Source: Bdellovibrio sp. 22V
GTDB lineage: Bacteria > Bdellovibrionota > Bdellovibrionia > Bdellovibrionales > Bdellovibrionaceae
Direction of reading: 5' to 3'
NCBI RefSeq assembly: GCF_030169785.1
Contig: NZ_CP125854.1
Location: forward strand, 62,001 to 126,000
Length of the DNA: 64,000 nucleotides
A program made the position numbers and the translations under genes. Under the pieces are notes generated by a model. The model worked only from the letters and a program-made list of their open reading frames with translations, was not told where the DNA came from and made no database searches. Below, piece by piece: positions 1 to 64,000 of the stretch (positions are counted from its first letter, which is position 1; each line of letters begins with the position of its first letter).

Positions 1-399
1 GCTCCTGGTGCCTTTATCGCTGTGGATCGTGATGGCGATAAGAAAATTACAAAAGCGGAAGAGCTTTTCGGAAACCTTGGCGATAAATATAAAAACGGTT
101 TCGAAGCATTGCGTGAGTTTGATTCCAACAAAGACGACGTAATCGACGCCAAAGATAAAGAATTTGCGAAGCTTCTCTTGTGGTTTGATCGTAATGGAGA
201 CGGTATCAGCGATGCCGGTGAATTGGTGCCATTGAAGAAACGAGTGAAGTCGATTTCGTTGAAATATGACTCCTCACAAACAAGTTCAATGGGAGACCGC
301 GCCGAAGTTCGTGAACGCAGTACTTTTGTGTTCAAGGAAAAAGGCAAAGAAAAGCAAGGTGCTGTTATCGACTTGTGGTTTGCTCCACAACCGAAATAG
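1..399 (+). CDS. C-terminal part of a secreted-type EF-hand calcium-binding protein (5' truncated)
   Basis: The reading frame is open from base 1, so the start lies outside the window. The visible 132 residues hold three EF-hand loops with Asp/Asn at positions 1, 3 and 5 and an acid at 12: DRDGDKKITKAE, DSNKDDVIDAKD and DRNGDGISDAGE. This spacing, with LFG before the second loop and a C-terminal beta segment (VKSISLKYD), is known from the tail of large calcium-binding surface or hemolysin-like proteins. The loops should bind Ca2+. The rest of the protein and its function cannot be seen. A strong terminator follows. Confidence 0.8.
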   Translation, partial: APGAFIAVDRDGDKKITKAEELFGNLGDKYKNGFEALREFDSNKDDVIDAKDKEFAKLLLWFDRNGDGISDAGELVPLKKRVKSISLKYDSSQTSSMGDRAEVRERSTFVFKEKGKEKQGAVIDLWFAPQPK

Positions 400-419
400 T
401 CAAAGTTAAAAAGCAAATG

Positions 420-449
420 AAAAACGGCGCTGAAAAAGCGCCGTTTTTA
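420..449 (+). terminator. Rho-independent terminator after the EF-hand gene
   Basis: Perfect 11-bp stem AAAAACGGCGC / GCGCCGTTTTT with the 7-base loop TGAAAAA, followed by ATTTTAT. It lies 20 bases after the stop codon. Confidence 0.9.
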
Positions 450-487
450 TTTTATAAGACCTTTGTATTTTTGACGTCTTATAGTGC

Positions 488-523
488 AGAGTTTGACTCT
501 CTATGCAAGCGGCAGTCGATAAT
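488..523 (+). promoter_or_regulatory. Possible promoter and palindrome upstream of hsp20
   Basis: TTGACT (493-498) and GATAAT (518-523) could be -35 and -10 boxes, but the 19-base spacer is long. The -35 overlaps a short palindrome, AGAGT-TTG-ACTCT (488-500), which could be an operator. No CIRCE element is visible. Both are suggestions from pattern only. Confidence 0.3.
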
Positions 524-545
524 CTTCCTATCAAAAGGAGGATAT

Positions 546-989
546 ATGCCTATGCGTTCTTTGGGTCCCTGGGTGGGTGGCCGTCGTGGGCCCAGTCACG
601 ATTTAATGAGTCAGTTTGAGGAATTTATCAATGAATTTGATCGTGGTTTATCGCCCACTCGCCATGGTCAGTTCGATTTCTCTCCAGCGGTGGATCTGGA
701 AGAAAAAGACAATGCCTATATCGTTACGGTGGATCTTCCTGGTATAAAAAGGGACGAAATCAAGGTCGATCTCTCCGAGAATATTCTGACCATCTCGGGC
801 GAAAGAAAACGTGAAACTCAAGGCGAGGGAAAATACACCGAACGGTACTACGGTAAATTTGAGCGCAGCTTCTCTTTGCCGAACCAAATTGCCGGTGACA
901 AGGTGAAGGCGGAGTTTAAAGACGGCGTTTTAAAGATCAACCTCCCCAAAGCTGAGGGTGCACGCAGTCAATCTATCAAGGTTATGTAG
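546..989 (+). CDS. Small heat-shock protein, Hsp20/alpha-crystallin family
   Basis: 147-residue ATP-independent chaperone that would hold unfolding proteins in the cytoplasm. The alpha-crystallin domain spans about residues 44-135: it opens with SPAVDLEEKDNAYIVTVDLPG and closes with the conserved GVLKINLPK. A C-terminal IKVM may serve as the I-x-V-type oligomerisation tail. The start at 546 follows a strong AAGGAGG (535-541). The open frame further upstream has no ribosome site and crosses the promoter region. Monocistronic between a terminator and hutI. Size and domain match the family well. Confidence 0.93.
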   Translation: MPMRSLGPWVGGRRGPSHDLMSQFEEFINEFDRGLSPTRHGQFDFSPAVDLEEKDNAYIVTVDLPGIKRDEIKVDLSENILTISGERKRETQGEGKYTERYYGKFERSFSLPNQIAGDKVKAEFKDGVLKINLPKAEGARSQSIKVM

Positions 990-1008
990 AGTTTCCTTGA
1001 TCCTCGAA

Positions 1009-1036
1009 GCCCATGTGTTTGAATGAGCATATGGGC
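1009..1036 (+). other. Hairpin covering the hutI start region
   Basis: GCCCATGTG (1009-1017) can pair with CATATGGGC (1028-1036) with one mismatch, followed by ATTTTA. It could be a weak terminator for hsp20. It also hides either possible ATG of hutI (1013 or 1031), so it could limit hutI translation. Confidence 0.35.
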
Positions 1037-2272
1037 ATTTTACTTAAAAACATCTCCACACTTCTTACGTTGCAAGGCGCTTCTCAAAAAAAAGGACGCG
1101 GAATTCAAGAGCAGGATCTGAGTATTGCAAATCAAGCGGCTCTGTTGATTGAAAAAGATAAAATTGCCTGGGTGGGGCCGCATAAAAAACTTCCTAAAGA
1201 GTTCGCCAAAAAGAATCACAGAGAAATCGATCTGAAAGGGAAGACGGTACTTCCTGGATTTGTAGAATGCCACACTCATCTTGTCTTTGCTGGCGATCGC
1301 GCCGCTGAATTTGAGATGCGTAATCAAGGCGTGAGTTATCAGGAAATTTCCGCAAAAGGCGGAGGCATCCTTTCCACTGTTAAAAAAACGCGGGCAGCCT
1401 CCGTCAATGATTTGGCGAGTGTCGCGCAAAAGCGTGCGAGTCAGTTTATCGCCCAAGGTGTGACAACTCTTGAGGTGAAGTCTGGTTACGCTCTTAATTT
1501 AAAAGACGAAATGAAGATGTTGCAGGCGGCGCAAAAGATCGAAAACGTGCGCACGCTGAATACGTTTCTTGGCGCCCATGCTCTGCCGCCTGAATTTAAG
1601 TCTTATGAAGAGTATCTGGAGTTCCTCGGAAATGAAGTTCTTCCTGTCGTGAAGAAGAAAAATCTTGCTCGCCGGGTGGATGTTTTTATTGAAAAAGGAT
1701 TTTTCCCGGCAGAGGCTTCGGAGAAATATCTCCGCAAGGCTCAGGCGCTGGGGTTTGACGTTCTTATTCATGCAGATCAGCTTTCACTCAGCGGAGGCAG
1801 TGATGTGGCCGTGCGAGTTGGTGCGCTTTCAGGCGACCATCTGCTGCAACTGACGGAAAAAGAAATTAAAAATCTTGCGAAGTCAGAAACGACCTGTGTG
1901 CTTCTGCCGACAGCGGATCTTTATATGAAAACAAAATATCCCGCGGCGAGAGAAATGATTGCAGCCGGAGCGCGGGTGGCTTTGGCGACCGACTTCAATC
2001 CGGGCACCTCTCCAACACAAGATTTGAATCTAGTTGGACTTCTTGCGCGTCTTGAAATGAAGATGACTCTGCCAGAAGTGATCGCAGCTTACACTGTGGG
2101 GGCGGCTCACGCCTTGAATCTGCACAACGAAGTCGGTTCTTTAGAGGTCGGAAAATCTGCTGATATTTTGTGCATCGATCAGGATTGGCAAACCTTGTTT
2201 TACAGTGTGGGTGAGCGTTCTGAGAAGATGGTTTTCTCGAGAGGAAAGAAAGTTTTCGACAGCCTCAAATAA
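1031..2272 (+). CDS. hutI: Imidazolonepropionase
   Basis: 413-residue amidohydrolase that opens the ring of imidazolone-5-propionate to N-formimino-L-glutamate, third step of histidine degradation. The metal motif HTH is at residues 81-83 within CHTHLVFAGDR. The family signatures GGGILSTVKKTR, the metal/substrate segments HADQLS and SGDH, and DFNPGTSP follow in the expected order, and the length is normal for HutI. No other hut gene is adjacent. The start at 1031 is preferred because homologues begin just before the first beta strand. ATG 1013 is in frame and adds six residues. Neither has a clear ribosome site. Confidence 0.93.
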   Translation: MGILLKNISTLLTLQGASQKKGRGIQEQDLSIANQAALLIEKDKIAWVGPHKKLPKEFAKKNHREIDLKGKTVLPGFVECHTHLVFAGDRAAEFEMRNQGVSYQEISAKGGGILSTVKKTRAASVNDLASVAQKRASQFIAQGVTTLEVKSGYALNLKDEMKMLQAAQKIENVRTLNTFLGAHALPPEFKSYEEYLEFLGNEVLPVVKKKNLARRVDVFIEKGFFPAEASEKYLRKAQALGFDVLIHADQLSLSGGSDVAVRVGALSGDHLLQLTEKEIKNLAKSETTCVLLPTADLYMKTKYPAAREMIAAGARVALATDFNPGTSPTQDLNLVGLLARLEMKMTLPEVIAAYTVGAAHALNLHNEVGSLEVGKSADILCIDQDWQTLFYSVGERSEKMVFSRGKKVFDSLK

Positions 2273-2347
2273 TCTACTGCGTCAGAAAATTTAAGATTCT
2301 TAAAATTTCCTTTGAATAATCCCCCCTTTTCTTCCTAGTCTTGAGCT

Positions 2348-2404
2348 AAAAGGTGCCTGCTTCTTTTTTCTGGCTACGCCGCAAAAAAATGTCAGACACC
2401 TTTT
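2348..2404. repeat. GGTGCCTGCTTC palindromic repeat, copy 1
   Basis: AAAAGGTGCCTG (2348-2359) is the inverse of CAGACACCTTTT (2393-2404) with one mismatch, so the element folds into a hairpin ending in T residues. It may terminate hutI transcription. About 38 bases match the reverse complement of copy 2 (3057-3135) almost exactly, including TGCTTCTTTTTTCTG and CTACGCCGCAAAAA. Confidence 0.8.
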
Positions 2405-2422
2405 TGGGGGGGAAGTTACAGC

Positions 2423-2854
2423 ATGAGATCGTCATACAGCACTTTGATGCAATCGAAGTATTTTAATCCTGCTTTTAACAGTGCCATCTTTGATGGTCCC
2501 GTGCGTATTTATTTCGCCCAATTTCATGAAGCTTTAGCGCTCAAAGTCTATTTCCTCATCCAACAGAAGTTGGTCGAGCAGATGGCGAAGGCGAAAGAGA
2601 TTTCGAAAAACTCTGGCGCTAACATCCTTGTGATGATTTATCCAACAGAAGACTCTTTCCTGCTCTCTTTTGAGGGCGCAGAGAAGCATATCAGCCCTTT
2701 GGAAGTCGAAAAGTGGCATAACGACGTGGTTATCGGACTTCGCGGTCCTATCGAAGACGAAAACCTAGATCTTTTGATAGAGACACTTCGTCTCACAATG
2801 GAAAACTGGCGTCCAGCTATGGCGGAGCCGTCTTCCTCTCCCGCAGAACTGTGA
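2423..2854 (+). CDS. Protein of unknown function, 143 residues
   Basis: No family recognised. The protein has no signal peptide or membrane segment and an alternating helix/strand pattern: a helical middle rich in Lys and Glu (KLVEQMAKAKEISKNSG) follows an N-terminal part with aromatic residues, and the C-terminus is Pro/Ser-rich. The following pilin-like gene starts 12 bases after the stop, so the two may be co-transcribed. The start at 2423 is used because it is the first ATG after the upstream repeat. Codon use looks like the neighbours. Confidence 0.6.
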   Translation: MRSSYSTLMQSKYFNPAFNSAIFDGPVRIYFAQFHEALALKVYFLIQQKLVEQMAKAKEISKNSGANILVMIYPTEDSFLLSFEGAEKHISPLEVEKWHNDVVIGLRGPIEDENLDLLIETLRLTMENWRPAMAEPSSSPAEL

Positions 2855-2866
2855 TATCATTATTAA

Positions 2867-3058
2867 ATGAAGAGAAAAGGTCAAAGCGGTCAGATCGTGG
2901 TGGAGTACGTGCTCCTCTTAGTTATCGCCGTCAGCGTTGCCGCCCTTTTAGTAAGTCAATTGGTCAGCCGTAGTGAGGACGATCCGGGCGTACTCACGGC
3001 CAAATGGCAATCCATCCTAACAACAATCGGAGAAGACGTCCCAGACCGCCGCCAATAA
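2867..3058 (+). CDS. Small pilin-like protein with a class III-type signal sequence
   Basis: 63 residues. A short basic N-terminus (MKRKGQSGQ) is followed directly by IVVEYVLLLVIAVSVAALLV, a hydrophobic helix with Glu at the position typical of type IV/Flp pilins (E5-like). The rest is a short polar tail. This resembles Flp/Tad pilins or pseudopilins, which are cleaved before the hydrophobic helix by a prepilin peptidase. No tad or pil genes are next to it. The stop codon lies in the left arm of a palindromic repeat. The pilin role is inferred from the signal sequence. Confidence 0.65.
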   Translation: MKRKGQSGQIVVEYVLLLVIAVSVAALLVSQLVSRSEDDPGVLTAKWQSILTTIGEDVPDRRQ

Positions 3059-3135
3059 AAGGTGCCTGGTTCTTTTTTCTGGCGATACTGCAGCATTTTT
3101 GCGGCGTAGTCAGAAAAAAGAAGCAGGCACCTTTT
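3057..3135. repeat. GGTGCCTGCTTC palindromic repeat, copy 2 (bidirectional hairpin)
   Basis: The arms 3057-3081 and 3111-3135 are 25 bases each and inverse of one another with one mismatch. They read AAAAGGTGCCTG...TTCTTTTTTCTG on each strand. The element lies exactly between two convergent genes and supplies part of both stop codons (TAA 3056-3058 on + and 3134-3136 on -). It probably ends transcription in both directions. Confidence 0.85.
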
Positions 3136-3904
3136 AGAGGAAGGCGCCGCCGCGTTTGCGGATTTCTTCTTTGACGGCTGTTTGCATTTTTTCTTGGATG
3201 TCTTGAGCAATGTCGTGCACGAGTTCGGCGTCTTCGACGGCGGAAGCTTTGTACGGAAGGTAGATCGGCTCCAGGAAACGGATGCGCCACTTCGCAGGTA
3301 ATGGAATCACGTTCAAGGGGAGCGGGATTACGGAGCCTTTCAAAAACTTCGTGAACTTGAGCTGTTTCAAATTAATGTGCGTCTCTTCGGCGCCAAGAAT
3401 CACAACAGGCACAATCGGACATTGCGTTTCCAAAGCCATGCGCACAAAACCGCGTTTGAATTCTTGCAGTTGATAGCGCTGTGATGTCGGCTTGAAGTTG
3501 CCATGCTCGCCTTCAGGAAAAAGCACGATCGCATTCCCTTTTTTAAGAGCATTTACGCCATTTTCATAAGTCGCTTCCGTGAAACCCATTTTTTGCGCGG
3601 GGATCGCCGTGGTCTCGGTTAGAAACCAAAAGTGATGAGTCAAAACGCGCGGGATTCGTTTTGCCTCTTGCTGAATGACGTGGCCTAAAAGAAAGGCATC
3701 GAAACCGGAATACCCCGAGTGGTTGGGAGCGATGATAACAGCTCCGCGTCGGGGGATGTTCTCAATGCCCTCGATCTCGAGACGGAAATACTTGCGGAGG
3801 ATCTCTAAAAGAAAACGCGGCAGAACACGAAAAATCAGAGTGTCTCGGTCAAGGTTCCGAAGACCAAAAATTTTTTCGTTGGGTTTCTTCAAGAAATTCT
3901 TCAT
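3134..3904 (-). CDS. Lysophospholipid/1-acylglycerol-phosphate acyltransferase family protein
   Basis: 256 residues, PlsC-like membrane-associated acyltransferase that would add an acyl chain in phospholipid synthesis. The catalytic block is NHSGYSGFD, an HX6D spacing instead of the usual HX4D. That spacing is known from a side branch of the LPLAT superfamily, so the exact substrate is uncertain. The acyl-acceptor motif FPEGEHG and the hydrophobic CPIVPVVILG follow in order. ATG 3904 is chosen; ATG 3925 adds seven residues, and longer frames would run into the divergent glpK. No clear ribosome site is seen. Confidence 0.8.
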   Translation of the reverse strand: MKNFLKKPNEKIFGLRNLDRDTLIFRVLPRFLLEILRKYFRLEIEGIENIPRRGAVIIAPNHSGYSGFDAFLLGHVIQQEAKRIPRVLTHHFWFLTETTAIPAQKMGFTEATYENGVNALKKGNAIVLFPEGEHGNFKPTSQRYQLQEFKRGFVRMALETQCPIVPVVILGAEETHINLKQLKFTKFLKGSVIPLPLNVIPLPAKWRIRFLEPIYLPYKASAVEDAELVHDIAQDIQEKMQTAVKEEIRKRGGAFL

Positions 3905-3941
3905 GATGTTATTAGTTCTATCCATCGACCGGAGAGTGTTT

Positions 3942-5426
3942 ATGTCTTCTTCTTTTATCATGGCTATCGACCAGGGTACAACCAGCTCAAGAACATGCAT
4001 TATCAATCAAGCCGGAGGTCTTGTCGCCGAGGCGCGTGAGACTTTCAAGCAGATTTTTCCGAAGCCGGGTTGGGTCGAACACGATCCTGAGGACATTTGG
4101 TTTTCCACACAGCGCTCAATGCGTCTTGCTCTTGAGAAAGCCAAGATCAGTGGAGCACAAATTCGCGCGATCGGGATTACAAATCAGCGTGAAACAGTCA
4201 TGTTGTGGGATGCGCGGACGGGGAAGGCTCTTCACAACGCCATCGTCTGGCAGTGCCGTCGTACCCAAGAGATTTGCGAAAAATTAAAGAAGAACAAAAA
4301 AGAAAAAATGATCACGGCAAAAACCGGTCTGGTGCTGGATCCTTATTTTTCTGCCACAAAAATTCAGTGGCTCCTTAAACATGTCCCGAACGCTCTGAAA
4401 AAAGCGCGCGAGGGTCAAGTTCTTGCGGGCACGGTCGACGCGTATCTCTTGTGGAGATTAACAGCGGGCCAAGCGCATAAGACTGACGTGAGCAACGCCT
4501 CCCGCACCATGCTGATGAACATTCACACAGGATGGTGGGACGAAGAACTCATGAAACTTTTCAACGTGCCCGAGGGAATCCTGCCGGAAATTTGTCCTTC
4601 GAATGCGGACTTTGGAAAAACACGCGGCTTGGGATTTATGCCCGACGGAATTCCTATTACAGGAATGATCGGGGACCAACAGTCGGCCCTTTTTGGGCAA
4701 GCATGTTACGAAGTCGGCGAATCCAAATGCACCTTCGGCACAGGCAGCTTTTTGCTTTTAAATACCGGCAAGAAAGCGGTGAAGTCGAAAAATAAACTTT
4801 TAACGACGATCGCGTGGAAACTCAAAGATCAAGAAATGGTTTATGCCCTTGAAGGAGGCGCCTTCGTTTGTGGAGCTGCCGTACAATGGCTGCGCGATGG
4901 TTTGGGTCTTTTTCAACAATCTTCGGATATCGAAGCTCTGGCGAAAACTGTCGACACTACTGAGGGAGTCGAATTCGTTCCGGCACTCACGGGATTGGGA
5001 GCGCCTCATTGGAATCCTGAGGCGCGCGGAATTATTTGCGGTCTTACACGCGGAACAACGAAAGCGCATATCGCCAGAGCGACGCTGGAGGCGATGGCTT
5101 TGCAGAATGTCGATATCCTAGAAACGATGCAAAGAGATCTCGGAAAAAAACTGCGCGGCGTCCGCGTCGATGGCGGAGCCGCTGCCAATGATCTTTTGAT
5201 GCAGATGCAGGCTGACTATTGCGGGGCCAACGTCGTTCGTCCAGAAAATCTTGAAACGACAGCGCTGGGCGCGGCCTTCATGGCAGGACTTGGCGTGGGA
5301 CTTTGGAAAAATCTCAACGAGATTAAAAAAGTGTGGAAAGTGAATAAGGAGTTCAAAGTAAAGATGACTCCGAAAGAGCGCAAAGCTCGTCGTGTGCGTT
5401 GGGAAAAGGCGTTGGAGAGAGTTTAA
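3942..5426 (+). CDS. glpK: Glycerol kinase
   Basis: 494 residues, full length for GlpK. ATP-dependent phosphorylation of glycerol to sn-glycerol-3-phosphate in the cytoplasm. The FGGY-kinase N-terminal phosphate loop AIDQGTTSSR begins at residue 8. GITNQRETV, the glycerol-binding WQCRRT, GMIGDQQSALFGQ and VDGGAAANDLLMQMQ follow in the family order. ATG 3942 has GGAGAG six bases upstream. The ATG at 3960 is internal. No glpF or glpD is adjacent. The next gene starts on the last base of the stop codon (TAATG), suggesting translational coupling. Confidence 0.96.
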   Translation: MSSSFIMAIDQGTTSSRTCIINQAGGLVAEARETFKQIFPKPGWVEHDPEDIWFSTQRSMRLALEKAKISGAQIRAIGITNQRETVMLWDARTGKALHNAIVWQCRRTQEICEKLKKNKKEKMITAKTGLVLDPYFSATKIQWLLKHVPNALKKAREGQVLAGTVDAYLLWRLTAGQAHKTDVSNASRTMLMNIHTGWWDEELMKLFNVPEGILPEICPSNADFGKTRGLGFMPDGIPITGMIGDQQSALFGQACYEVGESKCTFGTGSFLLLNTGKKAVKSKNKLLTTIAWKLKDQEMVYALEGGAFVCGAAVQWLRDGLGLFQQSSDIEALAKTVDTTEGVEFVPALTGLGAPHWNPEARGIICGLTRGTTKAHIARATLEAMALQNVDILETMQRDLGKKLRGVRVDGGAAANDLLMQMQADYCGANVVRPENLETTALGAAFMAGLGVGLWKNLNEIKKVWKVNKEFKVKMTPKERKARRVRWEKALERV

Positions 5427-6136
5427 TGAACGGCGGAAACGGTCAGACTATTTTTAAAAAAGTAGCTCTTTCTGAAAAGAAATTGCTCTTTCGTGAAATC
5501 GCTGACGACAAGATTCAGTTGACTATCAAAGGCTCCGCGCACGAAGAAATTTTCCATCTTATTGCGGTGCAAACTGAAAAAGATGAAGCGCTCCTTTGTC
5601 ATCATACGGCGGACTCGAAGTCCTTTGCGACGAACCAGGCGGCGGTGGTAAATTTCTCTTTTAAGAGTGAAAGATATTTTTTCAAAACGGAGCTAAGCTT
5701 TGAGGCGGGGTGGGCGGTTTTAAGAACCGACGTCGACCTCTTTCAGTTGCAACGTCGGGCGAATGCGCGTGTCGACATTCCGGCAAAATACGACGCTGTG
5801 TTTTTGCTAACGAATCATGGCGGTAAATCCTATTTTCTTGATACTCGCGTGCGCGATGTGAGTGCCGGCGGATTTAAGATGGAGTTTTTAGGAGAAAAAC
5901 CGGAACTCAAGATCGGTGATAAAGTCAAAGGCAGCTTGCGCTTGGGCTCCCGTCGCCCGATGGAGTTTGAAATTGAAGTGCGCTTTGTGCAAAATCGCGA
6001 ATCAGAGCAGGGCTTGATTCAAACGGCGGGCGTTCAGTTCCTTAATGTGGACCATATTCTCGAAACACGGTTGCTGAGTCTGATGATGGATTTGCAGCGC
6101 GAACTGTTTTTAAAATATCCCAATCACAAAAAATAA
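5426..6136 (+). CDS. PilZ domain protein (c-di-GMP receptor candidate)
   Basis: 236 residues. The C-terminal half is a PilZ domain: the RxxxR motif is in QRRANARVDIP and the DxSxxG motif is DVSAGG, both needed for c-di-GMP binding. The N-terminal half is a second beta-rich domain as in YcgR-like proteins. Expected to be a cytoplasmic effector that responds to c-di-GMP, with motility or surface behaviour as the usual outputs in the family. Its start overlaps the glpK stop (TAATG), yet a metabolic link to GlpK is not evident. It ends back to back with the leftward cNMP-binding gene. Confidence 0.88.
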   Translation: MNGGNGQTIFKKVALSEKKLLFREIADDKIQLTIKGSAHEEIFHLIAVQTEKDEALLCHHTADSKSFATNQAAVVNFSFKSERYFFKTELSFEAGWAVLRTDVDLFQLQRRANARVDIPAKYDAVFLLTNHGGKSYFLDTRVRDVSAGGFKMEFLGEKPELKIGDKVKGSLRLGSRRPMEFEIEVRFVQNRESEQGLIQTAGVQFLNVDHILETRLLSLMMDLQRELFLKYPNHKK

Positions 6137-6529
6137 TTACTCGCGCTTCTTGAACTGTTCAAGTTCGCGCACTTTTTCCGTCATGTTTTGCAGACGATCG
6201 ACGAAGGACTTCAACATACACTCCGCCCACGTTGGAAGCTCCGAGAGAAGCTCTTTGAAACCGTCTTCTGAAACTTTCACTAAAACAACGTCGGTCATCG
6301 CTTGGGCCGAGGCGGAGCGAGGAGATTTCGAAATCAAAGCGAATTCGCCGAAAGATTCCCCGTCGACAATTTCAGTGATGGGGATGCGTTTTCCCATGTT
6401 GTCTTTCGTGAAGATCTCGACGACACCAGATTCGACGATATAGAAATGGTTTTCGATATCGCCTTCAAAGAAAATAAACTCTCCGGCGCCATAAGATTCT
6501 TTTTGAATTGCACTTAAAACTTCAGACAT
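6137..6529 (-). CDS. Cyclic nucleotide-binding domain protein
   Basis: 130 residues, essentially one cNMP-binding (Crp-type) beta-roll domain. FIFFEGDIENHFYIVESGVVEIF forms the first strands, GESFGEFALISKSPRSASAQA is the phosphate-binding cassette (the Arg in RSASA contacts the cyclic phosphate in the family), and a C-terminal helix rich in Glu/Lys follows. There is no DNA-binding domain, so it is probably a stand-alone sensor or protein-protein regulator. It follows radA by 27 bases on the same strand and is likely co-transcribed. Its stop abuts that of the PilZ gene. Confidence 0.85.
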   Translation of the reverse strand: MSEVLSAIQKESYGAGEFIFFEGDIENHFYIVESGVVEIFTKDNMGKRIPITEIVDGESFGEFALISKSPRSASAQAMTDVVLVKVSEDGFKELLSELPTWAECMLKSFVDRLQNMTEKVRELEQFKKRE

Positions 6530-6556
6530 GATCCACCACCATTTAAAGCCAAGGCT

Positions 6557-7948
6557 CTAAATGATTTTACTGAGTTCATGTACGCTTTTGACAAATGAAA
6601 TTTTCTTGTCCTTCGGTAATTTATACTCGCCCAGGTGACGTTTGTTGGAAAACGGAATCACAAAGTGAGTGAAACCGAGTTTATCGGCTTCTTTAATTCG
6701 ATTTTCCACGAAAGAAACACCACGGACCTCGCCGGTCAGACCGATTTCGCCAAAGAAGCAGGTCTTGGCATCAAGATCCCGGCGTCCTTCCGTCGACAAG
6801 ATAGCGGCAGCGACAGCGAGATCGGCCGCAGGCTCGACCAGCTTCAAACCGCCAACCACGTTAATAAAGATATCGTTATGAGCTAAGCGAACGTCCAAGT
6901 GACGATCCAGAACCGCCGTCAAAAGATGCAGCCTGTTCACGTCGATGCCTAGAGCTGTTCTTCGCGGCATGGCCATCGGGCTTGAAAGAGTCAGAGCCTG
7001 GACTTCACATAAAAGGGGACGTGTTCCTTCCATGGATGCGAACACGGCCGAGCCGATCAGCTGATCGCCGCGCTCTTCAAGGAAAAGTTCGGAAGGATTT
7101 GAAACCTCCTCGAGGCCTTTCGAGTTCATTTGAAAAACACCCAGTTCGTGAGCCGCCCCGAAACGGTTTTTCAACGCGCGCAAAAGACGGAAGTTATAAG
7201 AGGTATCTCCATCGAAAGAAAGAACGCAGTCGACCATGTGCTCAAGCACTTTAGGACCGGCGATGCTGCCATCTTTGGTGACGTGACCAATCAAGATCAC
7301 AGCGATGTTGTCTTGTTTTGCAAGACCCATCAAGTGCCCGGCACACTCACGCACTTGCGACACCGAACCTGGAGCTGCCTGCAAATCCGAAAGATACATT
7401 GTTTGAATAGAGTCGACGACAAGCACATCGGGTTTTTTATGACGAGCCATCTCCATAATGTTGTGCAGATTTGACTCGGAACCGATCTCAATCAGAGGCG
7501 AACGAATGCCCAGGCGGTGCGCGCGCGAACCCGTCTGTGAAACGCTTTCCTCGCCCGAGATGTAAAGCACTTTGCGCTTATCGCCGGCAAGTCCTCCTGC
7601 CATTTGTAAAAGCAGAGTCGATTTACCGATGCCGGGAGATCCACCAAGAAGGACGAAGCTGCCCCGCGCAAGTCCGCCGCCCAAAACGCGGTTGAGTTCT
7701 TCAAAAGACGTATCAAAACGATCCAATTTCACTTCTTCGAGGCTTTGGTCGAGTGAAATCGGTTTAGACGCAGCCGTTCCTTTTTCAGATGGAGCGGTCG
7801 ACCATCCTCGAGTTTTTGGTTCGGAAAATTGGAGTTCTTCAACAAAAGAGTTCCACGCGCCGCAGTCGGTGCATTTTCCTTCCCACTTTGGTCGTTGGGC
7901 TCCACAATTTTGACAGGTATAGATCGTTTTCGTCTTCGATTTTGCCAT
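6557..7948 (-). CDS. radA: DNA repair protein RadA
   Basis: 463 residues, full length. RadA is a RecA-like ATPase/helicase that promotes branch migration in recombination. The N-terminal zinc finger has Cys at 12, 15, 26 and 29 (CQNCG...CTDCG). Walker A GGSPGIGKST is at 102-111, the RadA-specific KNRFG motif lies in ALKNRFGAAHELGVF, and a Lon-like C-terminal domain contains GEIGLTGEVR. ATG 7948 is the natural start. It is divergent from the transglycosylase gene with 72 bases between. Confidence 0.97.
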   Translation of the reverse strand: MAKSKTKTIYTCQNCGAQRPKWEGKCTDCGAWNSFVEELQFSEPKTRGWSTAPSEKGTAASKPISLDQSLEEVKLDRFDTSFEELNRVLGGGLARGSFVLLGGSPGIGKSTLLLQMAGGLAGDKRKVLYISGEESVSQTGSRAHRLGIRSPLIEIGSESNLHNIMEMARHKKPDVLVVDSIQTMYLSDLQAAPGSVSQVRECAGHLMGLAKQDNIAVILIGHVTKDGSIAGPKVLEHMVDCVLSFDGDTSYNFRLLRALKNRFGAAHELGVFQMNSKGLEEVSNPSELFLEERGDQLIGSAVFASMEGTRPLLCEVQALTLSSPMAMPRRTALGIDVNRLHLLTAVLDRHLDVRLAHNDIFINVVGGLKLVEPAADLAVAAAILSTEGRRDLDAKTCFFGEIGLTGEVRGVSFVENRIKEADKLGFTHFVIPFSNKRHLGEYKLPKDKKISFVKSVHELSKII

Positions 7949-8020
7949 AGATATTCGGTATCATTATTAAGTGATAGATACAAGGACTGTACAACATCAT
8001 ATCGTATTGGAGTGGTGGAC

Positions 8021-10402
8021 ATGAGGACCTCCCTGAAGTGTATTATTATTTCTCTCTTATTGGGCCCTGTCGCAGGCGCACAATTACCTTCAACACCAAA
8101 AAATGACTTGGAAGCTTTCAAAAAAAGTTTGGACGTATTTCGCTTGTCCAAATATGACGAAGCGATTCCGAGTTTTGAAAGTGTTCTTAAAGATAAAACG
8201 CTGGAAGAGTACACGCGTTTTTATCTGGCACAATCATACATGAAGACAGGTAAATGGGATCAGGCCGAGGCGGAGTTAAAAAAGATTCTCGAGCTTTCTC
8301 CGAATGTCAAAATGTCGATTGAAGCTTCCAATCTTTTGGGGCAGATCGCTTTGGAAAAGAAAAACTACAAACAAGCAAGCCTGCATTTTGCCAAACTCGA
8401 AAAGAGAACTCGCAACACGGAAGACTATCCGGACGTGATTTACAACTTGGCGTTGGCGGAAAAAGGTTTGAATCGTCATGCGCCGATGTGTAAGTGGCTC
8501 GTGAAAATGTATGAAAGATATCCGGCTTATCCCAAGGTCGCTGATTGGGGAGTGGACCTCGCGGCGAATGAATTTGAAGGAAAACCGACAGACTGCCACG
8601 TGACGACGGAAGATTTCCGTACGCGCGTTCGCTATTTGCTTTGGGCGGGGCTTGATCAAAAAGCTCAAGGCGAAATCAATATCATGAAAGAGAAGCTGGC
8701 AAAGTCCGATAAATACTTGGCCGACAAGCTTCAGGCGCAATTTTACTTGCAAGAGGGTGAAGTTGTTAAAGCCGTTGATATCCTCAAGCCCTATTACGAA
8801 AACAATAAAAGAAATTTCGACTATTTGATCCTCTTTGCTTCGGCGGCCGCGCGTGCAGGTGAGGTGCAGTTAGCGGTGGGTTCTTACTATTCCGCTTACA
8901 AAATGAGCCCGCGCTCAAAAACGGGTCGTCAGGCTTTGTATCAGTCGGCATTCCTAAGTTATCAGTTCCAGGATTACGACGGAGCGGCTCGTCGCTTCCA
9001 GGAATTCATGAAGGCCTATCCTAAATCAGGTTTGAACAGAGATGCGCAATGGCACTTGGCGTGGTTGAAATATCTGAAGGGTGATTATCAAGGCGCTTAC
9101 AAAGCGTTTGCAAACTTGAATGCGCAAAAAAGAAAAAACAAAAGAGGCTGGAAGTCTTTCCCGCAAGACAGAGTGAACTACTGGATGGCGATGAGCCTTC
9201 TGCGCCAAGGTAAAACGGATCAAGCCAAAGACATGATGGAAGATCTCGCGGCAGATCCATTGATGGGTTATTACTCGATCGTGGCGCAAGCGCGTTTGAA
9301 AAAAATCGAAGAAGTCAAAGCGCCAAAACTGGCGCAAACAACATCTTTGCCTACGCAGCCGCGTGTGATCTCGCGCTTCTCTGCAAGCGAGTTCTTGATG
9401 CCGGGATCGCAAGAAACTTACCGCGGGGATGATTCGGAATCGGAAGAAAACCTGGTTCTGACTCAATACTCAGCAGACGATGAAAAAGGTGAAGAAGAAG
9501 AGGCGGAAGAGTCCGACAACGCCGATTTGAAATCGGTGGAAGTGGCGGAAGAGGCCGGTTCCGTTCCTGAAGTCGCAGGTGACAAAGTCACGACATTCTC
9601 AAATCCGGTGTTGATGAAACGTTTTGAGCGTGCGCGCGATATGATGATCTTAGGGGAGTACGAATGGGCTCGCTGGGATCTTTACGATATCGAAAGAAAA
9701 ACGTCGAACCGCGAATATCTTCGCACTTTGATGAGCGAATACAATACGGCAGGACATTTCAACCGTTCTTCGTATATCGCGCAAATCAATTTCGGCGGAC
9801 AAAGAGCGGCGCACGGTCTTGAAGGAATCCGTTATCTTTGGGAGTTCGCATATCCCAAGGCGTATTCTGAGTTCGTGAATAAATACACGAAGAAGTTCGA
9901 CGTTCCGCAAGAGCTCGTTTGGGGGATCATGCGCGCGGAAACAAATTACCGCCGCGACGCAATTTCTCCAGTGGGAGCTCTTGGCTTGATGCAAGTTATG
10001 CCTTTCACAGGTCACAAGGTAGCGACACTTTTGGGCGAGAAAGATTTTAAATCGCCAATGCTTTTGCAGCCAGAGACTTCGGTGAAAATCGGCTCTCGTT
10101 ATTTGAAGCGCTTGATGGATCGTTTTGAAAATACGATTCCTTTGGTGGCGGCCGGTTATAATGCCGGTCCTCATCGCGTAAAAAACTGGTTGGTGAGCTT
10201 CGGCAATTTGGAAACAGATGAATTCGTTGAACACATTCCGTTTCTTGAAACTCGCAACTACGTAAAACGAGTTGTTTCTAACGCTTATATTTACAGTCAA
10301 TTGTACGGCAACAAAAAAGACCTTTTCCCTTATATGGCGGGGTCCGTACCTGTGAAGGTTTCGGCAGAGCTAGTAGGGAAAGAAAATTGGGATGACATTT
10401 GA
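8021..10402 (+). CDS. Soluble lytic murein transglycosylase with TPR-like superhelix
   Basis: 793 residues. Cleaves peptidoglycan glycan strands in the periplasm with formation of anhydro-muramic ends. Residues 1-20 are a signal peptide (MRTSLKCIIISLLLGPVAGA). Residues about 30-500 are helical TPR-like repeats (EYTRFYLAQSYMKTGKWDQAE and others), then an acidic Glu-rich linker. The Slt catalytic domain follows: catalytic Glu640 in RAETNYR, then GALGLMQVMP and AAGYNAGP. ATG 8021 is chosen because the signal peptide begins there; the frame is open further upstream but overlaps radA. The downstream permease starts inside the stop codon. Confidence 0.93.
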   Translation: MRTSLKCIIISLLLGPVAGAQLPSTPKNDLEAFKKSLDVFRLSKYDEAIPSFESVLKDKTLEEYTRFYLAQSYMKTGKWDQAEAELKKILELSPNVKMSIEASNLLGQIALEKKNYKQASLHFAKLEKRTRNTEDYPDVIYNLALAEKGLNRHAPMCKWLVKMYERYPAYPKVADWGVDLAANEFEGKPTDCHVTTEDFRTRVRYLLWAGLDQKAQGEINIMKEKLAKSDKYLADKLQAQFYLQEGEVVKAVDILKPYYENNKRNFDYLILFASAAARAGEVQLAVGSYYSAYKMSPRSKTGRQALYQSAFLSYQFQDYDGAARRFQEFMKAYPKSGLNRDAQWHLAWLKYLKGDYQGAYKAFANLNAQKRKNKRGWKSFPQDRVNYWMAMSLLRQGKTDQAKDMMEDLAADPLMGYYSIVAQARLKKIEEVKAPKLAQTTSLPTQPRVISRFSASEFLMPGSQETYRGDDSESEENLVLTQYSADDEKGEEEEAEESDNADLKSVEVAEEAGSVPEVAGDKVTTFSNPVLMKRFERARDMMILGEYEWARWDLYDIERKTSNREYLRTLMSEYNTAGHFNRSSYIAQINFGGQRAAHGLEGIRYLWEFAYPKAYSEFVNKYTKKFDVPQELVWGIMRAETNYRRDAISPVGALGLMQVMPFTGHKVATLLGEKDFKSPMLLQPETSVKIGSRYLKRLMDRFENTIPLVAAGYNAGPHRVKNWLVSFGNLETDEFVEHIPFLETRNYVKRVVSNAYIYSQLYGNKKDLFPYMAGSVPVKVSAELVGKENWDDI

Positions 10403-11331
10403 GAGAGAACGTTTTCCGTTTTGTCTTAAAAAAATTATTTGAAATGTTAGCGTCGCTGGTGGTCCTTGCGGCGCTTACGTTTTTTTTGCTTAAAGCCTTG
10501 CCCGGCGGTCCTTTCGACGACGATATTGCCCTGAATCCTCTGGTTAAAGAAAAACTCATGCAGCATTGGAATGTGGAAGCCTCTTGGGCAGGACAAGTCG
10601 TTTCCTATATGTCTTCCGTGGCGCAGGGGGACCTGGGAATTTCCATGGCCAGACCCGATCGCAGCGTCAGCGAGATTATTGCGCAAGGAATACAGAACAC
10701 GCTGATGCTCAATGGTCTTTCGCTTGTGTTTATTCTTTGTGGCGCGTTTGCGATTTCACTTTTAGCTGTGCGCTATCGAGAAACTTGGATCGAGCAGACG
10801 ATTGATCAAGGTGTGATCGCGTTTTTATCTCTTCCAAGTCTGTTCTGGGGGCCCTTGCTTATTTACGTTTTTGGATTTTATTGGAACCTTTTGCCCGTCG
10901 CTTTTTTGACGACACCTCAGCATTATATTTTGCCGCTTTTGACACTCAGTCTTCGTCCGATGGCGGTGCTCATCCGTCTTCTTAAAAATTCTCTGCACGA
11001 CAACCTCACGCAAGACTATGTGCGCACAGCCCGCGCGAAGGGTGTCAGTTCGTGGGCAATTCTAGTTCATCATGTTCTTAAAAACTCCCTGATTCCTTTT
11101 TTAAGCTACGTGGGCCCTCTTGTCGTGTCGCTGCTTTCGGGTTCTTTCCTGGTGGAAGTGCTTTTTGCGGTTCCGGGGCTTGGCACGGAGTTTATTGCGT
11201 CTTTGAACGATCGCGATTACACATTGATTGTGGGATTAACCTTGTTTTACGGAACGTTGTTGATTCTGGTGAACTCGTTTATCGACGTTCTTTTACGGTT
11301 GGTAGATCCGCGTTTAAGGGAGAACGCATGA
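10399..11331 (+). CDS. ABC transporter permease, DppB/OppB family
   Basis: 310 residues, inner-membrane permease of the oligopeptide/nickel type. An N-terminal helix (MLASLVVLAALTFFLLKALPGGP) carries the LPGGP typical of the family, five more membrane segments follow, and the cytoplasmic EAA loop is YVRTARAKGVSSWAILVHHVLKN. The start is TTG 10399, overlapping the transglycosylase stop (TTGA); ATG 10444 would remove part of the first helix. The tight coupling suggests uptake of cell-wall fragments released by the lytic enzyme, an inference. No solute-binding protein or ATPase gene is present here. Confidence 0.9.
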   Translation: MRENVFRFVLKKLFEMLASLVVLAALTFFLLKALPGGPFDDDIALNPLVKEKLMQHWNVEASWAGQVVSYMSSVAQGDLGISMARPDRSVSEIIAQGIQNTLMLNGLSLVFILCGAFAISLLAVRYRETWIEQTIDQGVIAFLSLPSLFWGPLLIYVFGFYWNLLPVAFLTTPQHYILPLLTLSLRPMAVLIRLLKNSLHDNLTQDYVRTARAKGVSSWAILVHHVLKNSLIPFLSYVGPLVVSLLSGSFLVEVLFAVPGLGTEFIASLNDRDYTLIVGLTLFYGTLLILVNSFIDVLLRLVDPRLRENA

Positions 11332-12140
11332 AAAAAATCTTCCTGGTTGTCGCAAGCACGTACTTGATTCTGCTTTTACTTTTGACTCTTTTTTATTCTG
11401 TCCTTGGTTTCTCATCGGGACTTGAACAGAACATTGAACAAATTCTGACGGGGCCGGGCCATCAATTCTGGTTTGGCACGGACTCTTTAGGCAGAGACAT
11501 GTTCGCCCGCGTTTTATCGGGTGGAAGAATATCCTTACTTGTAGGCGTGTTCTGTGCGCTTTTATCTTTCGTATTTGGATTTATTTACGGTGCTGTCGCG
11601 GGATGGTTCGAAGGTGTCGTGGATAAGATCCTCATGCGTTTCTGCGACATTCTCATGGCCGTGCCGAGTTTTATTCTTGTCTCCGTTTTATGTCTAAGCT
11701 TGCAATTGCTGTTGCCGATACAAGACGTTTACATGAAAGCTCTTTTAAGTCTGTGCGTCGGAATTTCCGCGACTCACTGGATGAGTCTTGCGCGAGTGAC
11801 ACGAGGAATGGTTTTAGAAATCCGCAGAAAACCTTTCGTCGAAGCCGCCGTCGCATTAGGTGGCAGCCGCACACATATTCTTTGGCGTCACGTTCTGCCG
11901 AATATGCTGGGCACATTGCTCATTCTCGTGGCCATGCAGATCCCGACAAATATTCTTTACGAAAGCTTTATGAGTTTTATCGGCCTCGGCGTACATCCGC
12001 CTTACACAAGTTGGGGCATTCTTGTGCGCGAAGGTTGGAAAACTCTTTCAAGCTTCCCCCATCTCATTCTTTTTCCATCTCTGATTTTATTTCTGACTGT
12101 GTGGAGCATCCACATCCTATTGGACCACTTCAAATCCTAG
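11328..12140 (+). CDS. ABC transporter permease, DppC/OppC family
   Basis: 270 residues, partner permease of the preceding gene and overlapping it by ATGA. One N-terminal helix is followed by the family signature HQFWFGTDSLGRDMFARVLSG, then four or five membrane segments. The EAA loop is FVEAAVALGGSRTHILWRHVLPN. Shorter than many OppC proteins because the N-terminal extension is small. The two ATPase subunits and the binding protein must be encoded elsewhere. A strong hairpin follows within five bases of the stop. Confidence 0.9.
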   Translation: MKKIFLVVASTYLILLLLLTLFYSVLGFSSGLEQNIEQILTGPGHQFWFGTDSLGRDMFARVLSGGRISLLVGVFCALLSFVFGFIYGAVAGWFEGVVDKILMRFCDILMAVPSFILVSVLCLSLQLLLPIQDVYMKALLSLCVGISATHWMSLARVTRGMVLEIRRKPFVEAAVALGGSRTHILWRHVLPNMLGTLLILVAMQIPTNILYESFMSFIGLGVHPPYTSWGILVREGWKTLSSFPHLILFPSLILFLTVWSIHILLDHFKS

Positions 12141-12144
12141 AAGG

Positions 12145-12182
12145 GTACCTGCTTCCCTTTGTGAACAAAGGGAAGCAGGTAC
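12145..12182. terminator. Perfect 17-bp hairpin between permease and amidase genes
   Basis: GTACCTGCTTCCCTTTG (12145-12161), loop TGAA, and its exact inverse (12166-12182). It sits between the convergent permease and amidase stop codons and could terminate both. The arm core G-x-CCTGCTTC resembles the GGTGCCTGCTTC repeat family, so it may be a diverged copy. Confidence 0.8.
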
Positions 12183-12184
12183 GT

Positions 12185-13642
12185 TTAAGGGGGTTGCCAG
12201 CCGCCGAAAGTTGTTTCGATGAACTCGGCACAGGACAATGTCAGGTGGTCATTCATTTCGCGGGACACGATTTGAATTCCCAACGGCAGCCCGTCGGCGT
12301 TAAGGCCTGTCGGTGCGACTGTGGCTGGATGGCCTAGCGTTGTAAAGATAGCTGTGTAGATAAAATCAAACGGAGACCAGAGCGGAGCGCGGTGTTTTGG
12401 CGCCACTCGCGGATGTGGAGGCAAAAGAAGTAGTCCTTCTTCTCCCAGCATCGCATCGAGGTCGCGCGCCATTTTTTGAAGGTCGGCCATTTGTTGAGTG
12501 TAATCGCCGTTCCCGGAATCAAACATTTCGGCCAAAGAAACCAAAAGATTCGGGAAGGTATAATCACCGCGGCCCAGAGCCACTTTCAAAATTTCTTTTC
12601 CGATAGAAAGATGCTTCGTCGGTCCCATCAATGTTTCAAAAAGATTTCTATTCTTAGAGCTTTTGAGTGCCGCAAACCACAATTCAGTTCCGCGCACAAA
12701 GAAGCGAGGATCCACTTCTTCAACCACGGCACCCAGTTCCGCAAAAAGTTTTCCGCAATTACGCACGACCTGCGCCATTTCGTAATCAGTGCTGCGCGTG
12801 CGATGAAAAATCGGTTCAGGACAAATCAAAATTTTCCGACCGGCCCATTCTTGGGTGCGCTCTTTCAAAACAGGATTCTGCATCGTATGCGGATCGAGAC
12901 CATCAGCACCCATAAGGATTTTCATCATCGGATAGAGGTCGCTCGCACGACGGCTCATTGGCCCCATGGAGGTGTATGGATATTTGTTTTCGGCAAGGCC
13001 CAGAAGTTCTTCTTTTCTAAAAGGAAAGTGACCTGTTAAAGGTAAAAGTTTACGAGTGGGTTTATGCCCGAAAACGCCACAGAAAAAAGCAGGCATACGA
13101 ATACTTCCGCCGATATCACTGCCAAGTCCTAGAGGAGTTGCGCCAGCACCTAAAAGAGCGCCCTCGCCACCGCTGGAGCCGCCGCATGTACGGGAAAGAT
13201 CATAGGGATTGTTCGTGCGACCGTAAACGGGATTGAAGGTTTCAAACCAAAAACCAAGTTCAGGAACATTGGTCGTTCCCATCGGAATGGCGCCGGCATT
13301 TTTCATGCGTGCGACGACGGTCGCATCCCAATCCATCACACTTTGCGTTTGATGAATACTCCCGCCGGTGCGTTTCATGCCTTCATAGGAGAACATTTCT
13401 TTAACGGTAAAAGGCACACCAAAGAGGGGAGGTAGATCTGAATTGTTTTTTGCAAGCTGTTCGGTTTGTTCTTTCGCTGTTTGGCGCGCTCGCTCATAGT
13501 CTTTTTCGACCATGGCATTGAGTGAGGAGTTCACCTGTTCAATGCGTTCAATGTGCGCCTCAAGAACTTCTGTCGGAGAGACTTCTTTTTTCGCTACCTT
13601 CGCGGCGATTTCTAAAGCGGAAAGTTTCAACAATTCGTTCAT
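12185..13642 (-). CDS. Amidase signature family hydrolase
   Basis: 485 residues. Amidase-signature enzymes hydrolyse amides with a Ser-Ser-Lys triad. The catalytic Lys is in FTVKEM, and the glycine/serine block is CGGSSGGEGALLGAGATPLG, followed by GSDIGGSIRMPAFFCGVFGHKPT. The C-terminus has the conserved VAPTGLNADGLPLGIQIV. It is not part of a gatCAB cluster, and its layout resembles fatty-acid-amide or general amidases, so the substrate is unknown. It follows ychF at 44 bases with a terminator hairpin between, so it is probably transcribed on its own or by read-through. Confidence 0.88.
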   Translation of the reverse strand: MNELLKLSALEIAAKVAKKEVSPTEVLEAHIERIEQVNSSLNAMVEKDYERARQTAKEQTEQLAKNNSDLPPLFGVPFTVKEMFSYEGMKRTGGSIHQTQSVMDWDATVVARMKNAGAIPMGTTNVPELGFWFETFNPVYGRTNNPYDLSRTCGGSSGGEGALLGAGATPLGLGSDIGGSIRMPAFFCGVFGHKPTRKLLPLTGHFPFRKEELLGLAENKYPYTSMGPMSRRASDLYPMMKILMGADGLDPHTMQNPVLKERTQEWAGRKILICPEPIFHRTRSTDYEMAQVVRNCGKLFAELGAVVEEVDPRFFVRGTELWFAALKSSKNRNLFETLMGPTKHLSIGKEILKVALGRGDYTFPNLLVSLAEMFDSGNGDYTQQMADLQKMARDLDAMLGEEGLLLLPPHPRVAPKHRAPLWSPFDFIYTAIFTTLGHPATVAPTGLNADGLPLGIQIVSREMNDHLTLSCAEFIETTFGGWQPP

Positions 13643-13651
13643 AAAAACTAA

Positions 13652-13674
13652 AAAGGGAGCTTGTCGCTCCCTTT
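13652..13674 (-). terminator. Terminator downstream of ychF
   Basis: AAAGGGAGC and GCTCCCTTT pair over nine bases with a 5-base loop. On the minus strand the right-hand side continues into TTTAGTTTTT, as expected of a Rho-independent terminator after ychF. Confidence 0.8.
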
Positions 13675-13686
13675 CTCCTTAACGTT

Positions 13687-14787
13687 CTAAACGTTGAATC
13701 TGAAGAACAAGATATCTCCATCTTTAACGACGTATTCTTTTCCTTCAAGTCGATATTTACCAGCTTCTTTAACAGCTTGCTCCGATTTGTAGGTGAACAA
13801 ATCTTCGCAGTGGTAAGTCTCTGCGCGGATAAAACCTTTTTCAAAGTCTGTGTGAATGACGCCCGCTGCTTGCGGAGCTTTTGTGCCCGCGCGGATTGTC
13901 CACGCACGCACTTCTTTTTCGCCCGCAGTGAAGTAAGTTTGCAGGCCCAAAAGTTTATAAGCTTCACGGATCAAACGATTCAAGCCTGGCTCTTCAGCGC
14001 CCATTGCATCCAAGAAGTCTTTGCGCTCTTCAGGAGGAAGAAGAGAGATTTCCGCTTCCATCGCAGAACAGATCAAGATCGTGTTGTTGTTCTCTTCAGC
14101 CGCGCGTGCCTCAACAGATTTTGTCCAATCGTTGCCACCGGCTGCGAAGTCCGTGTCAGACACGTTCATCGCGTAAAGCACAGGCTTCGCTGTCAAAAGA
14201 TGCATGTCGCGCAAGAAAGGAAGCTCTAAATCATCCAAAGCAACAGAACGTGCAGGAAGACCTTTGCCCAAAGCATCTTTGATTTTCTTTGTGACTTCCG
14301 CTTCCATTTTCAACTTTTTGTCTGTTGTATTCTTCGCCATCTTTTCGATGCGCTGATATTTTTTATCAACAGAATCCAAGTCCGCCAAAAGCAACTCTGT
14401 ATTAATAACTTCGATGTCGCGAATAGGATCTACAGAGCCAGATACGTGCACGATATTTGGATCGTCAAAACAACGAACTACGTGAACGATCGCATCTGTT
14501 TGACGGATGTGAGAAAGGAATTGGTTACCAAGGCCTTCACCTTGGGACGCGCCTTTCACGATACCTGCGATATCCACGAACTCCATCGTCGTTGGAATCA
14601 CTTTTTGTGGCTTAATAAACGTTGTGATTTTATCCATGCGCGGATCTGGAACCGTCACCACGCCGACGTTGGGATCAATCGTACAGAAAGGGTAGTTGGC
14701 TGCTTCCGCCTTTGCAGAAGTGAGCGCGTTGAAAAGTGTACTTTTACCTACGTTGGGAAGGCCAACGATACCGACTTGTAAAGCCAT
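13687..14787 (-). CDS. ychF: Ribosome-binding ATPase YchF (Obg family)
   Basis: 366 residues, full length. YchF is a universally conserved ATPase of the Obg/translation-factor group that binds ribosomes and is linked to oxidative-stress control. The P-loop GLPNVGKST is at residues 8-16, and switch/G-motifs [21 protein letters not shown] and YAMNVSD follow (NVSD replaces NKxD, in line with ATP preference). The C-terminal TGS domain ends in [11 protein letters not shown]. It is downstream of pth with a 34-base gap and is part of the pth-ychF pairing common in bacteria. Confidence 0.97.
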
Positions 14788-14821
14788 CTAAAAACCCCTT
14801 ATTTGAAGAGGCCAATCTAGC

Positions 14822-15385
14822 TTAACTATTGAATTTTGTCGAAGCTTTTTGGATTCCATCGAGGATAATACTCTCGACGGCATCGATACTTTTGTTGAGG
14901 AAGTCTGGCATCTTCTCGAACTCTTCTTTTGAGAATTTTCCAAGAACATGGTCCGCAACTGGAATATGCGGGTTCTCAGGGCGTCCGACACCGATACGCA
15001 GGCGAATATAATCGGCGGAGCCCAGCAAACCTGAGATGCTCTTGATTCCGTTATGCCCGCCGTGACCGCGATTTTTCTGGATTTTGAGCTGACCAAAAGG
15101 CTGATCAATTTCATCGTGCAAGACAATCAAATGAGCCATCGGAATTTTATAAAAGCCCATCAAAGGCTGCACGGATTCACCCGAGAGATTCATGTAAGTC
15201 TGCGGTTTGCAAAAAATGATCTGATGATCATGCCACTTTACTTGTGCGATTTCTGCTTTGAACTGATTTTTGATCGGGGGATTTCCCAAACTTTGAAGAG
15301 CATAATCCACCGCCATAAAACCAATGTTATGACGAGTGAGTTTGTATTCTCCGCCGGGATTTCCAAGTCCAACCACTAACCACAT
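14822..15385 (-). CDS. pth: Peptidyl-tRNA hydrolase
   Basis: 187 residues. Releases tRNA from peptidyl-tRNA dropped by ribosomes. The start MWLVVGLGNPGGEYKLTRHNIGF contains the catalytic His (HNIGF) and the Asn of GLGNPG. KPQTYMNLSGESVQ, HDEIDQPFG and GHGGHNGIKSI follow, all family motifs. The gene lies between rplY and ychF in the same direction, an arrangement frequent in bacteria. A terminator separates it from rplY, so it may have its own promoter. Confidence 0.97.
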   Translation of the reverse strand: MWLVVGLGNPGGEYKLTRHNIGFMAVDYALQSLGNPPIKNQFKAEIAQVKWHDHQIIFCKPQTYMNLSGESVQPLMGFYKIPMAHLIVLHDEIDQPFGQLKIQKNRGHGGHNGIKSISGLLGSADYIRLRIGVGRPENPHIPVADHVLGKFSKEEFEKMPDFLNKSIDAVESIILDGIQKASTKFNS

Positions 15386-15408
15386 AAATCAAAGCCTCTG
15401 AAAGAAAA

Positions 15409-15433
15409 AAAGGCAGCCATAACGGCTGCCTTT
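15409..15433 (-). terminator. Terminator downstream of rplY
   Basis: AAAGGCAGCC and GGCTGCCTTT form a perfect 10-bp stem with a 5-base loop. On the minus strand the stem is followed by TTTTTCTTTC. Confidence 0.85.
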
Positions 15434-15496
15434 GATTTTATTACTACGTCAGCTTCCAAGACCGAAGGTCCCTTCAGCATTGTGCACTCAGCGGAA

Positions 15497-16147
15497 TTAC
15501 TTTTTCGCTGGAGCTTTTGCAGCAGCAGGAGCGGCAGCAGCAGGTGCAGCAGCAGCTGGAGCAGCGGCAGCCGCAGGAGCAGCAGCTTCTTCTTCTTGAG
15601 CGTTAACAACCGCGATAGTTTGGTCACCGCCAGTGATAACTTTTACTGAACCAGTTACTTGCAAATCAGAAACGTGAAGAGCATCGCCTACTGCCAAGTT
15701 AGAGATATCAGCAGTGATGAATTCAGGGATTTCAGTTGGAAGAGTTTCAACCTCAACAGAACGAAGAACGACGTTCAACAAGCCGCCTTCAGAAAGACCG
15801 ATTGGTTTACCTTCAAGACGAACTTCAACGTTAACGCGAACAGCTTTCTTAAGATCCAAAGCGAAGAAATCAACGTGTTGAGGACGGCGAGAAAGTGGGT
15901 GAACGTCTACTGACTTAACAAGAACAACGATACCGTTGGCTTTTTTGTCAGAGCTTTTCAATGTGAAAAGAGCATTCTCGTAAGCACGAGTGTTGAACTT
16001 AACCATTTCTTTTTCACCAACAGATACGTTGATAGGCTCAACAGCTCCGTAGATAACTGCAGGCACGTTGCGAGAGTTGCGAAGTGCGCGGCTGTTGTGT
16101 TTACCAGTTTCACGAGGAGCTACTTCTAGTTCGATTCTATTTTTCAT
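15497..16147 (-). CDS. rplY: 50S ribosomal protein L25, general stress protein Ctc type
   Basis: 216 residues, two-domain Ctc/TL5 form that binds 5S rRNA. The N-terminal L25 domain (RNSRNVPAVIYGA...HPLSRRPQHVDFFALD) is followed by the beta-rich Ctc domain (VEVETLPTEIPEFITADISNLAVGD). The last 30 residues are an Ala/Pro repeat tail ending in KAPAKK, coded by GCAGCAGG-like short repeats that could vary in copy number. ATG 16147 has GAAGGA upstream. It follows prs, the common prs-rplY-pth order. Confidence 0.95.
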   Translation of the reverse strand: MKNRIELEVAPRETGKHNSRALRNSRNVPAVIYGAVEPINVSVGEKEMVKFNTRAYENALFTLKSSDKKANGIVVLVKSVDVHPLSRRPQHVDFFALDLKKAVRVNVEVRLEGKPIGLSEGGLLNVVLRSVEVETLPTEIPEFITADISNLAVGDALHVSDLQVTGSVKVITGGDQTIAVVNAQEEEAAAPAAAAAPAAAAPAAAAPAAAKAPAKK

Positions 16148-16226
16148 GTTTTTTTCCTTCTAGTCCAATAGAGGGTTTGTTAATAAAATCCCATTTCTGG
16201 GTTTAAAATTTACTTCAGCCTGTACA

Positions 16227-16260
16227 CCCTTCGGTGCTTCGGCACTGTGGCCATCCGGCC
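16227..16260. repeat. GC-rich hairpin at the end of prs, repeat family B
   Basis: Contains GTGC-TTCG-GCAC (a UUCG-type hairpin on the + strand) and ends in CCATCCGGCC. The segment GCTTCGG..GGCAC..CCATCCGG recurs at 26009-26030. The same core in reverse complement recurs at 39052-39083. It overlaps the prs stop codon. Confidence 0.5.
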
Positions 16261-17204
16261 TAGTCAAACAAGCTGCTGACGGAATCATTTCCGTGGATTC
16301 GTTTGATCGCCTCGGCCAAAACCGGAGCTACAGAAACCACTTCGATTTTTCCACAGCTTTTCGCCGCTTCATTAAGCGGGATCGTGTCGGTCACCCATAC
16401 TTTTTCGATAGGGCTTTCTTTGAGACGACTGATCGCGGGTCCTGAAAAAACAGGGTGCGTTGCAACGGCGAACACCCTTTTTGCCCCATTCTTCAAGAGG
16501 CTGTCAACTGCTTGTGTAAGGGTTCCTGCTGTATCGATCATATCGTCGACAATCACCGCCGTTTTGCCAGTCACATCCCCAATTAGATGGAGGGCTTTTG
16601 CCTCGTTCGGGCCGGAACGGCGTTTATCGATGATCGCCATCGAGGACTCAATGCGTTTTGCGAAGGCGCGGGTTCTTTCAACCCCACCGGCATCTGGACT
16701 CACCGCGACAAAGTCGCCGCCTTGGCCATAAGCCTCTCGCCAAGCGCGAGCTAAAGTCGGAATCGCAAACAAGTGATCCACTGGAACATTGAAGAAACCT
16801 TGGATTTGGGCCGCATGCAGGTCGACGGAAACCACACGAGTGGCTCCGGCCGTGGTCAAAAGATCGGCCATCAATTTTGCCGAGATCGGGGCGCGAGGCG
16901 CCACTTTACGATCTTGGCGCGCATAACCGTAATAAGGAATGACGGCCGTGATGGAGGCTGCGGAAGCTCGTCTTAAAGCATCGAGCATCACAAAAAGCTC
17001 CATGTAGTTTTGGTTCACTGGAGGGCAGGTGCTTTGTACGACAAAGACATGCTGTCCGCGAACACTCTCATGAATTTCAACTTGAATTTCGCCATCCGCA
17101 AAGCTGCTGACTTCACAGTACCCGAGGTCCACACCCGCGGCTTCGGCTACTTTTTTTGCCAGTTGAGGATTAGCATTGGCAGTAAAGATTTTTAGGCCCT
17201 TCAT
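16260..17204 (-). CDS. prs: Ribose-phosphate pyrophosphokinase
   Basis: 314 residues. Makes PRPP from ribose-5-phosphate and ATP for nucleotide, His and Trp synthesis. Family motifs in order: FADGEIQVEIHESVRG, PYYGYARQDRK, VDLHAAQIQGFF, VSPDAGGVERTRAFAKR, and the PRPP-binding loop VDDMIDTAGTL. AGGAG lies ten bases before ATG 17204 and seven before an in-frame GTG at 17207, so the protein may carry one extra residue. It heads the prs-rplY-pth-ychF block. Confidence 0.97.
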   Translation of the reverse strand: MKGLKIFTANANPQLAKKVAEAAGVDLGYCEVSSFADGEIQVEIHESVRGQHVFVVQSTCPPVNQNYMELFVMLDALRRASAASITAVIPYYGYARQDRKVAPRAPISAKLMADLLTTAGATRVVSVDLHAAQIQGFFNVPVDHLFAIPTLARAWREAYGQGGDFVAVSPDAGGVERTRAFAKRIESSMAIIDKRRSGPNEAKALHLIGDVTGKTAVIVDDMIDTAGTLTQAVDSLLKNGAKRVFAVATHPVFSGPAISRLKESPIEKVWVTDTIPLNEAAKSCGKIEVVSVAPVLAEAIKRIHGNDSVSSLFD

Positions 17205-17388
17205 CACTCGTAGTCTCCTGAGGTAAAAGTCCGTTTGGAAGAACCTAGCAAAGAGGTCAGGCCTTTGTCCACTTTTTCGCGGATCGCTAGAGTGTTTTCC
17301 CTCGGAAAAACGGGGACTTTGCTATGAAAAAAGGCAGAGGAAGCCGACCCAGAAGGCAGGCTCGTAGAGATAGGAAAAATTTACTTGC

Positions 17389-17979
17389 TTACGTCTGCAA
17401 TTTCGCGAGGAAATCGCGGGCGGCCTGAGCGCGATGCGAGTGCTGCGCTTTAAAACCGGCACCGAGTTCGGCCAGAGTTTGCGTCTGGCCTTCCGGGATA
17501 AAAACAGGATCATAACCAAAGCCATGAAGACCCGCAGGCTTTGATGCGATGGTGCCTTTCATCTCTCCCGTGAAAACCCATTCTTCACCTGTCGGCGTAT
17601 AAACGACCGTCGTGCACACGAACTTCGCGTTGCGATTTTGCATCGGTTTTAACGTCATCATTTTCAAAAGTTTTGCGACGTTTTCACTGTCAGAAGCTTT
17701 TGGTCCCGCATAACGAGCGGAGTGTATTCCCGGAAGACCGTTCAGACCTTCAACAACAAGGCCGGCGTCTTCACCTAAAACCCACACGTTGTTTTTTACC
17801 GCGCGCAAAGTTTTTGCTTTAATACGAGCGTTGTCTTCGAAAGTTTTTCCGTCTTCAGGGCGGGGAGTGAAGGAAGGCAGGTCCCCTTGTGAGAACACTT
17901 TCAAATCCGCGATTTCGCGGAAGAGTTGTTTGTATTCGGAAAGTTTGCCCTTGTTACCTGTAGCGATCCAAAGTTCCAT
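17389..17979 (-). CDS. rdgB: XTP/dITP diphosphatase (non-canonical purine NTP pyrophosphatase)
   Basis: 196 residues, HAM1/RdgB family. Cleans the nucleotide pool by hydrolysing ITP, dITP and XTP to monophosphates. The N-terminal substrate loop is ATGNKGKLSEYKQLF. The catalytic region EDAGLVVEGLNGLPGIHSARYAG keeps the conserved Asp, although the usual DDSGL is EDAGL. The C-terminus has HGFGYDPVFIP and aligned helices. It starts two bases after the rph stop. The rph-rdgB pair is conserved in many bacteria. Confidence 0.95.
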   Translation of the reverse strand: MELWIATGNKGKLSEYKQLFREIADLKVFSQGDLPSFTPRPEDGKTFEDNARIKAKTLRAVKNNVWVLGEDAGLVVEGLNGLPGIHSARYAGPKASDSENVAKLLKMMTLKPMQNRNAKFVCTTVVYTPTGEEWVFTGEMKGTIASKPAGLHGFGYDPVFIPEGQTQTLAELGAGFKAQHSHRAQAARDFLAKLQT

Positions 17980-17981
17980 TT

Positions 17982-18713
17982 TTATTTACCCGCGATTTTG
18001 TAGATTTCGGAAACAACAGAAGCTTGGTGAATGAATAATTCACGACAGCCTTTTTCAGCGACATCCATCATCTTGAAAAGTTGATCGCGTGTAAATGGAA
18101 CATGCTCTGCCGTTCCTTGCACCTCAACGAAATGACCTTTGTCAGTCATCACGAAGTTCATATCCGTACCGATCGCAGAGTCTTCATCGTAATTCAAATC
18201 AAGAAGGATGTTTCCTTCATGAAGGCCGACGCTGATCGCAGAAACGTAATTGATCAACGGGTTGCTTTTGATTTCGTTGACAGCAAGAAGTTTTTTAAAA
18301 GCCAGAGCTAAAGCGACATAACCACCAGTCACAGAAGCTGTGCGTGTTCCGCCGTCGGCATTTAAAACGTCGCAGTCGACGATGATTTGTTTTTCACCGA
18401 GTTGCTTTAAGTCAACAGCGGCGCGCAGTGAACGCCCAATTAAGCGAGAGATTTCTTGCGTGCGTCCGCCGGTCATGGATTTTTCACGTTTGATCCGAGT
18501 GTGAGTCGAGCGGGGAAGCATCCCGTACTCCGCTGTCACCCAGCCTGCGCCCGTGCCGACAAGCCATTGCGGTGCTTTCGGTTCGTAAGTAGCTGTGCAC
18601 AAAACTTTCGTTTTTCCGAACTCAACGATACAAGAGCCCTCGGCGTATTCAGAAACATGAGGTGTGATTTTAACTTGTCTGAGTTGGTCGTAAAGACGGC
18701 CGTCTGCGCGCAT
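17982..18713 (-). CDS. rph: Ribonuclease PH
   Basis: 243 residues, full length. Phosphorolytic 3' to 5' exoribonuclease that trims tRNA 3' ends. R-rich N-terminus (MRADGRLYDQLRQVKIT), then GAGWVTAEYGMLPRSTHTR, RLIGRSLRAAVDL, the phosphate/metal region DCDVLNADGGTRTASVTGGYVAL, and LDLNYDEDSAIGTDMNFVMT. It lies 25 bases downstream of the cell-wall amidase gene and two bases upstream of rdgB, probably in one operon. Confidence 0.97.
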   Translation of the reverse strand: MRADGRLYDQLRQVKITPHVSEYAEGSCIVEFGKTKVLCTATYEPKAPQWLVGTGAGWVTAEYGMLPRSTHTRIKREKSMTGGRTQEISRLIGRSLRAAVDLKQLGEKQIIVDCDVLNADGGTRTASVTGGYVALALAFKKLLAVNEIKSNPLINYVSAISVGLHEGNILLDLNYDEDSAIGTDMNFVMTDKGHFVEVQGTAEHVPFTRDQLFKMMDVAEKGCRELFIHQASVVSEIYKIAGK

Positions 18714-18738
18714 GAAAAACTCCTAGGTTGGACAGGAG

Positions 18739-19524
18739 TTAATCTAATGTTTTTGCCGTGTGATTGTCCATCTTTTCTTTGTAGGAGAGCAAAGCGCTGT
18801 AGATTTTCTGAGCAAGATCATTCTGATAGTCAGAGGTTAAAAGACGCTTAGCTTCTTTGGGATTCGTGAGAAAACCAATTTCAATTAGAACGGAAGGCAT
18901 CGTCGTTTTTGAAATCACATAAAACGGCGCTTGTTTGATTGTCGCGTGCGCCGCATTTTGATCCGCGCCCCAAACACTCGTTAAAGTTTGTGTCAGGCGC
19001 AGACTGCTCATCAGACGATTTTGTCGATGCAAGTCCTCGACAATCGCAGCGACGTCACCTTTTTTGGAAAGCTCGTCGCCGCCGGAAATGCTGTGCAGCT
19101 CTTTACTGTTAAGGATCATTTGATTTTCTTGGCTTGCCAAAAACAAACTCTCTTCATCGGGGGGCAGATTGTTTTGGAAAAAGAATTCAACGCCCTTCGC
19201 GCGCTGATCGGAAGCGGCATTCGCGTGAAGGCTGACGAATAAATCCGCTTTCGCTTCTTCGGCCATTTTCACACGCGCAGGCAACGTCACGTTTTTGTCG
19301 TGATGACGAGTCAAAGTCACTTTGAATTGCGTGTCTTTTTCAAGAAGCGCTTTCACGCGTTGAGCGACCTTCAAAACCAGGTCCGCTTCTTTAGCGGGAC
19401 CGTGAACGGCCCCCGTATCAACGCCGCCATGACCGGGATCCAACATGATATGAAGCGCGGAAGCGGGAAGAGCCCACAACAACGCACTGACAGCCACGGC
19501 CTGTTTGAAACGCAAAAAGTTCAT
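18739..19524 (-). CDS. N-acetylmuramoyl-L-alanine amidase (Amidase_3)
   Basis: 261 residues with a signal peptide (ending ALPASA near residue 23). Periplasmic zinc amidase that cuts the bond between MurNAc and the stem peptide. Zn ligands and catalytic residues are visible: LDPGHGG, the Glu in KEADLVLKVAQ, SLHANA and LIEIGFLTNPKEA. No AMIN or LysM domain, so it is the catalytic domain alone. It stands at the head of the rph-rdgB operon; a role in division or in remodelling prey wall cannot be told apart from sequence. Confidence 0.92.
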   Translation of the reverse strand: MNFLRFKQAVAVSALLWALPASALHIMLDPGHGGVDTGAVHGPAKEADLVLKVAQRVKALLEKDTQFKVTLTRHHDKNVTLPARVKMAEEAKADLFVSLHANAASDQRAKGVEFFFQNNLPPDEESLFLASQENQMILNSKELHSISGGDELSKKGDVAAIVEDLHRQNRLMSSLRLTQTLTSVWGADQNAAHATIKQAPFYVISKTTMPSVLIEIGFLTNPKEAKRLLTSDYQNDLAQKIYSALLSYKEKMDNHTAKTLD

Positions 19525-19624
19525 TTTTTTAGATTAGAAAGGCCGACGGAGGTTGTCGAGTCCGTAACAGACCAAGGCCGTGGTGAATTCCGGCAGTACA
19601 TACGTTGCACCGCCGGAAAAAGTT

Positions 19625-19933
19625 TTAACGCGCCAAGAATTTACAGTGAGACACCTGTTGCACATGGAATTCTCTGACAGTGCTGGACAAAGATTCGCCG
19701 GAACGGACGCGTTCGTCGATGCGCACTTGTTTTGTGAACGTATTGCCATGGGCGCCTGTTCTTTCAAATTCAAAAACGACGTACTTCATGTCGAGAGTAC
19801 TGTCTGTGTGGTTGTGCAAGGAGCACGTCCACAGACTGCTGCCAGAGCGAGTCGCTTTGCCATAATAACTTTCCAAAGCTTGAGCTTGGTGAACTGTGCC
19901 TACCATTATTAAAAGTGCGATGAGTGTTTTCAT
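19625..19933 (-). CDS. Small secreted protein of unknown function
   Basis: 102 residues with a signal peptide (MKTLIALLIMVGTVHQAQA). The mature part is predicted beta-rich and has two Cys (SLWTCSLHN and VSHCKFLAR) that could form a disulfide. No family recognised. GGAAA precedes the ATG. The minus-strand frame -1 to the end continues with CLTVNSWRVKTFSGGATYVL, so a natural frameshift near the 3' end is possible. Comparison with homologues would show whether 102 residues is the true length. Confidence 0.6.
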   Translation of the reverse strand: MKTLIALLIMVGTVHQAQALESYYGKATRSGSSLWTCSLHNHTDSTLDMKYVVFEFERTGAHGNTFTKQVRIDERVRSGESLSSTVREFHVQQVSHCKFLAR

Positions 19934-20351
19934 AGGAAGTTTCCTTTCTTGTTTTGTGAAAGGTCTTCCTCGAAATCCGCATCGTGATCAAGAATTTGCA
20001 GAATTACTTTTTTGAATCTGAGAGCTGACAAAAAGAAATCGAAAAACAGAAACTCTTACCGGTTATTTTCATTTCACTTATCTCATGTGGAACGCGTGAG
20101 CCGCTTGGTGTAGATCGTGTGCATTGGAGCGTAATGAGGTCTTGCTTGTGGCCTCTTAATCTTTGAAATCCATGCAAGTTAGACTTTTGCCCGTCTCATT
20201 TTGGGAAGACTTTAAAATATTTTGTCAGACTCTTAGATATGCGAGGAGATGCTTCGCTGCTCAAAAAAGTGGCCCGCAATTGTCGTTTTCTGTCTAAAAG
20301 CTCGACATAGGTTTTGCGATCGCCGCAAGTTTTATCCATTTTGGCAAAGAA

Positions 20352-20440
20352 GTGATCATGGCACCGCCGTTGCTTTAGTAGAAAGCAACCCCCCATGGCG
20401 GCCAGGACCCTCCCCCCCCAATCCTGGTCGCTTTTTTTTT
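20352..20440 (+). ncRNA. Structured leader or small RNA with competing hairpins and a terminator
   Basis: An 8-bp perfect hairpin, GTTGCTTT-AGTAG-AAAGCAAC (20369-20389), is enclosed by CCGCC (20364-20368) and GGCGG (20397-20401). The terminator stem GCGGCCAGGA (20398-20407) / TCCTGGTCGC (20422-20431) with T9 follows. GGCGG is shared between the enclosing stem and the terminator stem, so the two folds exclude each other. The terminator is about 60 bases before the coiled-coil gene. It is either an attenuator for that gene or the 3' end of a free RNA. The 5' end is unknown. No known RNA family recognised. Confidence 0.45.
20398..20440 (+). terminator. Terminator without an upstream gene
   Basis: Ten-base stem (one G-T pair), loop rich in C, then nine T residues. 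The nearest upstream gene on this strand ends far away at 12140, so the transcript it ends is not a known mRNA. Confidence 0.8.
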
Positions 20441-20498
20441 GCCAAAAATCCCGATATTCTAATTTCTGTTCAAAGACATCATCTTAAGGAGACAGTCA

Positions 20499-21689
20499 AT
20501 GTATCAAAAACCCCTTGGTATTCTTCTATTGGCCGCTATCGTGAGCGCTCAGCCAGTATTTGCACAAGTGGACAGCTCGCAGATTGAAGCGGAAGAAGCA
20601 ACAGCGGACGCCGAGGCTGCAAAAGCTGAAGCATCGGAAGCAAAAAAACGCGCTGAAGAAGATCGCAAACGCCGTGACAAAATGAGAGCCGAAGCGCAAT
20701 CCGCTATTAATAAAGCGCGTTCGTTGGAAAACGATGCGAAGAAAGAGCAGGCGGAGTCTGAAAGAGAATCCGCAAAACTCAAAGCCGAAGCCAACGAGCA
20801 TGAGCGCCAGCAAAAAGCAGCCGAGAAAGATCAAGCGGCAGCTCAAGCACGTATCAAAGCGGCTCAAGAAAAAACTCAAAAGGCCCAGCAAGTTCGTGAT
20901 GAAGCTTTAGGTAAGCGTAAGCAAGCGGAAGAAAAAGCCGAGCAGCTTCGCGACCAGGCGAAAGAGCAAGAAAAGCAGGCGCAAGAAGCGACTGAGAATG
21001 GAATGCAGGCTACGAAAGAAGCGGAAGCTGCCAAAGCAGACGCTGCGAAAGCCGAACAAAATCTTTCTAAAGCTCGTTTGCTAACGCAAAAAGCGGTGGC
21101 GGAAGCCAAAGCTCGCGAAGCCAAAGGCAAACAAGAGATCGCTCGTGCGGAAGCTGATAAAGCAAAAGCGGAAGCGGAAATGGCACGTTTGAAAGTTCAA
21201 GAAGAACAATCAAAAGCCCTGATTGAAAAGATCGACGGTGAATTGAAGTCGGCGCAATCCGCAGCGAAAGAAGCTCTTCAGCAAGCGGAAGTTGAGCGTA
21301 AAAAAGCGGGCGAGTTGAAATCTCAAGAAGAGAAAGTAAAACAACAAGCCGCGAAGGCGCGCCAAGAGTTGGAAAGCAACCGCAACACTCTTAAAAAAGA
21401 ACAAGCGGCGGCAAGTCTTGAAATCGCAAGAGCGAAAAAAGCCATTGCTGACAGCGAGGCTGAAACTCTTCGTGCCGAATCTGAGTTGAAGCGCCTTCGT
21501 GACGAAGCTGAAAAAGCGAAAAACGAGCGCGAAAATTTGGAGCAACAAATGGATGTGGCTCTGAACAAAGCAGAAGAAGCAAAAATCAAAATGGAAACCG
21601 GTAAAGCCGAAGCGGAAGCTGAGAAAATGAAACTCGAAGCACAGAAAATCCGCACTGATGCCGGCTTGGTGAAAAAGAAGAAAAAATAA
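20499..21689 (+). CDS. Secreted long coiled-coil protein, Ala/Glu/Lys-rich
   Basis: 396 residues. A signal peptide (MYQKPLGILLLAAIVSAQPVFA) precedes an almost continuous coiled coil from about residue 25 to 390, made only of Ala, Glu, Lys, Gln, Arg and similar residues with heptad spacing. No catalytic domain or membrane anchor. Composition and length fit a periplasmic rod or spacer protein; TolA-like stretches (AEAAKAEAAKA) reflect composition rather than homology. AAGGAG lies 8 bases upstream of the ATG. A strong terminator follows, and a putative attenuator precedes it, so it is a single-gene unit. Confidence 0.8.
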   Translation: MYQKPLGILLLAAIVSAQPVFAQVDSSQIEAEEATADAEAAKAEASEAKKRAEEDRKRRDKMRAEAQSAINKARSLENDAKKEQAESERESAKLKAEANEHERQQKAAEKDQAAAQARIKAAQEKTQKAQQVRDEALGKRKQAEEKAEQLRDQAKEQEKQAQEATENGMQATKEAEAAKADAAKAEQNLSKARLLTQKAVAEAKAREAKGKQEIARAEADKAKAEAEMARLKVQEEQSKALIEKIDGELKSAQSAAKEALQQAEVERKKAGELKSQEEKVKQQAAKARQELESNRNTLKKEQAAASLEIARAKKAIADSEAETLRAESELKRLRDEAEKAKNERENLEQQMDVALNKAEEAKIKMETGKAEAEAEKMKLEAQKIRTDAGLVKKKKK

Positions 21690-21714
21690 TTTCTTCCTGT
21701 TAAATAAAAATTCA

Positions 21715-21747
21715 AAAACTCCGCGTCTCAAAACGCGGAGTTTTTTT
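21715..21747 (+). terminator. Rho-independent terminator after the coiled-coil gene
   Basis: ACTCCGCGT (21718-21726) and ACGCGGAGT (21733-21741) pair perfectly, extended by A/T pairs, and are followed by a T-run. Confidence 0.92.
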
Positions 21748-21855
21748 ATGTCAAATCTCCGCTTTTGAAAGACGTCCTCTTGCATCCAGCATTCTATGTT
21801 AAAACTCACTGGAATTGCCGTACCTTGATGAGGCAAAGACGTTAACAATGGCATC

Positions 21856-22224
21856 ATGGTCCACGAAACGTTTCGTCACATAGCTTTGATCTTTGAAGTC
21901 GCTGGCATCGGCGTCGTTGTTATTGGCGCGATTGTCTCGACATTTGAATTTTTGAAAAACTACTTAAACAAGTCCGCAGAAGCCTATTTCAGATATCGCA
22001 GTTCTTTGGGAAATGCCATTCTGCTAGGGTTGGAGTTTCTAGTCGCCGGGGATATTATCGGCACTGTCGCCGTAGAACCTACATTTGTCAGTGTCGGAGT
22101 TCTAGCTCTTATCGTGCTAATCAGAACGTTCTTAAGCTTGTCGCTGGGAGTTGAGATTCATGGGCGTTGGCCCTGGCAGGAAAAAGACAAAGCCCCTGTC
22201 CAGGACAAGGGCTCTTCTCTTTAA
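21856..22224 (+). CDS. DUF1622 family membrane protein
   Basis: 122 residues with three membrane helices: IALIFEVAGIGVVVIGAIVSTFEFL, AILLGLEFLVAGDIIGTVAV and VSVGVLALIVLIRTFLSLSLGVEI. The charged RYRSSLGNAILLGLEFLVAGDI and RTFLSLSLGVEI... segments are typical of DUF1622, a family of small inner-membrane proteins without assigned function. Its stop overlaps the stop of the convergent mscS-type gene (TTAA, 22221-22224), and a hairpin within its last codons (22191-22213) can end transcription. Confidence 0.85.
   Translation: MVHETFRHIALIFEVAGIGVVVIGAIVSTFEFLKNYLNKSAEAYFRYRSSLGNAILLGLEFLVAGDIIGTVAVEPTFVSVGVLALIVLIRTFLSLSLGVEIHGRWPWQEKDKAPVQDKGSSL
22191..22213. terminator. Bidirectional terminator inside the ends of converging genes
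   Basis: AGCCCCTGT and ACAAGGGCT pair with one mismatch around CCAGG. T-rich sequence follows on both strands (CTTCTCTTT on +, TTTGTCTTTTTCC on -). It lies inside the DUF1622 coding sequence. Confidence 0.6.
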
Positions 22225-23366
22225 GTCGTGGTGAGGGACGGAGTCGCAGGCTCCGCCGATTTATAATAAACAGTTTGTGTGGGATAAGCGAAGTCGACTT
22301 TCATGTCAGCGGCGATCTTGAGGATTTCAATAAAGATTTGCTGCTGATTTTCGAGTTCTTCCGGTCCCGTAAAGACGTTCAAGTGAAAATTCACCAAAAC
22401 ATCCAATGAAGAAGCGTTGTAATTATTAAAATGAACAGTCACAGTTTCCGGATTTACTTTCGGGTGTTGTTTAATCATGTAACGAACGTGCTCGCAAAAG
22501 GAATTGATTTTTTCCGGCGGCGTTTCGTAAGCAAGACCCAAGATTTGACGTGAACGACGGGCAGGGCGCACCCCCATATTGTCGATGGTCTCTTTTGCCA
22601 TCATCGCATTCGGAATCGTGATCAAAGAGTTGTAGAACGTGCGGATGCGTGTGGAGCGGAACCCGATCTCTTCGACCGTCCCTTCCATGTCTTTCACTTT
22701 CACCCAGTCGCCGATCTTAAAAGGATGGTCGACAAGAATCGTGATGGAACCAAAAAGATTTGCAGCGGTGTCTTGCGCTGCCAAGGCCAACGCCAAACCT
22801 CCCAGTCCAAGACCGGCAAGCAGAGACATCACGTTAAGTCCGAAGCTTTGCAAGGCGATCAAAACACCAAGAACGACCACCAAAACTTTCAACGCCTTCG
22901 ATGCGAAAGGTACAAGTTGATCATCGTAAGTGCTTTCCGTTTTTGCCGCCATCTCCATAAAGACGGAAGACAGAGCATCCACAGCATAATAAATCACACG
23001 AATAAGACAAAGCGCCACAAGGCCGCGCAAGAAATGATTGTAGTAAGTTTCAAACTTACCCGACAATGCAACGGCATCACCAATGGCAAAGAAGAAGAAA
23101 ATCACAAGCAACCAGGCTATTGGTTTTTCGACAGGCAGGTTCAGGAAAAACGCCGAAAAGCTTTTCGGATATTTTTTCGTGAACGGATTGTGCTTCTTAA
23201 TTTCCTTCAGAATAAACTGAATGACGGGGCGGAGGATAAAGCCAAGAACAATCGCCGTCAGCAACACCCCCCACTTCCAATTCGGCATCACCAAAACGGT
23301 CGTCTTTAAAAGTTGCGCCAATTCATCGGAAATCAAAGCAGCTTGATCGAGAATGAGTTTTTCCAT
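22221..23366 (-). CDS. Mechanosensitive ion channel, MscS family
   Basis: 381 residues. An N-terminal region with about four hydrophobic segments leads to the MscS core: pore-lining helix SLLAGLGLGGLALALAAQDTAANLFGSITILVDHPFKIGDWVKV, then the beta domain GTVEEIGFRSTRIRTFYNSLITIPNA. The pore helix Gly/Ala pattern is that of MscS-like channels that open under membrane tension to relieve osmotic shock. Longer than E. coli MscS because of extra N-terminal helices (YnaI/YbdG-like). 25 bases downstream of uppP. Confidence 0.93.
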   Translation of the reverse strand: MEKLILDQAALISDELAQLLKTTVLVMPNWKWGVLLTAIVLGFILRPVIQFILKEIKKHNPFTKKYPKSFSAFFLNLPVEKPIAWLLVIFFFFAIGDAVALSGKFETYYNHFLRGLVALCLIRVIYYAVDALSSVFMEMAAKTESTYDDQLVPFASKALKVLVVVLGVLIALQSFGLNVMSLLAGLGLGGLALALAAQDTAANLFGSITILVDHPFKIGDWVKVKDMEGTVEEIGFRSTRIRTFYNSLITIPNAMMAKETIDNMGVRPARRSRQILGLAYETPPEKINSFCEHVRYMIKQHPKVNPETVTVHFNNYNASSLDVLVNFHLNVFTGPEELENQQQIFIEILKIAADMKVDFAYPTQTVYYKSAEPATPSLTTT

Positions 23367-23391
23367 GAACGAAGTATCCTTATATATATGT

Positions 23392-24183
23392 CTACATCAA
23401 CGTCAGGTTGCGACCTGAATAAATCATGATCAAAAGAATCACGCCGAGGACGATACGATAATATCCAAATCCACGGAACCCGTAGCGCGCCACCACGCCG
23501 ATAAAAAATTTAATTGCGATCATCGCAACGATGAAAGCCACCAAACAGCCCACGGCAAGAAGACCGATTTGCGAAGGTTCGATGGTCTTATAGATCTTTA
23601 ACAATTTATAACCCGTGGCGACGGCCATCGTGGGAACAGCGAGAAAAAATGAAAACTCAGCTGCCTCTTTTTTGTTCATGCCAAGTGTCAATCCACCCAT
23701 GATGGTGGCTCCGGATCTGGACACACCGGGGATCATAGCGATGGCTTGAAACATTCCCAGTTTCGCCGCATCTGCATAAGAGAGGTCGCTGGTTTTGCGA
23801 CCCATCGCTGTCAGATGCGCAAAAATCTTATCCGACCAAACCAGGATAAGACCTCCTGCGATCAGCGCCCAAGCGACAACTTGCACACTGCCAAGAAGTT
23901 GATCGACAAGGTCTTTGGCAAGGAAGCCGATGATGCCTGTGGGGAGAAATGCCACGAACAATTTTTTATAGAAGCCCCAATTAGGAAGGAAACGTTTCCA
24001 ATACAGAACAAGCACGGAAAGAATCGCGCCGAACTGAATGATCACTTCAAACGCTTTTGTGAAAGCGCTGTCTTCGATCCCCATAAAGGAGCTGGCAATA
24101 ACCATGTGGCCTGTGGAGGAGATCGGCAGAAATTCCGTAATGCCTTCGACGATGCCGAGAATGATAGCGTGCAGATAACTCAT
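23392..24183 (-). CDS. uppP: Undecaprenyl-diphosphate phosphatase
   Basis: 263 residues, polytopic inner-membrane enzyme of the BacA family that recycles the lipid carrier of peptidoglycan synthesis. The two active-site motifs are EGITEFLPISSTGH near the N-terminus and PGVSRSGATI in the middle. ATG 24183 follows GAGGA at a good distance; the frame is open for 23 more codons, but they look unlike the family. The gene ends 25 bases before the mscS-type gene, so the two may share a transcript. Confidence 0.95.
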   Translation of the reverse strand: MSYLHAIILGIVEGITEFLPISSTGHMVIASSFMGIEDSAFTKAFEVIIQFGAILSVLVLYWKRFLPNWGFYKKLFVAFLPTGIIGFLAKDLVDQLLGSVQVVAWALIAGGLILVWSDKIFAHLTAMGRKTSDLSYADAAKLGMFQAIAMIPGVSRSGATIMGGLTLGMNKKEAAEFSFFLAVPTMAVATGYKLLKIYKTIEPSQIGLLAVGCLVAFIVAMIAIKFFIGVVARYGFRGFGYYRIVLGVILLIMIYSGRNLTLM

Positions 24184-24356
24184 AAGTTGTTCCTCAGTTC
24201 GGTGTGAAAAATCAGTCGCGATCATTCTTGAAAAGATCGTCGGTGGGTTCAATGTTCGATGGAATGTGTCAAAAAATTTAAGATTTATTTAAGATTTTCC
24301 TAACATTTGTGGATGAAATCTGAATATGATTTTTTCACCACGGAGGGGGTTAATAT

Positions 24357-25907
24357 ATGAAACGTGCATTATTAGTAGGTGCATTGTTGTTCGGAAGCCA
24401 GGCGTTCGCAGGCGAATACTTGGTAAAATATAAGAACACAAGCGCTCTTAACATGCTCAACACAATGACAATGTCGAAGGTTGCTACGATCCAAATGACG
24501 GATCATAACGCAACAGCAAGCCTTGTAAAAGTTGACATCCAAAAGAAACACGAAGCGCAAGCTTTGGCGACTCTACTTTCTCAACCTGGCGTTGAGTATG
24601 TAGTTCCTAACTTCAAAATCAGAGCTTTCACTGCTCCTGTTGAAACAGCAGCTTTGAAAGAACAATGGGCTATCGCGAAAGTTCAAGCTGAAAAAGCATG
24701 GCAACGCGCTGGTAACAAAGGTAACCGCAACGTGATCGTAGCTGTTATCGATACTGGTGTTGACTACAGACACCAATCTTTGGCTCCGAACATGATCGCG
24801 GGCTATGACTTCAAAGAAAACGACGCAGATCCAATGGATAAAACAGGCTTCCAAAACCCTGGTCACGGTACTCACTGCGCTGGTGCAGTAGGTGCGACTG
24901 GTTTGGTAGATGGTGGTATCGTAGGTTTGGCTCCAGAAGTTTCTATCATGCCTCTTCGCTTCTTGGGTGAAGACGGTTCTGGTGACTTGAACAACGCTAT
25001 TAAAGCGATCGACTACGCAGTAGAAAAAGGCGCGCAAATCATCTCTGCTTCTTGGGGTGCCGCGGTTCCTCGCTCTACAGCAGCTCCTCTTCTTGAGGCG
25101 ATCAAGCGTGCTGACGATAAAGGCGTTATCTTCATCGCAGCAGCTGCTAACGATGGTAAGAACAACGATAAAACTGAGATGTATCCAGCTAACAACGGCT
25201 ACCCGAACTCAATCACAGTTGCAGCTTCTGGTCCGTCTGATGCAAAACCATCTTGGTCTAACTACGGTACAGCGACTGTTCACGTAGCTTCTCCTGGTGA
25301 GAACATCATGAGCACATTGCCAAACAATAAGTACGGAAACCTTTCTGGTACTTCTATGGCAACTCCGCTTGTATCTGGTCTTGTTGCTTTGATGAAAGCT
25401 CAAGATCCTTCTCTAACAGGTGCGCAAGTTCGTGCGATCCTACAAACGACAGGTGCTAAAGTTTCTATCGAGACTGCATGTAACTGCCGCGTTGACGCTT
25501 ACGAAGCTATCGACACTGTTATGTCTAAGAAAATGGTTGTAGTTCCTGCTGCAGCAACTATCAAACCTTCTGAGACTTTGGCATTCTCTGTTCTTCACGG
25601 TAAAGCTCCATTCAAGTATGCTTCTAGCAATACTTCTGTAGCAACTATCGCTGACAACGGAACTTTGACTGCTGTTGCGAACGGTTCAACGACAATCACA
25701 GTTACAGACGCTGATGGTAAAACAGCTTCTACATTGAACATCAACGTAGGCGCTAAATCAGGTGGCTCGAATCCTCCAGATGATGGTGGCGGTCTTCCTG
25801 ATCCAGGCAACCCTGGTGAACCAGGTGAATGTCCGCTTGGGGATCCGATGATCTGTCAGATCATCTGTCAACTCCAACCAGATCTTCCATTCTGCCAAGC
25901 TAAATAG
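24357..25907 (+). CDS. Secreted subtilisin-like serine protease with Ig-like domain
   Basis: 516 residues. Signal peptide (MKRALLVGALLFGSQAFA), an I9-type inhibitor propeptide (YLVKYKN...GVEYVVPNFKIRA), then the S8 catalytic domain with Asp132 (VIDTGVDYRH), His170 (GHGTHCAG) and Ser333 (SGTSMATPLVSG). A Big_2-like Ig domain (about 400-475) and a Gly/Pro linker lead to a short Cys-rich tail (CPLGDPMICQIICQL). Codons are strongly restricted (GCT, GGT, AAC, TCT), unlike flanking genes, suggesting very high expression. GGAGGGGG precedes the ATG. Probably an exported digestive protease. Confidence 0.95.
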   Translation: MKRALLVGALLFGSQAFAGEYLVKYKNTSALNMLNTMTMSKVATIQMTDHNATASLVKVDIQKKHEAQALATLLSQPGVEYVVPNFKIRAFTAPVETAALKEQWAIAKVQAEKAWQRAGNKGNRNVIVAVIDTGVDYRHQSLAPNMIAGYDFKENDADPMDKTGFQNPGHGTHCAGAVGATGLVDGGIVGLAPEVSIMPLRFLGEDGSGDLNNAIKAIDYAVEKGAQIISASWGAAVPRSTAAPLLEAIKRADDKGVIFIAAAANDGKNNDKTEMYPANNGYPNSITVAASGPSDAKPSWSNYGTATVHVASPGENIMSTLPNNKYGNLSGTSMATPLVSGLVALMKAQDPSLTGAQVRAILQTTGAKVSIETACNCRVDAYEAIDTVMSKKMVVVPAAATIKPSETLAFSVLHGKAPFKYASSNTSVATIADNGTLTAVANGSTTITVTDADGKTASTLNINVGAKSGGSNPPDDGGGLPDPGNPGEPGECPLGDPMICQIICQLQPDLPFCQAK

Positions 25908-25919
25908 GCGGATGATAAG

Positions 25920-25948
25920 AAGGCTCCCGAGAGGGGGCCTTTTTTTTT
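25920..25948 (+). terminator. Terminator after the protease gene
   Basis: AAGGCTCCC (25920-25928), loop GAGA, GGGGGCCTT (25933-25941, one G-T pair), then T8. Confidence 0.9.
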
Positions 25949-26426
25949 GCTCGGGTGATTTGGCTTCGGGCGGGGATTTGCGTGCAGCGAAGTTATGGGT
26001 CTTCGTCGCTTCGGTCGGCACGCCATCCGGGCTCAGTTGCCGCCGCCCTCTGGGCGGTTCGCGCCATCGTGGCGCCGGCAAAGGCCGAGCCTTCGGACGA
26101 ACACCCATAATTTCGCTGCACGCAAATTTCGCTGAATTCATAAAGACAAGTTCAAAAAAATAAAGGCCACTTGGGAGTTTCTTGCTTCGTTATTTTGGTT
26201 GGTAGGGATGTTTGTTGCGCTTTTTTAAGAGTGTTTTTGGGGTCTAGGGATGGGAGATGGATTTCCAATGAATGTTGGTTTTTTTGATGTGGTCGTGGGT
26301 TTTGAATTAAATGATTCTTTGTTTCGGATTTTGGTGGAACGATTGTCTTGTGTCGATTTGAGATAGTGAGTTCGAATCTTAATTTGTAGTATTTAGAACT
26401 TATTCCTGTGTTCCGAAGGTTATAGC
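25949..26426. other. Non-coding region between protease and giant lipoprotein
   Basis: The left 180 bases are the GC-rich palindrome described at 25976-26126. The remaining 300 bases (26127-26426) are T/G-rich with no gene, terminator or clear promoter seen. Confidence 0.6.
25976..26126. repeat. Large imperfect palindrome (31-base arms), repeat family B
   Basis: Left arm 25976-26006 and right arm 26096-26126 are inverse copies with two mismatches (ATTTGCGTGCAGCGAA, TTATGGGT and TTCGTC are shared). The 90-base centre holds smaller hairpins (CCGCCC-TCT-GGGCGG; GCGCCATCGTGGCGC) and the GCTTCGG...CCATCCGG core also seen at 16236-16258. Confidence 0.85.
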
Positions 26427-29400
26427 ATGCGGAACGTCACGGTACTTCTCATCATGATCCATTTTCTAGTGGGGTGTTCGCTCAGCGGCAGTGTTCTTGA
26501 TATGAACGCGCTGACTCCACCGGTTCTTACTGACGCTCTTGGGGAGCGGATGGACTCCTTTGTCATTAACAAATCTTCGGATGTTCAGAATGTGACCGTG
26601 CAAGGGGAGTGTTTCTACGAGAATCAGGATATTCAAGTTTCGTTTGTTCCCGAAAACTCTTCTTTAGCGCAGCATGAAACGCGCAAATTCAATGCTCGGT
26701 GTGTGAATAATAAATTTGAACTGCAGCTTGATACGCAGGCATGGACGGACACCTCTTATAAAGTAGTTTTGGCTGTGACTTCGATTGCGGGTGTTTCTTC
26801 AAGCACTGAGGCATCAGTTCTTAAAGATATTGTGGCTCCGGTTGTCTCTTTCACTTCGGCGATTGCGGCGGAGGTTGGAAATGCGACTGTCGGGAGCATT
26901 CCTGTGGCGGGGACTTGTGAAAGTGAAGACGGGCCGGTTGAAATTTATTCGGGTGCGCAGTTGCTTTCAAGTTTTTCATGTCAAAGCAATGGAACCTTTG
27001 CGACGATGATTGACGGAGCGGGACTTCTTGAAGGCAGCAATGTTTTCGAAGTGAAGCAAAAAGATATTGCGAACAATGTGGGAACGGCAACAAGTATGAC
27101 TTTTAATAAAGATACGATTGCGCCCTTGTTGTTGCCAAGTTTTGGTTCTTTAGGCAGTGCGCTTAGCAACGACGATACGACTCGCCAGGTTTCCGTGACT
27201 CTGCCTTCGGATGGCGGCACTCAGTATAAGTATATTATTGTGAAGGACGCCGATTGCTCGGGACAGTGGGCGGCTGTGATGGCGGCGACGCCGGTTGCAG
27301 CCGGGACCGATATTCCTTTAAGTTTTAGCGGTGACGGCACTTATCGCATTTGTGCTTTGGCCGGAGACCAGGCTGATAACTGGGCATCGGCGGCGGGGCT
27401 CGTCGAAAGTGGCGCTGTTGTGATTGATAAGACGGCTCCTGCGTTGACAATTGCCACTCCGGTCGCGAATAGCAAAATCCATTCGACATTTACTCTTACG
27501 GGAACTTGTGAGGCAGGTCTGATTGTGAGTGCGACGGGGGATTTTACTCCAGCGCCGTCAACGCAAACATGCTCGGTGAGTGGCACTTACTCGATGAATC
27601 TTACTTTATCGGCGGGGGATGGAGCTAAAAATATTTCTGTCTCGACGACCGATGGTGCAGGCAATACGACGGCGGTTGCATTTCACTCGGTGACTAAAGA
27701 TACGCAGATTGTTCCGCCGAATGTGACGATGAATACGCCGGTGATGATGAGTGCCGCCTTGGCGAAGTTCACTGTGAACAATTGTTCCGATCATACAATG
27801 ATTATGCTGAAAGAACAAAACGCTCCGCCAGCTTTAGGAGATGCGGGTTGGCTGCCTTGTTCGACAGCGGCGCAAAACTATGTTTTTGATTTAAGCGCGA
27901 CGGATCAGCAAGGGCTGCGTAACGTGCGTTTTTATGCGCGCGATGAAGCTGGGAATATTTCGACAGCGACTGTTTTCACAATCACTTACGACTCAAAAGC
28001 GCCGATCATGACGTTGGATGCGGTGCCGACGTTGGCGAAAAACGTGGCGTATCCATTTGTCGTGTATGTGACAGAAGCCACTGTTTCGGCAACGGCTGTT
28101 TTATCGCTGCAGTATTCGGCCGACGGAGTGACCTGGAACAACGGGGCTTCACGTACTTTGGGGCTTGCCGGCCCAATGAATAACAAGTCTTTTGAAATTT
28201 CGTGGACACCGACAAGTTTTTATACCGGCTTAAAAGTACGTGCGGTTTTGACCGACGATAATGGCAACACAGGTTATGGCGAGTCGAATCTTTTCGACGT
28301 TGTCTTTGACGTGACTCCGCCAACAATCCTTGCAAATCAAATGAAGATCAACGGTTCTTTGACTCCGGATGATTCGGTTCGCTCTTACGTCACGGTGAGT
28401 TTGCAAGGTCACGATGCCGAGACAGCCGTGAGTGAGTTTTGTCTTAAGACGACTAACACAGCTCCTGCAGCGTCGGATGCGTGCTGGGTTTCCGTGAAAG
28501 CTCCGAAACCAGGTTTGGAAGAGTTGCCCGATCTTTTCCTGGTCGACTTTGACTTTTTCTTAGGAATTAATTTTGGGACTTACAACATTTATGCGTGGGT
28601 GAAGGACGTTGCCGGAAACATCAGCACGAACTCGGCGACTCTTAAGAAAGACTACAACACCGTCAATTATATTAATGATGCGCCTCCTGTTGTTGGCAAT
28701 TTTTTGGCGGTGAACTCGACGACGCCGAATGCTCCGCCGATCAATACCGATATGACTTTCGCAAACGGTGCTGCGGTTTATTTGAAGTGGAAAGCTTCGG
28801 ATAACGGTACGATTACGAAAGTGGAGTTGTATTCTTCGCAAGATGGCAGTCAGTACACTTTAATCAGCGATGCACTGGCAAATAATTCTGATAATGGAGC
28901 GGGCTGCAGTTATTCAGCTCCGCATACGGGATGTTATGTGTGGAATTCAACCTTCCCTAATAACACTTTCTTTAAATTGCAACTGCGTTTCACGGATAAT
29001 TACGGTCAGACTTCGCAGGTGACAAGTCCGCCGCTAAATAGCGGAAATGTGAATTTGCTGGCGGGGAATCAGGACCCGGGACATAACGGCAATGCCAAGC
29101 AAACAGTGTTTAACACGAATGTGGGCAATGATACGGCTCCTGGATCTTTGCTTGTAACGACAGACGGAAAAATTTTCTTCAACGATTCTTCTTATGGTTT
29201 GATGTATGTCGATCCAAAGACCAACAACTCGAAAGTGCTTTTGCGTTTGGCGAAGTCTAACGAAGATTCGTACGGTGACGGAATTCCAGTCGAACAGGCG
29301 CGTGCGAAGGCGATTTACAGAGCTACTCTGGATTATCAAAATCGTGTGCTTGTCTATGACCGCCATATGATCCGCCGAATTGACACGTCCGTTGAGCCCA

Positions 29401-31262
29401 TGACGATTGAAACTATTATCGGTGCCGATCCTGCCGGGAATTTAGGAACCAACACGGCTGATACTGTGGCGGATCCACGAGATTTAAAGATCGATATTTC
29501 TTATATTTCAACGAATGATCAAAGCTGGTTGATCCGTCGCCGCGCTATTTTTCAAGCGCATCCGAACGGGGATATTTATTTTGTCTCGGACAATCCAGGC
29601 AAGGGAAAAGACAACGGCGGGCGCATCCGCGTGTACAAAGGTTCGTTGGCAGTTCCGCGTGTGGAAGCGTTTCGGTTTTCAGGAACTGGAGCCAAAGATC
29701 TTCCGACATGGGATTTAAATACAAAAGACTATTCGTTCTTCAGTTTGCGTTATGACTCCCAAACGAGCGATATTTTAAAAGCGTACGTCAACGTTGTGTA
29801 CTCGGTTCCCGGCAACTCTTACGGGAATATGACGGAGCTGGATATCAACACGTGGATTGCAAACGGTGTTCATCCAAATCATCCTTATACGAATGCCAGC
29901 TTGAACTACTATGAAGTTCAGTCGATGGATGGCTATGTCTATCGCGCGAACCGGGCGACAGAGCATTCTCTGGTACGCTTGAATGATAATGGCACATGGA
30001 CCCGCGTTCTTGGCACCGGCGCCATGGGAGAATGTGCTGACGGAACGGCGGCGACTTCGTGTGCGGTTTCTTTGGACGATGCATTCGTGGATCGCTATGG
30101 TCGTATTTTCTTCTCCACTCGCGGGATCATCAAAACTGTTTACAATGGAAACGTTTATACCTTGTTCGGACAACGCAAAGACGCGGGTGATGGAGGTGTT
30201 GCAACCGACATGCGTCTTTCGATGGTTTATTATCTTGATCACGGTGCTGGTGACAGCGTCGTGATCTTAGATCATCAGCAAAATAAATTACGTGAGGTTT
30301 CTCCCGGAGCATCGCCGGAAGTGCGCCTCGTCGCAGGGAACGGACAAAACGGCAACGTGAATTTCGCAACCGCGGCCAATGCTCAGAATATTCGTCTGGG
30401 GAACTGGTGGGATCCAAACCCATTTGCAACCAATCCTGCGAATGGTGACATTTACATGAACTGTTCGGCGGCTTCGATTCTTACAACACCTCCGGATGGC
30501 TATACTTCATATCACAGTGTGTGCCGCCTTAACCGGGCAACGGGACTTTGGGAAGAGCTCTTTGATGGACAGGGCGCTACACCCAGCTACACGCAAGCGA
30601 CAGTGGCCCGCGCTGATTTACAACTTGCCGGTTATTCACCGGAAGTCGTCGCGTACCAAGGTGGAAATTTCTTAATCAATCAATTCTACTGGAACGGCAC
30701 CGCCCACAATAGCAGCCATTTCCGTTTGGTGACTCCGACGACTACTAATTACGTTGCAGGTACTATCGCGCAAAATCAAGACGGGGATGTATGCCCTGAC
30801 GGATCTTCCGCGAATTGTGATATCGGACCTCGCGGCGTTCATACAAAGGGAGCACCCGTTTATTACGGCCCGCTTTCGGGTTGGCTCTTTAATCCGACTC
30901 GGTCGTCGGCATACGCTGCGGATATGCACGTTGTTGCCGGTGGTGTCGCAAACAAAATGCTGACTCTGCCCACGGCACCGGGCGGATTTGCTTATGATGC
31001 CGGAAGTATTTATTACTGTTCTGGCGGCAAAGTCTATAAGGCGACAATCACGAATGCGGGAGATCTCACTTCAAAAGCGAATTGGCCGCTGGTGTACAAC
31101 ACGCACTTTACCGTCACGGAATTGACGATGCCGACGGATAATATTGTCTGCGAGGGGCGACGTATTCTTGTGAAGGCCGCGTCAGGACCGAAACCAAAAC
31201 GCCTTGTTATGATGGTGAAACAAAACGGTCTTCCCGCAATCATTGAATATTTCCTGCCTTAA
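26427..31262 (+). CDS. Giant surface lipoprotein with Ig-like repeats and a C-terminal beta-propeller-like region
   Basis: 1611 residues. The lipoprotein signal MRNVTVLLIMIHFLVGC has its lipobox Cys at 17. Residues about 40-760 contain repeated bacterial Ig-like modules, recognisable by TKDTIAP, IDKTAPALT, YDSKAPIMT and FDVTPPTI at module boundaries. The last 750 residues have NHL/propeller-like repeats (GLMYVDPKTN, VYDRHMIRRID, VVILDHQQNKLREV, NGDIYFVSD). No catalytic motif seen. Likely an outer-membrane-anchored adhesion or scaffold protein. Start chosen because the signal peptide begins there; no strong ribosome site. GC-rich palindrome and T/G-rich DNA precede it. Confidence 0.85.
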   Translation: MRNVTVLLIMIHFLVGCSLSGSVLDMNALTPPVLTDALGERMDSFVINKSSDVQNVTVQGECFYENQDIQVSFVPENSSLAQHETRKFNARCVNNKFELQLDTQAWTDTSYKVVLAVTSIAGVSSSTEASVLKDIVAPVVSFTSAIAAEVGNATVGSIPVAGTCESEDGPVEIYSGAQLLSSFSCQSNGTFATMIDGAGLLEGSNVFEVKQKDIANNVGTATSMTFNKDTIAPLLLPSFGSLGSALSNDDTTRQVSVTLPSDGGTQYKYIIVKDADCSGQWAAVMAATPVAAGTDIPLSFSGDGTYRICALAGDQADNWASAAGLVESGAVVIDKTAPALTIATPVANSKIHSTFTLTGTCEAGLIVSATGDFTPAPSTQTCSVSGTYSMNLTLSAGDGAKNISVSTTDGAGNTTAVAFHSVTKDTQIVPPNVTMNTPVMMSAALAKFTVNNCSDHTMIMLKEQNAPPALGDAGWLPCSTAAQNYVFDLSATDQQGLRNVRFYARDEAGNISTATVFTITYDSKAPIMTLDAVPTLAKNVAYPFVVYVTEATVSATAVLSLQYSADGVTWNNGASRTLGLAGPMNNKSFEISWTPTSFYTGLKVRAVLTDDNGNTGYGESNLFDVVFDVTPPTILANQMKINGSLTPDDSVRSYVTVSLQGHDAETAVSEFCLKTTNTAPAASDACWVSVKAPKPGLEELPDLFLVDFDFFLGINFGTYNIYAWVKDVAGNISTNSATLKKDYNTVNYINDAPPVVGNFLAVNSTTPNAPPINTDMTFANGAAVYLKWKASDNGTITKVELYSSQDGSQYTLISDALANNSDNGAGCSYSAPHTGCYVWNSTFPNNTFFKLQLRFTDNYGQTSQVTSPPLNSGNVNLLAGNQDPGHNGNAKQTVFNTNVGNDTAPGSLLVTTDGKIFFNDSSYGLMYVDPKTNNSKVLLRLAKSNEDSYGDGIPVEQARAKAIYRATLDYQNRVLVYDRHMIRRIDTSVEPMTIETIIGADPAGNLGTNTADTVADPRDLKIDISYISTNDQSWLIRRRAIFQAHPNGDIYFVSDNPGKGKDNGGRIRVYKGSLAVPRVEAFRFSGTGAKDLPTWDLNTKDYSFFSLRYDSQTSDILKAYVNVVYSVPGNSYGNMTELDINTWIANGVHPNHPYTNASLNYYEVQSMDGYVYRANRATEHSLVRLNDNGTWTRVLGTGAMGECADGTAATSCAVSLDDAFVDRYGRIFFSTRGIIKTVYNGNVYTLFGQRKDAGDGGVATDMRLSMVYYLDHGAGDSVVILDHQQNKLREVSPGASPEVRLVAGNGQNGNVNFATAANAQNIRLGNWWDPNPFATNPANGDIYMNCSAASILTTPPDGYTSYHSVCRLNRATGLWEELFDGQGATPSYTQATVARADLQLAGYSPEVVAYQGGNFLINQFYWNGTAHNSSHFRLVTPTTTNYVAGTIAQNQDGDVCPDGSSANCDIGPRGVHTKGAPVYYGPLSGWLFNPTRSSAYAADMHVVAGGVANKMLTLPTAPGGFAYDAGSIYYCSGGKVYKATITNAGDLTSKANWPLVYNTHFTVTELTMPTDNIVCEGRRILVKAASGPKPKRLVMMVKQNGLPAIIEYFLP

Positions 31263-31320
31263 GAACGAATGCTGTTCACAAAACGAAGCTCTTCTGTTTC
31301 AATCGAAACAGGAGCTCTGC

Positions 31321-32136
31321 ATGGATTTTTATTCGCAAAAATGGACACATCTCAAAACGCAGTTGAACGGAACCGTCCTTTGGTTGACGCTCGACAATGC
31401 CGAACAAAGCAACGCGATTTCTTTGGAAATGGTGGATTCATTGACACGCGTTTTGAAGCATGCGGATTTTGATCCGGCAGTGCGTGTGATTGTGATCAAG
31501 GGGGAAGGCACTTCTTTTTGCGCTGGCGGCGACATCAAAGCGATGCAAAATAAAACCGGCATGTTCGCTGGTGAAGGCAATGAATTGCGCATGCGCTACA
31601 TCCATGGCATTCAGCAAATTCCTAAATGTATTGAAGAGCTTTCGACGCCAGTGATTGCGATGGTCAATGGACCGGCGATCGGTGCGGGTTGTGATCTGGC
31701 GATGATGTGTGATTTGCGTATCGGCACCACGAAATCCAAATTCGGCGAAACTTTCGTGAAGCTGGGACTTGTTCCCGGCGACGGCGGGACGTTCTTCCTT
31801 CAGCGTGTGATCGGCTTCTCTAAAGCCATGCAAATGTCTTTAACGGGGGATTTGGTCGCCGGGGACGAGGCGCAACGCTGGGGTCTTCTGAATTATTTTG
31901 TTGATGAAGCTGATCTAGAAAATGAAACGCAGAAACTGGCAGAGAAGATCGCAAACAATGCTCCCATCGCCGTGCAAATGACAAAGAAGGCGATGAAGAT
32001 GGCATATCTTAATGATTTGCATACGATTTTGGATTTGTCTGCGGCTTATCAAGGAATCACGCAAAGAACCGAGGATCACTTTACGGCTTTGCAAGCGATG
32101 AAAGACAAAAGGGTTCCTGAATTTAAAGGAAGTTAA
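31321..32136 (+). CDS. Enoyl-CoA hydratase/isomerase family protein
   Basis: 271 residues, crotonase fold. NAISLEMVDSL and AGGDIKAM (oxyanion-hole region) come first, then VNGPAIGAGCDLAMMCDLRI and FGETFVKLGLVPGDGG. In hydratases the first catalytic Glu is in GGGCE; here it is GAGCD, while the second Glu (GETF) is kept, so the reaction may not be classical hydration. ATG 31321 follows CAGGAG. It begins 58 bases after the giant lipoprotein and may be transcribed with it. Its stop shares TTAA with the convergent lipoprotein gene. Confidence 0.88.
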   Translation: MDFYSQKWTHLKTQLNGTVLWLTLDNAEQSNAISLEMVDSLTRVLKHADFDPAVRVIVIKGEGTSFCAGGDIKAMQNKTGMFAGEGNELRMRYIHGIQQIPKCIEELSTPVIAMVNGPAIGAGCDLAMMCDLRIGTTKSKFGETFVKLGLVPGDGGTFFLQRVIGFSKAMQMSLTGDLVAGDEAQRWGLLNYFVDEADLENETQKLAEKIANNAPIAVQMTKKAMKMAYLNDLHTILDLSAAYQGITQRTEDHFTALQAMKDKRVPEFKGS

Positions 32137-32963
32137 GTCGATTCTGCGATTTTTTCCAGTTCCTGCGCGCGATCCAAAATGTTTTCGCGCAGGCGCTTTC
32201 TTTGGACTTCGGAAAGTGTTTTCCAAAAATCATTCACCAGAAAATTTTGAAAAGCCTTTTTGTGAGCATCGAGCGCCTCCGTGTAGGCGGGCAGGCGCAC
32301 GGCCTCAAAATCTTCGTAAAAATCCCCGACGAATTTTTTTAAGGTTTCAGGATTTTTTCGTGCTTCAAGGAATTGTGACAGAACATGTTCTTTGTTTTGA
32401 TTTTGCAGCTTCCACGGAAAAGGATGCGTTTCTAAAAACTTGTTCAGACGGTCGCGTTGATCTTTGGATATGCCTCCGACCCAAAACTCCAAGGAGCGGC
32501 GGTAGCGTTTATAAGCTTCCCTCTGCGCGTGATCGGAGTCGCCGTTGCGGTCTTCACTTTTTTGAATTTCTTTATGAAGCTCCCCCGAGAAATGGTCGTA
32601 CTGCGAAGGCTTGAGCGACAATGTCGTTTTTATGGCGCTGTCTTTAAAATAGCTTGAGAATTTTTTGACATAAGTTTGAAAATCCGCAAACTGCGCCGCG
32701 ACCTTCTGGGCATCCAGAGTGTCCTTGGCGACCGCGGGCTCCAACTCGCGAAGTTTCTTGGCAACCTCGGGGAAAAGTTCTTTTTTTGCGCGGCCCAGAT
32801 CTTTTTGAATATTCTTTTTCAGATTTTCTTTTTGCTCACTTGTGAGATCAAAGTAGTCGTCGGCCTCGGAAACGGCAAGCGTATCAAAGAAACGAACAAG
32901 AACGTCCGAACGGCTGCAGGCGAGAGTGTTAAAGAGGATGAAAATTAAAAATAAATATCTCAT
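32133..32963 (-). CDS. DUF6279-type lipoprotein
   Basis: 276 residues. Lipoprotein signal MRYLFLIFILFNTLACS with lipobox LAC, then a fully helical protein beginning YFDLTSEQKENLKKNIQKDLGRAKKELFPEVAK. The opening helices and DLTSEQ motif match DUF6279, a family of helical lipoproteins of unknown role. Its ATG overlaps the stop of the upstream membrane-protein gene (ATGA), so the pair is translationally coupled. The longer frame upstream is rejected because it would place the signal peptide internally. Confidence 0.75.
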   Translation of the reverse strand: MRYLFLIFILFNTLACSRSDVLVRFFDTLAVSEADDYFDLTSEQKENLKKNIQKDLGRAKKELFPEVAKKLRELEPAVAKDTLDAQKVAAQFADFQTYVKKFSSYFKDSAIKTTLSLKPSQYDHFSGELHKEIQKSEDRNGDSDHAQREAYKRYRRSLEFWVGGISKDQRDRLNKFLETHPFPWKLQNQNKEHVLSQFLEARKNPETLKKFVGDFYEDFEAVRLPAYTEALDAHKKAFQNFLVNDFWKTLSEVQRKRLRENILDRAQELEKIAEST

Positions 32964-33544
32964 TCCGATCTTTGTTTTAGAACGGCTCTCCGTAAGAGAA
33001 AACCCTCTATGACAAGATACAGAATGAAACTCACCGTCAGGCCAATACCTTTGAGGAGAGCCCAAGCCGTCGTGCTCCATGCCAGTGCCGCCCACACCGC
33101 AAGGCCCGTGTGAATGGCAAAGAAAAATCCCGAACGAATTGTAATGCCTGTCATACGTTCTTTAATAAATGGCGGAAACTGATGACCTTGAAGTTCGGCA
33201 AGGTAACTGAGTAACGGTTTTTTAATAAGAACGGAACCCCAAAGTGCTAAAGCAAAAGCGCCTTCCATCAACGCAGGTTGAAGTTTAAACCACAGGCCTT
33301 CGCTGGAAATTAAAGAGATTGCTCCTAAACCCAAAAGCAGTCCGTTTCCGAACCACGTGATCTTCTGAACTTTTTTGTATTTGATAAGTTCGTAAGTAAT
33401 TTCACCAACTCCGAAAACCATTCCGGCAATCAAGCCCGCCATGGTCCCGTAATATTCTTCAATCAAAGTGAAAGCGATGACGGGAACGAGGCCGGCGAAG
33501 AAAAGACTCGCGGCTTGGGCTTTGGGATTATTGGCGTTACTCAT
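32960..33544 (-). CDS. YciB/IspZ-like inner-membrane protein
   Basis: 194 residues with five or six hydrophobic helices. Segments such as TYELIKYKKVQKITWFGNGLLLGLGAISLIS and KLQPALMEGAFALALWGSVLIKKPLL resemble YciB/IspZ, a septation-linked membrane family in which KPT is conserved. Here the corresponding site reads KLQP, so the assignment is tentative. It lies between pyrC and the DUF6279 lipoprotein gene with four-base overlaps at both ends, forming a three-gene operon. Confidence 0.6.
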   Translation of the reverse strand: MSNANNPKAQAASLFFAGLVPVIAFTLIEEYYGTMAGLIAGMVFGVGEITYELIKYKKVQKITWFGNGLLLGLGAISLISSEGLWFKLQPALMEGAFALALWGSVLIKKPLLSYLAELQGHQFPPFIKERMTGITIRSGFFFAIHTGLAVWAALAWSTTAWALLKGIGLTVSFILYLVIEGFLLRRAVLKQRSE

Positions 33545-34896
33545 AAATTCGTTTCATCAAAATCGACTGGTTTGCCTGAAGCGGCGGAAACGACCTGATC
33601 ATTCTCCATGACCACATGGCCTCCGACAACAGTGTGGGTCATCCAACCTGTCACCGACATGCCATGAAACGGAGTCCATCCGCAGCGGCTCGCAATCCAT
33701 GAGTTGTCGATAGTTTTCGTTTTCTTTAAATCCACCAGAGTGACATCGGCGTCAAAACCCTCTTGCAGGCGTCCTTTGTTTTTAATTCCAAAAACGCGGC
33801 GAGGATTTTCTGTCACCATCTCGACAAAGCGTAACAGACTTAAGCGTCCTTCATGAACGTGGTTCAGCATAATCGGTACTAAAGTTTGCACGCCGGGAAC
33901 TCCCGAAGGGCTTGAAGGATAGGGTTTCTCTTTTTCTTCGCGCGTGTGCGGAGCATGGTCCGAGCCGATAACATCGACGGTGCCGTCCAGAACCGCTTTC
34001 CAAATACGGTCCATGTGGCGTTTTTCCCGAATGGGCGGGTTCTGCTGGGCATAAGTTCCCAGTTTGTCATAACAGTCCGGAGCATAAAGAGTCAGATGCT
34101 GTGGAAGCACTTCCACAGTCGCGATGTCCTTCGCGTTTTTCAGAATGTCCATCTCTTCGCCCGTGGAAACATGTAAAACGTGAATGCGACGGCCGGTTTT
34201 TCGCGCAATTCTTAAAAGGCGGGTCGTTGAGTTCACCGCGGTCTCAACATCACGCCATACGGGGTGAAAGTGCGGGTCGGCATTATCAACTGCAATATGC
34301 TTTCTTTCGCGCAGACGCATTTCATCTTCGCTATGGATAATCACGCGGCGATGGCCTTGGCTTAGGATTTTTTCTAAAGTGGCATCGTCTTCAACCAAAA
34401 GATTTCCGGTCGAGCTGCCCATAAAAATCTTAATACCTGAACAATGACGAAGCCGTTCAAGATTTCCAAGGTTCGCGACGTTGTCATGGGAACCGCCGAT
34501 AAAGAAAGCATAGTTACAGTGAGCACGCCCTTGCGCTCTCTGCAATTTGTCCTGGAAAAGCTCTGTCGTTGTGGTCGGGGGATTGGTATTCGGCATTTCA
34601 AAAATGCTCGTAACACCGCCAAGGATAGCGGCCTTTGTTCCTGTTTCGAGGTCTTCTTTGTGAGTTAATCCGGGTTCGCGAAAGTGAACCTGGCTATCAA
34701 TCACTCCGGGCAGAACATGAAGGCCTTTAGCATCGATGGTTCTGAGAGCAGACTCACGAATGGAGGTGCTGATTTTTTCGATGCGTCCATCCCGGATACC
34801 GATATCGGCCTGTTGCTCTACCAAGCCATTCCCATTCGGGTGAGGAAGAATGCAAGTTCCGCCTTGTATTAGAAGATCGAAAGGTTTTTGAGACAT
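33541..34896 (-). CDS. pyrC: Dihydroorotase-family amidohydrolase
   Basis: 451 residues. Would interconvert N-carbamoyl-aspartate and dihydroorotate in pyrimidine synthesis. GVIDSQVHFREPGLTHKEDL is the metal-binding start, but the first His of the usual HxH is Gln (SQVHF). I recall this DxQxH variant from a proteobacterial subgroup annotated as dihydroorotase. EMPNTNPPTTT, KIFMGSSTGNLLVED, HSEDE, HVLHVSTGEE and GSDHAPHTREEK follow. No other pyr gene is near. It starts the three-gene leftward operon. Confidence is in the family rather than in the exact reaction. Confidence 0.8.
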   Translation of the reverse strand: MSQKPFDLLIQGGTCILPHPNGNGLVEQQADIGIRDGRIEKISTSIRESALRTIDAKGLHVLPGVIDSQVHFREPGLTHKEDLETGTKAAILGGVTSIFEMPNTNPPTTTTELFQDKLQRAQGRAHCNYAFFIGGSHDNVANLGNLERLRHCSGIKIFMGSSTGNLLVEDDATLEKILSQGHRRVIIHSEDEMRLRERKHIAVDNADPHFHPVWRDVETAVNSTTRLLRIARKTGRRIHVLHVSTGEEMDILKNAKDIATVEVLPQHLTLYAPDCYDKLGTYAQQNPPIREKRHMDRIWKAVLDGTVDVIGSDHAPHTREEKEKPYPSSPSGVPGVQTLVPIMLNHVHEGRLSLLRFVEMVTENPRRVFGIKNKGRLQEGFDADVTLVDLKKTKTIDNSWIASRCGWTPFHGMSVTGWMTHTVVGGHVVMENDQVVSAASGKPVDFDETNL

Positions 34897-34986
34897 GTAT
34901 CACCTCGGATTGAAAAGACGATATCACCACCTACCTTCGAAGGTCCAGCATTGACGAGGTCCTTTGGATAGGCGAGAATTTGAATT

Positions 34987-35964
34987 GTGACAATTGAAAA
35001 ATTCCTCTCCTTCTGGAGTCAGTACAATACCGCTATCATTGAGGGCCTCGTTGCTCTTATCATTTTGCTCTCGCTTTACTTAGCGTATCGTGGTTTTTTC
35101 GCGAAGAAATCAAAGGATGCGGGCGCTGAAAACGGCTCTAATTTAGATACGGCTCAGCTTGAGAAAACTCTGCAAAAGATTCTCGACAATCAATCTGCAG
35201 GCGGCGGTGGTAAAGCCTCGCGTAGCGGTGCGGGCGAAGATCTTGGTATGGATGTGGACTTGGATGCGATGGAGCGCGCGCCAATGGGTGGTGAAGGCTC
35301 GCAAGGCGAAGTTTCTGGAGCTGCGGCTGAAGAGGTGTCTCAACTGCGTGTTTCATTAACAGACAGCCAGAAAAAAGTGGAAACTCTGCAAGCACAGTTG
35401 AAGGACGCTCTTCAACAAGTCGAGATCGCGACGGCGGCAGGATCCGTGGCTTCCGGTGAAGGCATCGGTTCCAAAGAAAAAGAGGAACTGACGGGCAAAG
35501 TGCGTGATCTTGAAGCGCGTTTGGCAGAATACGAAATCATCAGTGAAGATATCGCCGATCTTTCTCGTTATCGTGAAGAAAATGAAGATCTTAAAAAACA
35601 ATTGGATGCTTTGAAGGCAGGGGGAGCTCCCGCAGCGCAAGCTGAGGCTCCCGTTGTAACACCGGCTCCAGAACCGACTCCGCAAGAAGAAGTCGCGGCT
35701 GAGCCCGCACTTGAACCTGCGCAAGTTCCGGTTGTGGATGCAGTTCCAACTCCAGAACCTCCGGCTCCAGCAACAGAATCTGCCGCGAGTGATATCATTG
35801 ACGATGAATTGATGCGTGAGTTTGCAGCGGCGGTTGAAGGTCAGAAAGCTTTAGACCAAGCGGCAACCAAAGCGGGCAGCGGCACTGAAACAGCGGAAAA
35901 ATCAGGAGATGAAACCAATCAACTCATGAATGAGTTTGAAAACTTCGTTTCGAAGAAGGGTTAG
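34987..35964 (+). CDS. Membrane-anchored coiled-coil protein with Pro/Glu-rich C-terminus
   Basis: 325 residues from a GTG start. One N-terminal membrane helix (AIIEGLVALIILLSLYLAYRGFF) is followed by a polar linker, a coiled coil (about 120-205: LRVSLTDSQKKVETLQAQL...), a Pro/Ala/Glu-rich segment (APVVTPAPEPTPQEE...), and a short conserved-looking end ELMREFAAAVEGQ...NQLMNEFENFVSKKG in which LM(R/N)EF is repeated. No known family. Six bases upstream of the HEAT-repeat gene, so probably one operon. Confidence 0.7.
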   Translation: MTIEKFLSFWSQYNTAIIEGLVALIILLSLYLAYRGFFAKKSKDAGAENGSNLDTAQLEKTLQKILDNQSAGGGGKASRSGAGEDLGMDVDLDAMERAPMGGEGSQGEVSGAAAEEVSQLRVSLTDSQKKVETLQAQLKDALQQVEIATAAGSVASGEGIGSKEKEELTGKVRDLEARLAEYEIISEDIADLSRYREENEDLKKQLDALKAGGAPAAQAEAPVVTPAPEPTPQEEVAAEPALEPAQVPVVDAVPTPEPPAPATESAASDIIDDELMREFAAAVEGQKALDQAATKAGSGTETAEKSGDETNQLMNEFENFVSKKG

Positions 35965-35970
35965 TACGTT

Positions 35971-36705
35971 ATGCAAAAGATTCTTTTTGGTACGTGTGTT
36001 GTTGTCGCACTTTCTTCAAGCGCTTTCGCAGCTCCTTCAAAACCTTCATCCAGTACTTTAAGTTCAGCGATTGAAGTTCTTAAATTGCCTACTGAAAACC
36101 GCCGCATGGTGGTCCAGTCTCAAGGCGAAAAACATTATCCTCAATTTGTTTCTTTGGCTTTTAATGAAGCGCAACCGATGAACGTGCGCTGGCGTGCGGT
36201 GATGGCTTTGGCGGAAGCACGCGGTGAAAAAGCGACGCCCGATTTGATGAAGGCGGCGACACATAATCAGTGGTACATGCGCAATGCTGCGCTTGTGGCG
36301 CTAGCGGAAGTAAATCCTTCACAGGCTGAAAAGACCGCGCAAAAACTTTTAAAAGATAAAGCGCTTGTGATTCGTTCTGCGGCGGTGGATGTTTTGCAAA
36401 AAAGTTCTGCGCCGGAAGTTCGTGATCTTTTGTGGGAAGAACTCAATCAAAAGTACAATTTCAAAAACGAGCAATCCCTCTGGATTCGTCATCAAATCGT
36501 GCAGGTTCTTGCAAGCAAGCCTTTAGATCGCGAAGCCAAAATCTTTGCCCAACTTCTTTCCGACAAAGACCCGCGAGTGCAAATGCCGGCGGTTCGTGGT
36601 TTAGAAAAACTCACAGGAGTTAAACTCGGTGTAGGTTCTATGAAACAGTCTGCTTTGGTCGGTATGTGGAGAGACTACGTTAAAAAAGAAAAGCTGGAGT
36701 TTTAG
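35971..36705 (+). CDS. Secreted HEAT-repeat protein
   Basis: 244 residues with a signal peptide (MQKILFGTCVVVALSSSAFA). The mature protein is a series of HEAT-like helical pairs: VRWRAVMALAEARGEKATPDLMKA, WYMRNAALVALAEVNPSQAEKTA, LVIRSAAVDVLQKSSAPEVRDLL and PRVQMPAVRGLEKLTG. Such scaffolds bind partner proteins, here in the periplasm. Follows the coiled-coil membrane protein closely, so the two may act together. The stop overlaps that of the convergent lipoprotein gene (TTAG). Confidence 0.82.
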   Translation: MQKILFGTCVVVALSSSAFAAPSKPSSSTLSSAIEVLKLPTENRRMVVQSQGEKHYPQFVSLAFNEAQPMNVRWRAVMALAEARGEKATPDLMKAATHNQWYMRNAALVALAEVNPSQAEKTAQKLLKDKALVIRSAAVDVLQKSSAPEVRDLLWEELNQKYNFKNEQSLWIRHQIVQVLASKPLDREAKIFAQLLSDKDPRVQMPAVRGLEKLTGVKLGVGSMKQSALVGMWRDYVKKEKLEF

Positions 36706-37217
36706 AATCCAGCTCTTTTAAGGGCGTCATTAACGATCAATTCCCGTTCGATGCGATAGAAGATGATCTTTTCTTCAAGTCCGTCGGACTCCATCGGTTC
36801 TGGTTCAGAAAAGAAATCTCTTAAAATTTCCATTTTCTTGTCGATCGTCACACGCACGGATTCGCGACCGTCGGCTTTCCCGCGTGCGAAGGTCATCGTA
36901 ATACGATAACGAATGCCACTTGAAGGCGGGCGTTGTTCATTCGGCGGCAACCAACCATCAAGACCTTTGATATACTCGGTTTCAATTATGCCTGTGTCTT
37001 GGTTTTCATTAGAGATAGGATATTTCAGAACAGCGTGCGCCGCTCTCCAAACGGAGTCGTAACTCGCAAAGAAGACTTTTTGTTTGGTGATTTGCCCCAT
37101 ACGGGCGTGAGCGGAAGGCTTTTTGTCGAACAAGCTGCACCCAAAAAGAGTGCAGCCTGTGATAATCACAAGTCCAAGAAGGATTTTTCTAGAAAGCGAT
37201 TGAGCTGTGTGTGACAT
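36702..37217 (-). CDS. Lipoprotein of unknown function, possibly helix-grip fold
   Basis: 171 residues. The signal IILLGLVIITGCTLFGC-like stretch (LLGLVIITGCTLFGC) ends at a lipobox Cys. The mature part reads KVFFASYDSVWRAAHAVLK...GIIETEYIKGLDGW, a pattern seen in BamC-like and other helix-grip lipoproteins (DxVWxA near the start, then a TGxIxT strand). That link is a suggestion. ATG 37217 is used; a TTG at 37232 is possible. The start lies inside the 3' end of the upstream gene (29-base overlap), so they are probably coupled. Confidence 0.65.
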   Translation of the reverse strand: MSHTAQSLSRKILLGLVIITGCTLFGCSLFDKKPSAHARMGQITKQKVFFASYDSVWRAAHAVLKYPISNENQDTGIIETEYIKGLDGWLPPNEQRPPSSGIRYRITMTFARGKADGRESVRVTIDKKMEILRDFFSEPEPMESDGLEEKIIFYRIERELIVNDALKRAGF

Positions 37218-38631
37218 GTGTTGCGGCTTCAATCATAGCAGGTCCAACCGGTGCTTGTGAAGCAGTTTGGGAGCCGACAAAGTTCACTTCCCAACGTTTT
37301 TTGCCTGTCACTGCAGAGTCATTCGGCCATTGGGGCAGTTTCATGCGCTCAATCCAGTTCTGAGCGTACACTTCCCACTGAGGCTGAAGGATCTTCACTT
37401 TCGCAGACCCCTGAACAACTTCTTCCTCTTTTGTGAGGATCGAGTACGTCGCGATCGGATTTACACCTGTGATCGTGTTGAACTTCGGCATCAAGATCTC
37501 GCCATCAGCTGCCATTGTTGGATCTGGGATGAGAGGAAGCATTGTCGGAGCAGTTCCGTTAGAGAACGGAAGAAGTGTCACAGACATGCGGTCTCCGCCA
37601 TTTTTCAATTCTGCTGTTTTCTTAAGCACGCCCAGAACGAAAGGCTCTGCCCCTGGCAATGTGTTCAAGTTCATTTTTTGGTTCGCTGCGATCTTCTTCA
37701 CGTCTGTTGGGATCATGTAGCCAGATTGGTTCGCAACACCGACAGCAAGGAAAAGCTCATCCCCGCGTAGGCTTGGAGCCGTGATCGATTTTGCCTCTGT
37801 GAAGTTCAACTCACGAGTGGGCATGTCGAGTTTTGTTTGACCGGATTTCACGTCGATGTCGCGGATCGCTCCACCGTTGATTTTGAAATCGTTGATCAAT
37901 TCATAAAACTCCGCGCCACCGCGAAGAGCGTCGACTGTCGATTTAAACGGGAAACGACCGCGCGCCGCAAAGACGCGATTCACACCGGATTGTCCGTAAT
38001 AAATACGATAGGTCGGTTTGTCCAAAGTGATTGTGAAAAGAGCGTACTTCTCTCTTTGCTCTGGCAAAGAAATGTTTGCTGGCACGTCGATGTCTTGGCC
38101 GACAGCTGTGATGCGATCGCTTTGCGGGCTGATCACGTTATCGATGCTGAACGCCAACATATCTAGTTTAGTGAATGCCGGCATCACGAGACCGAAATCA
38201 ACGAAGCCGTCTTTATCTTGAACGGGAAGGCCGGAAGTTCCGCCTTTGACTTCAAATTGCGTTTTTGAAGGAGCACGACGCAATTTAACCGTCAAGGCGC
38301 CGGGCTCTTGTGACAAATAAGTCGCACGGATGTAGCCCGGAGCTTGGATTGTCACGGCTTGAGCATCCACCCAACCTGCTGGAATTTCGATTTGTCCTTG
38401 GGCATCTGTGGTCAGGAAGTTGCCTGAAAAAGGAGCATTGAGAGCGTCGCCGATCAAGATTTGAGCACCTGCGATCGGTTGATCTTCGATGTTTTTGATC
38501 GTGATTACGTTGGTTTCTTGCATCCAGAAGAACCCTGAGATGCCATTTTCGCTTGGTTTCTTCGGTTTATCCGCCTTAGAACAGCCGGCTAGTAGCGCTG
38601 GCACAGCCAGTGCCATCATCAGTTTTTTCAT
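37189..38631 (-). CDS. Lipoprotein with carboxypeptidase-regulatory-like domain
   Basis: 480 residues. Lipobox LLAGC at the end of MKKLMMALAVPALLAGC. The N-terminal domain (VITIKNIEDQPIAGAQILIGD...TTDAQGQIEIPAGW...IQAPGYIRATYL) has the pattern of CarboxypepD_reg/transthyretin-like beta sandwiches. The rest is beta-rich and unknown. GGAGGGGG lies before the ATG. A minus-strand TATAAT (38736-38741) about 105 bases upstream is a likely -10 box. The gene overlaps the next lipoprotein gene, so two lipoproteins are made together. Confidence 0.75.
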   Translation of the reverse strand: MKKLMMALAVPALLAGCSKADKPKKPSENGISGFFWMQETNVITIKNIEDQPIAGAQILIGDALNAPFSGNFLTTDAQGQIEIPAGWVDAQAVTIQAPGYIRATYLSQEPGALTVKLRRAPSKTQFEVKGGTSGLPVQDKDGFVDFGLVMPAFTKLDMLAFSIDNVISPQSDRITAVGQDIDVPANISLPEQREKYALFTITLDKPTYRIYYGQSGVNRVFAARGRFPFKSTVDALRGGAEFYELINDFKINGGAIRDIDVKSGQTKLDMPTRELNFTEAKSITAPSLRGDELFLAVGVANQSGYMIPTDVKKIAANQKMNLNTLPGAEPFVLGVLKKTAELKNGGDRMSVTLLPFSNGTAPTMLPLIPDPTMAADGEILMPKFNTITGVNPIATYSILTKEEEVVQGSAKVKILQPQWEVYAQNWIERMKLPQWPNDSAVTGKKRWEVNFVGSQTASQAPVGPAMIEAATHVTHSSIAF

Positions 38632-38756
38632 TAATTCCCCCTCCGTGGTTTTCTTAACTCATCTGTCATTGCATTTCGGAAGAGTCGGCAGGTCAAGACC
38701 TAAGGCGAGGAAAATCCGGAATATTTAATTTTCGCATTATAACGCAAAGCCCATTA

Positions 38757-38785
38757 TTGACTTACTGCGCTCCAACAATTAAAAA
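38757..38785 (+). promoter_or_regulatory. Possible promoter of tRNA-Met
   Basis: TTGACT (38757-38762), 17-base spacer, TAAAAA (38780-38785). Transcription would begin about 50 bases before the tRNA and run through the degenerate repeat. Confidence 0.4.
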
Positions 38786-38802
38786 TCCTGTCTCACGCAT
38801 AT

Positions 38803-38826
38803 GGTGCCTGGTTCTTTTATCTGGCA
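38803..38826 (+). repeat. Degenerate GGTGCCTG repeat, copy 3
   Basis: GGTGCCTGGTTCTTTTATCT followed by GGCA matches the left arm of copy 2 (GGTGCCTGGTTCTTTTTTCT) except for one base. No second arm is seen, so it does not form a hairpin here. Confidence 0.65.
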
Positions 38827-38843
38827 ACATAGCGTTACTGTGT

Positions 38844-38920
<77 letters not shown>

Positions 38921-38940
38921 AATTTTTCTAAAAATAAAAA

Positions 38941-38965
38941 AGGCAGCCAACGTGCTGCCTTTTTT
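38941..38965 (+). terminator. Terminator after tRNA-Met
   Basis: AGGCAGC and GCTGCCT pair around CAACGT, with A-run before and T-run after. Confidence 0.88.
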
Positions 38966-39051
38966 ATTTTTACAGATCTGGCCGCGAACGGCGAACTTGC
39001 AACTAATCTCGAACCTCGCGGTTCATGGCCCCAGCAGGAAGCTAGCGCCAG

Positions 39052-39083
39052 GGTGCCGGAGGCAGTGCGAAGCACCGAGGGCC
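39052..39083. repeat. GC-rich repeat family B, third copy
   Basis: Reverse complement reads CCCTCGGTGCTTCGCACTG then CCTCCGGCACC, close to 16227-16258 (CCCTTCGGTGCTTCGGCACTG...CCGG). GTGC-GAA-GCAC can form a short hairpin. Confidence 0.5.
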
Positions 39084-39190
39084 CGGACGGCCCGAGCCCC
39101 ACTCCGCTCTCGCACTACTCAAAATTTTCTTCCCAACAAAAGTGACTCTTTCATTTTCTTCGCGCGGCTTTTCCTGCTAGCATTTTCCAC

Positions 39191-39631
39191 ATGCGTAACA
39201 TGAAAATTAAAAACCTAACCATTCTCGCGACTATATTATTCCTCCAACCCATGTTGAACGAAGGCTCCGTCGCTCACGCAAAAAGAAAATCCCCACCTAA
39301 AGCTTACAGCTTTATCGCCGAAGGGGGAAAAGCTTCTCAAGGTGAGTGCGACGGTGAACGCAAAATCCCGCGTTTGAAACGTTTGAAGGAATTCGCAAAA
39401 GCCGGCTCCTACATGGGCTCCGAGTTGCAAGAACCTGAACTCAAGGGAAAAACCGACGAAGAAATGTGGAAGCACTTCTTCAGAGCGAAAGCCTCTTGTA
39501 ACGCAGTTCTGGCAAAAACTCCTTCCGCTTTGGAAGAAGCAACATTGACGACAACAAAAAAAGACATTCCGCCAGAGCCTGAAGAATCAGAAGAAGAAAC
39601 GGCTCCAACAGAAGGCCCAGACTCCGAATAG
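39191..39631 (+). CDS. Secreted protein of unknown function with acidic C-terminus
   Basis: 146 residues. Signal peptide up to about AHA (residue 30). The mature part is basic in the middle (CDGERKIPRLKRLKEFAKAGSYMG) with two Cys, and ends in an acidic, Pro/Glu-rich tail (EPEESEEETAPTEGPDSE). No family recognised. An in-frame ATG at 39200 would shorten the N-terminus by three residues. The GST gene starts 10 bases after the stop, so the two are probably co-transcribed. Confidence 0.6.
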   Translation: MRNMKIKNLTILATILFLQPMLNEGSVAHAKRKSPPKAYSFIAEGGKASQGECDGERKIPRLKRLKEFAKAGSYMGSELQEPELKGKTDEEMWKHFFRAKASCNAVLAKTPSALEEATLTTTKKDIPPEPEESEEETAPTEGPDSE

Positions 39632-39640
39632 GGAAGTAAG

Positions 39641-40306
39641 ATGCTAAAAGTATATGTCTTCAAATCACTACCGCCGTTTCTTTGGGGCTACACTCGCGAC
39701 ATCCGCGCCATGTGGGCTCTAGAAGAGTGCGGAATCCCGTACGAAACTGTCGGCCTCGATTGCGGACCAAACGGTCTTCAGGATGAAACGTGGTTTGAAG
39801 AGCTGAATCCTTTTAAGCAAGTGCCAACGATCGATGACGACGGATATGTTTTAACAGAGTCGGGTGCGATCCTTCTTTATCTTGCAGAGAAATCAGGAAA
39901 GCTGATTCCTTCGGATCTGCAGGGACGCGCTCAGGTGTATCGTTGGTTGATTACATCTTTAAATAATATCGAACCGTTTGCGCTACCGATTTTCTTTGCC
40001 GATCTTCAAGGTGATTCGAATCCGCCTATGAAGGCACTGCGCCCGTGGCACGTTGGAATACTCGATCGCTTTTTCCCGGCGATTGATCAAATGCTAAAGA
40101 CCCAACCATTTGTGACGGGGACTGAGTTTACTGTCGCGGATATTGCTTTGACGGGTGTACTGCGGGAGCTTCGTAAAACAGAAATTCTACGTCAGTATCC
40201 GAACATCGAGAACTACCGCCGCCGCTGCGAAGAACGACCGGCGTTTGTGAAGGTTCTTAATGCTTACGAAGACCGCCTTGGTATCGCGCGTGGAAGCGCG
40301 CGGTAG
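39641..40306 (+). CDS. Glutathione S-transferase family protein
   Basis: 221 residues. The thioredoxin-like N-terminal domain has YTRDIRAMWALEECGIPYETVGLD, the cis-Pro motif QVPTIDDDGYVLTESGAILLYLAEKSG (Glu-Ser binds the glutathione gamma-glutamyl group), and the helical C-terminal domain contains FVTGTEFTVADIALTGVLREL with the conserved N-capping Asp. Likely cytoplasmic detoxification. The catalytic residue and substrate class are not fixed by sequence. Last gene before the A+T-rich block. Confidence 0.9.
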   Translation: MLKVYVFKSLPPFLWGYTRDIRAMWALEECGIPYETVGLDCGPNGLQDETWFEELNPFKQVPTIDDDGYVLTESGAILLYLAEKSGKLIPSDLQGRAQVYRWLITSLNNIEPFALPIFFADLQGDSNPPMKALRPWHVGILDRFFPAIDQMLKTQPFVTGTEFTVADIALTGVLRELRKTEILRQYPNIENYRRRCEERPAFVKVLNAYEDRLGIARGSAR

Positions 40307-40365
40307 ATAAAAGTGCAAGGTAATTGATATGTGTTACTAGTCCGAAATAGAGTCATACCATTTGA

Positions 40366-41964
40366 TTATGCAGCTTTTTTCGGTTCTCTTTGGGAAATTG
40401 CTAAGCTTTCTCGATACTCTTTCGCTTCGGCGGTCATGGTCCAATGAACACTTATCCCCATTTCTTCAATAACTTTTCTTAATTCAGCAATCTTCACTTT
40501 AAAAAATTCTTTGCGTGGATTTACGCGGTTGACTTGATGTGAAGAGAAGCGTCGATGCAACTCTTTTTCGAGAGCCGGAGCATCTTCATTCAGAATCATC
40601 GCATGTACGTCGAAATCAAAAGGAACACTTGCATCTCCAAGTTCATCAATTCTGTCTTGGGGGTCTAATCTTCGAGTTAAGCCTATCTTTATGACTTCTT
40701 CGCCGAATGAACCAACGTTAGAAATTATATAAACGTGACCCGTTTTAGTTTGCTGCGCCATTGAGAGTGCTCTCTGATTCTTTTCTTCCGTTTCTTTTAA
40801 TTTAAGTTCTAACTCGCGCAGTTTTTCCTCATATTTAATTCGTTGTTTTTCGCTCGCTGATTCGAGATCCTGTCGAGCTTTATCCATTGCTTTGGAGAGT
40901 GTCTCTTCTTCTTTCTGAGCTTCTTTGATGGCTTTTTCGTAGTCGCGAGCAGCTTTTTCTTCTTCGCGTATTTGCTCTCGAATTCTTCTCTGTTCTTCTT
41001 TGTCTCTATCTTTTAGTGCCTGAACCGTGCACGCCCATTTAAGCTCTTCAAGGCGAGCGGTAAGATATAGGTCCGTTATTTTGGCATCTCGAAACGCTCT
41101 TCCATTAAAATTGACGGTTTGAAATGCGTCGTGGATGCGTTGTTGTAGAGTTCCGTAGTTATCCTTTTTAACGGTTGAGAGAATTGTGTCTACTTTTCCA
41201 TTAAAAGCGTCTAAAACGAAATTAATAGCCGTTTCTTTGCGATTTGTTTCCACATATTCGCATGTCGCGGCTGTGTCATTTTTAATCATTGCTCGAGTCA
41301 TTTCTCTTGCACGTTTCAGTTCATTTCCAGCGTCTGTATGGGAATAGTCTTCAGCAAGGCCATCTATTAAGCTAAATGTAGGGATCAAGAATCGGTCCCC
41401 ATAGCCTTCGATAATGTTTTTCATGGCAATGGCTGTTCGCTCATAAGATTCAGCCTTATCTTTTGCATCCAATGCATCAGAAGCAATTTTTCTAGCTTCC
41501 TGATTTGCTCTTTCAATTATCAGCTTTGCATTGTTATTTGCGTCAGCGAGAATTTGATTGTTGCGAAGCTGAACCTGCTTGGTAGATTCCTTTGCCGAAG
41601 TAACAATAGAATCAGCTTCTTCTTTAGCTTTTGTAGATAGAAGAAAAAGAGCATGTTGTTCGTTTTTGATTCGAGAATCTTCCCGTTGTCTAAGTTCAAA
41701 AATTTCTGTTTCAGCTTTTGTTCTAAGTTCTTCGATATGACTTTCTACATCCTGAATTTCTTGATAACGAGAAAGTTGCGAGAGTTTTTCCTCAAGGACC
41801 TTCTTTTCGGACGTCAGTTTTTCTGCAGTTGAAAATATTGTTGAGTTTTGCTCTCTGAGGAGGCTGTTTTCGTTTCTTACAGAAGATAGTTCTCGTTTTT
41901 TTTTGAAGAATAGAAAGGCAGTATATGATAACAGAGCAGTTAAGCCCAAGACTAACATTGTCAT
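40366..41964 (-). CDS. DUF4041 / T5orf172 (GIY-YIG-like) protein with N-terminal membrane anchor
   Basis: 532 residues. N-terminal helix (MTMLVLGLTALLSYTAFLFF), a coiled coil (about 25-160), the DUF4041 middle domain (RIHDAFQTVNFNGRAFRDAKIT...), a second coiled coil, and a C-terminal T5orf172/MUG113 domain: GHVYIISNVGSFGEEVIKIGLTRR, then DPQDRIDELGDASVPFDFDVH and RKEFFKV. The T5orf172 fold is related to GIY-YIG nucleases, and the family occurs on phages, plasmids and islands. A nuclease role is inferred. It is the right-hand gene of a leftward set in the A+T-rich block. Confidence 0.88.
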   Translation of the reverse strand: MTMLVLGLTALLSYTAFLFFKKKRELSSVRNENSLLREQNSTIFSTAEKLTSEKKVLEEKLSQLSRYQEIQDVESHIEELRTKAETEIFELRQREDSRIKNEQHALFLLSTKAKEEADSIVTSAKESTKQVQLRNNQILADANNNAKLIIERANQEARKIASDALDAKDKAESYERTAIAMKNIIEGYGDRFLIPTFSLIDGLAEDYSHTDAGNELKRAREMTRAMIKNDTAATCEYVETNRKETAINFVLDAFNGKVDTILSTVKKDNYGTLQQRIHDAFQTVNFNGRAFRDAKITDLYLTARLEELKWACTVQALKDRDKEEQRRIREQIREEEKAARDYEKAIKEAQKEEETLSKAMDKARQDLESASEKQRIKYEEKLRELELKLKETEEKNQRALSMAQQTKTGHVYIISNVGSFGEEVIKIGLTRRLDPQDRIDELGDASVPFDFDVHAMILNEDAPALEKELHRRFSSHQVNRVNPRKEFFKVKIAELRKVIEEMGISVHWTMTAEAKEYRESLAISQREPKKAA

Positions 41965-42020
41965 AATTTATCCCGCTGAATGGTATATCTTGATTTTGAA
42001 TCAGTTATTAAAATCTAACT

Positions 42021-42281
42021 CTAATTGCAGCCGCAAGTCGGCGAATAGCTTCCGTCACAACATACGGCTCTCCCAAAAGAACATCCGCAGACACCTTTGT
42101 GATGAGAGCAACATCCACTTCGCTCAGCTTCTGAATTTGTAGACGTTCTGGTTGTGGGTGCCATATTGGTGGCTGTCGCTACTTTGCGAAGAATAGGTGA
42201 GATGACAAATGATTGTGGTTTGCAATCATTTGCAGACGCTGAAAGACTGAATAATACTGATACAAGTGCAATTTTAATCAT
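42021..42281 (-). CDS. Small secreted cysteine-rich protein
   Basis: 86 residues. Signal peptide (MIKIALVSVLFSLSASA), a Thr/Ser-rich linker, and a C-terminal Cys cluster GCCSHHKGVCGCSFGRAVCCDGSYSPTCGCN with eight Cys and two His, which could bind metal or form disulfides. Similar Cys-rich tails occur in small proteins of mobile elements (from memory, not checked). ATG 42281 has GGGA upstream; ATG 42293 is possible. 57 bases after the DUF4041 gene ends on the same strand order, so probably in the same transcript. Confidence 0.65.
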   Translation of the reverse strand: MIKIALVSVLFSLSASANDCKPQSFVISPILRKVATATNMAPTTRTSTNSEAERSGCCSHHKGVCGCSFGRAVCCDGSYSPTCGCN

Positions 42282-42301
42282 GGTAATTCCCATTTAATAC
42301 T

Positions 42302-42586
42302 TTATTTAGTGTAATCGCCGCTTTTGAAACCTACCCGAACTCGATCAATGATGATTTGGTCAGATTCGCTGTGGGTGGATTTAGTAACTTTTCCTGTCGT
42401 TTTTTTATTTTGGATTTCTATTCTTTTTTCTGGAGTTGATTTTTCTGAGCGCGATAGCAGAGAAGTCTTTTGTGCTGGTTTTATCGGCGGAGTTTCTTCT
42501 TTCTCGAGATGAGAAAGAAGAAACTTGCTTGGCAAAGATACTGCAACAGCAAACAGAAATGGTTTCAATCGAAAGAAATATTTCAT
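42302..42586 (-). CDS. Small protein with N-terminal hydrophobic segment, unknown
   Basis: 94 residues. Hydrophobic N-terminus (YFFRLKPFLFAVAVSLPSKFLL) that may be a signal peptide, then a Lys/Ser/Thr/Glu-rich, probably unstructured tail. No family recognised. It is placed 9 bases after the PH-domain gene and 20 before the Cys-rich gene on the same strand, which is the main support for it being real. Confidence 0.5.
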   Translation of the reverse strand: MKYFFRLKPFLFAVAVSLPSKFLLSHLEKEETPPIKPAQKTSLLSRSEKSTPEKRIEIQNKKTTGKVTKSTHSESDQIIIDRVRVGFKSGDYTK

Positions 42587-42595
42587 TTCTTTGTC

Positions 42596-43054
42596 CTAAG
42601 AAGCCTTGTGATTGCAGTGTTTACTTAAACATTCTCGAAAGATTTCGGGATTCACTATTCCTCGAATAGCATTTCCTTTATCATTTCCGGTTAGAATATT
42701 TAAACTACCAACGTCAAAAAGTCGTTCAATGAAGTTCTGTGAGAAAGCGATATCGTTAATTTTATTCAGAGGTACATCTGTCGCAGTTTTAGTGAGAATT
42801 CCTGTCTCAATATAAAGCCTTTGGTTGGTGATCAAATATTTTCTGGATTTGTTTTTAATAAACTTATAAATGATCGGGCTATATGCGATCAGAGCGAATA
42901 ACATTGGGGACGGTGCACGTTCGGATTTTTCAATGACGGTCATTAAGAAACCAGGGGTGCAGATGGCAGCCCAAAAGCCGGCCACTAAATAATCGGACCA
43001 ATGAAAGCTTGCACTCATTTTTACTTCTTCATTTTCTCTTAATTTAAAAGCCAT
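42596..43054 (-). CDS. Membrane protein with bacterial PH domain
   Basis: 152 residues. Two membrane helices (about 23-40 and 48-65) are followed by a bPH_2-type domain: KYLITNQRLYIETGILTKTATDVPLNKINDIAFSQNFIERLFDVGSLNIL, close to the YdbS/YdbT family pattern (the R-x-x-x-x-G-x-L-x-x and D-x-P-L-x-x-I motifs). Function of the family is unknown. It heads the leftward set of the A+T-rich block, divergent from 43235. Confidence 0.85.
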   Translation of the reverse strand: MAFKLRENEEVKMSASFHWSDYLVAGFWAAICTPGFLMTVIEKSERAPSPMLFALIAYSPIIYKFIKNKSRKYLITNQRLYIETGILTKTATDVPLNKINDIAFSQNFIERLFDVGSLNILTGNDKGNAIRGIVNPEIFRECLSKHCNHKAS

Positions 43055-43234
43055 TCCTAAATCCTCTCTTCGATGTGCATCGGTTGAACTTTCGTATATT
43101 TCGGTTTGTTTATAAAAATGTTTAGTTTGCCTTGGTTGTAAGCAGGCTTGTTCGGTTCTTAACAGATTTTTATCAAAATAATTTCACTAAACTAAAATCT
43201 ATGTTTTCCGAATAAAGTTGAATAAGGAGTTAAC

Positions 43235-44203
43235 GTGGGCTGGAAAGGTACATTAAGATCAGTGAGAGCTGAGATTAGGCGTGCAGAGAAGCGCCAAATT
43301 CAATATGAAAAACAAGTACAGGCTGAAAAAGCCAGAGAGCTTGTTGAAAACCAAAATAATTATCTTGAGAGGATTAAAACATTTCACAAAATGTTTGTAC
43401 AAAGAACTGACTGGAATGTATTTGCGAAAGCAACTGAACCGGTTCCACCAGAGCAAAAATTTGTGCGTGAGACAAGCGCCATTTTTAAATACGAAAATTA
43501 TAGCCCAAATTTTCTAATCCGGTTGTTCCGACTTCATAGTTGGCGAAAAAGTCTCTTGAAAAAAAGAATAGCGAAGGCTCGGCTTCAGGATGAAGAGGAA
43601 AACAGAACGTTGCGGAGCCAATTTGAAGCGGAACATAATCAATGGAAAAGAGATAAAGACCTTGCCGAGAAAATCTTTAAAAACGATATAAATGCATATG
43701 AAAAGGTTCTTTCCTCAAAGTCTGTTTTGAAAGATGGATCGATTATTTGCTCTGCGATAAGGTTGTGTTTCAACGATGGAGTTTTGAATGTCGAGATTGA
43801 TATCCTTCGGGAGGAAGAGGTTCTTCCTAACACAATATACTCTGTGACAAAAACGGGGAAAATTTCTGAAAAAGATTTTCCAAAAACTCAGTATAATCAA
43901 TTGTATCAAGACTATACTTGCAGTGTGTCTCTTGCCGTGGCCAAAATGTTATTTGGATGGTTTCCTGTCGATAAGATCCTAGTGCATGCGATGGTAGATC
44001 TACTCAATACATCGACTGGGAATTTAGAGCGGCAACCCGTATTGTCCGTTTTTATTCCTCGAGAAAGTATGTGGAATCTTAATTTTAATCAGATTGATCC
44101 CTCTGACTGTATGAAAAACTTTAATCACAACATGAACTATAAAAATTCCGAAGGGTTTAAACCCACAACTCAACTTAAGATTGGAAAAGGACAAGCATCG
44201 TGA
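43235..44203 (+). CDS. Protein of unknown function, 322 residues
   Basis: GTG start with AAGGAG six bases upstream. Basic coiled-coil N-terminus (AEIRRAEKRQIQYEKQVQAEKARELVE), a middle helical part, and a C-terminal alpha/beta domain (SIICSAIRLCFNDGVLNVEIDILREEEVLPNTIYSVTKTGKISEKDFPKTQYN...) with a restriction-endonuclease-like or wHTH-like look that I cannot confirm. No signal peptide. A+T-rich codon use unlike the flanking core genes. The next small gene starts inside its stop (GTGA). Confidence 0.65.
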   Translation: MGWKGTLRSVRAEIRRAEKRQIQYEKQVQAEKARELVENQNNYLERIKTFHKMFVQRTDWNVFAKATEPVPPEQKFVRETSAIFKYENYSPNFLIRLFRLHSWRKSLLKKRIAKARLQDEEENRTLRSQFEAEHNQWKRDKDLAEKIFKNDINAYEKVLSSKSVLKDGSIICSAIRLCFNDGVLNVEIDILREEEVLPNTIYSVTKTGKISEKDFPKTQYNQLYQDYTCSVSLAVAKMLFGWFPVDKILVHAMVDLLNTSTGNLERQPVLSVFIPRESMWNLNFNQIDPSDCMKNFNHNMNYKNSEGFKPTTQLKIGKGQAS

Positions 44204-44457
44204 AATTCTTAATGCTCCTTTTATCGTTGCAAGTGAGTGCGACCACAACTCTTAGCGACAGTCAAATTGCAGCGGTGTTGATTAAAGAGTCTATAGAAAA
44301 TTACTCTGGGAATTGTCCCTGTCCATATAATATAACGAGGAAAGGTCACTCATGCGGAAAGAGAAGCGCCTATAGTCGCCCAGGAGGCAAACAGCCGCTG
44401 TGTTATCCTTCAGATGTCACAAAAAAGATGATTCTGGATTATAGGCGATCTCACTGA
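44200..44457 (+). CDS. Small secreted Cys-rich protein (CPCPYN...GKRSAYSRPGG type)
   Basis: 85 residues from a GTG overlapping the previous stop. Signal peptide (MKFLMLLLSLQVSA), then a conserved-looking core NCPCPYNITRKGHSCGKRSAYSRPGGKQPLCYPSDVT with four Cys. I recall this core from small exported proteins on plasmids and islands; the function is unknown. Coupled to the 322-residue protein. It ends the A+T-rich block. Confidence 0.7.
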   Translation: MKFLMLLLSLQVSATTTLSDSQIAAVLIKESIENYSGNCPCPYNITRKGHSCGKRSAYSRPGGKQPLCYPSDVTKKMILDYRRSH

Positions 44458-44598
44458 TTTTATGGTCCTGCCTATGCGCATCAATATAGAAAGTACCAAT
44501 TAATTTTCATCTTCTGTTAGCACAACCTATTTATTAGACAAACAAGCGCCACCCGGTTGATATCCCTGATGTTTTAAGGACTTAGCCAGGGGGGGCTC

Positions 44599-46749
44599 GT
44601 GAATCTTAAGTCTTTATCTTTGTTACTACTGTTGCTGATCGCGCAATCATCCTTCGCAGACGACACGGCCGGCGAAAGCCGACTGAGCGAAAAGTCCTAC
44701 CTTCTCGACTCCATTCTCGTCGAAGCAGACAAAGACAAGAAAGAAAAAGCCTACGAGTCCATCAACTCCGAAACCGTGATTTCGCGCGAGGATCTTGTTA
44801 AAGGAAATCCACGAGACGTTAGCGATGTCTTGCAAAAGGTCCCCGGGGTTAGCGTTATCGGTGGGGGAGAACTGCAAAACAAGAAAATCTTCATCCGCGG
44901 GCTTGATGGATTCCGCGTGATCCAACAAGTCGACGGCGCGCAAAGACTTGAGTCTACGCAAGAGGGAATGGCTGCGGGGATCTCTGTGGAGCCAGAAATG
45001 CTTTCGCAAATCGACGTGCAAAATGGCGCGGACTCTGTCAGCTCTATCTCTGGTGCTATCGGCGGGACCATTCAATACAAAACGATCACGCCCGAAGATA
45101 TTCTGATTGGGAAAGAAAAAGTCTCGACGAAGTTAAAAATCTCCGGAGACTCCGCAACTGAAGGACAGGCGCGTTCCATTCATTCAGCAACTCGCATTAA
45201 CAAAGACTCATCCGCTCTTGTTGGCGTGACGATGAGAAACTCCAATAAAGTCGAATCTGGTTCGCCCAACGAATCTGGTGACAGCAAAGAAACCGAAGAG
45301 GCTGAGGCCACAAGAAACACATTCCTTGGTAAATACGTTCGTAAAACCGGCACGACAAAAACCGACGTGAAGGCCGAGTATTCCGATACGCAAAGCAAGA
45401 ACGCGTCTTATCTTGCAGGATACGGAGAATCGAATTCTGATTACAGAAGCTCGACTCTCGAAGCGGTCGTGAATCACGAGCAGAGTCTTACTTCCAATTT
45501 CAAATACGAATTCTTAAGCTACTACAATAAAACAGATTCCATCAAAGACACGCACACGGCTTTTCGTAATTCTAAGGCGACTTTGGGAACAGTTGAAGAT
45601 CGTCTTGAGAACGCCGGAATGAAACTCGCGGGAGTCTCCATCTTCCCATTGTCTTCAGATCTTGTGCTTCTCTCGAAAAACGGCATCGAAGGCATCGGAA
45701 GTCGTATTTCTGAAGACGACGGAACTGACAGTCCCTTTTACGGTCAATCATCTGGGTACGATGGCAGCGTGTTTTCCGAAAACAGTTTGAGCCTCGCCGA
45801 AGACAAAGTCGTGTTGATGGCCGGTGCTCGCGTCAGCAAATATCACCGTCAATCCGACAAGCTCAGCCTCGATACTCCAAGCAAAGACGGCGACACCTTG
45901 TCGACAATGGTGGGCATTTCTTATTCTCCGGTGAATTGGATGAAGGTCTCCGGTAAGTACGGTGTTTCTAATCGTGCGCCGAACGTTCGAGAGATGTACT
46001 ACGGAACAGGGGTGCCATTTAAATGTCATCGTCCTGCCAAAGAATGTTCGAACTCTCCGAATCCAGCTCTCAATGAAGAGCAAGCTCATTCAAAAGAAGT
46101 CTCTGTTCTGTTTAAAACTCCAGAGTCTGTCGATCAACGCCGTTTGAAAGTGACGTACTTCGATGAAACGATCAGCGATTATGTCGAGAACATGCCAGAG
46201 ATGTATCGCATCGAAAACGGGCAGCGTGTTCCTGCGGGACCTGCGAACGCCACTCATCGCGAGTATATGAATCGCAACCTTTCCACGGTTCTTCGCCACG
46301 GTGTCGAAGCGCAAGCGCAAATGGATTATGGCAACTGGGAGTTTGAAACGATGTACTCCATGATTCGCATGGAGTGTAGAGACTGTCCTGATATGTACAC
46401 GGCGACGACCATCACCGAGCCTTTATTTACGGCTCCGGCGGACAAGTTCGGCGTGGCAGTGGGTTATGAATTCCCTTCTTTGAATCTCGAAATTGGCGCT
46501 GATGCGCAATACGTGAGCGCGCAAAAGAATCTTTCTGAAAGATATTTGTTGGCGGGCTACGGTACGCCGTCTTACGATGTGTACGGTTTTAACATGCGAT
46601 GGACGCCGAAAGTTCGCGAAATCGGCCAGTTCGAAGTGGGTCTTGGAGTCAGCAACGTGCTTGATAAAAAGTATGTCGTTCATAACAGTCCTAGCGGTAC
46701 TTTTGAATTAGGTCGTAATTACAGTCTGTCGCTCGCAACGATATTTTAA
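44599..46749 (+). CDS. TonB-dependent outer-membrane receptor
   Basis: 716 residues, GTG start after GGGGGG. Signal peptide (MNLKSLSLLLLLLIAQSSFA). Plug domain about 50-170: PRDVSDVLQKVPGVSVIGGGELQNKKIFIRGLDGFRVIQQVDGAQRLE, then DVQNGADSVSSISGAIGGTIQYKT. The remainder is a beta-barrel ending in Phe (YSLSLATIF). Uptake of an iron complex, heme, or another metal is the family norm; the ligand is not visible. A DUF4920 and a PepSY gene follow closely, as in other metal-uptake operons. Confidence 0.93.
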   Translation: MNLKSLSLLLLLLIAQSSFADDTAGESRLSEKSYLLDSILVEADKDKKEKAYESINSETVISREDLVKGNPRDVSDVLQKVPGVSVIGGGELQNKKIFIRGLDGFRVIQQVDGAQRLESTQEGMAAGISVEPEMLSQIDVQNGADSVSSISGAIGGTIQYKTITPEDILIGKEKVSTKLKISGDSATEGQARSIHSATRINKDSSALVGVTMRNSNKVESGSPNESGDSKETEEAEATRNTFLGKYVRKTGTTKTDVKAEYSDTQSKNASYLAGYGESNSDYRSSTLEAVVNHEQSLTSNFKYEFLSYYNKTDSIKDTHTAFRNSKATLGTVEDRLENAGMKLAGVSIFPLSSDLVLLSKNGIEGIGSRISEDDGTDSPFYGQSSGYDGSVFSENSLSLAEDKVVLMAGARVSKYHRQSDKLSLDTPSKDGDTLSTMVGISYSPVNWMKVSGKYGVSNRAPNVREMYYGTGVPFKCHRPAKECSNSPNPALNEEQAHSKEVSVLFKTPESVDQRRLKVTYFDETISDYVENMPEMYRIENGQRVPAGPANATHREYMNRNLSTVLRHGVEAQAQMDYGNWEFETMYSMIRMECRDCPDMYTATTITEPLFTAPADKFGVAVGYEFPSLNLEIGADAQYVSAQKNLSERYLLAGYGTPSYDVYGFNMRWTPKVREIGQFEVGLGVSNVLDKKYVVHNSPSGTFELGRNYSLSLATIF

Positions 46750-46770
46750 GATTTAGCAGGGGAGTATTAA

Positions 46771-47226
46771 ATGAGAAGTTTACTTTTTGTCCTTGTGACT
46801 GTTTTCGTCCTGGGAGCTTTTGCAGAGAAAAAGTTTGGCGCCGGTGCTCAGTTTTCTGACGCCGTTCCTATGTCAAAAATTATGAAAAACCCAGAGTCGT
46901 ATGTCGGTAAAGAAGTGACGGTGTCGGGTCTGATCGTTGACGTCTGTGCAAAGCGCGGATGCTGGATGCAATTGACGACGGATTATCAAAGCGAAAAAGT
47001 CAGAATCAAAGTCAATGACGGCGAAATGGTTTTTCCTCTTGAGTCTCGCGGTAAAAAAGCGGCAGCAAAAGGCGAATTCAAAAAAATGACTTTGACGCTG
47101 GAACAGACAAAGTCTTTCTTGCAGCATCAAGCCGAAGAAAATAAAAAGAAATTTGATCCTGCTTCTGTGAAAGAGCCAATGGTTGTCTACCAAGTTCAGG
47201 CAACAGGCGCTGTCATCGAGGAGTAA
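46771..47226 (+). CDS. DUF4920 periplasmic protein
   Basis: 151 residues with a signal peptide (MRSLLFVLVTVFVLGAFA). KKFGAGAQFSDAVPMSKIMKNPESYVGKEVTVSGLIVDVCAKRGCWMQL matches DUF4920, an OB-fold-like domain with the conserved VCxxxGCWM metal-type motif, then RIKVNDGEMVFPL. The CxxxxGCWM pair of Cys may bind copper or iron, or sense redox. 21 bases after the receptor and 4 before the PepSY gene, so co-transcribed. Confidence 0.88.
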   Translation: MRSLLFVLVTVFVLGAFAEKKFGAGAQFSDAVPMSKIMKNPESYVGKEVTVSGLIVDVCAKRGCWMQLTTDYQSEKVRIKVNDGEMVFPLESRGKKAAAKGEFKKMTLTLEQTKSFLQHQAEENKKKFDPASVKEPMVVYQVQATGAVIEE

Positions 47227-47230
47227 CTAG

Positions 47231-47818
47231 ATGTCGGGTTCTGAGAAGAACAGTGTAGACTGGCGAAAAAAGCTGTTCGTCTTGAACAGATCTTTTCACC
47301 GCGATATCGGCTATTTCTGCGTAGGCTTGATCCTTATCTACGCCATTTCGGGAATAGCCGTGAATCACGTCGACTCTTGGAATCCCAGCTATGTTATCAC
47401 AAGATCCGAACACACACTTAAAGATTTGCCAGGCTCTGCCGAATCTGAAGAATTTGAAAAAGCTCTGGCAAAAAATCTTGGCATCAAAACATCTTTCCGC
47501 AGTCGAGTGCGAGATTCCGCGGAAGAAGTGTTGTTCTTCTACGAAGGCTCCAGAGTCGAGTGGAATGAAACCAAACAAACTGCTTATGTTGAAACGACAG
47601 AAAAAAGACTCGGTCTGTTTTTCGCGAACTACTTGCACTTAAATAAAGCCAAACGCGTGTGGACATACGTCGCCGATGTCTTCGCTGTTTTATTGATCTA
47701 CTTAAGTCTTTCGGGCCTTTTCATGGTCAAAGGCGCAAACGGTTTTGGCAGACGCGGATGGATCTTCGTAACCGCCGGCCTTGTGATTCCTATCGCTTTT
47801 TATTGGGCCTACGTCTAA
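47231..47818 (+). CDS. PepSY-associated transmembrane protein
   Basis: 195 residues, three membrane helices: FHRDIGYFCVGLILIYAISGIAVNHVDSW at the N-terminus, AKRVWTYVADVFAVLLIYLSLSGLFMV and WIFVTAGLVIPIAFYWAYV at the end. The His/Arg-rich first helix and the KxxWxxxADxFA motif are typical of PepSY-TM proteins, many of which reduce or transfer metals taken up by TonB receptors. Third gene of the uptake operon. Confidence 0.85.
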   Translation: MSGSEKNSVDWRKKLFVLNRSFHRDIGYFCVGLILIYAISGIAVNHVDSWNPSYVITRSEHTLKDLPGSAESEEFEKALAKNLGIKTSFRSRVRDSAEEVLFFYEGSRVEWNETKQTAYVETTEKRLGLFFANYLHLNKAKRVWTYVADVFAVLLIYLSLSGLFMVKGANGFGRRGWIFVTAGLVIPIAFYWAYV

Positions 47819-47987
47819 AATCTAGCACTGCCGGTCCCTCGGCAGACCTCGCGCCGAGCCCTCGGCAATGCCGAAAACCCGGCATGTCGAAGTCGCTCTA
47901 AACTATTGAAATTACATAAAAACCCCATTGGCATCGCCAGTGCAATAGAGGTTTGTATCGATGAACGATACACGACCGGAGGGGCGT
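47819..47987. other. GC-rich intergenic stretch with hairpins
   Basis: Contains several CCGG/CTCGGC inverted repeats (for example CTCGGCAATGCCGA) at 47826-47892, a T-poor palindromic region that may fold at the end of the uptake operon. No gene. Confidence 0.4.
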
Positions 47988-48806
47988 ATGAAAACAGCAG
48001 TGATGAAAAGTGTTTTGGGTGTTTTGGTTTTGGTGACTTCTCTTGTGGCTTCCGCTGATGAAAATGTTCAGCAAAACAATGTGGGTGTAACGGGTGCACC
48101 AGCGTACTCCGTTGTTGCGCAAAATCGCGCGAGTAACGGTCGTTCCGTCTGGGTGACGATGTATAACATGTTCGGTTCTGTTCGTGAGGCTCGCTGCTTG
48201 CGTGATGGACAAGATACAACATTCTCTGGTTACTATCCTCCACTCGAATACTACATCCGCGCGGAAGTGAAAGAAAACCTCGATTGTTCGGGTGGAAACC
48301 TTGATGACATTGAAACAAAAGTGGAGCCGACTCGCGGAGTGTATGCAAAAGTGCTTTCTTATCCTGATGGAGGCCGCGAGCGCTACATGTGGCGTGTAAC
48401 GATGTCACCTGAGTCCGTCAAACCTCGCGTGCGACCGCTACTTTCGGAAGAGCAAGTCGCGCAAGTAAGACAAGACTCTTTGCAAGTTCAAGGCGGCAGT
48501 ACGATTGAAGCGCACAATGCTCTTCGTAACGGAAAATCCGTGTGGGTGACAATCTACAACGTCTTCCAAGATATCCGCGACTCGGGTTGCGTGCAGCCTG
48601 GTGAAAGACGCGGTTGGGGAGGCTACTATGACTATGGATTCGCCTACTCTGTGCGATTCGAAGTCAAAGACGGTCCTAACTGCTCTGGTGTGACTCTTTA
48701 TGATAACAGCATTGGTATCCGCGATGTTTCTGGTCTTAAAGGCGCTCGTATCATGAACATCAACGAAGGCGGGCAGTCTAAATACATCCTCGCCAACTAC
48801 GAATAA
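47988..48806 (+). CDS. Secreted protein with two tandem copies of one domain
   Basis: 272 residues. Signal peptide (MKTAVMKSVLGVLVLVTSLVASA). Two similar modules, about 42-140 and 170-265: the first has NGRSVWVTMYNMFGSVREARCL and the second NGKSVWVTIYNVFQDIRDSGCV, each followed by GYY...(R)EVK(D/E)..xCSG. Each has two Cys and likely forms a beta-sandwich disulfide. The repeat suggests an internal duplication. No known family. Strong ribosome site GGAGGGG before the ATG (47978-47984). Followed by a terminator. Confidence 0.8.
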   Translation: MKTAVMKSVLGVLVLVTSLVASADENVQQNNVGVTGAPAYSVVAQNRASNGRSVWVTMYNMFGSVREARCLRDGQDTTFSGYYPPLEYYIRAEVKENLDCSGGNLDDIETKVEPTRGVYAKVLSYPDGGRERYMWRVTMSPESVKPRVRPLLSEEQVAQVRQDSLQVQGGSTIEAHNALRNGKSVWVTIYNVFQDIRDSGCVQPGERRGWGGYYDYGFAYSVRFEVKDGPNCSGVTLYDNSIGIRDVSGLKGARIMNINEGGQSKYILANYE

Positions 48807-48824
48807 AATGTGAGACTTCATTAG

Positions 48825-48862
48825 AAAACTCTACTCGGGTGAAATTCCGGGTAGAGTTTTTT
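48825..48862 (+). terminator. Terminator after the tandem-domain gene
   Basis: AAAACTCTACTCGG (48825-48838) and CCGGGTAGAGTTTT (48847-48860) pair with one G-T, then TT. Confidence 0.9.
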
Positions 48863-48894
48863 GGTAGGGCCCATTCCCCAAGTTGTTTCGACAC

Positions 48895-49305
48895 ATGAAC
48901 TATGGCAAATTTCCACTTATGCCTCAGACTCTCAAGCGACTCGAACTCTGGTTTCTTAAATTTCTTTTCTTTCTTTCGGGTTGCTGGTTCTGCTTTTTTC
49001 TTCAATCTCAGTTTAAAGTCAGTGCCGTGATAGCCGCTTCATTCACGGGCCTTTTGGGAACGTTTATTCCGGACTCAAAAAGAATCGAAGGAACGCATAT
49101 TCACGCGACGATTTATATTGGTGCTTTTGTCGCCATGGGTTCTAAGGTCGTCGATGCGGGACTTAAGGAAATTCTGTTCGTGTCTATTATCGGAAGTCTG
49201 ATTTATTCATTCGTCAGTCCCTACCTTCGTGGGTTGGGCGGCCGATTGGGATTCATCGCGTTTGTTGCATCGTTGATGGGCGTTGCTTTGAGGTTTTGGA
49301 AATGA
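48895..49305 (+). CDS. Small membrane protein of unknown function, first of a duplicated pair
   Basis: 136 residues, about four membrane helices (FLKFLFFLSGCWFCFFL, VIAASFTGLLGTFIP, ATIYIGAFVAMGSKVV, FIAFVASLMGVALRF). C-terminal core SIIGSLIYSFVSPYLRGLGGRLGFIAFVASL is like the next gene. Start could also be 48883 (TTG) or 48919. No clear ribosome site. The next gene begins in its stop (ATGA). Confidence 0.6.
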   Translation: MNYGKFPLMPQTLKRLELWFLKFLFFLSGCWFCFFLQSQFKVSAVIAASFTGLLGTFIPDSKRIEGTHIHATIYIGAFVAMGSKVVDAGLKEILFVSIIGSLIYSFVSPYLRGLGGRLGFIAFVASLMGVALRFWK

Positions 49306-49709
49306 TTCTTTTTAGCGTTCTCGCCGTTTCCGTTATAGCCGCCGAGCTGACGTTTTTTCTTATTCACAAAAAACAGATGTCAACGGTGCGCGCCTCAAGT
49401 GCTACGTCATTGGTATTTGCCGTGCTTGTCAGTGCGTTACCGATTTCATTTGTCGGCGCCCTTCAGGCGGCTTTCTTCGGAGCCACTTTCGTTGGTATGA
49501 CAGACAAGTCACGCATGGGATGGAAGCGTGTGTTCATGGCCAGTCTTATCTTTGGTCTGATTTTTACATTCTTGATTCCACTCGTAAAAGGCTATGGCGG
49601 AGGCCTTGGCGCGGCAGCTTTCGCGGCCTGTGCTGTCGTCTACGCCATGGATAAGTTTGTCAGAAAACTAAAAACCCATTTCGCCTATAAAGAAAAAACC
49701 CAGCAATAG
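49302..49709 (+). CDS. Small membrane protein, second of a duplicated pair
   Basis: 135 residues, four membrane helices. ASLIFGLIFTFLIPLVKGYGGGLGAAAFAACAVV matches the same region of the upstream protein (SLIxxxxxPxxxGxGGxLG), so the two are tandem paralogues and may form a heteromer. ATG overlaps the previous stop (ATGA). Its 3' end overlaps the convergent ankyrin gene by 25 bases. No family recognised. Confidence 0.65.
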   Translation: MILFSVLAVSVIAAELTFFLIHKKQMSTVRASSATSLVFAVLVSALPISFVGALQAAFFGATFVGMTDKSRMGWKRVFMASLIFGLIFTFLIPLVKGYGGGLGAAAFAACAVVYAMDKFVRKLKTHFAYKEKTQQ

Positions 49710-50047
49710 CGCTTCAGCCAAGTTCCCAGCTTGTGAAACCACGTGGTTTCTATTTGCACTCCCAATTTTTGCAGATGGGCCAGCACGACTTCGTTTTTAT
49801 ATTTTATCGCTGCTTCAAGCGGGGTCATCTCGTCAAAAAAAGACTGCAAACGAGGATCCGCTTTATTTTCCAAAAGGTAAAGGGCGATATCGGTATGGCC
49901 TGCCGTGATCGCAGCTACAAGGGGTGTCGCTAGAATTTCGGGATGCTGATAGTTGGGGTTGACGTCGTTTTCAATGTGATAGCGAACGAGCTCCATGTTT
50001 CCACTCAGCGCAGCAGAGTACAATTCTTTCCAGTCACCAGCGGACAT
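49685..50047 (-). CDS. Ankyrin-repeat protein
   Basis: 120 residues, three ankyrin-type repeats: LYSAALSGNMELVRYHIENDVNPNYQH, TPLVAAITAGHTDIALYLLENKADPRLQS and TPLEAAIKYKNEVVLAHLQKLGVQIE. Ankyrins are protein-interaction scaffolds. No signal peptide, so cytoplasmic. Convergent with the membrane-protein pair. Confidence 0.88.
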   Translation of the reverse strand: MSAGDWKELYSAALSGNMELVRYHIENDVNPNYQHPEILATPLVAAITAGHTDIALYLLENKADPRLQSFFDEMTPLEAAIKYKNEVVLAHLQKLGVQIETTWFHKLGTWLKRYCWVFSL

Positions 50048-50198
50048 CGTTTTCTCCCAGGACGCGGTTTTAAATAGTTTAACATTTTAGTTTGTCTCAA
50101 GACATCAGTTTCCACGGAAAAATACGCACCCCAAGTAGACAGCGCCGTCATTTTTTGGTTCTATGACTTCCAAGAGTTCTTGGTTCAGGAGTAGGAAG

Positions 50199-51869
50199 AT
50201 GGCGCCAACGAAAAAATGGTGGAAAGAGTCCGTTGTATATCAAGTGTATCCGCGCAGCTTTATGGATTCCAATGGCGACGGTGTTGGCGATCTTCCGGGC
50301 CTCACTTCCAAGCTGGATTATCTCAAGGACCTGGGAATTGATGTTATCTGGATTTGTCCTATGTATAAATCTCCTCAGGACGACAATGGTTATGACATCA
50401 GTGACTATCAGGATATCCATGCTGAGTTCGGAACGATGCAAGACTTCGACACACTTTTAAGCGAAGTTCACAAGCGTGGCATGAAACTCTTGATTGATCT
50501 CGTGATCAATCACACCAGCGATGAGCACCCTTGGTTTATTGAATCTCGTTCTTCCAAAGACAATCCCAAGCGCGATTGGTACATCTGGCGCGACGGCAAA
50601 AATGGCAAAGAGCCGAATAATTGGGAAAGTATTTTTGGCGGCTCGGCATGGAAGTACGATGAAAAAACCGAGCAGTACTTCATGCATATCTTTTCTGCCA
50701 AGCAACCGGATCTCAATTGGGAGAATCTGGAGATGCGTCAGGAAATTTACAAAATGATCCGCTGGTGGTTGGATAAAGGCATCGACGGCTTTCGCATCGA
50801 TGCCATCAGCCACGCGAAAAAAGAGCCTGGCCTTGCCGACATGCCGAATCCCAAAGGGCTTGAGTATGTGCCTTCCTATGACAAACACATGAACGTGCCT
50901 GGCATTCAGGAGTACATCACAGATCTTTGTAAAAACACTTTCGTTCACTACGACATCATGACAACCGGGGAAGCCAATGGTGTGTCAGCCGAACATGCCG
51001 AAGAGTGGGTTGGTGAAGCGCAAAAGAAATTCAACATGTTGATTCAGTTTGAGCATGTCGGCTTATGGGACACGAACCCTGAAAAACGTATTGATCTTCT
51101 TAAAGTGAAAGAGGTCTTTGGACGCTGGCAAAAGCATCTTGAAAACAAAGGCTGGAATGCCTTGTTCGTCGAAAACCATGACGTTCCCAGAATCATCTCG
51201 AAGTGGGGAGATGCGCAAAAGTATTGGCGCGAAAGTGCGACGTCCATTGCTTCGATGTATTTCCTTATGCAGGGCACGCCGTTTATTTATCAAGGTCAAG
51301 AGATTGGCATGACAAACACTGTTTTCAACGGGCCCGAGGATTTTAACGACGTATCGGCAAAAAATCATTTTGCGATTCGCAGAAAGCAGGGAGCTCGTGA
51401 CGCTGAAATCACAGCTGAGCTTGCGAACTCTTCGCGCGACAATGCGCGCACACCGATGCAGTGGACAGGCGAAGCTAACGCGGGATTCACGACAGGTGCA
51501 CCGTGGCTGAAGGTGAATCCGAATTATAAAGAAATCAACGTGGCCAAACAAACTTCGGACGCTCACTCTGTATGGAGTTTCTATAAGAACCTGATTAAGA
51601 TTCGTCGCGAAAATCCAGTGTTTATTTATGGACGCTATCAGCTTGTGATGAAAGACGACACGCAAGTTTATGCGTACACACGCACTTTAGGCGACAGCCA
51701 AGCGCTTGTGATAAGCAACCTTTCCGATAAGGCCGCCCAATTTAACGAGCCAGGGATGAGCTTAAAGTCCAAGAATTTATTACTGGCAAACTACGACGTT
51801 TCCGAACACCAGGAGGCGACGTCATTTGCACTTCGTCCTTATGAAACTCGCATATACAGAATAAAATAA
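50199..51869 (+). CDS. Alpha-glucosidase / oligo-1,6-glucosidase, GH13
   Basis: 556 residues, cytoplasmic (no signal peptide). Hydrolyses alpha-glucosidic bonds of short malto- or isomalto-oligosaccharides, or sucrose/trehalose-type sugars. Conserved GH13 regions: VYPRSFMDSNGDGVGDLPG, DLVINHTSDEHPWF, the nucleophile Asp201 in GFRIDAISH, the acid Glu258 in TTGEANG, and Asp328 in VENHDVPR. GGAAG and AGGAG precede ATG 50199; the longer frame upstream is not used. No transporter or regulator for sugars is adjacent. Confidence 0.95.
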   Translation: MAPTKKWWKESVVYQVYPRSFMDSNGDGVGDLPGLTSKLDYLKDLGIDVIWICPMYKSPQDDNGYDISDYQDIHAEFGTMQDFDTLLSEVHKRGMKLLIDLVINHTSDEHPWFIESRSSKDNPKRDWYIWRDGKNGKEPNNWESIFGGSAWKYDEKTEQYFMHIFSAKQPDLNWENLEMRQEIYKMIRWWLDKGIDGFRIDAISHAKKEPGLADMPNPKGLEYVPSYDKHMNVPGIQEYITDLCKNTFVHYDIMTTGEANGVSAEHAEEWVGEAQKKFNMLIQFEHVGLWDTNPEKRIDLLKVKEVFGRWQKHLENKGWNALFVENHDVPRIISKWGDAQKYWRESATSIASMYFLMQGTPFIYQGQEIGMTNTVFNGPEDFNDVSAKNHFAIRRKQGARDAEITAELANSSRDNARTPMQWTGEANAGFTTGAPWLKVNPNYKEINVAKQTSDAHSVWSFYKNLIKIRRENPVFIYGRYQLVMKDDTQVYAYTRTLGDSQALVISNLSDKAAQFNEPGMSLKSKNLLLANYDVSEHQEATSFALRPYETRIYRIK

Positions 51870-51889
51870 GAATCTCTCGGGAAAACTGA

Positions 51890-51917
51890 TTGACATGAAA
51901 AGCCCCCGTTTTACGAT
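51890..51917 (+). promoter_or_regulatory. Promoter of the two-component system genes
   Basis: TTGACA (51890-51895), 16-base spacer, TACGAT (51912-51917). Transcription would begin near 51924, which makes ATG 51923 unlikely as start and favours ATG 51941. Confidence 0.6.
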
Positions 51918-51940
51918 GGGGCATGCTCCAGTTTTCCCAA

Positions 51941-54010
51941 ATGAAGTTCTCGCGCAAGATATTCCTGGCCATCTTTGGAACCGCTACGGGGGCGGCGGTT
52001 TTTATCTGCCTTTTACTTTATGGCACTTTGTCCACATACCGGGTCGACGAGTTTGAGGATTCTTATGTCGATCATATGAAACTTCTCGCGAAAGCGTTAG
52101 TGCGTATCGAAGAGTCTCAGGCCCGGATCGCACTCAATGCGGCGGAAGTTCTTAAACTGCAACAAGAAGAAGGACCTCTTTCAGGCAGCGAACTTAAGAC
52201 ACTCGCCAAATCTTTGGCGGTCACGCGGATCAATCTTTACGATAAAACAGGAAAGCCCCGCCAATCCTCGGATGCTTTGGGGGATTCCTTATTCGAAATA
52301 TTTCCAGAGGTGCAGGCAGGGACGACGGACGTTTTCCAAAGCCCCTTGTTGCGCGGGAAAGACGGGCAAGTCGGCATTCACACGGTTGTGGCTTCTCCGG
52401 GCCGGAAGAGTTTCGTTGAAGTTGTGATCTATTTCGATGATGCCGTTCAATTGCTGCGCGAGATGGTTCAACACGACGAAGACAATCTTTCGATCGAATT
52501 AGTCGGTGCAGACAATCAAACTTTGGGACACATTCAACAAGAAGGCTTTCAACGCACGTGGGATTTGCAAACCGTTCTGCAATGGAAAGAGGGCGCGCAT
52601 TGGGTTGACGATAAAATGGTGATTGTCACTTCAGTTAAAAACGAAAACGGCAAACACGATCGTTTGATTTCAACGATTTCTGCTCGTACGTTGAAAGCAG
52701 AGCTGCATAAAATTCAACGAACTTTGTTAGCGGTAGCGGCGGCTTTGATTCTTCTGTCGTGGTGGTTGTCGCAAGTTTTGACGAAGACTCTCTTGCGTAA
52801 GGTGCAGTCGTTACGATCTCTTTTAAATCAGATTTCATCGTCTCAAGATTATTCTAAGAGGGTCGCTGTTGAGCAGGGTTCGCAAGATGAGCTGGACGAC
52901 CTCGGTCAAAGTTTTAATAACATGCTGAGCACGCTGCAATCGCATCAAACGCGTTTGATTGATGCGGAAAGAGACAAAGCCCGCACCCAAGTGGCGGCGC
53001 AGGTCGCCCATGATATTCGCAGTCCTTTGATGAGCATGAATATGGCGCTCAGCCAGATTGAATCCGCACAATTAGAACCGCTGGCTATTTTAAAAAGTGC
53101 TGTGGCTCGAGTTGCAAGCATTGTCCAAAAACTTTCCGCTTCGTCAGAAAAACCGGAGGAACCTTCGGGCGTCGAAGCGCCAAAACTCACTTTGATGGAG
53201 CCATGGATCGTGAGTGTTCTTAATGAGCATCGTGTGCGAAAGCTCCCGACGCAAGAATTAAAAATCACCGGCCTGCACGCCACCCCTCATATTTGGAGCG
53301 TCGTTCAAGTGAATGAACTCCAGACCGCTCTTTCTAATATGATCAATAATGCGTTTGAGGCGGGGGCCACCGAAGTCTCACTACATCTGACAGAAGCTCC
53401 GAAGGAGTGGTCTTTGCAAGTCAAAGACAATGGCAAGGGCATTCCATCTGCTGTCGTTGAGAAAATCTTCGAGCGCAGTTTTACTTTTGGCAAAACCACC
53501 GGGACCGGATTAGGTCTTTATCAGGCCAAAGCCGCTGTGGAGTGGAGCGGGGGAACTCTTGAGGTCAGTTCGAGTGAAGGTCAGGGAACGACGTTTACGT
53601 TAAGATTGCCACGCGAAAAAAATCCTGCTTGGCTGCCTGCTTTTATCGAGCTTGAAAAAACGCAAACGATTCTTTTTGTTGATGATGATAAGAACGTGCT
53701 TAATGCCTGGCGAGATAAAGTGAGTCCGTTGGGAATCCATAACCCCTGTTTCTTTAGTTCTGTCCAAGAATTGGAAACTTATATCGGAACAAGTGCTTTG
53801 CCTGAGTCGGCTCTTATCGTGATCGATCAGAACTTAGGGGACGGCAAAAAAGGTTTGGATGTTTTGAAAGAACTTTCTTTGGGTCAAAGAGCTTATCTTT
53901 GTACATCTGAGTTCGATGAAAAATGGATTCAAGATCAAATTAAAAAATTAAACGGATATTTAATTCCTAAACCTTGGATATCCCAATTCGAGATCAGAGT
54001 GAGGACCTAA
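51941..54010 (+). CDS. Hybrid sensor histidine kinase
   Basis: 689 residues. Membrane helix 1 (FLAIFGTATGAAVFICLLLYG), a periplasmic sensor region of about 230 residues, membrane helix 2 (LLAVAAALILLSWWLSQVL), HAMP, a kinase core with phospho-acceptor His357 in QVAHDIRSPL, and an ATPase domain (NMINNAFEAGA, DNGKGIP, GTGLGLYQAK). A C-terminal receiver-like domain begins TILFVDDDKNVLNAWRDK and has a candidate Asp in LIVIDQNLG. Start 51941 is chosen from the promoter position; 51923 is the alternative. The response-regulator gene begins directly after the stop. Confidence 0.92.
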   Translation: MKFSRKIFLAIFGTATGAAVFICLLLYGTLSTYRVDEFEDSYVDHMKLLAKALVRIEESQARIALNAAEVLKLQQEEGPLSGSELKTLAKSLAVTRINLYDKTGKPRQSSDALGDSLFEIFPEVQAGTTDVFQSPLLRGKDGQVGIHTVVASPGRKSFVEVVIYFDDAVQLLREMVQHDEDNLSIELVGADNQTLGHIQQEGFQRTWDLQTVLQWKEGAHWVDDKMVIVTSVKNENGKHDRLISTISARTLKAELHKIQRTLLAVAAALILLSWWLSQVLTKTLLRKVQSLRSLLNQISSSQDYSKRVAVEQGSQDELDDLGQSFNNMLSTLQSHQTRLIDAERDKARTQVAAQVAHDIRSPLMSMNMALSQIESAQLEPLAILKSAVARVASIVQKLSASSEKPEEPSGVEAPKLTLMEPWIVSVLNEHRVRKLPTQELKITGLHATPHIWSVVQVNELQTALSNMINNAFEAGATEVSLHLTEAPKEWSLQVKDNGKGIPSAVVEKIFERSFTFGKTTGTGLGLYQAKAAVEWSGGTLEVSSSEGQGTTFTLRLPREKNPAWLPAFIELEKTQTILFVDDDKNVLNAWRDKVSPLGIHNPCFFSSVQELETYIGTSALPESALIVIDQNLGDGKKGLDVLKELSLGQRAYLCTSEFDEKWIQDQIKKLNGYLIPKPWISQFEIRVRT

Positions 54011-55396
54011 ATGCGGATTCTTATTGTCGATGACGAAACTTTAGTACGTAAGACTATGCAATCACAAATCGCCGAACCGCACAGAGTTTTTCTTGCTGAC
54101 GGAATCGATGAAGCGATGGAGGTCATGGACAAACAACTGATTGATCTCGTATTTACGGATCTTTCTCTGGATGATTCATCGGACCGCATCGGTTTGCAGT
54201 TGATTCAAGAAATCGCTAAGAACTATCCGACGACAGTGGTTGTCGCAATGACCGGTCATGATGAAGCGCACTTGGTTGAAGCTTGCATGAAGGCCGGAGC
54301 AGTTGATTACCTTGTGAAACCTTTTGACGCCAAAACTTTGGCGCAGGTTCTGCGTAAAGCACCGGTGCTGCATCGACTTTTGCGTCGTAATCAAACGTTG
54401 AAACATCAAGCAGGTTCCAAGCTTGTAACGCATATTAATCTCTATACGAAGTCGCCGGCTTTCAAAGCGGTTTTGGATACGGCAAAAAAAATTCGCGGCA
54501 GCGGGCAGTCGATTTTGATTCGCGGTGAAAGCGGGTCGGGTAAAGAAATCATGGCGCAATACCTGTGGAGCCTTGAAAGCGACAACTCCCGACCATTCAT
54601 CGCTGTGAACTGCGGTGCGATTCCTTCCCATTTGGCAGAGTCCGAACTTTTCGGTCATAAAAAAGGTGCTTTTACTGGAGCAACGGAAACCCGCGCCGGT
54701 AAATTTGAAAGCGCCGATGGCGGCGATATTTTCCTGGATGAGTTGGCGACTCTTAGCATGGATTTGCAAGTGAAGCTTTTACGTGTTCTTAGCAGTGGCG
54801 ATATTTATCCCGTAGGGCAAGATATCGGGCGTAAGGTTCAGTGTCGCACGATTGCTGCCACCAATGAAAATCTGGAAGAACTCATTAAAGAAAAGAAATT
54901 CAGAGAAGATTTATTCTTTAGAATTAAAAATTTCACAATCACGTTGCCGCCGCTTCGTGAGCGCAAAGAGGACATCTTGGATCTCGCCAATGAGTTTCTT
55001 CGCAACGGCAACTATCGTGATAAATATTTAAGTCCTGCTGCAGAGACCTTGTTGCTAAACTATGCGTGGCCCGGAAATATCCGCGAACTCAAGTCAGCGA
55101 TCGAGGTTGCATGCGTTCTGGTCGAGGGAAATGAGATTCAACCTCCCGACCTGACTCCGCATCTTGTCCAGTCTGCGCCGGTGTATGAGGACGTTATTAA
55201 GAGCCATTCCCTTGATGAGATTGACGAAAAAGCGCTTGAAGGACGTTACAGTCATGTCGTGTCTGAATTCGAATTGAAGCTTATTGATTTTGCCCTTAAA
55301 AAGAAAGGTTCCGAGTCTGCAGCGGCTCGCTATCTGGGAGTGCCTCGCAGTACATTGGGAGATATTCGCCGACGCCTGCAAGGAATTAAAAAATAA
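54011..55396 (+). CDS. Sigma-54-dependent response regulator, NtrC family
   Basis: 461 residues. Receiver with phospho-acceptor Asp50 (LVFTDLSLDD), an AAA+ domain with Walker A GESGSGKE (172-179) and the sigma-54 contact loop GAFTGA (219-224), and a C-terminal Fis-type helix-turn-helix (SESAAARYLGVPRSTLGDIRRRL). It would activate sigma-54 promoters when phosphorylated by the upstream kinase. A good -24/-12 site lies 120 bases downstream, before a methyltransferase gene. Confidence 0.95.
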   Translation: MRILIVDDETLVRKTMQSQIAEPHRVFLADGIDEAMEVMDKQLIDLVFTDLSLDDSSDRIGLQLIQEIAKNYPTTVVVAMTGHDEAHLVEACMKAGAVDYLVKPFDAKTLAQVLRKAPVLHRLLRRNQTLKHQAGSKLVTHINLYTKSPAFKAVLDTAKKIRGSGQSILIRGESGSGKEIMAQYLWSLESDNSRPFIAVNCGAIPSHLAESELFGHKKGAFTGATETRAGKFESADGGDIFLDELATLSMDLQVKLLRVLSSGDIYPVGQDIGRKVQCRTIAATNENLEELIKEKKFREDLFFRIKNFTITLPPLRERKEDILDLANEFLRNGNYRDKYLSPAAETLLLNYAWPGNIRELKSAIEVACVLVEGNEIQPPDLTPHLVQSAPVYEDVIKSHSLDEIDEKALEGRYSHVVSEFELKLIDFALKKKGSESAAARYLGVPRSTLGDIRRRLQGIKK

Positions 55397-55412
55397 ATCC
55401 ATAAAATGAGCT

Positions 55413-55468
55413 GACGGGTTCCCGGCAACTCCCGGGAACCCGTCATTCCCCTCTGCCGGAATCCCGGC
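55413..55468. terminator. Two adjacent GC-rich hairpins after the regulator gene
   Basis: First: GACGGGTTCCCGG (55413-55425) with its perfect inverse (55432-55444). Second: CTGCCGG (55451-55457) with CCGGCAG (55462-55468). The GTCATTCCC... core resembles common proteobacterial palindromic repeats. They likely end the two-component transcript, though no T-run follows. Confidence 0.7.
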
Positions 55469-55516
55469 AGGCACTTTCTCAAATCGAAATAAACACATTT
55501 TCACTCTAAAAACGGC

Positions 55517-55532
55517 TGGCACCGCCTGTGCT
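55517..55532 (+). promoter_or_regulatory. Candidate sigma-54 promoter
   Basis: TGGCAC-CGCCT-GTGCT matches TGGCAC-N5-TTGC(A/T) except for one T, with the essential GG and GC 12 bases apart. It lies 51 bases before the methyltransferase ATG and just after an NtrC-type activator gene. Confidence 0.72.
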
Positions 55533-55582
55533 TTTTAGTCTGGCATCAGATCGACAATGAAGCCGGTCAAAAGGAGTGAGTT

Positions 55583-56335
55583 ATGAAAGCGCAATATCAA
55601 ACATTCATTAACAATCATGAAGTGACTATCGCAGGCAATGAGACCTTCAACAACGTTCTTGCTCTCAATGGTTTGTGCGAACGCGATGCCGTGAGATATC
55701 TGCAAATGGTCGTGCATGATTTCTACCCACAAACTTTCCGAATGACAGCTTTGGATTTAGGAGCGGGTCGCGGAGTTACCGCCATGACTTTGGCGGAACT
55801 TGGTTTCAATGTGGTGGCTTATGACATGTACAGAAACTCTATCGCCATCTTGCAAAGAATCGCTTTGCAGCAGGATTTGAATATCTCTTTCGGCATGGGG
55901 GGTATTTTGCACCTCGAGTCTTTAAATAAGAAGTTTGATCTTATCAATGACTGCGAAGGATTGACGAATCTTGTGAAGCCAGAAGATCGCGCTCGCTATC
56001 TTGAAGGTGTCAAAAATTCTTTGGCTGAGCACGGGAAATTCGTCATGACTGTGCAGGTTCAAAGCACTCAGTACACTCCCGAGGAGGGTTTTGAATCCGT
56101 GCGCCTGGATGAAAATCACGTCTTATGGAGAGAAACTCCCGAGTGTGACGTCCCTGGAGTCGTTGAAATGAACGGCAAATATTGGACGGCCCAAAAAAGA
56201 ATCTGCCCCGCAGATGAAATCCGTCGCGAAGTGATGGCGGCAGGTTATACGATTCTTTCCGATGATTTGGAAATCCTTCCCGGTAACAATCCAGCCATTC
56301 TAAGACTTGTTCTTACTAGCACCCTCGGGTGCTAG
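55583..56335 (+). CDS. SAM-dependent methyltransferase
   Basis: 250 residues. Rossmann-type class I fold with motif I ALDLGAGRGVTAMTLAELGFNVVAYDMY and the later acidic/aromatic FDLINDCEGLTNL. The substrate is not visible. GGAG precedes the ATG. Predicted to be driven by the sigma-54 promoter at 55517. Its last codons (TSTLGC and stop) are built by a terminator hairpin, so the gene ends its own transcript. Confidence 0.85.
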   Translation: MKAQYQTFINNHEVTIAGNETFNNVLALNGLCERDAVRYLQMVVHDFYPQTFRMTALDLGAGRGVTAMTLAELGFNVVAYDMYRNSIAILQRIALQQDLNISFGMGGILHLESLNKKFDLINDCEGLTNLVKPEDRARYLEGVKNSLAEHGKFVMTVQVQSTQYTPEEGFESVRLDENHVLWRETPECDVPGVVEMNGKYWTAQKRICPADEIRREVMAAGYTILSDDLEILPGNNPAILRLVLTSTLGC

Positions 56336-56343
56336 TTTTTTTT
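56315..56343 (+). terminator. Terminator embedded in the 3' end of the methyltransferase gene
   Basis: ACTAGCACC (56315-56323), loop CTCG, GGTGCTAGT (56328-56336), then T7. The stem includes the stop codon. Confidence 0.92.
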
Positions 56344-56353
56344 CGAGGATGTT

Positions 56354-57412
56354 ATGAACCACAAATTATTATTGTCACTGACACTTTTGCTTGCAGGTTG
56401 TTCGAATGGATCGGGCGGATTAAATCCGCAACCAAACCCAGCGCAATTCGTATATGTCTTAAATTCGGCGGAAAATTCGATCAGTCAATTCAAAGTCAAA
56501 GCCAGCGGGGAGCTTGCAGCGATCGCGCCTGCCGTGGCGACAGAAGATTATCCGCGTATCATGGTGATGGATAAAGTTCATAACACGGTTTACACCGCAA
56601 ATCTGGGAAGCAGTTCGATCTCACAGTTCACCATCTCTGCAAATGGAAGTTTAAAACCCCTTGCGCCTTCCGTGAGTGTCGGCGCGATTCCCGAAGGACT
56701 TGTGATCGGACCGGGCAGCCGGTACGTCTATTCATTAAATGCTTCGGATAATACGATTTCGCAATACACGGTGGCCACCGACGGCGCTTTGACTTTAAAG
56801 GCGACAATTCCTCATGCAGACGGACCTGTCGCGATGGCGTTTTCGCCTTCGGGCGGCTTCGCTTATGTTGTGAACGATGCCATCGATGAAATTTCCCAGT
56901 ATGCCGTCGACAGTGACGGTTCATTGACGGCGTTAAATCCCGCGACAGTGGCATCTTCGGGATGTCCTTCGGGACCGATTGCTTCAGCGACATCTCAAAA
57001 TGGAAGCGAGCATGTTTATGTTCTTAGCTGCATAACGGATGAAGTCGAAGTGTTCGCGATCGCGGACGATGGGACGTTGTCTTCACAACAAACGATTAAA
57101 ACGGGAGTGATGCCATCGGGCTTTGCGATCTCGGGTTCTAATATGTATGTAACGAACGTGGGGGACGCGACCGTTTCAATGTATGGCATTCAAGCGGATG
57201 GCACGTTGCAAGCTTTGCTGCAACCGACCGTGAGTGCCGGCATACAGCCTGAGTCTGTCGCCGTCAATACAACGGGAAGTTTCGCTTATGTACTCGATTC
57301 AGCAGAAGATAAAATTATTTCTTTCGCAAGAAACTTGACTGGAGAGCTAAGCCCTTCGACCAAAGGAACGGCCGTGTCGGGAGCGGGTTCGATTCAGATC
57401 GTCGTAAAATAA
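56354..57412 (+). CDS. Beta-propeller (lactonase-like) lipoprotein
   Basis: 352 residues. Lipobox LLLAGC after MNHKLLLSLTLLLAGC. The mature part has seven propeller blades with repeated motif (VYVLNSAENSISQFKVKASGEL, VYTANLGSSSISQFTISANGSL, VYSLNASDNTISQYTVATDGAL, ...), typical of the 6-phosphogluconolactonase/YVTN family. Catalysis is not shown; such lipoproteins often bind ligands or proteins at the surface. GAGG precedes the ATG. It begins after the terminator, so it needs its own promoter or read-through. Confidence 0.88.
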   Translation: MNHKLLLSLTLLLAGCSNGSGGLNPQPNPAQFVYVLNSAENSISQFKVKASGELAAIAPAVATEDYPRIMVMDKVHNTVYTANLGSSSISQFTISANGSLKPLAPSVSVGAIPEGLVIGPGSRYVYSLNASDNTISQYTVATDGALTLKATIPHADGPVAMAFSPSGGFAYVVNDAIDEISQYAVDSDGSLTALNPATVASSGCPSGPIASATSQNGSEHVYVLSCITDEVEVFAIADDGTLSSQQTIKTGVMPSGFAISGSNMYVTNVGDATVSMYGIQADGTLQALLQPTVSAGIQPESVAVNTTGSFAYVLDSAEDKIISFARNLTGELSPSTKGTAVSGAGSIQIVVK

Positions 57413-57448
57413 CGCCTTAGCAATCGTATGAACTGACTTCGCTGGGCT

Positions 57449-58303
57449 CTAAAAGTTTTGCTGGAGAATTCTGATAAAGTTTTGTGCCGCCTTTGACAAC
57501 TGATGCATGCCTTTGTGAACGAGATAGATTCGATATTCTATTTTCGAAGCCCACAGAGTTTTACTGACTTTTACACCGAGATGATTTTCAGCTACGAAAT
57601 CGGGAACAAGACCTGTTCCCAGTCCCAGGCTAGCGTAATGAGCAATAACTTCCCAGCTTTCAACTTCAACAGCGATCTCAACGTTCTTTTTATATTGTTC
57701 TTTAAAAATCTTTTCCAACTCAAAGAGACCCGGGCTTTCGCGGGTTACGAGAAAGCGAGTAGCGTCTGTCGCGGTCTCACGGGAACTCCGAATACAATGA
57801 AAGTGTCCTTTGCGAAGAAGTTTCTTTTCCAGTCCCGTCATGCGGCCATCATCTATCACAAGGCCGAATTCGGCTTCTCCAGACTTAACGAGGTTTAAGA
57901 TTTCTTGAGTTGAGCCAAACTCAAATGAGGGACGCACTTTGGGAAGTTCTTTTTGCAGTTCTTTTAAAGCCGACGGAAAAAGGTAATGAGCTACTTCGGG
58001 AGAAGTGGCAATACGCAAGGGACCCGAGACTTCGGACTTTTTTCCGCGAAGATCCGCGCGCAAGTTATCGACCTGTTCGAGCAGGGTGGTGGATTTTTCG
58101 AGTAAAATTTTCCCTTCTTCCGTCAATTTGAAACGGTTCCGCGTGTGAATAAGAAGGTCACAATCCAAAGCTTCTTCGAGTTTCCGAATGGCCTGACTGA
58201 TCGCGGGCTGGCTGATCCCCAGTTTTTTCGCCGCTGCGGCGATACTCTGGAGCTCTGCTGCGGTTTTAAAGTATTTGAGGTGGTAAATATTGGGTTCGAG
58301 CAT
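57449..58303 (-). CDS. LysR-family transcriptional regulator
   Basis: 284 residues. N-terminal winged helix-turn-helix (LQSIAAAAKKLGISQPAISQAIRKLEEALDCDLLIHTRNRFKLTEEG) and a LysR substrate-binding domain (GPLRIATSPEVAHYLFPSAL...). LysR proteins usually control a divergent gene; here that is the small secreted protein at 58418, 114 bases away. The effector cannot be read from sequence. Confidence 0.93.
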   Translation of the reverse strand: MLEPNIYHLKYFKTAAELQSIAAAAKKLGISQPAISQAIRKLEEALDCDLLIHTRNRFKLTEEGKILLEKSTTLLEQVDNLRADLRGKKSEVSGPLRIATSPEVAHYLFPSALKELQKELPKVRPSFEFGSTQEILNLVKSGEAEFGLVIDDGRMTGLEKKLLRKGHFHCIRSSRETATDATRFLVTRESPGLFELEKIFKEQYKKNVEIAVEVESWEVIAHYASLGLGTGLVPDFVAENHLGVKVSKTLWASKIEYRIYLVHKGMHQLSKAAQNFIRILQQNF

Positions 58304-58417
58304 GGACCCTCGAGGGATATAATTTTTAGTTATAATTAAAATACAAATAATCCATTTTCATAATAGCCGCAATGATTTTATATAGGTCGTGTCAATAACA
58401 ACATTTATGGAGATTTT

Positions 58418-58765
58418 ATGAAATCTTATGTCGGTCTTTTTTTGGTGATGGCAAGTGCGTTTGTTTACTCAACGGCGTCCGCTTCAGGCCGTCAGTGCCA
58501 GGTGGAAGTTTCTGTTTCTGCAAAAGGCCGTGTAACTCACACGGTTGAATTAGAGGTGCGAGTAAAACCAGGATTGGATCTTGCTTCTTATGTGTACGAA
58601 GGCAAGATCGAAGGTTTTGAAGTTTATATTATGGAAGTGGACGGAAATTATTTTGCCTCTATTAAGTTCAACGGAGTTAAAACTTTCGCCGAAGGACAAG
58701 AGGGTGTGACGGCAAATCTTCGCACGACAAAACGCTCGTTGCAGCTGACTTGTCCGTCCCGTTAG
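58418..58765 (+). CDS. Small secreted protein of unknown function
   Basis: 115 residues. Signal peptide (MKSYVGLFLVMASAFVYSTASA) then a beta-rich domain with two Cys (RQCQVEV and LQLTCPSR) that may form one disulfide. No family recognised. GGAG precedes the ATG. Divergent from the LysR gene and its possible target. Ends two bases before the convergent YjdM gene. Confidence 0.7.
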   Translation: MKSYVGLFLVMASAFVYSTASASGRQCQVEVSVSAKGRVTHTVELEVRVKPGLDLASYVYEGKIEGFEVYIMEVDGNYFASIKFNGVKTFAEGQEGVTANLRTTKRSLQLTCPSR

Positions 58766-58767
58766 GC

Positions 58768-59127
58768 CTAAGCCTTCTTGACGAATTCAGACTTGAGATT
58801 CATGGCTCCAAAGCCATCGATCTTACAGGAAATGTCATGCCCATCGCCTGCATCTGCCAGGCGAATGTTTTTAACCTTTGTTCCGACTTTTACGACGGAC
58901 GAGGAACCTTTAACCTTTAGATCCTTGATCACGACGACAGTGTCGCCGTCTTGCAGAATATTGCCATTGGCATCTTTAATAACGTGCTCTGCAGGCTCAG
59001 AAGTTTCTTCGGAATTCGCTGAAGCATGAGCGCTCCACTCGTGACCGCATTCAGGGCAGACCCAAAGGTTGCCGTCTTGGTAAATATTTTCAGAACTGCA
59101 TTGAGGGCATTTAGATTCGTTACTCAT
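58768..59127 (-). CDS. yjdM: PhnA/YjdM-family zinc-ribbon protein
   Basis: 119 residues. N-terminal zinc ribbon with Cys7, Cys10, Cys24 and Cys27 (CPQCSS...CPECGHEW), then the C-terminal PhnA domain ([42 protein letters not shown]...). The family was named from the phosphonate operon but is widespread outside it, and its true role is unsettled; no phosphonate genes are here. Confidence 0.9.
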
Positions 59128-59234
59128 GTTGTAGTTGAACCATATCCGAGCCTTTTTGGCTATTTAAATTGCAATATTCATAGTAAGAAGGGCCATTTTT
59201 ATTTATAATAGGACGAATCATTAAAGGACCTTCC

Positions 59235-59684
59235 ATGAAACAAGCCGATATCACCAAAGTTCTAGCGCAGGACTATAAAACAACGAATGTTGATGAGCTC
59301 AATAAACTTCTTAAAGATAAAAACACAGAACAAGTGAAGTACAAAATCTCCGGGAAGACATTGGGCCATTTGGGGTTCACGGGTTTTATCAAAACGGTCG
59401 CTGCTGAAGGCCTTAAAGTTTTTGCTGTTAACAAAGTTTCTTTGCTTCGTTTCGAAGACATCGAAAAATTCGAAAAAGCGAAACCCAAGTCAGAAAGACC
59501 CCTTAAGGTCAAAAAAGACGCCGAAGAAAAATCTATGGATAAAGCGGCAGAGCCTTTTAATAAAAGAGACACTGTGTTCGCAGTAAATGACGATGGCTAT
59601 GATGATCTTCGTCCTAAAAAATACAAAAAGAAAGCGGTGAAACCTTCGGGCAAAGCCGGCAGCAAATTTATTCCGAAGAAGTAA
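59235..59684 (+). CDS. Lys-rich protein of unknown function
   Basis: 149 residues. N-terminal 65 residues are a compact alpha/beta part (MKQADITKVLAQDYKTTNVDELNKLLK...KISGKTLGHLGFTGFIKTVAAEGLKVFAV). The C-terminal half is basic and probably disordered (KPKSERPLKVKKDAEEKSMDK ... KKYKKKAVKPSGKAGSKFIPKK). Basic tails of this kind bind nucleic acids, but that is a guess. Four bases before the globin gene, so co-transcribed. Confidence 0.6.
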   Translation: MKQADITKVLAQDYKTTNVDELNKLLKDKNTEQVKYKISGKTLGHLGFTGFIKTVAAEGLKVFAVNKVSLLRFEDIEKFEKAKPKSERPLKVKKDAEEKSMDKAAEPFNKRDTVFAVNDDGYDDLRPKKYKKKAVKPSGKAGSKFIPKK

Positions 59685-59687
59685 ATC

Positions 59688-60083
59688 ATGGATCAGGAAA
59701 AGACTCCTTATGAACTTCTTGGTGGAGAAGCCGTTTTAAGAAAACTCACCCAACGTTTTTATGAAGTGATGGACACTTTGCCTGAAGTGAAACCGCTGCG
59801 TGATATGCATCCAGGTAACTTGCAGGGCTCGGAAGAAAAGCTTTTTATGTTTTTATCAGGATGGTTAGGCGGTCCGAGTTTGTTTCAAGAGAAATACGGC
59901 CATCCGCGTTTACGTGCGCGCCATATGCCTTTTGAGATCGGAAAGTCGGAAAGAGATCAATGGATGTTGTGTATGGTTCACGCTTTCGACGATCTGCAAG
60001 TTCAAGAACCTCTGCGTTCTGAGCTTTTGCATTCGTTGTTGAGGCTTGCTGATCACATGCGCAATCAGCAAGAGCCTACTTAG
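59688..60083 (+). CDS. Truncated hemoglobin, group II
   Basis: 131 residues, 2-over-2 globin. Proximal His79 in RARHMPFEIG, Tyr25 at B10, and Trp92 at G8 (QWMLCM) support group II (trHbO). These proteins bind O2 or detoxify NO and peroxides in the cytoplasm. Co-transcribed with the Lys-rich gene. The stop lies 13 bases before the end of the convergent HTTM gene. Confidence 0.92.
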   Translation: MDQEKTPYELLGGEAVLRKLTQRFYEVMDTLPEVKPLRDMHPGNLQGSEEKLFMFLSGWLGGPSLFQEKYGHPRLRARHMPFEIGKSERDQWMLCMVHAFDDLQVQEPLRSELLHSLLRLADHMRNQQEPT

Positions 60084-60096
60084 ATTCAAGACTTAG

Positions 60097-61035
60097 CTAA
60101 ACGCTCAAAGCTTTGCGTCGGCTTAGTCGCAGCGGAAGACGCCAGCGGAAACCCTCCACGACTTTTTTAACGTCCTCAGCAGGTACCATTGAAATCATCG
60201 TAGCAATCATCACCCACTCGAACAGGGGAATGTTCATAGTGATTTCGATTCCAAGATGCAGACCGACACCGGCGAGCAATACCCAGTAACGAAGCTCGCG
60301 AACCCAGATCAATGTTCCTAAAGACAGCTCCACCGCTAAGGTCGACCACGTCAAAAATTTGATCACGGCCAGGTGATTCAATAAACCGAGCGGAACGCGA
60401 ACGAACTCATCCAGACGGGTGGCGATGTAAACAGCTGTGCCGTCCACCCACGCAGCTCCTTTAAGTTTAAACATCACGGTCGCAATATAAATAACACAGA
60501 TTTGGAGCTGCATAAGGCGCAGAGCCCACGGCGCTTTATCTTCAGGAATTTCCGGAGCCAGGCCGCGCAGACGAAGAAGCCAGCGGTCCAGCGACAGCCA
60601 ATCTCCCGAGCGGGAAAGAAGCAGCAAGAAAAGAAAATTTCTGATAACCACGTCAGAGCTATTAAGAACAAAAATATTTCTGTTATGGAACGAGAGCAAA
60701 GTAAAGAGCGTGATGGCAATCGACGTTCTGGTGAAGAAGCCAAAGAGCATTCCGACAACGCCGACAAGATTCAGAAGCGCGAGGAAAACCGGAACGCTTT
60801 CTTTATTGGGAAGAAGCTCGAACAGATTAAAACGATAAGAATGTCCGTACTTAATAGCGGTCTTAAGTGACATGACTCCGTCGACGCCCCAGAAAAATTC
60901 CAGATTGTCCCAGATCGAAATCCAGTTAAAAAGTAAAATAATCCCTAAAGCCACGCGCAGAAGAGCCACGGTATGAACCGGCGCCGGTTTAAAAAAGAAA
61001 TCATGAAGGGAATTAGTGATCGTTTTTAGCTTCAT
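60097..61035 (-). CDS. HTTM-domain membrane protein, copy B
   Basis: 312 residues, about nine membrane helices. HTTM proteins are bacterial relatives of the vitamin K-dependent gamma-carboxylase membrane domain. Family marks: HTVALLRVALGIILLFNW at the start, the loop FKLKGAAWVDGTAVYIATRLDEF and RELRYWVLLAGVGLHLGIEITMNIP. Same length and strongly similar to copy A (61591-62529), with long identical runs near residues 195-280. Its start overlaps the partner gene by 23 bases. Reaction and substrate unknown. Confidence 0.9.
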   Translation of the reverse strand: MKLKTITNSLHDFFFKPAPVHTVALLRVALGIILLFNWISIWDNLEFFWGVDGVMSLKTAIKYGHSYRFNLFELLPNKESVPVFLALLNLVGVVGMLFGFFTRTSIAITLFTLLSFHNRNIFVLNSSDVVIRNFLFLLLLSRSGDWLSLDRWLLRLRGLAPEIPEDKAPWALRLMQLQICVIYIATVMFKLKGAAWVDGTAVYIATRLDEFVRVPLGLLNHLAVIKFLTWSTLAVELSLGTLIWVRELRYWVLLAGVGLHLGIEITMNIPLFEWVMIATMISMVPAEDVKKVVEGFRWRLPLRLSRRKALSV

Positions 61036-61588
61036 GTCTTAACTCCTGAGTAGGTTTGTATTGATAGACGGATTCTTTATTGAACACGGTACTAAGTTTG
61101 CCATGCTCAATAAACTGCTCCGTCGGAGGTTTGACGGTGTTTACGTGCCGATAGAATTGCACCGATGCGACAGTACGACCGCGACCGTGCGCCTCAATTT
61201 TATTAATCTCGCGTTCCAGAAAGCGTGAGAGATCCAACCAAAGCTCCGGTCTTTGCATCGGAATCAGATTTTCTTGCGAGAATTTTCTGACACGTTCCCC
61301 TGAGGTGAAACGTTCCCAAGAATCCAGACGGGAGGACCTTGGGAACGTCCATTTCTCAGTGGAACTGTCGTTAAATGTGATTTCTGCATCGATATAAGAG
61401 TTTGTCGGCGAAGGATTCGGAGCAAACATACTCCAAGGTTGGTCCAGTCCTAAAAAGACCTGATAGAGTTCCAACTTTTTTAGAATCCTCTGTCCAAACA
61501 AACTGCGATCGGGAAGACCGGCAATAATAACCATAGACAGATGGACGGCGATGAAAATGGAAATGATTGTTTTCCAGACGAGTCCCAT
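61013..61588 (-). CDS. FAPNP-motif membrane-anchored partner protein, copy B
   Basis: 191 residues. One N-terminal membrane helix (TIISIFIAVHLSMVIIAGLPDRSLFG), then a short periplasmic-type domain with QPWSMFAPNPSPTNSYIDAEITFNDSSTEKW. The FAPNP motif with an upstream QxWSM is seen in DUF5819-like proteins that pair with HTTM proteins, from memory. Similar to copy A across the entire length. Overlaps the HTTM gene by 23 bases and follows the other HTTM gene by two bases. Confidence 0.8.
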   Translation of the reverse strand: MGLVWKTIISIFIAVHLSMVIIAGLPDRSLFGQRILKKLELYQVFLGLDQPWSMFAPNPSPTNSYIDAEITFNDSSTEKWTFPRSSRLDSWERFTSGERVRKFSQENLIPMQRPELWLDLSRFLEREINKIEAHGRGRTVASVQFYRHVNTVKPPTEQFIEHGKLSTVFNKESVYQYKPTQELRHEAKNDH

Positions 61589-61590
61589 AA

Positions 61591-62529
61591 TTATGCTTCC
61601 TTACTCTTTAAGGGTTTGCGTAGCGTGAGTTCGCCTGATTTTATCTTTTCGCAGAGATTTGCCAGATCCCGCGAGTCAATCATCGCAATCATCATCACGA
61701 TCATGGCCCATTCGAACATCGGAATACTCATAGTGTATTCGATTCCCAGATGCAGGCCGACGCCGGCTAGCAGAACCCAGTAGCGCAGTTCTTTGAACCA
61801 CACCAATGTGCCCATCGCGAACTCCACAATGAGAGTCGACCATGTGAGAAATTTGATAAAGAGCATGCTATTCAGAAGTGGAAATGGAAAACGGTAAAAC
61901 TCGTCAAGCCTTGTGGCGATATAAACAGCCGTTCCATCGACCCACGGCTCTCCTTTAATTTTGAAGAGAACTGTTGCGACATAGATCGTGCAAAATTGCA
62001 GCTGAATCAGGCGTAGGGCCCATGGGCTTCTTTCCAGAGGCACGAGCGGAGCCCGGCCTTGTTTGAGCTTGCGCCAGCGGTCGACGGACCAAAGATCTCC
62101 GCTGGGAGTAAAGAAAAGGAAGAACAAGAATATACGGAGAACAGAATCGGCGCTGTTCAGAATAAATCCGTTGCGATGATGGAAAGACACCAAGGTGATG
62201 AAGGTAATCCCTATCGCCATTCGCGTGAAGGTTCCGGTGATAATCCCCAGTACGGCAATCAGGTTTACGAAAGCCAGTGTCACGGTCGTCTTATCGGTGA
62301 GCGGAATGTAATCAAAAAGAGAAAAACGCAGCTGGTTTCCGTATTGTTGCGCGGTTTGCAGGGACACCATTCCCTCCGGCCCATATAGAACATCCAGATC
62401 GCTATAGATCATAAACCAATTTAAGAGCATAAGCAGACCGATCCCGATCCTAAGAGCTGCCACGCTATGCACGGGTTGAGGTTTGAAAATAAAATCGTGA
62501 ATATTTTTAATAGCGGTTGTTAGCTTCAT
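61591..62529 (-). CDS. HTTM-domain membrane protein, copy A
   Basis: 312 residues. Same helices and family marks as copy B: HSVAALRIGIGLLMLLNW, FKIKGEPWVDGTAVYIATRLDEF and KELRYWVLLAGVGLHLGIEYTMSIP. Identical length to copy B. Differences cluster in the middle (for example FTPSGDLWSVDRW against SRSGDWLSLDRW). Its start overlaps the partner by 23 bases, as in the other module, which points to duplication of the whole two-gene unit. Confidence 0.9.
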   Translation of the reverse strand: MKLTTAIKNIHDFIFKPQPVHSVAALRIGIGLLMLLNWFMIYSDLDVLYGPEGMVSLQTAQQYGNQLRFSLFDYIPLTDKTTVTLAFVNLIAVLGIITGTFTRMAIGITFITLVSFHHRNGFILNSADSVLRIFLFFLFFTPSGDLWSVDRWRKLKQGRAPLVPLERSPWALRLIQLQFCTIYVATVLFKIKGEPWVDGTAVYIATRLDEFYRFPFPLLNSMLFIKFLTWSTLIVEFAMGTLVWFKELRYWVLLAGVGLHLGIEYTMSIPMFEWAMIVMMIAMIDSRDLANLCEKIKSGELTLRKPLKSKEA

Positions 62530-63124
62530 GTCTCACCTGTTGTGCTGTTGGAGTAAAGAAAAATACCGGCTCTGCTTTATAAGAAGAGCTGAGTCGGCCG
62601 TGCGGAATAAAATTTGAATCCGTCGGCGGAGCAATTTGGCTGTGGAAGCGATTGAAGACGATATTCTTAACGACGCGCTTTTTCTCTTTTGCTTCCTTCA
62701 AAGCTGTTTGTTTGAGAATGTATTTCGAAAGATCGAACCATACGAGTTCGTTTTGATTCGGCAGAAGTGTTTCCTGTCCCATTAAACGATAGCGGTCGGC
62801 CACAAGAAGCTTGCGTAAACCCTCTGTGTTTCTTTGCCGCGGCATCTTCCATATATCGTGAGAGCCGTCGTCAAAGTAGATCACGGCTTCAATGTGTGCG
62901 TTCGTGTTCATCGGATTTGGAGCAAACATACTCCAAGGTTGGTAGAGCATTCCAAAAGCCTGGTAACGCGCTATCAATTTTATATATTTGGTGCCGAGTG
63001 CACTGCGATCCGGAAGTCCATCGGCGACCATAATTCCGACGTTCGCGCTAAAGAAAAGAAAGATCACAATCTTTAGCATCGCCTCTTTGAATGGTTTCAT
63101 TCTTTTTATCAACATGTTTTTCAT
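62507..63124 (-). CDS. FAPNP-motif membrane-anchored partner protein, copy A
   Basis: 205 residues. N-terminal helix (MLKIVIFLFFSANVGIMVADGLPDRSALG) and periplasmic-type domain with QPWSMFAPNPMNTNAHIEAVIYFDDGSHDIW. First gene of the four-gene leftward set. ATG 63124 has AAGGAC seven bases upstream; the frame is open 17 codons further, without a ribosome site. Function unknown; possibly a substrate-presenting or electron-transfer partner of the HTTM protein. Confidence 0.78.
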   Translation of the reverse strand: MKNMLIKRMKPFKEAMLKIVIFLFFSANVGIMVADGLPDRSALGTKYIKLIARYQAFGMLYQPWSMFAPNPMNTNAHIEAVIYFDDGSHDIWKMPRQRNTEGLRKLLVADRYRLMGQETLLPNQNELVWFDLSKYILKQTALKEAKEKKRVVKNIVFNRFHSQIAPPTDSNFIPHGRLSSSYKAEPVFFFTPTAQQVRHEANNRY

Positions 63125-63446
63125 ACCCGTCCTTATGATAAACTTTGAGAAAACAAAAAATAGTTTCGCAAACATCTATCACGTCTGTTTCGACAAAGTC
63201 TGGTTATTGATTTGAAACATTGATGAAGTTTTCGCGCGGAGAAAAATCGCCAGCGCAACACTACTAAACAGAAAAGATATGAAAACTAAACAAAAAGGAT
63301 ATGTTTCGTTTTTAAGTAGAGCCGCGTTTGTTTAGTGCTATTAAATCAACGCAAGTAACAAAATTTTATCGTGCTAAAAAAATCCAGTCGTACAAAAGTT
63401 CTTTTCAATTTTTTAGCAACCGTAAAAAACAACAAAAGGAGAATGT
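63125..63446. other. 322-base A+T-rich intergenic region between divergent units
   Basis: Lies between the HTTM module and the Asn-Gly repeat gene. No gene seen. It must hold promoters in both directions, but I cannot name reliable boxes. The AAGGAG at 63436-63441 is the ribosome site of the repeat gene. Confidence 0.6.

Positions 63447-64000
<554 letters not shown>

What the first reader, a model, noticed from the sequence alone, without database searches (positions are those of the whole stretch)
60097..63124. Tandem duplication of an HTTM + FAPNP two-gene module
Four leftward genes form two copies of [membrane-anchored FAPNP protein + HTTM protein]. Within each copy the genes overlap by exactly 23 bases (61013-61035 and 62507-62529), the HTTM proteins are both 312 residues, and a two-base gap joins the copies. 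Equal overlap and length argue for duplication of the complete unit. HTTM proteins are relatives of vitamin K-dependent gamma-carboxylase, so a periplasmic protein-modifying or lipid-linked redox system is conceivable. The partner is uncharacterised. Two diverged copies suggest two substrates or a heterodimer.
Basis: partly seen in the sequence, partly recalled or inferred. Interest (0 to 1): 0.85.

Follow-up and report, generated by a model that had tools for sequence, protein, structure and literature searches.

The report
Duplicated split carboxylase-like module, collagen-like neighbour
A predatory Bdellovibrio carries two old copies of a two-gene membrane-enzyme module related to the vitamin K-dependent carboxylase, and across its relatives this module sits beside a gene for a long, secreted collagen-like repeat protein that is probably its substrate.

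Summary
In detail: four leftward genes, two [FAPNP + HTTM] pairs, 23-base overlaps, two 312-aa HTTM proteins, a 2-base join. The copies are homologous (56% and 38% identity). The duplication is old: A and B clades span most two-copy Bdellovibrio species. Relatives carry the pairs convergent (6 genomes), unlinked (4) or single (7); only the window genome has them in tandem, at a site the module moved to. The 23-base overlap is genus-wide.
The HTTM half is carboxylase-like. A relative with both halves fused matches solved GGCX structures (Foldseek E 1e-6; VIA Z 18), and the catalytic Lys218 position is Lys in every HTTM aligned. GGCX His160 is not kept, and FAPNP shows no detectable similarity to the carboxylase luminal domain, so Glu carboxylation is unlikely.
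It accompanies the pair in 18 of 18 genus genomes; in two further genera it sits beside fused HTTM-FAPNP proteins. Best reading: a split, quinol-using enzyme or maturation factor (SdpAB-like) for that surface protein. The reaction is unproven.

The parts
60097..61035 (-). HTTM-A: integral membrane protein, 312 aa; Lys190 (codon 60466-60468) at the GGCX Lys218 position
   Evidence: Pfam PF05090 E 1.3e-13; A clade in tree; Lys alignment
61013..61588 (-). FAPNP-A: 191 aa, N-terminal membrane helix plus periplasmic domain; QPWSMFAPNP at 61412-61441
   Evidence: 38% identical to FAPNP-B; homologous to the C-terminal domain of fused HTTM proteins
61013..61035 (-). 23-base overlap of FAPNP-A stop and HTTM-A start
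   Evidence: sequence; conserved in the genus
61589..61590 (-). 2-base join between the two pairs
   Evidence: sequence
61591..62529 (-). HTTM-B: 312 aa, second copy; Lys190 codon 61960-61962
   Evidence: Pfam PF05090 E 2.8e-17; B clade 100/100
62507..63124 (-). FAPNP-B: 205 aa from ATG 63124 (222 aa if from 63175); QPWSMFAPNP at 62912-62941
62507..62529 (-). 23-base overlap of FAPNP-B stop and HTTM-B start
   Evidence: sequence
63125..63446 (.). divergent intergenic region between FAPNP-B and the repeat-protein gene, presumed to hold both promoters (no consensus promoter was found there)
   Evidence: the divergent layout recurs in relatives
63447..64000 (+). N-terminal part of the secreted collagen-like (Asn-Asn-Gly)n protein; it continues 544 bases past the window end to a stop (365 aa in all). 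Candidate substrate
   Evidence: Pfam Collagen E 6e-31; genus-wide neighbour; its C-terminal domain lies elsewhere in this genome

Best explanation
Each FAPNP/HTTM pair is one two-subunit inner-membrane enzyme: a split relative of vitamin K-dependent gamma-carboxylase. HTTM supplies the membrane core, with the Lys that in GGCX deprotonates the quinol. FAPNP supplies a last membrane helix, the W-S-M-F linker and a periplasmic domain that handles the substrate. By analogy with SdpA/SdpB and their adjacent secreted substrate SdpC, the pair modifies or matures the secreted collagen-like repeat protein encoded next door (63447 onward here; about 1000 aa in relatives) on its way to the cell surface. 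The likely cofactor is menaquinol. The modification is probably not Glu carboxylation. The A and B copies come from an old duplication and may serve different parts or forms of the substrate. Shown: the genes, the pairing, the fused forms, the GGCX-like membrane fold in a fused relative, the conserved Lys, and the genus-wide association with the repeat protein. Inferred: complex formation, substrate identity, cofactor use and chemistry.
For: FAPNP matches the C-terminal domain of single-chain HTTM proteins in other Bdellovibrionales, hhalign E 9e-8. A model of such a fused relative hits GGCX in its top 16 PDB matches, probability 1.00, E from 1.5e-6, with Z 17-18 over residues 1-325 against a best unrelated Z of 7.5. 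Lys190 is invariant in all HTTM proteins aligned and lines up with the Lys of true carboxylases; a conserved His (H260) also lines up. In GGCX, K218A abolishes catalysis and M401 of the linker touches the quinone (PMC12589487); W-S-M-F resembles the W-x-M-M of bacterial carboxylases. The genome has menA and a VKOR. The repeat-protein gene lies beside a pair in 18/18 genus genomes that have one (two as N-terminal pieces, one inferred across a contig break). It moved together with copy B in G006 and G009, and its N-terminal part with both pairs in the window genome. It lies beside fused HTTM-FAPNP proteins in two other genera and, by matching contig ends, in two more Bdellovibrio genomes. The two genus genomes with the repeat-protein gene but no pair have a short or missing repeat region, 179 and 49 aa against 326-559 aa in intact neighbours of a pair.
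Against: No reaction has been seen and no cofactor shown. Profile comparison of FAPNP with the carboxylase luminal domain is not significant (E 0.12). The model of FAPNP alone is poor (pLDDT 58) and matches nothing; the fused model is also weak (pLDDT 55), and its FAPNP part was not matched. GGCX His160 is Ser here. Homologues of the repeat protein's C-terminal domain exist without an adjacent HTTM. Some unlinked pairs are not beside a repeat protein (L070, L072, L075, L082). In the window genome the repeat protein is split in two, so its substrate role there is uncertain. The genus co-occurrence is not phylogenetically independent.
Confidence: 0.45

Rival explanations
1. The pair is a non-catalytic maturation, folding or export factor for the neighbouring fibre, as the family name export_SdpB and the distant lipase maturation factor LMF1 suggest; no covalent modification occurs.
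For: SdpB family match below cut-off; LMF1 below cut-off on a fused relative; long secreted repeat proteins plausibly need assembly help; GGCX His160 is lost.
Against: The Lys at the GGCX catalytic position is invariant in every HTTM compared, which a pure chaperone would not need.
Confidence: 0.25
2. The pair is a true gamma-glutamyl carboxylase that makes Gla in a periplasmic protein.
For: GGCX-like membrane fold in a fused relative, conserved Lys, menA and VKOR present; some neighbours have Glu-rich triplet repeats (L085, L086).
Against: Asn159-His160 of GGCX reads Asn-Ser; no PF22777 luminal domain in the genome; the repeat protein here has 3 Glu, all in the N-terminal 62 residues; most neighbours have Asn-Gly repeats.
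Confidence: 0.07
3. The pair acts on something else, for instance a lipid or a general periplasmic target, and the link to the repeat protein is shared inheritance of a gene neighbourhood.
For: A third pair in this genome sits after ScpB with no repeat protein, and similar pairs are seen across the order; some A copies are far from the repeat gene.
Against: The repeat gene keeps company with pairs after relocations, in different orientations, and with both split and fused forms.
Confidence: 0.23

Closest known systems
SdpA/SdpB/SdpC (and YitP/YitO/YitM) of Bacillus subtilis
   Same: Three-part layout: an HTTM membrane protein, a small partner, and a secreted protein encoded beside them (sdpABC and yitPOM described in PMC6818787). 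HTTM-A and -B match the SdpB model weakly.
   Different: Far below the SdpB cut-off; the partner does not match the SdpA model; the candidate substrate is a long collagen-like repeat protein, not a small peptide toxin; the pair is duplicated.
Vitamin K-dependent gamma-carboxylase (GGCX/VKGC)
   Same: Membrane fold of a fused relative, catalytic Lys position, a W-x-M motif after the membrane core.
   Different: Split into two genes; His160 lost; no detectable VKGC luminal domain; Gla chemistry not supported.
DUF5819 (PF19136)
   Same: The FAPNP motif region matches in 19 of 22 partner proteins below threshold.
   Different: Only about 29 residues match, under the gathering score.
Bacterial collagen-like surface proteins (Scl, Lcl)
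   Same: Secreted Gly-X-Y repeats in the neighbour.
   Different: Mostly Asn-Asn-Gly repeats, followed in relatives by an uncharacterised C-terminal domain of about 590 aa with no Pfam or PDB match.

Membership tests
HTTM domain (PF05090) | Pfam score above the gathering cut-off | tested here: met
   51.5 and 63.6 bits against 27.7
Vitamin K-dependent carboxylase | catalytic Lys218 | tested here: met
   Lys190 in A and B aligns with the Lys of bacterial carboxylases
Vitamin K-dependent carboxylase | His160 of the Glu pocket | tested here: not met
   Ser in genus HTTMs, His in carboxylases
Vitamin K-dependent carboxylase | luminal domain PF22777 | tested here: not met
   no match in the window genome, 11 of 241 phylum genomes match; FAPNP-VKGC hhalign E 0.12
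Vitamin K-dependent carboxylase | overall membrane fold | tested here: inconclusive
   a fused relative matches GGCX; the window HTTM proteins were not folded on their own
Vitamin K-dependent carboxylase | makes Gla using vitamin K hydroquinone | not testable with these tools
   needs biochemistry
SdpB family (TIGR04033) | curated cut-off 178.4 bits | tested here: not met
   44.8 and 33.9 bits
SdpA family (TIGR04034) | match to the SdpA model | tested here: not met
   no match in this genome at E <= 10; control genome B. subtilis rings
SdpABC-type system | adjacent secreted substrate gene | tested here: inconclusive
   adjacent secreted repeat-protein gene in 18/18 genus genomes, but its role as substrate is not shown
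DUF5819 (PF19136) | gathering score 27.1 bits | tested here: not met
   19.5 and 20.3 bits
Tandem duplication | homologous units head to tail | tested here: met
   in the window; in relatives the units are convergent, unlinked or single

The most novel reading that the evidence does not exclude
A split, menaquinol-dependent relative of the vitamin K carboxylase makes a so far undescribed covalent change in the Asn/Gly-rich or collagen-like repeats of a surface protein of predatory bacteria, with two enzyme copies of different specificity.
Probability: 0.25. Interest if true: 0.85.

Novelty: new variant of a known kind. Interest (0 to 1): 0.52.

Why it matters
What bacterial HTTM proteins do is largely open. 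Here the association gives a concrete, testable substrate in a tractable predator (B. bacteriovorus), together with fused and split forms of the enzyme. If confirmed it would extend quinol-driven modification beyond Glu carboxylation, and would name a processing system for a long surface protein in bacteria that invade other bacteria.

Tried and rejected
Recent tandem duplication: rejected by the tree and by relatives' gene order. FAPNP as the VKGC luminal domain: profile comparison not significant, although its predicted strand-strand-helix-helix-helix-strand-strand order looks similar by eye. FAPNP as SdpA: no match. Fold search with FAPNP alone: nothing. Repeat-protein C-terminal domain: no Pfam, no PDB match. 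NCBIfam MiiA motif on five FAPNP rows: an 11-residue match, treated as chance. Literature: no paper found on Bdellovibrio HTTM or on this repeat protein in the held library.

Full report
1. What is there. Four minus-strand genes at 60097-63124 form two copies of a two-gene unit. HTTM-A and HTTM-B are 56% identical over 297 residues, FAPNP-A and FAPNP-B 38% over 188. Overlaps are 23 bases in both copies and the join is 2 bases. Both HTTM proteins pass the Pfam cut-off; the partners only graze DUF5819.

2. Age and arrangement. The genome is a 3.6 Mb Bdellovibrio (relatives named). Of 24 genus genomes, 18 have at least one strong FAPNP/HTTM pair. Two copies: convergent in 6 (G004, G007, G010, G011, G012, G024), unlinked in 4 (G006, G009, G013, G026), tandem only in the window genome. 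Seven have a single copy. A maximum-likelihood tree of the HTTM proteins gives a B clade (support 100/100) and an A clade (86/87) that each run through many species, so the duplication is old but within the genus. The 23-base overlap is seen in the A copies and in some B copies, with 26 bases in several B copies; it is inherited. The ancestral site in the window genome (G000:C1 near 1.093 Mb, L162) keeps its usual flanks but has a sensor-kinase gene where the pairs and the repeat gene sit in relatives. The whole module has therefore moved, and the tandem order is secondary.

3. The missed neighbour. Divergent from FAPNP-B, at 63447 (+), begins a secreted protein of Asn-Asn-Gly repeats (365 aa, Pfam Collagen E 6e-31). 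In relatives the same gene codes for a protein of about 940-1175 aa: signal peptide, 326-559 aa of repeats and stalk (Asn-Asn-Gly, or Gly-Asp-Lys/Gly-Glu-Arg triplets, or other Gly-rich units, then a Ser/Thr-rich stretch), and a conserved C-terminal domain of about 590 aa. It lies beside a pair in all 18 genus genomes that have one. Two of the 18 are N-terminal pieces (window genome and G011) and one (G013) is inferred from contig ends. In G006 and G009 copy B and this gene moved together. The genomes G021 and G025 have the gene but no pair, and their repeat regions are short (179 and 49 aa). A Fisher test on strong genus matches gives p 0.0014, but the genomes are not independent.

4. Fused forms. 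In two other genera (G032, G034) the repeat gene is convergent with a single HTTM protein that continues into a membrane helix and a W[NT]MFAP[FY]P domain. In G015 and G013 similar fused proteins are followed by an N-terminal repeat piece that runs off the contig, and the matching C-terminal piece starts at another contig's end in the right orientation. Profile comparison links FAPNP to the fused C-terminal domain (E 9e-8). This is Rosetta-stone evidence that FAPNP and HTTM work as one unit, and an independent second link to the repeat protein.

5. What the enzyme core is. The model of the fused L144 protein is weak overall (pLDDT 55), but its top 16 PDB matches are all GGCX, with Z 17-18 for the best fifteen over residues 1-325 and unrelated chains at 7.5 or less. 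Profile comparison of genus HTTM with bacterial carboxylases gives E 3e-7. The Lys that in GGCX deprotonates vitamin K hydroquinone (K218; PMC12589487) is present in all 48 HTTM sequences printed. The GGCX Asn159-His160 pair reads Asn-Ser in the genus. The genome has menA and VKOR homologues, so quinol and a possible recycling partner exist. VKOR also serves disulfide formation (general knowledge), so this is only permissive.

6. Mechanism. Most likely the pair is a split, carboxylase-like membrane enzyme, or a maturation factor derived from one, that acts on the neighbouring secreted repeat protein, in the manner of SdpA/SdpB beside SdpC. Glu carboxylation is disfavoured by the lost His, the missing luminal domain and the near absence of Glu from the repeat protein here. 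The chemistry is not established. Two copies may split the work or serve variants; no evidence decides this, and nothing supports or excludes a heterodimer.

7. Limits. FAPNP alone gave no fold match and no significant similarity to the carboxylase luminal domain, so 'FAPNP = luminal domain' remains a hypothesis based on position and the W-x-M motif. In the window genome the repeat gene appears cut inside the repeats: its C-terminal part, with leftover repeats, is at 1.462 Mb joined to what looks by eye like a truncated hydrolase gene. This is a real rearrangement or a repeat misassembly.

8. Verdict. Real and interesting; ordinary in kind (HTTM module) but with a new and testable substrate association. 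The tandem arrangement itself is a side issue.

Noticed in passing
window 63447-64000 (+), continuing to G000:C1 about 126544; and G000:C1 about 1461885-1463939 (L123 6885-8939): The collagen-like repeat gene is in two pieces 1.3 Mb apart; the break is inside the Asn-Asn-Gly repeats. G011 (B. bacteriovorus kdesi) shows a similar split (L078, L124).
   Followed up: partly
L090 8841-10318 (G000:C1 about 2.294 Mb): Third pair in the same genome: a WNFFSPDP partner plus HTTM, 4-base overlap, directly after ScpB. Partner-plus-HTTM pairs recur across the order.
   Followed up: partly
L143 11715-13475: Fused HTTM protein with a DCC1-like thiol-disulfide domain (just under the Pfam cut-off) inserted between HTTM and the FAPNP domain.
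   Followed up: no
L088 10410-11359 (G005): The single HTTM copy of this genome is interrupted by a TAG stop, yet the repeat protein beside it is intact.
   Followed up: no
G000:C1:1083001-1103000 (L162): The ancestral site of the module has lost pairs and repeat gene and holds a hybrid histidine kinase gene between the old flanks.
   Followed up: yes
L093-L122: The 590-aa C-terminal domain of the repeat protein is an uncharacterised Bdellovibrionales family with paralogues on Pro-rich or Ser/Gly-rich stalks.
   Followed up: partly
window 59688-60083: A truncated-haemoglobin gene (Bac_globin) ends 13 bases from the HTTM-A stop, convergent.
   Followed up: no
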